From: an uncultured Caulobacteraceae bacterium
GTDB lineage: Bacteria; Pseudomonadota; Alphaproteobacteria; Caulobacterales; Caulobacteraceae
Direction: 5' to 3'
DNA length: 33,313 nt
Assembly: GCA_937890965.1 (NCBI GenBank)
Contig: CALAEG010000408.1
Coordinates: 1-33,313 of the forward strand
Position 1 is the stretch's first letter, and the number at the start of each line of letters is the position of its first letter. The notes beneath the pieces were generated by a model. The model was not told where the DNA came from. It worked only from the letters and a program-made list of their open reading frames with translations, and ran no database searches. This document shows positions 1 through 33,313 of the stretch, piece after piece. Position numbers and translations under genes: made by a program.

Positions 1-2
1 TC

Positions 3-233
3 TATATCGGCGACCCGGCCTTTGTCAGCCGCGGCTACGGCCGCGCCATGCTGGGCGGCTATGTTCGCGAGGCGGCCTTCCCCCTCTATCCCGACGAGAC
101 CCGCTGCTTCATCGCCCACGCCCGCGACAATACAGCCGCCCTGGCCTGTTCCCGCTCGGTGGGGTTCCGCGACGTGGGATCGTTCGTCGAGGATGGCATC
201 GACATGCGGTTGCTGCTGATCGAACGCGGCTAG
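3..233 (+). CDS. GNAT-family acetyltransferase, C-terminal part (5' truncated by window edge)
   Basis: Frame 3 is open from the window start: YIGDPAFVSRGYGRAMLGGYV...NTAALACSRSVGFRDVG, typical of a GNAT acetyl-CoA binding loop and C-terminus. Confidence 0.75.
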   Translation, partial: YIGDPAFVSRGYGRAMLGGYVREAAFPLYPDETRCFIAHARDNTAALACSRSVGFRDVGSFVEDGIDMRLLLIERG

Positions 234-1288
234 ATCGCCAGCCGATAGACCTTGGTCGCCGTGCCGCTATAGAGGGCGGCCTTTTCGTCGTCCGAGGCGC
301 CGGCGGTGATCACCTTGAAGGCGTTCCAGAGCACGTCATAGGTGCAGCTGCACAGGTCGACCGGGAAGTTGCTCTCGAACATGCCGCGGTTCGGGCCGAA
401 GGCCTCGATGCAGGTCTCGATATAGGGGCGCCACTCCTCCGCCAGCACGCTCGAACGCCGGCCCTGCATGAAGCTGTCGAAACCGGCGAACGGCATGGCG
501 AGGCCCCCCAGCTTCACCGCTACGTTCTCGCAGGCGCCGATCTCGCGAATCTTCGCGGCCCAGCCGGCGAACCGCTCCTCGCGCTTGCCGGCATAGGCGC
601 CGGTGCCCAGCGGCGTGCCGACATGGTCGAGAATGAACTGAGTGTCCGGGAAGGCGCGGACGAGGTCGAGGAACTCGCCGAGCTGCGGTTCGAGCAGCCA
701 GGCGTCGAATGACAGGCCTTGCTTGGCGAACGCCTGAAAGCCGCGCCGGAACTCTGCCGACGGATAGAGCCCCGGCGTCTGCCGCGACAGCGGTCCCAGC
801 ACATTCGGGTCGGCGTCGTAGGAGGCCGAGTGGCGGATGCCACGGAAGCGCCCGCCGCCGACCGCCATGTGCGCCCGTAGCGCGTCGTCAATCAGCTTCG
901 GGTCCTGCGTCAGGTCGACGTGGCTGACGATGCCGGCGCAGGCGCGGATCGGCCCATAAAGGCCGCTGGCGCTCATCGCCGCCGCGCCGTTCACGAACTC
1001 GGTCTCGCCGATGACCTTGAGGTGCTCGGGCCCGTCCAGCCGGTACATCGAGCCGCACTGAACGAAGACGGTGGCGACCACATTGTGGCCGCGCTGCATG
1101 TCGGCCACCAGCTCGTCGATCAGGTAGCGGGGCGCGAGCCGCATCACGTTCTCGAATCCATGACGCACTGGCGGCCGCTCACTTGGCGGCGGCAGGAACG
1201 GCGTGCGATCCCACAGGTGGTGGTGCGGATCGACGATGGGGAGCGACGGCTCCAGAATCTCTTCGCTTGGCGCTGCGGCGTCGCTCAT
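230..1288 (-). CDS. Amidohydrolase family protein (TIM-barrel metal-dependent hydrolase, COG3618-like)
   Basis: 352 aa; PIVDPHHHLWD N-terminal metal motif, FILDHVGTPL, MFESNFPVD. Confidence 0.9.
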   Translation of the reverse strand: MSDAAAPSEEILEPSLPIVDPHHHLWDRTPFLPPPSERPPVRHGFENVMRLAPRYLIDELVADMQRGHNVVATVFVQCGSMYRLDGPEHLKVIGETEFVNGAAAMSASGLYGPIRACAGIVSHVDLTQDPKLIDDALRAHMAVGGGRFRGIRHSASYDADPNVLGPLSRQTPGLYPSAEFRRGFQAFAKQGLSFDAWLLEPQLGEFLDLVRAFPDTQFILDHVGTPLGTGAYAGKREERFAGWAAKIREIGACENVAVKLGGLAMPFAGFDSFMQGRRSSVLAEEWRPYIETCIEAFGPNRGMFESNFPVDLCSCTYDVLWNAFKVITAGASDDEKAALYSGTATKVYRLAI

Positions 1289-1403
1289 GGCGTCCTCCCT
1301 GGCTTTTCTTTGCCCGTTTCCTTAAGTCGACGCTCCGGCCCCCACAAGGCCGCGTCTTGCCGATGAAATCGCCTGGCAACAATGGCGTGACACTCGAGGG
1401 TCA

Positions 1404-2096
1404 ATGCGAGACGCACGATTGAGCGGCGGGATGGCGATGGCGCTGCTGTCCGTGTTCGCCGCCTTCCAGGTCGCCGCCCAGCCCGCCGCCGCGCCCGACC
1501 TCATGAAGGGGCCGAGCCTGTTCATCAGCCCCAGCGGCCAGCCGTTCCGGGTGGTCGCCGGCCAACCCTATCCGGTCGTGGTCTGGTTCGCCCAGGTCGA
1601 CAAAAACGGCGACGGCCGCATCGACCGGGCGGAGTTCCGCGCCGATGCCGAGGCCTTCTTCCGTGTGCTCGACGCCAACCACGACGGAGTAATCGACCCC
1701 TTCGAGATGCAGGCCTATGAAAACCAGGTCGTGCCCGAAATCCTCGGCGCCTTCCGCGTGCCCGAGGGTGGCGCGGGGTCCGTGGGTGAGGTTCAAGGCT
1801 TGCCTCATCGCGGCGGCGCCCGGCGGGGCCTGTTCGGCCTGGGTCCCCGGCCGCCGGACGATCCGGACGAGGTCAGCGTGGCGAGCGGCGCGGCGCCCTT
1901 CGAGCTCATCCCCGATCCCGAGCCGCTTGCCGCCGCCGACCTGGCGATGGACGGGCATATCACCCTGGCCGAGTTCATGACCGTGGCCGACCGGCGGTTC
2001 GATCGCCTGGACAAGAAGGGCCTGGGCTATCTCACCCTGGCCGGTCTGCCGAAGACCCTGGCTCAGACGACGGGCGAGGCGGCGCATCGGCGCTGA
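1404..2096 (+). CDS. Secreted EF-hand domain protein
   Basis: Signal-peptide-like N-terminus; canonical EF-hand loops DKNGDGRIDRAEF and DANHDGVIDPFE plus degenerate loops. Confidence 0.8.
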   Translation: MRDARLSGGMAMALLSVFAAFQVAAQPAAAPDLMKGPSLFISPSGQPFRVVAGQPYPVVVWFAQVDKNGDGRIDRAEFRADAEAFFRVLDANHDGVIDPFEMQAYENQVVPEILGAFRVPEGGAGSVGEVQGLPHRGGARRGLFGLGPRPPDDPDEVSVASGAAPFELIPDPEPLAAADLAMDGHITLAEFMTVADRRFDRLDKKGLGYLTLAGLPKTLAQTTGEAAHRR

Positions 2097-2439
2097 CGAT
2101 ATGTTCTGGCGCGGGATCCACCGCGAACCGCACCGCGGCGATGTCGGCGTCGCCGCGCAACCAGGCTTTGGCGAGGCGGTGGCCGCCGTCCATCAACCGC
2201 CCGTCGGCGGAGAGGATGATGGGATAGGCAAGATCGGCCTTCTGGATTCGCCGCGCGTGTTCGGCCACCGCCCGGCAGGTGGGGGCGTGGCGTTCGCCGA
2301 ACCAGCAGTCCTGCTCGAACTCGGCGATGGCGCTGAGCGGAACCCGCGTGACCGGCAGCCCCTTAGCCGCGCGCCAGAGCTTTTCGGTGATCCAGAAGGC
2401 CCGTCCGCCCGGCACGGTGTGAGAATGGCTTTCCGGCAT
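2032..2439 (-). CDS. ParB-like / conserved hypothetical protein
   Basis: Internal start MPESHSHTVPGG (cat at 2437-2439) in the longer ORF; VTRVPLSAIAEFEQD...YPIILSADGRLMDGGHRLAKAWLRG resembles ParB/sulfiredoxin-fold motifs. Confidence 0.65.
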   Translation of the reverse strand: MPESHSHTVPGGRAFWITEKLWRAAKGLPVTRVPLSAIAEFEQDCWFGERHAPTCRAVAEHARRIQKADLAYPIILSADGRLMDGGHRLAKAWLRGDADIAAVRFAVDPAPEHIVSADAPPRPSSEPGSSADRPG

Positions 2440-2502
2440 GGTTGGCGTCTCCCGCTCGTCGCCCGCGTTTACCTCAATCGTGACCCAGCTTAACAGCGGG
2501 CC

Positions 2503-3339
2503 ATGACCCCGCTCGTCATCGGCCTCATCCTCAGCGCGGCCCTGCTGCACGCCACCTGGAACGCCATTCTGCGCGGCGGCGCCGACCGGCTGTGGTCGAT
2601 CACCGTCATGTGCGCGACCTCGGCGGTCGTCGCCCTGCCCTTCCTGTTCCTTCTCGCCTTGCCGGCCCGGGTGAGCTGGCCCTGCATCGGGCTCTCGGCC
2701 GCCTTGCAGGTCAGCTACTGTCTCTTCCTGGTGCGCGCCTATCGCGAAGGCGAGTTGGCCCAGGTCTATCCGATCGCGCGCGGAACCTCCCCGCTCCTGG
2801 TGACCCTTGGCGCGGTCTTCGTCGCTGGCGAGCGGCTGACGCCGGCGGCCCTGGCCGGCGTGGCGCTGGTCTCGCTGGGCATCATGGCCCTGGCCTTCGA
2901 AAAGACGCGACCCAGCTTGCACTCGACCCTCTCCGCCCTAGCCACCGGGGTCTTCGTCGCCGCCTACACCCTCACCGACGGGGTTGGCGCGCGGCTGTCG
3001 GGCCATGCGCAGTCCTATACGGCCTGGCTCTTCCTGGTGCAGGGCGCGGCCATGCCCGTCGTCTATGTCGCCTTGCGCGGCCGGCTTGCCCTGCCGCTGA
3101 GAGCGGCGGAAACCTGGAAGGCGCTGGCCGGCGGCGTCTTCGGTCTCCTGTCCTACGGCGTGGTCATCTGGGCGCTGAGCCTGGCGCCCATGGGCCGGGT
3201 CTCGGCCTTGCGCGAGACCAGCATCCTGTTCGCCGCGGTGATCGGGGCGGTGTTCCTGAAGGAGAGGCTGACCCCGGCGCGGGTCACGGCCGCCCTGATG
3301 ATCGCCGGCGGCGCGATAGCGCTCTCAACCGCCCACTGA
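2503..3339 (+). CDS. EamA/DMT superfamily transporter
   Basis: 278 aa, about 10 hydrophobic segments, duplicated EamA-type architecture. Confidence 0.88.
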   Translation: MTPLVIGLILSAALLHATWNAILRGGADRLWSITVMCATSAVVALPFLFLLALPARVSWPCIGLSAALQVSYCLFLVRAYREGELAQVYPIARGTSPLLVTLGAVFVAGERLTPAALAGVALVSLGIMALAFEKTRPSLHSTLSALATGVFVAAYTLTDGVGARLSGHAQSYTAWLFLVQGAAMPVVYVALRGRLALPLRAAETWKALAGGVFGLLSYGVVIWALSLAPMGRVSALRETSILFAAVIGAVFLKERLTPARVTAALMIAGGAIALSTAH

Positions 3340-3897
3340 GCTGTCCTGAGCCATGCGCTCGAAAGCCGACGGTCGGCGCCTCGCCCGCCAAGCCGAAAGC
3401 AGCCTATCGACGTTTTCACCGGCCTTGGTCGCCGTAGAATCGAGTTCGAGATCATGGGTAAAGACCGGCAGCGTCTCGAAATCGCGACGCGCGTCGCCGG
3501 CGCGGCGATCGCCCCTTGCGATCTCACGCCGTTCCATCTCCTCAACGTCGCAGTGGATGCGAACGAAGAAGACGTCGAAACCGGTCAGAAGCCGAACGAG
3601 GTCTCCCATCCACTCTTGGGTTTCGACGATGTGCTCGACGATCAGGTTGTTTCCCGATCCGGCATAGGCGGCCAGTGCGTGATGAAACCCGTCGAAGAAC
3701 GGCCCTCGCAGGCCGGTCCATGGAAACTCGCGGCTGCGGATGCGGGCCATCGGCAGAATGCCGGCGTCGCGCATATGGTCGATGGAGATATGCCAGAACG
3801 GCGCCTCGATCCTGGCCTGCAATTCGCCGGCGATCGCGGACTTGCCGCTGCTGGACGGCCCATGGATCAGGATGATCTTGCCCGTCTGCACGGCCAT
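3325..3897 (-). CDS. Chloramphenicol phosphotransferase-like (CPT family) P-loop kinase
   Basis: Start MAVQTGKIILIHGPSSSGKSAIAGELQ (cat at 3895-3897); Walker A GPSSSGKS; HISIDHMRD as in CPT-like proteins. Confidence 0.75.
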   Translation of the reverse strand: MAVQTGKIILIHGPSSSGKSAIAGELQARIEAPFWHISIDHMRDAGILPMARIRSREFPWTGLRGPFFDGFHHALAAYAGSGNNLIVEHIVETQEWMGDLVRLLTGFDVFFVRIHCDVEEMERREIARGDRRAGDARRDFETLPVFTHDLELDSTATKAGENVDRLLSAWRARRRPSAFERMAQDSSVGG

Positions 3898-3914
3898 TTC
3901 TCCGGTGTGGCCGG

Positions 3915-4418
3915 TCAGGATAGCCGCTCGATGACCGCCTTGGCCACGGCCTCGGACGCCTCCCCGATATCGACCACGATGGCATGTTCGTCCGCGCTCG
4001 GCGGTTCGAGGTCGGCGAACTGGCTGGCCAGCAGCTTGGCGGGCCAGAAGTGGCCGGCGCGGTGGGCGAGACGTTCGGCGATCTCGGTTTGCGAGCCGCG
4101 CAGATAGACGATGCGCACCTGCGGGCGACCCTTCCGCAGACTGTCGCGATAGGCCCGCTTCAGCGCCGAGCAGGCGACGACGCCGGGCTGGCCCGCCTTG
4201 GCGCGGGCGTCGATCCAGTCGCCGATGGCCGCCAGCCACGGCGCGCGATCGGCGTCGGTGAGCGGAACGCCGCTGCGCATCTTGTCGATATTGGCCTTTG
4301 GCTGCAGGTCGTCGCCATCGACGAAGGGCCAGTCCAACCGTTCGGCGATCAGTTCGCCCACCGTGGTCTTGCCTGCGCCGGAAACGCCCATGACCACCAG
4401 GATTGGCGCTACGGTCAT
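3915..4418 (-). CDS. gntK: Gluconokinase
   Basis: Start MTVAPILVVMGVSGAGKTTVGELIAERL; FVDGDDLQPKANIDKMRSGVPLTDADRAPWL; VACSALKRAYRDSLR are hallmarks of GntK. Confidence 0.93.
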   Translation of the reverse strand: MTVAPILVVMGVSGAGKTTVGELIAERLDWPFVDGDDLQPKANIDKMRSGVPLTDADRAPWLAAIGDWIDARAKAGQPGVVACSALKRAYRDSLRKGRPQVRIVYLRGSQTEIAERLAHRAGHFWPAKLLASQFADLEPPSADEHAIVVDIGEASEAVAKAVIERLS

Positions 4419-4511
4419 ACGGGTCCTTCCCAAGTCTGGCCGCGCCGCGTTGACAGGCGCCCTACCGGCGTCCCACCCTAGACCCTGATCACCGATCAGG
4501 AGAGCGTTGCG

Positions 4512-6152
4512 ATGGCGGGTTGGGCCTATGCGGACATTTGGGAAGAGATCGCCGCCGCCGTGCCGGGTCGCCGCGCCCAGGTGCAGGGGCCGCGCGAGCT
4601 GAGCTGGGGCCAGTTCGACGCCCGCGCCAACGCCATGGCCCGCTTCCTGCTCGACGCCGGCCTGAAGCAGCAGTCCAAGGTCGCGGCCTTCCTTTTTAAC
4701 GGCCCGGAATATCTCGAGACCTACTACGCGACCTTCAAGGCCGGGCTGGTCCCGGTCAACACCAACTACCGCTATGGCGCCGAGGAGCTGGTCTACCTGT
4801 TCGACAATGCCGACGCCGAGGTGGTGGTCTTCCACGCCGCCTTCGCCGAGGTCGCCGCCAAGGCCCGCGCCAGCCTGCCGAAGGTGAAAGCCTGGATCGC
4901 CGTGGCCCAGCACGGCCATCCGGTTCCCGATTGGGCTGAGGACTATGAGACGATCGCGGGCAGGGCGGAGGATCGCGTGATCGCCCCCTGGGGCCGCTCG
5001 GGCGACGATCTTCTGCTGATGTACACCGGCGGCACCACCGGCATGCCCAAGGGGGTGATGTGGCGCCAGGAAGATCTGTTCAAGGTGCTCGGCGGCGGCG
5101 GCAACCTGATCGAGGCGCTTCCGCCGCTGGAGACCCCGGCCGATGCCGGTGAGCGGGCGCTGGCGTCCGAAACCAGAGAGGGATCGGTCCTGCGGCTGGT
5201 GCTGGCGGCCGCGCCGCTGATGCACGCCACCGCCCAGTTCACCGCGCTCAGCGCGCTGACCGGCGCCGGCGCGATCGCCACCCTGCCGTCGCATCGGCTG
5301 AACACGGTCGAGTTGTGGTCGGAGGTCGAGCGGCTGGGGGTCACCGGCGTCACCATCGTCGGCCAGGCCTTCGCCCAGCCGATGCTGCAGACCCTGAACG
5401 CCCATCCGGGCCGCTGGGATTTGAGCAAGCTTCGGGTGATCAATTCCTCCGGAACGGTCTGGAGCCACGAGAACAAGCAGGGCCTACTGAAGCACGCGCC
5501 GCACATCACCCTGTTCGACAGCCTGGGCTCGTCCGAGGCGGTCGGCATCGGCGGCTCCAACTCCACCGCCGGCCAGGAGGCGGAGACGGCCAAGTTCGCG
5601 CTCGGTCCCAACACCGCGGCCTTCACCGAGGACGGTCGCCGCATCCAGCCCGGCTCCGGCGAGCGCGGCCTCTTGGCGCTCGCCGGCTTTCTGCCGGTCG
5701 GCTACTACAAGGACCCGGAAAAATCGGCCAAGACCTTCCGCGAATTCGAGGGCCGGCGCTGGTCGGTGCCGGGCGACTTCGCCACCGTCGAGGCCGACGG
5801 ATCGCTCACCCTGCTCGGCCGCGGCTCGCAGGTGATCAACACCGGCGGCGAGAAGGTCTTCCCGGAGGAGGTCGAAGAGGCGCTGAAGCGGCACCCGTCG
5901 GTCCACGACGCGGTGGTGGTCGGCGTGCCCGACGAGCGTTTCGGCGAGCGCATCTGCGCGGTGGTTGAGCTCGCGCCCGGCGCGCCCGCGCCAACGCTGG
6001 AGCAACTCTCCAAGCACGTCCGCGCCCATCTGGCCGACTACAAGGCGCCGCGCGAGCTGGTGCTGGCGCCGGTCGCGCGCTCGCCCAACGGCAAGGTGGA
6101 CTACAAGGCGGCCAAGGCGCTTGCCCTGGAGCGGCTGAAGATCACCGCTTGA
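4512..6152 (+). CDS. Acyl-CoA synthetase (AMP-dependent synthetase/ligase, FadD-like)
   Basis: 546 aa; MYTGGTTGMPKGVMW AMP-binding motif, INTGGEKVFPEEVEEALKRHP, SPNGKVDYKA C-terminal motif. Confidence 0.93.
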   Translation: MAGWAYADIWEEIAAAVPGRRAQVQGPRELSWGQFDARANAMARFLLDAGLKQQSKVAAFLFNGPEYLETYYATFKAGLVPVNTNYRYGAEELVYLFDNADAEVVVFHAAFAEVAAKARASLPKVKAWIAVAQHGHPVPDWAEDYETIAGRAEDRVIAPWGRSGDDLLLMYTGGTTGMPKGVMWRQEDLFKVLGGGGNLIEALPPLETPADAGERALASETREGSVLRLVLAAAPLMHATAQFTALSALTGAGAIATLPSHRLNTVELWSEVERLGVTGVTIVGQAFAQPMLQTLNAHPGRWDLSKLRVINSSGTVWSHENKQGLLKHAPHITLFDSLGSSEAVGIGGSNSTAGQEAETAKFALGPNTAAFTEDGRRIQPGSGERGLLALAGFLPVGYYKDPEKSAKTFREFEGRRWSVPGDFATVEADGSLTLLGRGSQVINTGGEKVFPEEVEEALKRHPSVHDAVVVGVPDERFGERICAVVELAPGAPAPTLEQLSKHVRAHLADYKAPRELVLAPVARSPNGKVDYKAAKALALERLKITA

Positions 6153-6255
6153 TGCTCTGCCCGTGTCCCCGCAGAGCACGCCTTTTCGGGCGAAGGGGCC
6201 CTATGATAGAGCGTGTCGGGTGAAGCCCGTATGCGCTCCCGATCACGGAATCTCC

Positions 6256-8340
6256 ATGAACACATCCCCTCTCTGGCTGGCCGCGCTTGCAGCCGGCGCG
6301 CTGGTCTGCGCCGCTGAGCCGGCCGCCGCCCAGTCGAACAGCCCCGCCGCCCCCGCGCCGGCCGCGTCCGCACCCGCGGCCGTCGACGTCACCGCGCCCA
6401 AATACGGCGCCTGGGGCTATGACGAGAGTGGCCGTGACCTTTCCGCCAGTCCGGGGGCCGACTTTTTCCGTTACGCCAACGGCGCCTGGTACGACCAACA
6501 GGTGATCCCGGCCGACCGCACGCGGTTCGGCAATTTTGACAAGCTGGTCGTGCTGTCGGAGAGCCGCACCCGGCTGATCATCGAGCAGGCCGCGGCCGGC
6601 CAGCTGACCGACCCCGACGCGATGAGGGTGGGCGACGCCTACAAGGCCTTCATGGATGAGGCGCGGGTCGAACGGCTGGGCGCCCAGCCCCTGGCGCCCG
6701 ATCTCGGGGTCATACGCGGTGAGCGCACACGCAAGGACATCGCCGCGGTCATGGGCCGGGTCGGCTTCCAGAGCGCCATCTTCGACATGTCCATCGACGC
6801 GGACGCCAAGGACCCCAATCGCTACACGGTCAATATCGACGTCGGCGGCCTCGGCCTGCCCGATCGCGACTATTACCTGAAACCCGAATTCGCCGATAAA
6901 AAGAAGGACTACCAGGCCTATGTCGCCGGCCTCCTGAAGGAGATCGGCTGGACCGACCCGGATGCGGCCGCCAAGGCCGTCGTCGAGTTCGAGACCAGGC
7001 TGGCCGAGGCGACCTGGCCAAGGGAGGACGAGCGCGACCCGCTCAAGACCTATAACCCCATGGCGGTTTCGGACTTGGCGACCTATGCGCCGGGCTTCGA
7101 CTTCAAGGCCTTCCTGGCCAGCGCCGAACTGGGTTCGCTCAACCGGATCGTGCTCAACGCCAATACTGCCTTCCCGAAATTCACCGCCATCTATGCCGCG
7201 ACGCCAGCCGAGACCTTGAAGGCCTGGCAGGCCTTCCACCTGGCCGATTCCGCCGCGCCCTATCTGTCGGACCGCTTCGTCCAGGCCCGCTTTGCTTTCC
7301 GCAACCACGACCTGGCCGGCCAGCCGGAGATCCAGCCACGCTGGAAACGCGGCGTCGGTTTCGTCAACCGCGCCCTGGGCGAGGCCGTCGGCCGCCTCTA
7401 TGTGGCCCAGTATTTCACCCCGGACGCCAAGGCCAAGATGGACGCCCTGGTCGGCCACCTGAAGGAGGCGCTGAACGCGCGCCTGGAGCGGGTGGACTGG
7501 ATGAGCGCGGAGACCCGGGCCAAGGCGGTGGAGAAGCTCTCCAAGTTCACCGTCAAGGTCGGCTATCCGGCGGAATGGCGCGACTATTCAGCGCTGGCGG
7601 TGCGGCCGGACGACCTCTATGGCGACGCCGAGCGGGCCGCGATCTTCGAATGGGAGCGGCACGTCAAGCGGATGAACAGACCGGTCGACAAGCTGGAGTG
7701 GGGCATGACCCCGCAGACAGTCAACGCCTATTACAACGCCAGCAACAACGAGATCGTCTTCCCGGCCGCCATCCTGTCGCCGCCCTTCTTCGATCCGGAC
7801 GCCGATCCAGCTATCAACTATGGCGGCATTGGCGCGGTCATCGGCCACGAGATGACCCACGGCTTCGACGACGAAGGCCGCAAGTTCGACGGCGAGGGAC
7901 GGCTGGCCGATTGGTGGAGCGCTGAAGACGCGCCCAAGTTCCAGGCCCGCACCGACCGGCTGGGCGCGCAGTATTCCAGCTTCGAGCCGGTGCCGGGCGC
8001 CCACATCAAGGGCGCGCTGACCATGGGCGAAAACATCGCCGATCTCGGTGGCATTCTGGTCGCGCTCGACGCCTACCATGCCTCGCTGCACGGCCAGCCG
8101 GCGCCGGTGATCGACGGCCTGACCGGCGACCAGCGCTTCTTCCTGGGCTTCGCGCAGATCTGGCGGGAGAAGATGCGCGACGACGCCCTGCGCGAGGACC
8201 TAGTCTCCGACCCGCACTCGCCGTCGCACTACAGGGTGGTCGGAACCCTGCGCAATGTCGACGCCTGGTACGCCGCCTTCGACGTCAAGCCCGGCGACCC
8301 GATGTACGTGGCGCCGGATCAGCGGGTCAGGATCTGGTGA
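6256..8340 (+). CDS. M13 family zinc metallopeptidase (neprilysin/PepO-like), secreted
   Basis: Start MNTSPLWLAALAAGALVCAAEPAAAQ (signal peptide); HEMTHGFDD HExxH motif and ENIADLGG. Confidence 0.93.
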   Translation: MNTSPLWLAALAAGALVCAAEPAAAQSNSPAAPAPAASAPAAVDVTAPKYGAWGYDESGRDLSASPGADFFRYANGAWYDQQVIPADRTRFGNFDKLVVLSESRTRLIIEQAAAGQLTDPDAMRVGDAYKAFMDEARVERLGAQPLAPDLGVIRGERTRKDIAAVMGRVGFQSAIFDMSIDADAKDPNRYTVNIDVGGLGLPDRDYYLKPEFADKKKDYQAYVAGLLKEIGWTDPDAAAKAVVEFETRLAEATWPREDERDPLKTYNPMAVSDLATYAPGFDFKAFLASAELGSLNRIVLNANTAFPKFTAIYAATPAETLKAWQAFHLADSAAPYLSDRFVQARFAFRNHDLAGQPEIQPRWKRGVGFVNRALGEAVGRLYVAQYFTPDAKAKMDALVGHLKEALNARLERVDWMSAETRAKAVEKLSKFTVKVGYPAEWRDYSALAVRPDDLYGDAERAAIFEWERHVKRMNRPVDKLEWGMTPQTVNAYYNASNNEIVFPAAILSPPFFDPDADPAINYGGIGAVIGHEMTHGFDDEGRKFDGEGRLADWWSAEDAPKFQARTDRLGAQYSSFEPVPGAHIKGALTMGENIADLGGILVALDAYHASLHGQPAPVIDGLTGDQRFFLGFAQIWREKMRDDALREDLVSDPHSPSHYRVVGTLRNVDAWYAAFDVKPGDPMYVAPDQRVRIW

Positions 8341-8344
8341 GGGG

Positions 8345-8475
8345 TTGAAAAAGCAAGGCCCGCCACGGGGGAATCATCGCGGCGGGCCCTTAGCCTCTTG
8401 AAGGTAGCGGGCGTTTCCTCCCCGAAACGCCGAGTCGCGCGGGCTCTGATGGCCCGTGTCGTCTCTCGCTAGGGA
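8345..8475 (-). ncRNA. Candidate structured 3'UTR or independent sRNA downstream of hisG
   Basis: Minus strand: hairpin GGGC/GCCC (8441-8444/8452-8455), perfect 8-bp hairpin GGCGTTTC-6nt-GAAACGCC (8410-8431), then terminator stem and T-run; TTGACA present upstream on the same strand (about 8490-8495). Confidence 0.35.
8348..8388 (-). terminator. Rho-independent terminator for the hisS-hisZ-hisG transcript
   Basis: Stem GGCCCGCC (8357-8364) / GGCGGGCC (8381-8388); TTTTT at 8348-8352 on the minus strand. Confidence 0.6.
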
Positions 8476-8585
8476 AGGGAACGGCGTTTCAGCAATCTTG
8501 TCAATCTTTTGCACGGCATCGTGTTTCAAACGCGCAACACGGCCGGACGGTGGCGGCAAATTCGATCAAATCAGCCAGGCTTGCG

Positions 8586-9551
8586 TCAACTCCGCTCACC
8601 GAGACGCGTCGCCAGCCGGTCGCCGGCGGAGGACCGCGGCTCGAAGGCGAAGTCGGGGCGCACCACAGAGACCGGTCCGACCTTGGCGTGGGCCAGGGCG
8701 GCCGTCACCTCGAACAGGGTGTCGACCTCCGCCAGCAGCCCCTGGGCGCGGCGCGTGGCGCCCCGGGCGAGGAAGGGCTGAACGGCCTCCTCGGCGGTCT
8801 TGTCCTGTTCCGCCGGCCAGGAGACCAGGGCCGTGCGCCTGGCCCGGGCCCGCGCCTCCACGATGCTCATCAGCCGCCGCGCCGAGGCGAGCTGCTTGGG
8901 CGTCCACCGCGCGATGAGGCTGGCGCAGAGCTGCGCCTGGCTGCGCAGGATCAGGCCGTCCTCCAGCACCTTCAGCCCGTTGGCCTTCAGGGTCGCGCCG
9001 GTGGTGGTGATATCGACAATCAGCTCCGCCTGGCCGGCGGCCGGCGCGCCCTCGGTGGCGCCGCTGGACTCGACGATGCGATAGTCGACGACGCCGTGGC
9101 TGGCGAAAAAGGCTCTGGTCTGCACCATGTACTTGGTCGCGACCCGCATGCGCCGGCCGGTGCGGGCCAGAAAGGCGGCGGCGACTTCTTCCAGGTCGGC
9201 CATGGTCTCGACATCGACCCAGCTGGCCGGCGTCGCCGCCACCAGGTCGGCGCGGCCGAAACCCAGCGCGCGCAACAACAGGACGTGTCCGTCGAGCGTA
9301 TCGCCGCGCTCGCGCAGCAGATCCTCGCCGCTGACGGCGAGGTGCAGTTCGCCGGTATCCAGGCCGGCGGCTATGTCGCTGGCGGACAGCAGCAGCACGC
9401 GCACGTCCGGCAGGCCGCTGATCGTCGCCAGATAGCCGCGCTCGCCGCCCTCGGCCTCGAGCTGCAGGCCGCAGTCGGCGAGCCAGGCCTCGGCCTGTTC
9501 CTTCAGCCGGCCCTTGGAGAAGAGGCCGAAGGTCAGTGGGGCGTCGCTCAT
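8586..9551 (-). CDS. hisG: ATP phosphoribosyltransferase catalytic subunit with C-terminal extension
   Basis: LFSKGRLKEQAEAWL; SGEDLLRE; ATKYMVQTRAFFASHGV; IVESSGATEGAP; ELIVDITTTGATLKANGLKVLEDGLILRS. Confidence 0.93.
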   Translation of the reverse strand: MSDAPLTFGLFSKGRLKEQAEAWLADCGLQLEAEGGERGYLATISGLPDVRVLLLSASDIAAGLDTGELHLAVSGEDLLRERGDTLDGHVLLLRALGFGRADLVAATPASWVDVETMADLEEVAAAFLARTGRRMRVATKYMVQTRAFFASHGVVDYRIVESSGATEGAPAAGQAELIVDITTTGATLKANGLKVLEDGLILRSQAQLCASLIARWTPKQLASARRLMSIVEARARARRTALVSWPAEQDKTAEEAVQPFLARGATRRAQGLLAEVDTLFEVTAALAHAKVGPVSVVRPDFAFEPRSSAGDRLATRLGERS

Positions 9552-10684
9552 GACGCCCTCCCGGCTTGCGCCCAGGCCCGGCCGGGCCGCACCGCGCAGC
9601 CGACGGCACCACGCGCCGCGCCGCCCAGATGAGCCGGCAGGGAATCGTAGCGCCCGCCGCCGGCGACCGGCGCCTCGTCGCTCAGGGCCGGACTGCGCAC
9701 CTCGAACAGGAAGCCGTCATAATAGCTGAAGGCCCGGCCAAAACTGGCGTGGAAGATCAGCCGGTCCTCCGGCGCGCCGTGGCCGATAATGGCGTCAAGC
9801 CGCCGATCCCAGGCTTCGAGATCGGCCTCCAGGTCCAGTCCTCCGGCGCGGACGAGGCCGGCGGCGGCGTCGAGCATGGCCCTGGGCGGGCCCGACAGGT
9901 CGATGAAGTCGCGGATCAGCCTAGCCTCGGCGGGGCTGAGCCGCGGCGCGCGGGCGGCCTCGCCGCGCTGCACCAGGCGATGAGCGATTTCGCCCGCCGA
10001 GCGTCCGCCCACCGGCTGGATGCCGGCGATCGACCACAGATCCTGCAGCACCGCGGTGGCGTCGGCTTCCGGCAGGCCGGCGAGCAGTTCGGCGATGCGA
10101 TCGCCTTGGCGGGCGGAGGGTTCGGCGGCCTGGGCGCGGGTAAGTTCGCCGGCCAGCGCGCCCGGCCGCGCGAAGGCGCGCTTCAGCCGCGCGGCCAGGG
10201 CGGGCGCTAGACCGATCGCGTCTATGAAGGCTGAAAACAGCGCCACGTCCCCCAGGATCAGGACCAGGTCGTCGCGTCCGCCGGCCGCGGCCGCGCGCCA
10301 GGCCAGGCCTGCGACCTCGGCGTCGGCCTCGGGGCCGCTGTCGCCGCCGAAGACCTCGATCCCGATCTGCAGGAATTCCTCGGCGCGGTCCGAGCCGCGC
10401 GGCGCGACGCGGAAGGCCTTGCCCTCGTAGAGATAGCGGCCGTCGCCTCGGCCCTCGGCGATGTGGGCGCGGGCGATGGGGATGGTGAAGTCGGGCCTGA
10501 GGCAGGCGTCCTCGCCGTCGCCCTGCACCAGGAAGAGCCGCCCGCGCATGGTCTCGCCGGCCAGGTCGAGCATCAGGCCAAGCGGCAACATCACCGGCGC
10601 GTCGACAAAGGGCGCGCCGAGCAGGGCGAAGGGCGCGCGGATCGCGGCCAGCACCTGGGCTGGAACGGGCGGTTCGAGCCTCAT
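9548..10684 (-). CDS. hisZ: ATP phosphoribosyltransferase regulatory subunit
   Basis: HisRS-like paralogue (RPDFTIPIARAHI, YLYEGKAFRVAPRGSDRAEEFLQIGIEVFG) lying between hisS and hisG with 4-nt overlaps. Confidence 0.9.
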   Translation of the reverse strand: MRLEPPVPAQVLAAIRAPFALLGAPFVDAPVMLPLGLMLDLAGETMRGRLFLVQGDGEDACLRPDFTIPIARAHIAEGRGDGRYLYEGKAFRVAPRGSDRAEEFLQIGIEVFGGDSGPEADAEVAGLAWRAAAAGGRDDLVLILGDVALFSAFIDAIGLAPALAARLKRAFARPGALAGELTRAQAAEPSARQGDRIAELLAGLPEADATAVLQDLWSIAGIQPVGGRSAGEIAHRLVQRGEAARAPRLSPAEARLIRDFIDLSGPPRAMLDAAAGLVRAGGLDLEADLEAWDRRLDAIIGHGAPEDRLIFHASFGRAFSYYDGFLFEVRSPALSDEAPVAGGGRYDSLPAHLGGAARGAVGCAVRPGRAWAQAGRAS

Positions 10685-12150
10685 CGGGCGGCCTCCAGGA
10701 TGCGCTGGATGGTCGCCACCAGCTCATCGCGGCGTACGGTAACCTGGCCCGGGCGCTCGCCCCGCCAGCTTTGATTGTCGCTGACGCCGGCGGCCAGCAC
10801 ACGGCCGAGATCGAGGTCCTTGATGGTCACCTGGCCCGCCGCGCGCTCGTCGCCGCCGACGATGACGGCGGCCGGCGAAAGCCTGCGGTCCGCGTAGCGC
10901 ATCTGCGCCTTCATGCCCGACTGGCCGAGATAGACCTCGGCCGCGACGCCGGCGGCGCGCAGTTCGGCGGCCATGGCGAAATAGTCGGCCATGCCCTCGG
11001 CGTCGAAGGCGATGATCACCACCGGCCCGCGCGCGCGGAAAGCCTCGGCGCGCCCGGCAGCCTTCAGCGCCGCGGCCAGCCGCGAGACGCCAAAGGAAAA
11101 GCCGGTCGCCGGCACCGGCTGGCCGGTGAACCGCGCCACCAGATCGTCATAGCGGCCGCCGCCGCCGACGGAACCGAAACGGACCTTCTGGCCGCGCTCG
11201 TCGAGTGTTTCGGCCAGCAGCTCGGCTTCGAAGACCGCGCCGGTATAATATTCCAGCCCGCGAACCACCGACGGCTCGAACACCGCATGATCCTCGCTGA
11301 CGCCGAGGCCGGCGAGGGCGGCGGCGATCTTCGACAGCTCTTCCACCCCCTCGTCGCCCTCTGTCGAGCCGCCAATGACGTTGGACAGCCGGTCGAGCGT
11401 GGCCGAGCGGCCCGCGCCGCCGGCCTCGACAAAGGCGATGACCGCGTCGATGGCGGCGGTGGTGAGGCCCGCGCCCCTGGTGAAGGCGCCCGACTCGTCC
11501 TTGCGGCCGGCGCCGAGCAGCAGGCGCACGCCATCGACCCCCAGCCGGTCCAGCTTGTCCACCGCGCGCAGCACGCCAAGCTTCTGCGCCGGATCATCCG
11601 CGCCGGCCGAGGTCAGGAGGCCGTTGAGCAGTTTGCGGCTGTTGATCTTCAGCACGTAGTCGGCCGCCGGCAGCCCCGCCGCGGCGAAGCCCTCGACCGC
11701 CATGGCGATGATCTCGGCGTCGGCCTCGGGGCGGGCCGAACCCACCGTGTCGGCGTCGCACTGGATGAATTCCCGATCGCGACCGGGGCCGGGCTTTTCG
11801 TTGCGCCAGACACTGCCGATCGCGTAGCGGCGGAAGGGCTTGGGCAGGGTCTCCCAGTTCTGCGCCACGAAGCGGGCCAGCGGCGCGGTCAGGTCGTAGC
11901 GCAGCGCCATCCACTGCTCGTCGTCGTCCTGCAGGGCAAAAACCCCCTCGTTGGGACGGTCGGCGTCGGGAAGGAACTTGCCGAGCGTGTCGGCATATTC
12001 GAAACCGCCGGTGGCCAGAGGCTCGAACCCGTAGCGCTCATAGACGGCCGAGACGGCATCGACGATGCGCCGCTCGGCGGCGAGGTCGTCGGCTCGCTTG
12101 TCGAGGAAGCCCTTCGGAGCGCGGGCTTGGGGTCGGAAGGCCTCGGTCAT
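10681..12150 (-). CDS. hisS: Histidine--tRNA ligase
   Basis: Start MTEAFRPQARAPKGFLDKRADDL; LRYDLTAPLARFVAQN, RNEKPGPGRDREFIQCDADTVG, VRGLEYYTGAVFEA, GGGGRYDDL class II HisRS motifs. Confidence 0.96.
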   Translation of the reverse strand: MTEAFRPQARAPKGFLDKRADDLAAERRIVDAVSAVYERYGFEPLATGGFEYADTLGKFLPDADRPNEGVFALQDDDEQWMALRYDLTAPLARFVAQNWETLPKPFRRYAIGSVWRNEKPGPGRDREFIQCDADTVGSARPEADAEIIAMAVEGFAAAGLPAADYVLKINSRKLLNGLLTSAGADDPAQKLGVLRAVDKLDRLGVDGVRLLLGAGRKDESGAFTRGAGLTTAAIDAVIAFVEAGGAGRSATLDRLSNVIGGSTEGDEGVEELSKIAAALAGLGVSEDHAVFEPSVVRGLEYYTGAVFEAELLAETLDERGQKVRFGSVGGGGRYDDLVARFTGQPVPATGFSFGVSRLAAALKAAGRAEAFRARGPVVIIAFDAEGMADYFAMAAELRAAGVAAEVYLGQSGMKAQMRYADRRLSPAAVIVGGDERAAGQVTIKDLDLGRVLAAGVSDNQSWRGERPGQVTVRRDELVATIQRILEAAR

Positions 12151-12287
12151 GGGCGGCGCATAAAGGATCGTGCGGGGCCGGGCAAGGAACGCCGGCGCTC
12201 GATCAGGTGCGGTAGCGGCTCGTTTACCCCGACTTGATAAGGCTTGGCGCAACGGATTGCCCGTCCGAAAGCCCGAGGACCACGCTC

Positions 12288-12767
12288 ATGTCATGCGATG
12301 TCGCGCTCGCCGCCTTTCTCGTCTTCGCCCAGGCCGGTCCGGCCGCCGCCGCGCCGCCGCCGATGGTTGCGGTCGCCGATGCCGCGCCGGCCTCGGTGGC
12401 GAGCGAGCCGCTGTTCACCGACATCGTCGGGCGCGCCGGGTCGCTGAAGAGCCAGGTCGACGCCTATCGCAAGAGCCTGGCGGGCGTTTCCGAGGCCATC
12501 ACGCTTCCGCAGTTCGGTCAGTTCAGCGAAGCGATCACCGAACTTTCCCTGCTCGATGAGAAGGGACACGGCGTTCTGGTGGCGCGGGGCTCGAAGGACG
12601 ACCTGAAATGCATCCTGCACGGCATTTCCCAGGACCTGCCGAACAAGCTGGCGGCGGTGGTTGCGGCCAAGACCGGCCACGACCAGGACACCGCGCTGCG
12701 CGACATGTCCTATCTGCTGAACGACAATGTCGAGGTGATCACCGCTCCGCCGCAACCGGCGGCCTAA
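12288..12767 (+). CDS. Small secreted hypothetical protein
   Basis: Start MSCDVALAAFLVFAQAGPAAA signal-peptide-like; about 159 aa, no family recognised; stop overlaps convergent dsbD stop. Confidence 0.6.
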   Translation: MSCDVALAAFLVFAQAGPAAAAPPPMVAVADAAPASVASEPLFTDIVGRAGSLKSQVDAYRKSLAGVSEAITLPQFGQFSEAITELSLLDEKGHGVLVARGSKDDLKCILHGISQDLPNKLAAVVAAKTGHDQDTALRDMSYLLNDNVEVITAPPQPAA

Positions 12768-14890
12768 GAGGCGGTCGCCTTCTGGGCGGCATCGACCACC
12801 AGGCCTTCGGTGAGGATCTGCGGCAGCACCTCGGGCTCGCCGCCATTGGCGGGATACATCAGATAGAGCGGCACGCCGGCCCGGCCATGTTCGGCCAGGG
12901 CCTGTTCGATCATGGTGTTGCGGTCGGTCCAGTCGCCGACCAGATAGACCACGCCGGCTTTGGCGAAGGCGTCGGCGGTCTTGGCCCCCGACAGCGCCAC
13001 GCGATCGTTGACCTGGCAGGTGACGCACCAGGCGGCGGTGAAGTTGACGAAGACCGGCCGGTGCTCGGCGCGTAGCTCTCCCAGCCGGTCGGGCGAGAAG
13101 GGCTGTGAGACGAGCGCCGCCGGGGTTGGCGCGGCGGGCCAGAAGGCCGCGCTCAAGGCCAGCGCGATAGCGATGCCGGACGCGGCCAGCGCCGGGGCCG
13201 AGCGTGCACCCGAGATGCGGGCGCGCTGGCCGGCGCCATAGAGCCAGGCGGCCAGACCGGTGAGCACGGCGGCGGCGAACAGGCTGGCCAGGCGGCCCGA
13301 GCCGGCGCTCTGGGCATAGACCCAGGCCAGCCAGGCGGCGGTGGCGTACATCGGAAAGGCCAGGGCCTTCTTCAGCCCCTCCATCCAGGGCCCCGGACGC
13401 GGCATACGGCTGAGCAGGGCCGGCGCGAAGGCCAGCACCACGAAGGGCGCCGCCATGCCCAGCGCCAGCGCCAGGAAGACGCCGAGCGCGATGGCGGGGC
13501 CCTGGGTCAGGGCGAACCCGACCGCCGCGCCCATGAAGGGCGCGGTGCAGGGCGCGGCGATCGCGACCGCCAGCACGCCGGTAAGGGCCGCGCCGAGCAC
13601 GCCCCCGCGCTCGGCCGGCTCGGCCTGGCCGGCGGCGGCCTGCAGGCTCGTCCCGGCTTCGAAGACGCCCGAGAGGTTGAGGGCGACGAGCAGCATGACC
13701 AGGGTCAGCCCGGCGACGATGGCGGGCGATTGCAGCTGAAAGCCCCAGCCCACCGCCTCGCCGGCCGCGCGCGCCGCGATGAGTGCTCCGGCTAGCGCCA
13801 GGAAGGTGGCCACGACGCCGCCCAGATAGGCCAGGCCCTGGATGCGGGCGGCGTTGGGCTGGTGGGCATGGCGCGCCAGCGAGGCCGCCTTCATGGCCAG
13901 CACCGGGAAGACGCAGGGCATCAGGTTGAGGATCAGCCCGCCGACAAAGGTCAGCCCCATGGCGATGGTCAGCTGGCCAAGGCTGGCCGGCGCCCCCGTC
14001 GGGCCCGGTGGCGGTCCGAGCCCGGAGGCGCCCGGCAGCGGCGGTCCTGGCGACGCCGTCACCTCGAAGACGCGAGAACCGAGGGCCAGAACGCCGGTCA
14101 GCGTCGCCGGCGGCTTGCCGGTCTTGAAGGCCGAGCCGGGCGCGAGCGACAAGGTGAGGCCGTTGGGGCCGCGCTCGATGATCTGGGGCGCCGCCGCGTC
14201 GATGGCCTCGCCGTCATAAGGATAGAAATAGGCGCCCGCGAAATCCGCGCCCTTCAACGGCGCGCCAGCGATGCTCAGCTTCACCGTCGTGGCGCTGGGC
14301 GTCATGGCCGCCTTCAGGGCCGGCGAAGCCCACGGGGCGGCGGTGAGGGCGGCGGTGATCCGCGGGGCCCAGTGCGGCTCATCCGGCGGGCCGGCTGAAA
14401 CCACCGGCAGATCGAGGGTCAGCTGGGCGTCTTCGGGAACGCAGACGTCCTGGCAGACCAGGAAGGCCGCGTGCGCCTTCAAGGTCACGGTCTGGCCGGG
14501 TTTTGCGTCCGCCGGGGCGGTCAGCGTCACCGGCAGCAGCACAGAGCCGGTATAGCCGTAGTCCATCAGCGGACCGATTTTCAGCTGTTGCGGCGCCGGC
14601 CAGACGATCTCGCCCGCCTTCCAGCCGGCCGGCAGGGTCCAGTCCAGGGTGGTCGCCTGGCCGGAATCGCCGGGATTACGCCAATAGGTGTGCCAGCCGG
14701 CGTCGATCTGCTGGCGCAGCGCCACATGGATGGTCCCGCCCGGCGCGATGGCCGTGTGGTCGGCGACGATCTCGGCGGTGAGATGACCCGCGCGCACCGG
14801 CGCGGCGCGCGCCAAGGCGGGCGCGGCCAGGGCCAGACAAAGGGCGGCCAGGGCCCGCGCGCCGATCGACAGGAGTGTTCCGTTCACCAT
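12764..14890 (-). CDS. dsbD: DsbD-like thiol:disulfide interchange protein (DsbD-alpha-like domain, membrane domain, thioredoxin domain)
   Basis: Signal peptide; LMPCVFPVLAMK; APCTAPFMGAAVGFAL; thioredoxin-like FVNFTAAWCVTCQVN. Confidence 0.9.
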   Translation of the reverse strand: MVNGTLLSIGARALAALCLALAAPALARAAPVRAGHLTAEIVADHTAIAPGGTIHVALRQQIDAGWHTYWRNPGDSGQATTLDWTLPAGWKAGEIVWPAPQQLKIGPLMDYGYTGSVLLPVTLTAPADAKPGQTVTLKAHAAFLVCQDVCVPEDAQLTLDLPVVSAGPPDEPHWAPRITAALTAAPWASPALKAAMTPSATTVKLSIAGAPLKGADFAGAYFYPYDGEAIDAAAPQIIERGPNGLTLSLAPGSAFKTGKPPATLTGVLALGSRVFEVTASPGPPLPGASGLGPPPGPTGAPASLGQLTIAMGLTFVGGLILNLMPCVFPVLAMKAASLARHAHQPNAARIQGLAYLGGVVATFLALAGALIAARAAGEAVGWGFQLQSPAIVAGLTLVMLLVALNLSGVFEAGTSLQAAAGQAEPAERGGVLGAALTGVLAVAIAAPCTAPFMGAAVGFALTQGPAIALGVFLALALGMAAPFVVLAFAPALLSRMPRPGPWMEGLKKALAFPMYATAAWLAWVYAQSAGSGRLASLFAAAVLTGLAAWLYGAGQRARISGARSAPALAASGIAIALALSAAFWPAAPTPAALVSQPFSPDRLGELRAEHRPVFVNFTAAWCVTCQVNDRVALSGAKTADAFAKAGVVYLVGDWTDRNTMIEQALAEHGRAGVPLYLMYPANGGEPEVLPQILTEGLVVDAAQKATAS

Positions 14891-14940
14891 GCGAGAGCTA
14901 TAGGTCCGTCTCCAAACCGACAAGCCGCAAGGAAAACCCA

Positions 14941-15342
14941 TTGCCCGCCCATTTCGAAGACATCGAGGTCGGCCAGGTGGTCGCGCTGGGCTCCATGCCG
15001 CTCAGCGAGACTATGATGGAGAGCTTTAACGCCACCTTCGCCCGCGACCGCGACCTGAGCGAAGGCGCCTGCGAGGCCCTGGTCTATACCGTCTGGTCCA
15101 GCCTGGACGCCGCCGCCTCGGCCGACTGGCCGCAGACCAAGCGGCTGGCGGTCGATGCGCTGCGCTGGGGGCGTATCCCGCCGGCCGGCGACACCCTGCG
15201 CGGGCGGATGACGGTGATGGGCAAGGATCCGGTTGGCGCCGGCAAGGGCATTGTCTTCGCCCAGCACGACCTGCTCGACCAGGCCGGCCGGCTGGTCTTT
15301 TCCTGCCTTACCCGCAGCCTGTTCGCCTGCCGCGAACTCTGA
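14941..15342 (+). CDS. MaoC/hotdog-fold family protein
   Basis: Likely TTG start LPAHFEDIEVGQVVALGSMPLSETMMESF; GDTLRGRMTV; hotdog-type pattern. Confidence 0.65.
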   Translation: MPAHFEDIEVGQVVALGSMPLSETMMESFNATFARDRDLSEGACEALVYTVWSSLDAAASADWPQTKRLAVDALRWGRIPPAGDTLRGRMTVMGKDPVGAGKGIVFAQHDLLDQAGRLVFSCLTRSLFACREL

Positions 15343-15350
15343 GAACAGGG

Positions 15351-16133
15351 CTAGGCCATCGTCTCGCCGCGGCGGGCGAGCGACTCGGCGACCAGCTTGT
15401 CCCAGCCGAACAGTGAGATCAGGTGGGCGTAGATCTGGCCAAGCGCCCCATTGTCGCGCAGCTCGACCAGCTTGTCCGTCGGCAGCGCCCTCAGCCGCTC
15501 TTCCGACACGCCGAAGAACTCCGCCACCAGCTGCGGCTCGCCGGGCTCGCCGGTGGGCGTGCGCGGGGTGAAGGTGGTCTGGCGGGTCTCGAACAGGTCG
15601 AGGTCGATGAGCATCTTGACGAACAGGTCGGTCTGGCGCCGGTCGGCGTCGAACTGGCCGCAGAAGTCGATGCAGCTCTTGGTGAATTCAGTGGGCTGGC
15701 CGTTCTCGAACAGTGGCACGTCGCCGCCGCCTTCGATCCAGAGCGAAGAGCTGCGATCGATGCAGACCACCATCTTCTGCGCCGGCTCGTCGAGCGCGCC
15801 GACGAAGGGATAGCGGCGGATGAAGGCGGGAATATAGGCGCCTGGCCGATAGGCGCCGTCGTCGGCGACGAACAGGTTTTCGCCGGCGTTGACGCCGACC
15901 ACGGCCAGCGGCGCGTGGGCCTCGCCGGCGAAGATGATCGGATAGTTGACCGCGGCCGGACCGAACTCGCCAACATGCAGCGGCACGAAATGCTGCTTGG
16001 CGACGAAGCCGAACGGCTTGTCGGACTTGAGCAGGCCGAGATTGGCGTGACGCTTGGCGTCCAGCGGCTCGGGCCGCTCGTACAACAGCACATTGCCGGT
16101 GACGGGATTGGGTTGGGTGTCGTTAGCGGCCAT
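15351..16133 (-). CDS. SapC family protein
   Basis: Start MAANDTQPNPVTGNVLLYERPEPLDAKRHANLGL; FVPLHVGEFGPAAVNYPIIF, YIPAFIRRYPFV typical of SapC. Confidence 0.88.
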   Translation of the reverse strand: MAANDTQPNPVTGNVLLYERPEPLDAKRHANLGLLKSDKPFGFVAKQHFVPLHVGEFGPAAVNYPIIFAGEAHAPLAVVGVNAGENLFVADDGAYRPGAYIPAFIRRYPFVGALDEPAQKMVVCIDRSSSLWIEGGGDVPLFENGQPTEFTKSCIDFCGQFDADRRQTDLFVKMLIDLDLFETRQTTFTPRTPTGEPGEPQLVAEFFGVSEERLRALPTDKLVELRDNGALGQIYAHLISLFGWDKLVAESLARRGETMA

Positions 16134-16282
16134 GCAGCACCGAATATCTGGCGTCAGGGCGCGGGGCCCAAGGTCGGCGGCTTCTAGCGGATCGGCTTGC
16201 AACGGGCAATGCGGCGCGATTGACGGCTTGCGCGAGCCCGCCTCCTTCGCCTTCAATGCGGAAAACCAGGAAGGACGCCCCC

Positions 16283-17140
16283 ATGCCCATCGACTATCCG
16301 CAAGTGCTCGAGCGCCGAACCGAAGGCGAAGGCGCCTGGACCAACCAGGAAACCATCCTCTACGCGCTAGGCGTCGGCATGGGCGCCGATCCGATGGACG
16401 AGAAGGAGCTGGCCTTCGTGTTCGAGAAGGACCTGAAGGCGCTGCCGACCTTCGCCTCGGTCATCCGCGCGCGGCCGACCAGCTCGACCGGCCCCGAGGC
16501 GCGCATGCAGCTCAATCCCGTGCTCATCGTCGACGGCGAGCGCAACATCACCTTCCACAAACCGATCCCCGCCGCCGCCAAGGTGAAGAGCAAGGGCCGC
16601 GTGCTCGGCGTCTTCGACAAGGGCAAGGACAAGGGCGCCGTTGTGGTCAACGAGACGATCATCACCGACGAGGCCGGTGATCCCATCGCCACCATCCACG
16701 CCTCCCTCTTCGCCCGCGGCGACGGCGGGTTCGGCGGTCCCTCCGAGGGCCAGCCGGAGCCGCACGCCGTGCCGACGCGAGCGCCGGACCGCTCGATCGA
16801 TATCGTGACCCGCCCGGACCAGGCGCTGATCTACCGGCTGTCCGGCGACTTCAATCCGCTGCACGCCGACCCGGACTTCGCCCGCCGCGCCGGCTTTCCG
16901 CGGCCCATCCTGCACGGGCTCTGCACCTATGGCATCACCTGCCGCGCGGTGCTGCAGACCTATGCCGATTACGATGCGGCGGCGATCAAGAGCCATGCGG
17001 CGCGGTTCTCCTCGCCGGTCTTCCCGGGCGAGACCATCACGGTGGATCTGTGGAAGGACGGCCCGGTGATCTCGTTCGAGGCGCGCATCCAGGCGCGCAA
17101 CGTCACCTGCATCAAGAACGGCAAGACGGTCCTGGGCTAG
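16283..17140 (+). CDS. MaoC-type (R)-specific enoyl-CoA hydratase 2 / dehydratase
   Basis: Start MPIDYPQVLERRTEGEGAWTNQETILYALGVG; hydratase-2 motif YRLSGDFNPLHADPDFARRAGFPRPILHGLCTYG. Confidence 0.92.
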   Translation: MPIDYPQVLERRTEGEGAWTNQETILYALGVGMGADPMDEKELAFVFEKDLKALPTFASVIRARPTSSTGPEARMQLNPVLIVDGERNITFHKPIPAAAKVKSKGRVLGVFDKGKDKGAVVVNETIITDEAGDPIATIHASLFARGDGGFGGPSEGQPEPHAVPTRAPDRSIDIVTRPDQALIYRLSGDFNPLHADPDFARRAGFPRPILHGLCTYGITCRAVLQTYADYDAAAIKSHAARFSSPVFPGETITVDLWKDGPVISFEARIQARNVTCIKNGKTVLG

Positions 17141-17200
17141 GACGCGTCACGAAGCTGTCGCCGAGCCGCCTTAGTCGTCGCCGTTTTCGGAGCTGATCGC

Positions 17201-17986
17201 ATGGTCCGCCGCTTCCTGCCGCCGCTCGTCGCGGCGGGCCTGATCTTCGCGTCCCTCGCGCTTGCCCAGTCGGCAGAGCCCGTCGGCTATCTGACCGCCG
17301 ATACGACCCCGCAGACCCTGCGCATCCTGCCCGCCCCGCCGCCGCCGGGTTCGGGGCGAGAGGCGGACGACGAGGCGATCTTCGCCAAGACCCGGACGTT
17401 GAAAGGTGATCCGCGTTGGTCGCTGGCGACCTTGGACGCCGACCTGACCCCACGCGCCGGCATGTTCGCCTGTGCGATCGGGGTGAGGCTTGACGCGACC
17501 AATGCGCCGACGCTCGATCGGATGCTGCATCGCATGGGTTACGACGCTCGCGCCGTCGTCGATCCGCCCAAGGACAGCTTCAATCGGCCGAGGCCCTATG
17601 TCGGGGCCTCTGGCGATCCCCCCATCTGCGTGCCGAAGACCGACAGCCTGGCCAAGAGCGCCGCCTACCCGTCCGGCCACGCCACGGTGAGCTGGGCCTG
17701 GGGGCTGATCCTGGCCGAGCTCGCGCCGGACCGTTCGACCGAGATCCTGATGCGGGCGCGCGAGATCGGCGAAAGCCGCATCGTCTGCGGCGTCCATTAC
17801 CTGAGCGATGTCGAGGAAGGCCGCACCAATGGCTCGATCCTGGTCGCGGCCCTGCATTCCAGCCCCGAATTCCGCGCCGACATGGAAAGGGCCCGCGCCG
17901 AGGTGGCGGCCGCCCGCCAAACCCCGCACGTCGGTCCCGGCGACTGTCTTGACACCGACCAGGCGGCCCAGCACCCGCCCTATTGA
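17201..17986 (+). CDS. Class A non-specific acid phosphatase (PAP2 superfamily), secreted
   Basis: Signal peptide; PAP2 signature KDSFNRPRP ... YPSGHATVSWAWG ... SRIVCGVHYLSDVEEG. Confidence 0.93.
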   Translation: MVRRFLPPLVAAGLIFASLALAQSAEPVGYLTADTTPQTLRILPAPPPPGSGREADDEAIFAKTRTLKGDPRWSLATLDADLTPRAGMFACAIGVRLDATNAPTLDRMLHRMGYDARAVVDPPKDSFNRPRPYVGASGDPPICVPKTDSLAKSAAYPSGHATVSWAWGLILAELAPDRSTEILMRAREIGESRIVCGVHYLSDVEEGRTNGSILVAALHSSPEFRADMERARAEVAAARQTPHVGPGDCLDTDQAAQHPPY

Positions 17987-17991
17987 GGCAT

Positions 17992-18014
17992 CCTCCTCCC
18001 GCAAGGGGAGAAGG
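17992..18014. repeat. REP-like palindromic intergenic repeat copy
   Basis: CCTCCTCCCGCAAGGGGAGAAGG; 22/23 identical to reverse complement of 33262-33284. Confidence 0.6.
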
Positions 18015-18034
18015 GCCGCGTTCAAATGATCCAG

Positions 18035-18565
18035 CTACGCCGGCCTTGTGGCCGCATAGACCCAATGGCGGCGAAGCGGGTCGCCTTCCGGCAGGTTCGG
18101 GTGGTCGAAGTCCCGGGACGGATCGCGCGTGAGGCCGGCGCGGGCCATGACCGCCTGTGAGCGCCGGTTGGTGTCGGCGGTGAAGGCGATGATCTCTTCG
18201 AACTTCAGCCGATCGAATCCGTCGAGCACGGCGGCACGCGCCGCCTCGGCGGCGTAGCCAAAGCCCCACGCCGCGCGCGCCAGGCCCCAGCCGGCCTCGA
18301 TCCCGGTCACGGGCAGGGTTTCGTGGACTGGCGCTAGGCCGCAATAGCCCAGAAAGGCGCCGTCTGCGGTCCGCTCGATGGCCCAGCGGGTGTACCCGCG
18401 CTCATCGAACCCACTGGCGAACCGCTCGAACCGCTGGTTGGCCGCGTCAGGCGTAGGGACGCCGCCCAGCCAGCTCATCACCTCCGGGTCGGCGGTCACA
18501 GCCAGGAAGGGCTCGCGGTCCGCCTCAGTCCACGGGCGCAGGACCAGGCGTTCGGTGTCGATCAT
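18035..18565 (-). CDS. GNAT-family N-acetyltransferase (RimJ/RimL-like)
   Basis: MIDTERLVLRPWTEADREPFLAV; GWGLARAAWGFGYAAEAARAAVLDGFDRL; TADTNRRSQAVMARAGL. Confidence 0.92.
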   Translation of the reverse strand: MIDTERLVLRPWTEADREPFLAVTADPEVMSWLGGVPTPDAANQRFERFASGFDERGYTRWAIERTADGAFLGYCGLAPVHETLPVTGIEAGWGLARAAWGFGYAAEAARAAVLDGFDRLKFEEIIAFTADTNRRSQAVMARAGLTRDPSRDFDHPNLPEGDPLRRHWVYAATRPA

Positions 18566-19440
18566 GCCGGTCGGGGCTCGGTGAGGGCGCCATAGAGGTC
18601 GGGGCGGCGGTCGCGGAAGAAGCCCCAGGCGGCGCGGTGGCGGGCCATGAAGTCCAGGTCGAAACTGGCGACGGCGAAGCCCTCGTCGTCGGGACCCAGG
18701 TCGGCGACCAGGTCGCCGCGATGGTCACAGATGAAGCTCGAGCCATAGAAGCGCTGGCCGCCGCCCGGATAGTCGTTCCAGGGCTCGAACCCGGTGCGGT
18801 TGGCGCCGGCGACCGGGATGATGTTGGAGACCGCATGCCCCTGCATGGCGCGCCGCCAGGGCAGGGCGGTGTCGAGGCTGGGATCGTGCGGCTCCGAGCC
18901 GATCGCGGTCGGGTAGAGCAGGGCCTCGGCGCCCATCAGGGTCATGGCGCGGGCGGCTTCCGGGTACCACTGGTCCCAGCAGATGCCGACGCCCAGGCGG
19001 CCATGGCGCGTGTCCCAGACGCGGAAGCCGGTGTCGCCGGGACGAAAATAGTATTTCTCCTGATAGCCCGGTCCGTCCGGGATGTGGCTCTTGCGATAGA
19101 GGCCGAGCAGCGAGCCGTCGGCGTCGATCATCACCAGGCTGTTGAAATAGTGCGGCCCTTCGCGCTCGAAGATCGAGACCGGAATGACCACGCCCAGCTC
19201 CGCCGCCAGCGGGGCCAGCGCGGTGACGCACGGGTGAGTGCGCCAGGGATGGGCCTGGGCGAACCAGCGCTCCTCCTGCCGTACGCAGAAATAGGGCCCC
19301 TGGAACAGTTCCGGCGGCAGGATGACCTGGGCGCCAGCGGCGGCGGCTTCGCGGATGAGGTCGGCCGTGCGGGCGATATTGGCGGCCAGGTCGTCGCCAT
19401 AGGCGCTCTGCAGCACGCCGAGGCTCAAGGTCCGGTTCAT
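18562..19440 (-). CDS. aguB: N-carbamoylputrescine amidase
   Basis: Nitrilase-superfamily Glu-Lys-Cys residues (LPPELFQG, YRKSHIPDG, GVGICWDQWYPE); adjacent to agmatine deiminase. Confidence 0.93.
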   Translation of the reverse strand: MNRTLSLGVLQSAYGDDLAANIARTADLIREAAAAGAQVILPPELFQGPYFCVRQEERWFAQAHPWRTHPCVTALAPLAAELGVVIPVSIFEREGPHYFNSLVMIDADGSLLGLYRKSHIPDGPGYQEKYYFRPGDTGFRVWDTRHGRLGVGICWDQWYPEAARAMTLMGAEALLYPTAIGSEPHDPSLDTALPWRRAMQGHAVSNIIPVAGANRTGFEPWNDYPGGGQRFYGSSFICDHRGDLVADLGPDDEGFAVASFDLDFMARHRAAWGFFRDRRPDLYGALTEPRPA

Positions 19441-20441
19441 GCCGGCTCCTCGCGGCTGATACAGTGGAAGGAGCCGCCGCCGCTGAGCAACGCGCGGGAG
19501 GGCAACCCGATCACAGTCCGCTCCGGAAAGAGGCTCTGCAGGGTGTCCAGTGCGAAGGCGGCGGCGCGGGTCTCGTAGACCGGGGCGATCACCGCGCCGT
19601 TGGCGATGATGAAGTTCATGTGCGAGGCCGGCAACACCGTGCCGTCCTCGTCCTCGATCCGGCCGGGCGAGGCGATGCGGGCCACGGTCAGGGCCGAGCC
19701 GCGCGCGCCGCGCATGGTGGCCAGCCGGCGCGCGGCGTCGTCATAGACCTCCGCATTGGGGTCGCTATGCCCCCAGGCCACCGGGCAGGCCACCACGCCG
19801 GGCGCCACGAAGCGAGCCAGATTGTCGACATGGCCGTCGGTGTGGTCGTTGGCCAGGCCGTCGCCCAGCCAGAGCACGGCGCGCGCGCCAAGATTGGCGG
19901 TCAGCGCGGCTTCCGCCTCCGCCTCGCTCCAGTCGGCATTGCGGTTGGGGTTGAGCAGGCACTGGCGGGTGGTCAGCACGGTGCCGAAACCGTCGTGGTC
20001 CAGCGCGCCGCCTTCGATCACGCAGGGCGCGGTGTACAAGGGCGCGCCGGCGGCGGCGGCGATCTGCTCGGCGACGATCTCGTCGCCGTCCAGCAAATAC
20101 TTGCCGCCCCAGCCGTTGAAACGGAAGGCCTGGGCGGTGAACAGGCCGTCGCGGTCGAGGAAGATCGGCCCGGTGTCGCGCAGCCAGACGTCGCCAAAGA
20201 GGCCGCGGACGATCTCGATCCCGGCGGCGTCCTCAAGCAGGGCGCGGGCGGCGGCCTCCGCCGCGTCGCCGCGCACCATCAGCCTGACCCGCTCCTTGCC
20301 TGGCCCGGCCAGGGCGCGCGCCAGGGCGGCGGTCTCGGCCTGGGCGGCGACGAGGTTCTCCTCCCACAGCTCCGCATGGCTCGGAAAGCCCAGCCACATC
20401 GCCCGATGCGGCGACCACTCTGCGGGAACGGGCGCGATCAT
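19437..20441 (-). CDS. aguA: Agmatine deiminase
   Basis: MPAEW-like N-terminus VPAEWSPHRAMWLGFPSH; RDTGPIF; FNGWGGKY; DGHVDNLARFV; GGGSFHCISREEP. Confidence 0.95.
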   Translation of the reverse strand: MIAPVPAEWSPHRAMWLGFPSHAELWEENLVAAQAETAALARALAGPGKERVRLMVRGDAAEAAARALLEDAAGIEIVRGLFGDVWLRDTGPIFLDRDGLFTAQAFRFNGWGGKYLLDGDEIVAEQIAAAAGAPLYTAPCVIEGGALDHDGFGTVLTTRQCLLNPNRNADWSEAEAEAALTANLGARAVLWLGDGLANDHTDGHVDNLARFVAPGVVACPVAWGHSDPNAEVYDDAARRLATMRGARGSALTVARIASPGRIEDEDGTVLPASHMNFIIANGAVIAPVYETRAAAFALDTLQSLFPERTVIGLPSRALLSGGGSFHCISREEPA

Positions 20442-20482
20442 GGTGACGCCTAATAGACCAAGCCGCCGGCGTGAAAAGGGTC

Positions 20483-21079
20483 CTAGCGCAGCGCCAGGGG
20501 CCCCCAGATGCGCTTCAGGACACCGTCCTTGCCGCAGCCGGTGCGGTAGGCGGCGTAGGCGAAGACGTTCTTGTCGGAATAGTGCTGGTGATAGTCCTCA
20601 GCCGGCCAGAACACCACGGCGTCGCGGATGGGGGTGACGATCCTGCCCTTCAGCGGCCCCTGTTCCAGCGCGGCCTTGGAGGCCTCGGCGATGCGGCGCT
20701 GGTCGGGAGAACTGACGAAGATGGCGCTGTGATAGGAGGACCCCCGGTCGCAAAAGGCGCCGCCTTGATCGGTCGGGTCGATCACGTGCCAGTAGCGCTG
20801 CACCAGGGCGGCATAGCTGATCCTGGCCGGATCGAAGGTGATCTTGATCGATTCCAGATGGCCGGTGGTCTCGGTGGAGACATCCTCATAGGTGGGATGG
20901 GCCACGTGACCGCCAGTGTAGCCGACCAGTGTGTCGACCACGCCGGGGATGTGCTCCATGTCGTGCTGCATGGACCAGAAGCAGCCGCCGGCGAAGATGG
21001 CGGTCTGGGCGGGCGCCGCGAAGGCTGGCGCGGCGAACGCGAGCGCGAAAGCGGCGGCGAGAGCGACGATGCGTTTCAT
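20483..21079 (-). CDS. msrA: Peptide-methionine (S)-S-oxide reductase, exported form
   Basis: Signal peptide; AIFAGGCFWSMQHD catalytic GCFW; VGYTGGHVAHPTYEDVSTETTGHLESI; AEDYHQHY. Confidence 0.95.
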   Translation of the reverse strand: MKRIVALAAAFALAFAAPAFAAPAQTAIFAGGCFWSMQHDMEHIPGVVDTLVGYTGGHVAHPTYEDVSTETTGHLESIKITFDPARISYAALVQRYWHVIDPTDQGGAFCDRGSSYHSAIFVSSPDQRRIAEASKAALEQGPLKGRIVTPIRDAVVFWPAEDYHQHYSDKNVFAYAAYRTGCGKDGVLKRIWGPLALR

Positions 21080-21159
21080 CCGTCAATAGTGGGCGGCGCG
21101 GGTGGCCGGTTCAAGGCGAAGGCTTGCATCCCGCCGCCGCCCGGCCTTTAAGGCCCGCC

Positions 21160-22839
21160 ATGGTTCAAGGACTTTATCCACTGGCGCGCGAGGCGAAGTC
21201 CTGGCCATTCGAGCAGGCCCGTCTGCTGATCGGGCGGATTCTGCGCCTGCGCCTGACCCAGGCTGAGCGCGACCTGGCCGCGACCCTGATCGAAGCCGGC
21301 AAGGCCGACGAGGCGGCCGCGACCTTCGCCGCCTTGCGCAAGCCGGTTGTGTTCGAATGCGGCTACGGCCCCTCAGGCCCGCCGCACCTGGGCACCTTCG
21401 GCGAGGTGGCGCGGCCGGCCATGGTGCGCCAGGCCTTTCGCGCGCTCACCGACGACGCCATCCCGACCCGGCTGATCTGCGTCTCCGACGACATGGACGG
21501 CCTGCGCCGCATCGCCCCCAACCTGCCCAACCAGGCGATGCTGCACGAAGACCTCGGCAAGCCGCTCACCGTGGTGCGCGATCCCTTCGGCGAGCACGAC
21601 AGTTTCGGCGCGCATAACAACGCCCGCCTGCGCGCCTTTCTCGACGAGGCCGGCTTCGACTACGAGTTCGTCTCGGCCACCGAGGCCTATCGCTCCGGCC
21701 GCTACGACAAGACGCTTTTGACCGCACTGGCCCGCTTCGACGACATCCAGGCCATCATGCTGCCGACGCTGGGGCCGGAGCGGCGGGCGACCTATTCGCC
21801 CTTCCTGCCTATCAGCCCGACCACCGGCCGCGTGCTCGAGGTTCCGATGCTCGAAACCCACCCCGAGCGTGGGACCATCGTCTTTGCCGAGGAGGACGGA
21901 AGCCGGGTGGAGATCCCGGTCACCGGCGGCGCGGTCAAGATGCAGTGGCGGCCCGACTGGGCGCTGCGCTGGACCGCGCTGGAGGTCGATTTCGAGATGT
22001 CCGGCAAGGACCTGATCGACTCGGTCAAGGTCTCCAACAAGATCTGCCGCGTGCTCGGCGGCGAGCCGCCTGACGGGTTCAATTTCGAACACTTCCTGGA
22101 TGAGAACGGCCAGCGCATCTCCAAGTCCAAGGGCAACGGCCTGACCATGGAGGACTGGCTGCGCTACGGGACGCCCGAGAGCCTGGCCTACTACATGTTC
22201 CAGTCGCCGCGTTCGGCCAAGCGGCTCTATTTCGACGTCATCCCGCGCGCCACGGACGAATATCTGCAGCAGCTCGATGCCTATAATCGCCGGGAAAATT
22301 CGAGCAATCCGCTCGACAACCCGGCCTGGTTCGTCCACCGCGGCCAGCCGCCCGAGCGCGGCTCGCCGGTGTCGTTCAGCCTGCTGCTCACCCTGGTCGA
22401 GGCCGCCAACGCCTCGGACAAGGCCATCCTCTGGGGCTTTTTGAGCCGCCACCTGCCGGGCGCCTCGCCGGTCACCGAGCCCCTGCTCGACCGGCTGTGC
22501 GGCTACGCCATCAACTATTACGAGGACTTCGTTCGCCCGGCGAAGACGTTCCGGCCGCCGACCGACCGCGAACGCGCGGCCTTCACCGACCTTTTGACCC
22601 GGCTCAAGGCCCTGCCGCACGATTGCGAGTCCGGTGAACTCATCCAGAACGAGGTCTATGCGGCGGGCAAGGCGGCGCAGTACGAGCCTTTGCGCGACTG
22701 GTTCTCCGCCCTCTACGAGGTGCTGCTCGGCCAGAGCCAGGGACCTCGCTTCGGCTCCTTCGCCGCTATCTTCGGACTGGAGCGCACCATCGGCCTGATC
22801 GAGCGGGCGCTGGCCGGCGAGGATCTGGCCGAAAGCTAA
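21160..22839 (+). CDS. lysK: Class I lysine--tRNA ligase
   Basis: Start MVQGLYPLAREAKSWPFEQA; PSGPPHLGTFGEV (HIGH-like), QRISKSKGNGLTMEDW (KMSKS-like), class I LysRS architecture. Confidence 0.95.
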   Translation: MVQGLYPLAREAKSWPFEQARLLIGRILRLRLTQAERDLAATLIEAGKADEAAATFAALRKPVVFECGYGPSGPPHLGTFGEVARPAMVRQAFRALTDDAIPTRLICVSDDMDGLRRIAPNLPNQAMLHEDLGKPLTVVRDPFGEHDSFGAHNNARLRAFLDEAGFDYEFVSATEAYRSGRYDKTLLTALARFDDIQAIMLPTLGPERRATYSPFLPISPTTGRVLEVPMLETHPERGTIVFAEEDGSRVEIPVTGGAVKMQWRPDWALRWTALEVDFEMSGKDLIDSVKVSNKICRVLGGEPPDGFNFEHFLDENGQRISKSKGNGLTMEDWLRYGTPESLAYYMFQSPRSAKRLYFDVIPRATDEYLQQLDAYNRRENSSNPLDNPAWFVHRGQPPERGSPVSFSLLLTLVEAANASDKAILWGFLSRHLPGASPVTEPLLDRLCGYAINYYEDFVRPAKTFRPPTDRERAAFTDLLTRLKALPHDCESGELIQNEVYAAGKAAQYEPLRDWFSALYEVLLGQSQGPRFGSFAAIFGLERTIGLIERALAGEDLAES

Positions 22840-22857
22840 CTGAGCAGTGATCAGTTA
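22837..22857. repeat. Perfect 7-bp inverted repeat at lysK 3' end
   Basis: TAACTGA-gcagtga-TCAGTTA, beginning at the lysK stop codon. Confidence 0.5.
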
Positions 22858-22858
22858 A

Positions 22859-22877
22859 GCTTGACGTTAACGTAAGC
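22859..22877. promoter_or_regulatory. Putative MerR/LiuR-type operator
   Basis: GCTTGACGTTAACGTAAGC with perfect palindromic core ACGTTAACGT, 37 nt upstream of the merR start. Confidence 0.5.
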
Positions 22878-22913
22878 GTGACCTAGCAATGATCGGGCAA
22901 CGGAGGCGAAACC

Positions 22914-23387
22914 ATGCCCGACCTGAGGCGCCCTGAGCGCACCTACACCATCCGCCAGTTGTGTATCGAATTCAAAGTGACGCCGCGGGCGCTGCGTTTC
23001 TATGAGGACAAGGGGCTGCTCTCGCCGGCGCGCGAGGGGCTGAACCGGGTCTACAACTATCGCGACCGCGCCCGCCTGACCCTGATCCTGCAAGGCAAGC
23101 GGGTTGGCCTGAGCCTGTCCGACATCCGCGAGATCCTCGAACTCTACTCGCCGGACGACGGCGGCGCGGCCCAGGCGGCCAAGTCGCTGCGCAAGTTCCG
23201 CGACCAGATCGTGGCGCTCGAGGCCAAGCGCGAGGACATCGACCACGCGCTGGAAAGCCTGCGCGAAGGCTGCGCGGCGATGGAGGCGCGACTGGCCCAG
23301 ACCCGTCCGGATCTCTTGCCCCAGGCGACGGAAGCCGTTGAGACGCCGCGCCAGCGCCTGGACGCCGTGCACGAATTCGCCAAATAG
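22914..23387 (+). CDS. MerR-family transcriptional regulator (LiuR-like)
   Basis: YTIRQLCIEFKVTPRALRFYEDKGLLSPAREGLNRVYNYRDRARL HTH and C-terminal coiled coil. Confidence 0.9.
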   Translation: MPDLRRPERTYTIRQLCIEFKVTPRALRFYEDKGLLSPAREGLNRVYNYRDRARLTLILQGKRVGLSLSDIREILELYSPDDGGAAQAAKSLRKFRDQIVALEAKREDIDHALESLREGCAAMEARLAQTRPDLLPQATEAVETPRQRLDAVHEFAK

Positions 23388-23425
23388 TCCTAAGCTTCGG
23401 ACTTTAAGCCACACGGTTGACCGCC

Positions 23426-25210
23426 ATGAGCTACCGCGCCCCCGTTCGCGACCAGATGTTCGTGCTCCGGGAGGTGCTGGAGCTCGACCGCTACAGCAAT
23501 CTGCCGGGCTTCGCCGACGCCTCGCTGGATACGGTCGAGCAGATCCTGACCGAGTCGGCGCGCTTCTGCGAAGAGGTGCTGGCCCCGCTCAACAGGGTGG
23601 GCGACACCGAGGGCTGCCACTGGTCCGGCGACTTCAGCGTCACCACGCCCAAAGGCTTCAAGGACGCCTATGCGACCATGGTCGCGGCCGGATGGCCGGC
23701 GCTGGGCTCGGCCACCGAGTTCGGCGGCCAGGGCCTGCCGCGGGTGGTCAACCTGGCCTATTCCGAGATGTCCTCGGCGGCCAACATGGCCTTTTCCATG
23801 TATCCCGGCCTGACCCACGGGGCCTATTCCGCCATCGTCGAAGGCGGCTCGCCCGAGCAGAAGGCCACCTACCTGCCCAAGCTGGCGAGCGGCCAGTGGG
23901 GCGGGACCATGAACCTGACCGAACCCCAGTGCGGCACCGATCTTGGCCTCCTTCGCAGCAAGGCCACACCACAGGCCGACGGCTCCTATCGCATCACCGG
24001 CGAGAAGATCTGGATCTCCGGCGGCGAGCACGATCTGGCGGAAAACATCGTCCACCTGGTGCTGGCCCGCATCGAGGGCGCGCCGGCCGGAGTGCGCGGC
24101 ATCTCGCTGTTCATCACGCCCAAGTTCCTGCCCTCGGCCGACGGCGGGGTCGGCCCGCGCAATGAGGGCGTCAAGTGCGTCGGCCTTGAAGAGAAGATGG
24201 GCATCCACGGCAACGCCACCTGCTTCATGTCCTATGAGGACGCCCAGGGCTGGCTGATCGGCGAGGAGAATGCCGGCCTGCGTCTGATGTTCGTGATGAT
24301 GAACGAGGCCCGGCTGGGCGTCGGCCTGCAGGGCCTGGCCCAGGGCGAGGCGGCCTATCAGGCGGCCTGCGACTTCGCGCGCGAGCGGCTGCAGGGCCGC
24401 GCGCTCTCCGGCCCGAAGAACCCCGACGGGCCGGCCGATCCGATCATCGTGCATCCGGACATCCGCCGCATGCTGATGGATAGCCGCGCCATCCTCGAGG
24501 GCGGCCGCGCCTTCCTGCTCTGGACCGGGCTGCAGGGCGACCTGATGCACGAGAGCCCGGACGAGGCGGTGCGCCAGCGGGCGTCCGACTATATGGGCCT
24601 GATGACCCCGGTGACGAAGGGCTTCCTGACCGACAAGGGCTTCAAGATCTGTTCCGACGCCATGCAGGTGCACGGCGGCTCGGGCTTTACCGAGCACTTC
24701 CCGGCCAGCCAGTATCTGCGCGATGTACGCATCAGCATGATTTACGAGGGCACGAACGGCATCCAGGCGCTGGACCTGGTCGGCCGCAAGCTGGCCGCCA
24801 ACGGCGGCCGCGCGGTGTTCGGCTTCTTTGGCGAGATCGACGCCTTCGCCGCCGCGCACGCGGGCGATGACGGCCTGGCTCCCTTCGTCGAGGGCCTGGC
24901 GGGGGTGAAGGCGCAGCTGCAGGAGGCCACCACCTGGCTGATGCAGAACGGCCTGCAGAACCCGGAAGAGGCGGGCGCCGCCTCGACCGACTATCTGCAC
25001 CTCTTCGGCCTGACGGCGTTGGCCTATATGTGGGCGCTGATGGCCAAGGCGGCGTTGCCTAAGGCCGCTGACCCCGACCCCTTCTACGCTGACAAGCTGA
25101 CCACCGGCCGCTACTTCCTCGACCGCATCCTGCCCGACAGCGCCAGCCACCTGGCCAAGCTGAAGGCGGGCGCGAAGAGCATGATGGCGCTGAAGGCGGA
25201 GGCCTTTTAG
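23426..25210 (+). CDS. Acyl-CoA dehydrogenase with C-terminal extension (DmdC-like)
   Basis: MNLTEPQCGTDLGLLRSKA; ITGEKIWISGGEHD; MQVHGGSGFTEHFPASQYLRDVRISMIYEGTNGIQALDLVGRKL. Confidence 0.93.
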   Translation: MSYRAPVRDQMFVLREVLELDRYSNLPGFADASLDTVEQILTESARFCEEVLAPLNRVGDTEGCHWSGDFSVTTPKGFKDAYATMVAAGWPALGSATEFGGQGLPRVVNLAYSEMSSAANMAFSMYPGLTHGAYSAIVEGGSPEQKATYLPKLASGQWGGTMNLTEPQCGTDLGLLRSKATPQADGSYRITGEKIWISGGEHDLAENIVHLVLARIEGAPAGVRGISLFITPKFLPSADGGVGPRNEGVKCVGLEEKMGIHGNATCFMSYEDAQGWLIGEENAGLRLMFVMMNEARLGVGLQGLAQGEAAYQAACDFARERLQGRALSGPKNPDGPADPIIVHPDIRRMLMDSRAILEGGRAFLLWTGLQGDLMHESPDEAVRQRASDYMGLMTPVTKGFLTDKGFKICSDAMQVHGGSGFTEHFPASQYLRDVRISMIYEGTNGIQALDLVGRKLAANGGRAVFGFFGEIDAFAAAHAGDDGLAPFVEGLAGVKAQLQEATTWLMQNGLQNPEEAGAASTDYLHLFGLTALAYMWALMAKAALPKAADPDPFYADKLTTGRYFLDRILPDSASHLAKLKAGAKSMMALKAEAF

Positions 25211-25227
25211 CGCCTCCCCAACAACAT

Positions 25228-25333
25228 CCGTCATCCCCCGTTGGAGCCGCGAAGCGGCGGAATGCGGGGGACCCATGAACACCTGATCCAAGACGGTGAT
25301 CATGGTTGGCCCGAACAAGTCGGGCCATGACGG
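25228..25333. repeat. Intergenic MITE/RUP-like inverted-repeat element (106 bp)
   Basis: Terminal CCGTCAT...ATGACGG; internal hairpins GCCGC-gaa-GCGGC, CCATGAACACC/GGTGATCATGG, GGCCCGA-acaag-TCGGGCC. Confidence 0.6.
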
Positions 25334-25347
25334 AAAAGTGGGTAAGG

Positions 25348-25758
25348 CTAGGTCGCGAGCAGCTTGGCTAGCCGCCGCTCAAGCGCTTCGGCGTCCTTCA
25401 GGTCGCATTCCCACACCACCTCGACCCGCCATCCGAGCGCTTCCAGCTTGGCGCGGGTTTCGATGTCGCGGGCGCGGTTGCGGGCGATCTTGGTGGTCCA
25501 GTAGTCGCGGTTGGCTTTCGGCACGCGGGCGCCTCGAACGCAGTCATGGCCGTGCCAGAAGCAGCCGTGAACGAAGACGGCGAGCTTGCGGCCGGGCATG
25601 ACGATGTCCGGTCGGCCGGGCAGATCGCGTCGGTCGAGCCGGTAGCGCGCGCCCAGCCGCCACAACAGGCGGCGAACGACCAGTTCCGGCCCGGTGTCGC
25701 GCGCCTTGACCCGCGCCATCACCGCCGAGCGTTTTTCGGCGGTAAAGACGTCGGTCAT
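25348..25758 (-). CDS. vsr: Very short patch repair endonuclease (Vsr)
   Basis: MTDVFTAEKRSAVMARVKARDTGPELVVRRLLWRLGARYRL; DLPGRPDIVMPGRKLAVFVHGCFWHGHDC. Confidence 0.95.
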   Translation of the reverse strand: MTDVFTAEKRSAVMARVKARDTGPELVVRRLLWRLGARYRLDRRDLPGRPDIVMPGRKLAVFVHGCFWHGHDCVRGARVPKANRDYWTTKIARNRARDIETRAKLEALGWRVEVVWECDLKDAEALERRLAKLLAT

Positions 25759-26747
25759 CAGAGCCCGTCGAACAGGGCCGTCGACAGGTAGCGCTCGGCG
25801 AAGCTCGGGATGATGGTGACGATCAGCTTGCCGGCATAGGCGTCTTCCGAGGCCAGGCGGAAGGCGGCGGAGAGCGCCGCGCCGGAGGAAATCCCGCCGG
25901 GCAGGCCCTCGATTCGGGCGGCCTTGCGCGCCATCTCGAAGGCCTCGTCGTTGGAGACGGTCATCACCCGGTCGATGACGCCGCGATCGAGCACGCCTGG
26001 TACGAAGCCCGCGCCGATCCCCTGGATCTTGTGCGGTCCGGCCGGGCCGCCGGACAGCACCGCCGAGCCCTCCGGCTCCAGCGCGATCATCTGCACCGAG
26101 GGCTTCTTGGCCTTCAGCACGTGGCCGACGCCGGTGATGGTGCCGGCGGTGCCGACCCCGGAAACCACCGCGTCCACCTTGCCGCCGGTGTCGCTCCAGA
26201 TCTCCTCGCCGGTCGAGACCTGGTGCACCATGGGGTTGGCCATGTTCTCGAACTGCTGCGGCATGACCGAGCCGGGAATCTCGGCCAGCAACTCCTGGGC
26301 GCGGGCGACGGCGCCGCGCATGCCCTTTTCCGCCGCCGTCAGCTCAAGCCTGGCGCCCAGCAGCACCAGCATCTTGCGCCGCTCCATCGACATGCTCTCC
26401 GGCATCACCAGGATGATCGGATAGCCCTTGGCGGCGGCCACGAAGGCCAGAGCGATTCCGGTATTGCCGCTGGTCGGCTCGATGATGGTCGAGCCGTGTT
26501 TCAAAAGGCCCTGGGCCTCTAGGGATTCGATCATCGAGGCGCCGATGCGGTCCTTGACGCTGCCAAGCGGATTGAAGAATTCCAGCTTGGCCAGCACTTC
26601 GCCCTTGGGCTTCAGCTCGGCGGTCAGCCGCGGCAGCCGGATCAGCGGCGTGTCGCCGATGGTGTCGATGATGGAGTCATAGATCTTGCCGCGCCCGGCG
26701 CGCTTGAAGCGGGCGGCGTCATAGGCTTTGGCGGCGGTCGTGGTCAT
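25758..26747 (-). CDS. cysK: Cysteine synthase A (O-acetylserine sulfhydrylase)
   Basis: LGSVKDRIGASMIE PLP lysine motif; EPTSGNTGIALAFVAAAKGY; GVGTAGTITGVG; GISSGAALSAA. Confidence 0.94.
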   Translation of the reverse strand: MTTTAAKAYDAARFKRAGRGKIYDSIIDTIGDTPLIRLPRLTAELKPKGEVLAKLEFFNPLGSVKDRIGASMIESLEAQGLLKHGSTIIEPTSGNTGIALAFVAAAKGYPIILVMPESMSMERRKMLVLLGARLELTAAEKGMRGAVARAQELLAEIPGSVMPQQFENMANPMVHQVSTGEEIWSDTGGKVDAVVSGVGTAGTITGVGHVLKAKKPSVQMIALEPEGSAVLSGGPAGPHKIQGIGAGFVPGVLDRGVIDRVMTVSNDEAFEMARKAARIEGLPGGISSGAALSAAFRLASEDAYAGKLIVTIIPSFAERYLSTALFDGL

Positions 26748-26833
26748 GGCGGGCGGCTCTCTCGTGGTTTCGGCCTTCGAAACCCACTCTAAGCGCTGGG
26801 GATAAGCCTTGTCCGCCCAGAAATCGTCGGCGC

Positions 26834-27967
26834 CTATTCAGCGGCGGCGATGGCGGGGAGGCCGGCGATCAGCGGCTCCAGGATCTGGGCGGCCAGTTGG
26901 CGCACCACCGGGACCGCGACCCCGTCGCCGATGACCCGCCAGGCGGCCGTGGCGCCGGCGGGCAGGCGATAGTCTTCCGGAAGGCCCATCAGGCGGGCCC
27001 CCTCGCGGGCGGTCATCAGGCGGCTGCGCGTGCGGCCGCCATCGACGATGACCAGCAGTTGGCGCGAGGAGCCGCCGCCGGGGGTGCGCAGGCAGCCGGC
27101 CAGGCCGTCCAGCCGCAGTTCCGCGCGCTGGATCTTGCCCGGCCCCGTCCCACGCACCCGACGATAGACCGGCGCCGTGATCCGCTCACCGTTCGCCGCG
27201 GCCTTACGCAGGCGCTCGCGGTGCAGCGGGCTCATCTGGCCGAGCAGGGCGGCGGTCTGCGCCTTCGAGCGCCAGGCGACGGCGTCGTCGGGCTCAAGAG
27301 CGTCGGCCAGGGTGGTGTTGCGGGCGTAGGGCGCCGCCAGCCGCCACCAGAGCCAATGGCGTCGGAGGGGCTCGGGCAGGCTATCGAAGGCGCGGCGGAC
27401 GGCGGCGGTGGCGACGGCGCCGGGTACAGAGGAGACCAGCCCGTACGGCGCTTCGCGCGTTGCGATGATGAAGGCCCGGGCGCGCGACTGCGGCAGGAAG
27501 GCCGACGCATTGAGCTCGACCGCGCCGAACCGATAGCCGCGGGCGGCGAAGGCCTGTCCGATGGCGGCGAAATCGGCGCCGCCGGCGGAGTTCAGCAGGC
27601 CGGCGACGTTTTCCAGCACCAGGACACGCGGCGCGCGGCCCTGATCGTCCAGCGCCTCGATCAGGCGCCAGAAACCCCAGAAGGCCGACGATCGCGCGCC
27701 GCCCAGGCCCGCCCGCGAACCGGCCAGACTGACGTCCTGGCAAGGGCTGGACGCCCAGGCCAGATCGGCCGGGCCCGGCAGATCGCCAGCATCGATCGCC
27801 CAGACGTCGCCCGGATGCAGATGATCGCCGCCGAAATTGTCGCGATAGGTCGCGGTCTTCAGCGTGTCGAAATCGTTGGCGAACAGGCAATCCCAGCCGC
27901 GCCCAAGCCCCAGCCGCGCCATGCCGCCGCCAGCGAAGAATTCGTAGAAGGTGAAGGGCCGACTCAC
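26834..27967 (-). CDS. DNA (cytosine-5-)-methyltransferase
   Basis: GTG start; motif I YEFFAGGGMARLGLGRGW, motif IV SSPCQDVSLAG, motif VI LENVAGLL, motif VIII QSRARAFIIA, motif X-like VIGDGVAVPVVRQLA. Confidence 0.93.
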   Translation of the reverse strand: MSRPFTFYEFFAGGGMARLGLGRGWDCLFANDFDTLKTATYRDNFGGDHLHPGDVWAIDAGDLPGPADLAWASSPCQDVSLAGSRAGLGGARSSAFWGFWRLIEALDDQGRAPRVLVLENVAGLLNSAGGADFAAIGQAFAARGYRFGAVELNASAFLPQSRARAFIIATREAPYGLVSSVPGAVATAAVRRAFDSLPEPLRRHWLWWRLAAPYARNTTLADALEPDDAVAWRSKAQTAALLGQMSPLHRERLRKAAANGERITAPVYRRVRGTGPGKIQRAELRLDGLAGCLRTPGGGSSRQLLVIVDGGRTRSRLMTAREGARLMGLPEDYRLPAGATAAWRVIGDGVAVPVVRQLAAQILEPLIAGLPAIAAAE

Positions 27968-27978
27968 AGCTGTGAGTC
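27961..27978. promoter_or_regulatory. Perfect 18-bp palindrome overlapping the methyltransferase start codon, containing two GANTC sites
   Basis: GACTCACAGCTGTGAGTC; GTG start (minus strand) is at 27967-27965. Confidence 0.6.
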
Positions 27979-28009
27979 TAGATCAGGATTGGCCGGAAGT
28001 GTTGAGGCG

Positions 28010-28135
28010 CTACTGCGCCGAGGTCGCGCCGGGCGCGATCAGGTGGGTGTGCTGGACGCCATGGGCCGGCGCCGGCAGCAAAAGGCCGAGCGCTATGCCC
28101 AGCATCGCCCCGAGCCCCAAAATCACCTTGGCCAT
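28010..28135 (-). CDS. Putative 41-aa small membrane/exported protein
   Basis: MAKVILGLGAMLGIALGLLLPAPAHGVQHTHLIAPGATSAQ; AGAGGA Shine-Dalgarno-like 7 nt upstream; hydrophobic N-terminal helix. Confidence 0.5.
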   Translation of the reverse strand: MAKVILGLGAMLGIALGLLLPAPAHGVQHTHLIAPGATSAQ

Positions 28136-28161
28136 CAATCCGTCCTCTAGCGTGTTACCGG

Positions 28162-28186
28162 AATGCAAAAGTCCACCTTCTGTTCC
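28162..28186 (-). promoter_or_regulatory. EcfG/sigma-T-like promoter candidate for the 41-aa sORF
   Basis: Minus strand GGAAC-N16-CATT (one mismatch to GGAAC-N16/17-CGTT). Confidence 0.3.
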
Positions 28187-28342
28187 GTTTAGGTCGGGGC
28201 GCGGCCGGCTGACCGCAAGCGCCCGGCCGGGCGGCGGACCTCGACTTTTTCTCCAATCCGAATAAGCGCCGCTGGGTCTCAAAGACTTGACCCGCCCCCC
28301 GCCGGGCGCGCCAAATGCCGCCAAGGATTTCGAGGAACGACC

Positions 28343-30073
28343 ATGGACCAGCCATACGATCTCGTCGTGCGCGGCGGCCTCGTCCACGACGGCCTGGGAT
28401 CGGCGCCGCGCGAAGCGGACGTCGCCGTCAAGGACGGCCTGATCGCCGCCGTCGGCGCGGTCGCCGGCCGCGGAATCGAGGAGATCGACGCCAGGGGCCA
28501 GCTGGTGACGCCGGGCTTCGTCGACATTCACACCCACTATGACGGCCAGGCCACCTGGGACCAGCGGATGCAGCCCTCGTCCTGGCACGGGGTGACCACG
28601 GTGGTGATGGGCAATTGCGGCGTCGGCTTCGCGCCCTGCCGGCCGGAGGATCACGACCGGCTGGTGCGGCTGATGGAAGGCGTCGAGGACATCCCCTTCC
28701 CGGTGCTCAGCCAGGGCCTGCCCTGGAACTGGGAGAGCTATCCCGACTACCTGGCCAGCCTGGAAAAGCGCCGCTTCGACGTCGATATCGGCAGCCAGCT
28801 GCCGCACGCCGCCGTGCGCGTCTTCGTCATGGGCGAGCGCGGGGCCAATCGCGAACCGGCGACCGAGGCCGACATCGCCGCCATGGCCAAGATCGCCCAG
28901 GGCGCGGCCGAGGCCGGGGCCCTGGGCTTCACCACCTCGCGCACGCTGAACCACCGCACCAGCGACGGCCAGCCGACGCCCACCCTGACCGCCGGCGAGG
29001 ATGAGCTGACCGGCATCGCCATGGGGCTGAAGGCCGCCGGCAAGGGCGTGCTGCAGTTCGTCTCCGACTTCGGCGACGAGGACGCCGAATTCGCCATGCT
29101 GCGCCGCGTGGTCGCGGCTTCCGGCCGGCCGATGTCGTTTTCGCTGATTCAGAACCCGATGCGGCCGCAGTCCTACAAGAGCCTGCTGCATGCGGTGGAG
29201 GACGCCAACGCCGCCGGCCTGTCGATCAAGGCCCAGGTCGCGGCTCGCCCGGTCGGCGTCCTGCTCGGGCTGGAGCTGACGGTGAACCCCTTCACCCACT
29301 ACCCGGTCTACAAGGAGATCGCCGCCCTATCGCTCGAAGAGCGGGTCAAGGCGCTGAAGGACCCGGATTTCCGCGCCCGGCTGTTCGCCAGCCGGCCGGA
29401 AGACGGGATCCGCGGCGCCGGCGGCGGCTTCGTGCGCATGCACCTGATGAGCGACCAGCCGGACTACGAGCCCACCGACGCGACCACGGTGGCGCATGTC
29501 GCCTTGCAGACCGGCGCCGACCCACAAGCGGTCGCCCTCGACCACATGCTGAGCAAGGGCGGGCGCGGCATGCTCTATGTGCCCTTCCTCAACTATGCCG
29601 AGGGCTCGCTCGATCCGGCCTACGCCATGATCAATCACAAGGACGCCATACCGGGCCTTTCCGACGGCGGCGCCCATGTCGGCATGATCTGCGACGGCAG
29701 CTTCCCGACCACCATGATCACCCACTGGACCCGCGACCGCACCCGCGGCCCGAGGATCCCGCTGGAACAGGTCATCCGGCTGCAAACCCGCGAGACCGCC
29801 CGCGCCGTCGGCCTCTATGATCGCGGCGTCCTGGCCCCCGGCTACCGGGCCGACCTGAACGTCATCGACTACGACAACCTGACCCTGCACGCGCCCCAGG
29901 TGGCCTACGACCTGCCGGCCGGCGGCCGCCGCCTGATCCAACGGGCCAGCGGCTACACGGCGACGGTCGTCGCCGGCCAGATCACCTACCGCGACGGCAC
30001 AGCAACGGACGCCCTGCCCGGCCGCCTGGTCCGCGGCGGCAAGGCCGCGCCGCTCGCCGCGGCGGCGGAGTGA
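28343..30073 (+). CDS. N-acyl-D-amino-acid deacylase-like amidohydrolase family protein
   Basis: YDLVVRGGLVHDGLG; VTPGFVDIHTHYDGQATWD metal-binding motif; NCGVGFAPCRPEDHDRLVRLMEGVEDIP; SDGGAHVGMICDGS. Confidence 0.92.
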   Translation: MDQPYDLVVRGGLVHDGLGSAPREADVAVKDGLIAAVGAVAGRGIEEIDARGQLVTPGFVDIHTHYDGQATWDQRMQPSSWHGVTTVVMGNCGVGFAPCRPEDHDRLVRLMEGVEDIPFPVLSQGLPWNWESYPDYLASLEKRRFDVDIGSQLPHAAVRVFVMGERGANREPATEADIAAMAKIAQGAAEAGALGFTTSRTLNHRTSDGQPTPTLTAGEDELTGIAMGLKAAGKGVLQFVSDFGDEDAEFAMLRRVVAASGRPMSFSLIQNPMRPQSYKSLLHAVEDANAAGLSIKAQVAARPVGVLLGLELTVNPFTHYPVYKEIAALSLEERVKALKDPDFRARLFASRPEDGIRGAGGGFVRMHLMSDQPDYEPTDATTVAHVALQTGADPQAVALDHMLSKGGRGMLYVPFLNYAEGSLDPAYAMINHKDAIPGLSDGGAHVGMICDGSFPTTMITHWTRDRTRGPRIPLEQVIRLQTRETARAVGLYDRGVLAPGYRADLNVIDYDNLTLHAPQVAYDLPAGGRRLIQRASGYTATVVAGQITYRDGTATDALPGRLVRGGKAAPLAAAAE

Positions 30074-30129
30074 ATTACCTAGGCCAGCGGGAAGGTGAGG
30101 GTTACGGCCTCTCAGCCTTATCCTGAAGC

Positions 30130-30261
30130 GGCGTACGCCCGTCGAGAGCGCCACCGCGAGTTCCACTCGCGGGGATGCGTTCGCCAACGATTTGGCGAAC
30201 GCCGCTCTCGACCCTCCCACGCGCGAGGCGCGTGGGCCCCTCCTTCTCCCCACGGGAGAAG
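30130..30261. repeat. Compound palindromic intergenic element (potential three-way junction plus two hairpins)
   Basis: Outer GTCGAGAGCG/CGCTCTCGAC encloses CCGCGAGT-tcc-ACTCGCGG and GCGTTCGCCAA-cgat-TTGGCGAACGC; followed by CCCACGCGC-gag-GCGCGTGGG and CTTCTCCC-cac-GGGAGAAG. Confidence 0.7.
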
Positions 30262-30346
30262 TCTGGGAATGTCAGGCCATCGTGGCTGACCAGAATGCAG
30301 CAGGGCGCGTGACAACCGTCCTTCGCCCCTATATACGGCCCGTCCC

Positions 30347-30430
30347 ATGATCCTCGCCGCCAGCCAATTTTACTTTTGGTATTTCGGCTATCCGACGCCC
30401 CTGGCGCCGGCGGAGGATCGCTTGGCCTAA
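30347..30430 (+). CDS. Aromatic-amino-acid-rich leader peptide (27 aa) of DAHP synthase attenuator
   Basis: ATG...TAA encodes MILAASQFYFWYFGYPTPLAPAEDRLA; 7 of 8 consecutive residues (8-15) are Phe, Tyr or Trp. Confidence 0.88.
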   Translation: MILAASQFYFWYFGYPTPLAPAEDRLA

Positions 30431-30455
30431 CCCAACCCAAGCCGAACTTCCCGTC

Positions 30456-30482
30456 AGCCGCCAGGGTCCTGGCGGCTTTTTT
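30456..30482 (+). terminator. Attenuator terminator upstream of DAHP synthase
   Basis: AGCCGCCAGGGTCCTGGCGGCT stem-loop followed by a T-run (TTTTTT at 30477-30482). Confidence 0.9.
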
Positions 30483-30524
30483 GTTGCCCGCCAGCTCCCC
30501 AACCCCCCTCCTGGAGCCAGCCCA

Positions 30525-31613
30525 ATGTCCCCCTCGACCGACGACCTTCGCATCGCCCGCCTGGAGATGCTCAGCCCGCCCTCCCAGGTGATCGGCGAGG
30601 CGCCGTCCAGCTTCATGATCGACGAAATGGTCGAGGGCGCGCGGGCCGCTGTGCACAACATCCTGCACGGCGACGACGACCGGCTGGTGGTTATCATCGG
30701 CCCCTGTTCGATCCACGACCCGAGGGCGGCGCTGGACTACGCGGGGCGGCTGGCGGAGATGCGGCGGCGGCACGAGGGCGAGCTGGAAATCCTCATGCGG
30801 GTCTATTTCGAAAAGCCGCGCACCACGGTGGGCTGGAAGGGGCTGATCAACGATCCGGGCCTGGACGGCGGCTTCCGCATCAATGACGGCCTGCGCCTGG
30901 CGCGCCGCGTGCTGCTCGACATCGCGGCGCTCGGCCTGCCGGCGGCCTGCGAATTCCTCGACGTGACCACCCCGCAGTACATCGCCGACCTGGTCGCCTG
31001 GGGCGCGATCGGGGCGCGCACCACCGAGAGCCAGATTCACCGCGAGATGGCGTCGGGCCTGTCCTGTCCGGTCGGGTTCAAGAACGGCACCAATGGAGAC
31101 GTGAAGATCGCCATCGACGCGGTGCTGGCGGCGCTCAACCCGCACCATTTCCTGGCGGTGAATAAGGATGGCCGCGCCGCCATCGCCACCACCCTTGGCA
31201 ATGACGACGCCCATATCGTTTTGCGCGGCGGGGTGACGCCCAACTATGACGCCGCCTCGGTCGCCGCCGCGGCCGCGGAGCTGGCCAAGGCCGGCCTGCC
31301 GCAGCGGCTGATGGTGGATGCGAGCCACGCCAACTCCCGCAAGCGGCACGAGAACCAGCCCGGCGTGATCGCCGACCTCTGCGCCCAGCTCGCCGGGGGC
31401 GAAGGCCGCATCATGGGGGTGATGGTCGAGAGCCACCTGCGCGCCGGCCGCCAGGACCTGGTCCCCGGCCGCCACCTCGCCTACGGCCAGTCGATCACCG
31501 ACGCCTGCATCGACTGGGAGACCTCGGTGACGGTGCTGGACGACCTGGCCGAAGCGGTGCGGGCGCGGCGCGAGCGGGCCCGCCGGCCAAGCGCGGCGGC
31601 GCTCGGGGCGTGA
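30525..31613 (+). CDS. aroG: 3-deoxy-7-phosphoheptulonate (DAHP) synthase, class I (AroF/G/H type)
   Basis: VVIIGPCSIHDPRAALDYA; LMRVYFEKPRTTVGWKGLINDPGLDGGFRINDGLR; WGAIGARTTESQIHREMASGLSCPVGFKNGTNG; VMVESHL. Confidence 0.96.
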   Translation: MSPSTDDLRIARLEMLSPPSQVIGEAPSSFMIDEMVEGARAAVHNILHGDDDRLVVIIGPCSIHDPRAALDYAGRLAEMRRRHEGELEILMRVYFEKPRTTVGWKGLINDPGLDGGFRINDGLRLARRVLLDIAALGLPAACEFLDVTTPQYIADLVAWGAIGARTTESQIHREMASGLSCPVGFKNGTNGDVKIAIDAVLAALNPHHFLAVNKDGRAAIATTLGNDDAHIVLRGGVTPNYDAASVAAAAAELAKAGLPQRLMVDASHANSRKRHENQPGVIADLCAQLAGGEGRIMGVMVESHLRAGRQDLVPGRHLAYGQSITDACIDWETSVTVLDDLAEAVRARRERARRPSAAALGA

Positions 31614-31629
31614 GGCCGCGCGCGCCTGA

Positions 31630-33159
31630 TCAGTCCGCCGCCATGGGCTCCGCCGAGGCCGGGATCTGGTCGGCGGGTTTGCGTAGCAGCAGCACCAGCG
31701 GGATGGCCGCGAGCGTGGCCAGGAACATGGCGTGGAAGACGTCGGTATAGGCGACCATGGAGGCCTGGCGGGTGACCTCGCCGTTCAGCGCCTCCATATT
31801 GGCCTGGCCGTTCAGCATGGGCGCGGCGATCGGATTGTCCGGCGTCAGGGTCTCGGTCAGCCGGGCGTGAACGATCGAGACGTTCTGCACGAAAACGGCC
31901 TGCATGATCGAGATGCCGGCGGCGTTGCCCAGGTTGCGGATCAGGGTGAAGACCCCGGTGCCGTCGCCGCGCAGATTGGGCGCCAGGGTGGCGAAGGCCA
32001 GCGTGGTCATGGGCAGGAAGATCAGACCCATGCCAAGGCCCTGCACGATCCCGGTCCAGATCATGGAGAAATAGCCCATCTGCAGGCTGAAATGGCTCAT
32101 GCCGAAGAAGGAGATGGCGAACAGCAGAAGGCCGGTGATGATCAGGAAACGCGTGTCGACCCGCCCCACCAGCCGACCGGCGAAGAACATCGAGACCAGG
32201 CTGCCGACCCCCCGCGGCGCCTGGATCAGGCCGGCGGTCATCACCGGGTAGCCCAGCAGGGTCTGGGTCATGCCGGGCAGGAGCGCCATCACCGAAAAGA
32301 CCAGCAATCCCACCGCCAGGCCAAGACCCGTCGCGGTGACGAAGTTGCGGTCCCTGAGCAGCTCGACCGGCAGGAAGGGCTTGTCGGTGGTGGCGCTATG
32401 AATGGCGAAGAGCACCAGGGCCAGGCCCGCCACCGCCGCCTCGATCATGATCTCGGTCGAGTGGAACCAGTCGTTGTTCTGGCCGCGGTCGAGGAAGAGC
32501 TGGAAGGAGGCCAGCATGAGCGAGAGCAGGGCGAAGCCCATGGCGTCGAATCGGAGCTTCTCGCCGTGCCGGCGCTCGTGCAGGAAGGTGGAGACGCCCA
32601 GGAAGCACAGGATGCCCACCGGCAGGTTGATGTAGAAGACCCAGCGCCAGCTGAAATTGTCGGTGAGCCAGCCGCCGAGCACCGGCCCGGCGATCGGCGC
32701 CACCATGATCCCCATGCTCCAGATGGCCATGATCGGGCCGCGTTCCTCAAGCGGATAGGCATCCAGCATCACCGCCTGCGATAGGGGCGCCATGGACGCG
32801 CCGAACGCGCCCTGCAGGATGCGGAAGATGACGATCTCCTGCAGGTTCTGCGCCGCCCCGCACATGGCCGAGGCGATGGTGAAGCCGACGATGGAGACCA
32901 GGAAGACCTGTTTGCGGCCGAACCGGCCGGCCAGCCAGCCGGTGGTCGGCGTCATGATCGCCGCGGCGATGATGTAGGAGGTTAGCACCCAGGTGATCTG
33001 GTCGCCCGAGGCCGAGACCGACCCGGCCATGTGCGGCAGGGCCACATTGGCGATGGTCTGGTCGAGCACCGTCATGATCATGGCCAGCATGATCGAGATC
33101 AGCACCATGGTCCGATTGGGCGCGGGCTCGACGACGGGCGCGGCGGCGATGGCGGTCAC
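31630..33159 (-). CDS. DHA2-family MFS multidrug exporter (EmrB/QacA type)
   Basis: MLAMIMTVLDQTIANVALPHMAGS; LTSYIIAAAIMTPTTGWLAGRFGRKQVF; about 14 TM segments. Confidence 0.92.
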   Translation of the reverse strand: MTAIAAAPVVEPAPNRTMVLISIMLAMIMTVLDQTIANVALPHMAGSVSASGDQITWVLTSYIIAAAIMTPTTGWLAGRFGRKQVFLVSIVGFTIASAMCGAAQNLQEIVIFRILQGAFGASMAPLSQAVMLDAYPLEERGPIMAIWSMGIMVAPIAGPVLGGWLTDNFSWRWVFYINLPVGILCFLGVSTFLHERRHGEKLRFDAMGFALLSLMLASFQLFLDRGQNNDWFHSTEIMIEAAVAGLALVLFAIHSATTDKPFLPVELLRDRNFVTATGLGLAVGLLVFSVMALLPGMTQTLLGYPVMTAGLIQAPRGVGSLVSMFFAGRLVGRVDTRFLIITGLLLFAISFFGMSHFSLQMGYFSMIWTGIVQGLGMGLIFLPMTTLAFATLAPNLRGDGTGVFTLIRNLGNAAGISIMQAVFVQNVSIVHARLTETLTPDNPIAAPMLNGQANMEALNGEVTRQASMVAYTDVFHAMFLATLAAIPLVLLLRKPADQIPASAEPMAAD

Positions 33160-33261
33160 GATGTCCTCAAAGCCTCCCCGACCTTATGAGCGCCCGGCGG
33201 CACCGTGCATATTTTTAGCCTAGTTCGCCGCAGGGAACACTCTCTCCCAAAATACCGCGAT

Positions 33262-33313
33262 CCTTCTCCCCTTGCGGGAGAAGGTGGCCTCCGAAGGAGG
33301 TCGGATGAGGGGT
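33262..33313. repeat. REP-like palindromic intergenic repeat (continues to window end)
   Basis: CCTTCTCCCCTTGCGGGAGAAGG followed by GGCCTCCGAAGGAGGTCGGATGAGGGGT; related copies at 17992-18014 and 30243-30261. Confidence 0.65.

Follow-up and report, generated by a model that had tools for sequence, protein, structure and literature searches.

Attenuation ahead of a DAHP synthase gene has been described in Corynebacterium glutamicum, where the AroR leader precedes aroF. As cited in PMC11802643, Neshat et al. (2014) reportedly found a response of this attenuator to Phe and no response to Tyr; the same attenuator was also predicted in PMC4046766. The locus analyzed here resembles AroR-aroF in having an aromatic-codon leader (Phe-Tyr-Phe in C. 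glutamicum) directly before a DAHP synthase gene, and in both cases there are two DAHP synthases, a class II enzyme included. The two systems are likened by description alone, and they differ in that C. glutamicum is an actinobacterium, the response reported for it is to Phe only, and the citing account mentions no Trp codon. The trp leaders (E. coli trpL and Sinorhizobium meliloti trpL) share four-segment attenuation with the present locus, and S. meliloti trpL, which is a known leaderless RNA (PMC7298713), is also like the transcript start predicted here. In contrast to the present leader, however, the trp leaders contain Trp codons only, encode a shorter peptide, and have trpE as the target. 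The enterobacterial pheA and pheST leaders (Rfam RF01859, Phe_leader) likewise consist of an aromatic-codon leader followed by a choice between antiterminator and terminator, but they read Phe only and control another target gene. In E. coli ilvGMEDA and thrABC, too, a single leader contains codons for more than one end product of a branched pathway, although the codons there are branched-chain or Thr/Ile codons and the operons are different ones.

The features of our locus are listed in Table 1, with positions numbered in the window, which is the whole 33,313-nucleotide stretch of DNA from an uncultured Caulobacteraceae bacterium that was analyzed. The original prediction had placed a leader ORF, an intrinsic terminator, and the aroG start codon in this order, and the sequence, a terminator scan, and the NCBIfam assignment of the gene all agree with that layout. 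It had also described a run of seven aromatic codons in eight, specifying Phe, Tyr, and Trp. This run is present and is the only one of its kind: when all six frames of the 33-kb window were scanned (about 66,600 to 67,000 eight-codon windows), at least six aromatic codons in eight were found at the leader only. A search of the genome with the leader peptide returned one match, which is the leader itself.

Table 1. Features of the leader-aroG region, with positions in the window and the basis of each assignment
Feature	Position	Strand	Basis or detail
Candidate promoter, GTGACA (30309-30314) and TATATA (30330-30335)	30309-30335	+	Conservation
Leader peptide ORF, MILAASQFYFWYFGYPTPLAPAEDRLA	30347-30430	+	27 codons; ATG at 30347; stop TAA at 30428-30430
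Segment 1, GCCGCCAGCC	30356-30365	+	Complementary to segment 2; duplex prediction
Control codons F Y F W Y F G Y (codons 8-15)	30368-30391	+	TTT TAC TTT TGG TAT TTC GGC TAT
Segment 2, CCCCTGGCGCCGGCG, antiterminator 5' arm (codons 18-22, PLAPA)	30398-30412	+	Predicted fold, swap tests, frame-changed leaders
Intrinsic terminator	Hairpin 30456-30477, then TTTTTTG to 30483	+	Terminator scan; single hairpin, 9 pairs
Segment 3, GCCGCCAGGG	30457-30466	+	Common to antiterminator (2:3) and terminator (3:4)
Segment 4, CCTGGCGGC	30468-30476, with T tract TTTTTTG to 30483	+	Pairs with segment 3
aroG-type class I DAHP synthase, 362 aa (regulated gene)	30525-31613	+	ATG at 30525; NCBIfam, class I aroFGH
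Transporter ORF, next likely gene after aroG	31630-33159	-	

The candidate promoter recurs in relatives. Of the 58 alphaproteobacterial loci (within L081 to L141) that have a called leader, 52 have the motif TGAC at a distance of 34 to 38 nt upstream of the leader ATG, and a TATA-like box is found near the leader ATG in many of the alphaproteobacterial loci. A strict sigma-70 scan scored no promoter at the window's leader. The spacing between the candidate promoter and the ATG suggests that transcription starts at about 30341 to 30347, a few bases from the ATG, and that the leader mRNA is therefore nearly leaderless. In Caulobacter, leaderless mRNAs are well established as a class (PMC4117421). 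The xanthomonad and comamonad loci also have a -10-like box close to the ATG, and in the Burkholderia loci the 5' end seems to be longer. Positions 30100 to 30270 of the window, which lie between the amidohydrolase-like ORF upstream and the promoter, form a GC-rich stretch with an inverted-repeat-like element (cgtcgagagcg ... cgctctcgac).

For comparison, AroG loci were gathered from the 80 best relatives in GTDB genomes, and from a 200-genome sample of Caulobacteraceae supplemented with 18 stretches; further loci came from samples of the class Alphaproteobacteria and of the phylum. The comparison of aroG upstream regions among relatives that the original prediction had called for found the aromatic codons and the terminator kept together in all 47 Caulobacteraceae loci, with 4 to 7 aromatic codons per 8 (e.g., MILAASQQLFWYFSYPTPLAPGGDRSA). 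In the class sample, 11 of the 13 other alphaproteobacterial AroGs have a dense leader. The run in Bradyrhizobium is SYFWYFSYDSSLAAGG. The two exceptions in the class sample are L138, in which the end of the contig cuts the locus within the leader, and L133, in which the leader (MNAARTLSARFYPRSIAGGIRGA, located some 250 nt before the AroG match) is degenerate, with segment 2 and the terminator kept and one Phe and one Tyr codon left. L133 is thus a possible case of loss of sensing. The leader is also found at most xanthomonad, burkholderiacean, oxalobacteracean, and comamonad AroG loci, with the runs SFYFWYYGFPMPLAEEG in xanthomonads, MSAKFYFYFFWHLRPLADREG in Burkholderia, FFTGYFYFS in Massilia and its relatives, and AYFFAFFWF in comamonads. 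Among the loci sampled, it is absent from AroG loci of enterobacteria, of vibrio-like and several other gammaproteobacterial families, and of Methylophilaceae and Rhodocyclaceae. Two Burkholderiaceae loci (L190 and L191) are second AroG copies without a leader in genomes that also have a leader-bearing copy, which suggests a division of labor between AroG isozymes.

A gene tree built from 165 AroG sequences (FastTree) was also used to examine the distribution; many of its forks are weak, and a few leader states, including that of L133, were assigned by hand. One clade of 76 AroGs, comprising alphaproteobacteria and xanthomonads, has the leader in 75 members, the exception being L138, and the leader label changes 12 times on the tree compared with 41 times in shuffles. 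Based on this clade distribution and on the number of changes, we conclude that the leader travels with the gene. Outside these groups, an AroG of Chloroflexota (Anaerolineae; locus L067, upstream of position 3001) has an aromatic leader beginning MSRYFSFFSWYGYFAAGQ..., followed by a different, GC-rich hairpin for which a T tract was not found; this leader is possibly convergent.

An upstream ORF with at least five aromatic codons in eight is found in 77% of the 125 AroG loci, which is a count of sequences and not of independent events since the loci are related, compared with 1.6% of dinucleotide shuffles. By the same measure, the controls from these 125 loci give 1.6% for the reverse complements and 2.8% for the 350 bp lying next upstream. 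A terminator is located past the aromatic run, usually 50 to 78 nt from the last aromatic codon, in 104 of the 107 loci with at least four such codons. The genome has hairpins of the form GCCGCCAG...CTGGCGGC at three further sites, as might be expected if a chance aromatic ORF happened to lie before the ordinary terminator of the upstream gene, but such a coincidence is contradicted by the conservation before aroG in relatives, by these chance rates, and by the swap tests described below, and we consider its probability negligible.

The two halves of the leader are conserved in different ways. In the Caulobacteraceae leaders, the core F-W-Y-F is retained through synonymous codon changes (TAT/TAC and TTT/TTC); W is present in 47 of 47, F and Y are nearly invariant, and the Tyr codons are TAT in 32 and TAC in 12. 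Six leaders (L111, L113, L121, L122, L124, and L126) have one extra base and encode SDAAGGG or SDALGGG instead of PTPLA, and in these same leaders the RNA GCCGCTGGCGGAGG is kept or nearly so. The synonymous changes in the aromatic run and the frame-changed segment 2 therefore indicate that the first half is read as codons and the second half as RNA, which is the prediction of attenuation and not that of a functional peptide. For the same reason we rejected a functional-peptide role for the conserved PTPLAP..DR.A half, since the frame-changed leaders scramble the peptide and keep the RNA.

This pattern also bears on two other roles for the peptide. Almost the whole peptide is conserved within Caulobacter-like genomes, as it might be in a nascent-peptide arrest sequence of the TnaC or SecM kind that senses a free aromatic amino acid or a pathway intermediate rather than tRNA charging. 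However, only the aromatic run is common between clades (FYFYFFW, FFTGYFYFS, SFYFWYYGF, and AYFFAFFWF), and the frame change alters the downstream peptide without loss of the RNA, so that we regard peptide arrest as highly improbable. An additional function in trans, like that of peTrpL/rnTrpL in S. meliloti, is likewise unlikely for the leader peptide or for the attenuated RNA once released. This alphaproteobacterial precedent involves a leaderless trpL RNA (PMC7298713), and the strong peptide conservation inside Caulobacter-like genomes would fit such an activity, but the conservation of the C-terminal half is already explained by segment 2.

The leader RNA has a four-segment anatomy of the trp type. 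Segment 2 lies 0 to 18 nt past the last aromatic codon and is a repeat of the terminator 3' arm, able to pair with the 5' arm. At one position of segment 3, the three segments 2/3/4 change together: among 76 distinct loci, the combination is T/A/T in 37 and C/G/C in 12. Within single Caulobacteraceae loci, 2:3 complementarity is mostly not beyond that of shuffles (z of -1.7 for the window) because the region is so GC-rich. Since single-locus shuffle tests are underpowered for this reason, partners were swapped between loci. Native 2:3 partners beat swapped partners in pairing energy (z of -3.8, with 1 of 10,000 permutations as good) and in a second, ungapped scoring (0 of 10,000 as good), the permutations ignoring kinship among loci, so that the exact probabilities are not literal. 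The 3:4 core is paired across clades, part of this pairing having been required by the search pattern itself. Complementarity of segments 1 and 2 has a mean z of about -1.5 relative to shuffles across loci, which is weaker evidence than that for 2:3. When RNAalifold was applied to the family alignment, the terminator hairpin was recovered and the 2:3 antiterminator helix was not.

By predicted folding, the whole leader RNA is more stable than 200 of 200 shuffles (z of -3.3), the span from segment 2 to segment 3 has an energy of -36.0 kcal/mol, and the 3:4 hairpin has an energy of -17.5 kcal/mol. With a stalled ribosome and the complete RNA, the equilibrium model slightly favors the terminator (-41.1 versus about -36 kcal/mol), so that the switch would have to be kinetic, as in known attenuators. 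Once segment 3 is out and segment 4 is not yet, the model favors the antiterminator (-36.0 versus about -23.6 kcal/mol, the latter being the -41.1 structure less the -17.5 terminator), and the order of synthesis would thus decide the outcome, as it does in classical attenuators.

The original claim that aroG is controlled by ribosome-mediated attenuation is strongly supported by this comparison: the aromatic codons, the terminator spacing, and the competing antiterminator segment are conserved, and the arrangement is absent in enterobacterial relatives. We conclude that the element is very probably a ribosome-mediated transcription attenuator of the class I (AroG) DAHP synthase. The mRNA, short and probably leaderless, would start at the leader ATG or immediately upstream of it. 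Under a shortage of charged tRNA-Phe, tRNA-Tyr, or tRNA-Trp, the first ribosome on the leader would stall in codons 8 to 13 and block 1:2 pairing, leaving segment 2 free to pair with the emerging segment 3; with 2:3 formed, the terminator could not form and aroG would be transcribed. When aromatics are plentiful, the ribosome would reach the stop codon, cover or just pass segment 2, and block 2:3, whereupon segment 3 would pair with segment 4 and transcription would end before aroG. If the leader is not translated, 1:2 and 3:4 would both form, again giving termination.

That one leader senses all three aromatics is a weaker claim than attenuation itself. In the best 10-codon window, F, Y, and W are all present in 68 of the 89 distinct leaders; 20 have only F and Y, and 1 has only F and W. 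The leaders that have no Trp or no Tyr codon would fit a real switch that senses mainly Phe or mainly Tyr, with the remaining aromatic codons carried along or used for fine tuning, and so would C. glutamicum AroR (FYF), for which the citing source reports a response to limitation of Phe and not of Tyr (PMC11802643). On the other hand, the invariance of Trp in all 47 Caulobacteraceae leaders argues against single-amino-acid sensing, as does the placement of the F, Y, and W codons 8 to 13, all of which lie where a stalled ribosome, by its presumed footprint, would free segment 2. We regard predominant sensing of one amino acid as a serious possibility that nonetheless falls short of an even chance. 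Our own fuller reading is held just as tentatively: a widespread, unreported attenuator that moves with AroG through alphaproteobacteria, xanthomonads, and several betaproteobacterial families may respond, in the manner of an OR gate, to a shortage of any of Phe, Tyr, and Trp, and so adjust a single DAHP synthase isozyme to the end product in short supply.

The original prediction had also spoken of a single DAHP synthase, and this part does not hold. A class II DAHP synthase is encoded in the window's genome as well (NCBIfam TIGR01358; G000:C165:6495-7811, positions 1489 to 2871 of locus L142), and its gene adjoins a glutathione-reductase-like ORF; in the sequence read at L142, an aromatic leader was not seen upstream of it. 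Since the class II enzyme coexists with AroG, the switch in the window's organism would govern a second isozyme. The class II enzyme is found in 72 of 72 alphaproteobacterial genomes tested, whether AroG is present or not, and attenuated AroG is found in about a quarter of the sampled Caulobacteraceae and in 14 of 387 genomes of the class. The sampled xanthomonads have both AroG and the class II enzyme, and the leader-bearing Burkholderiaceae and Oxalobacteraceae are without class II.

No family of Rfam 15 covers the leader at its gathering threshold, and with a relaxed E-value only subthreshold matches were obtained. Among these, Phe_leader (RF01859) scored 16.7 bits (E of 2.5) over the window's leader, far below its gathering score of 55 bits, and 23.7 bits in the Xanthomonas locus L002, also below 55. 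An antisense match to asX2 (Rfam; E of 1.6) was dropped, as the Xanthomonas loci do not match asX2 at the aroG leader, and a class-wide scan for TTYTGGTAYTTY gave background only. Elsewhere in the window, positions 8344 to 8467 on the minus strand give an above-threshold match (50 bits) to RF01527, the Caulobacter sRNA CrfA. In the open-access literature, to which the search was confined and which leaves subscription papers outside it, we found no report of a proteobacterial aroG leader. The type of attenuator is already known, with a DAHP synthase case in C. glutamicum; the proteobacterial aroG case appears to be new and, judging from the sequences compared, widespread. As Rfam 15 holds no family that covers it, the leader would also be a gain for annotation.

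DAHP synthase opens the shikimate pathway. In bacteria that lack TyrR and TrpR, which enterobacteria use, its tuning to three end products is usually attributed solely to enzyme feedback. A leader that contains codons for each of the three would be a concrete answer to how this enzyme is tuned in Caulobacter, Bradyrhizobium, Mesorhizobium, Xanthomonas, Burkholderia, and their relatives, and it would offer a natural case of several amino acids being weighed by a single switch based on ribosome stalling.
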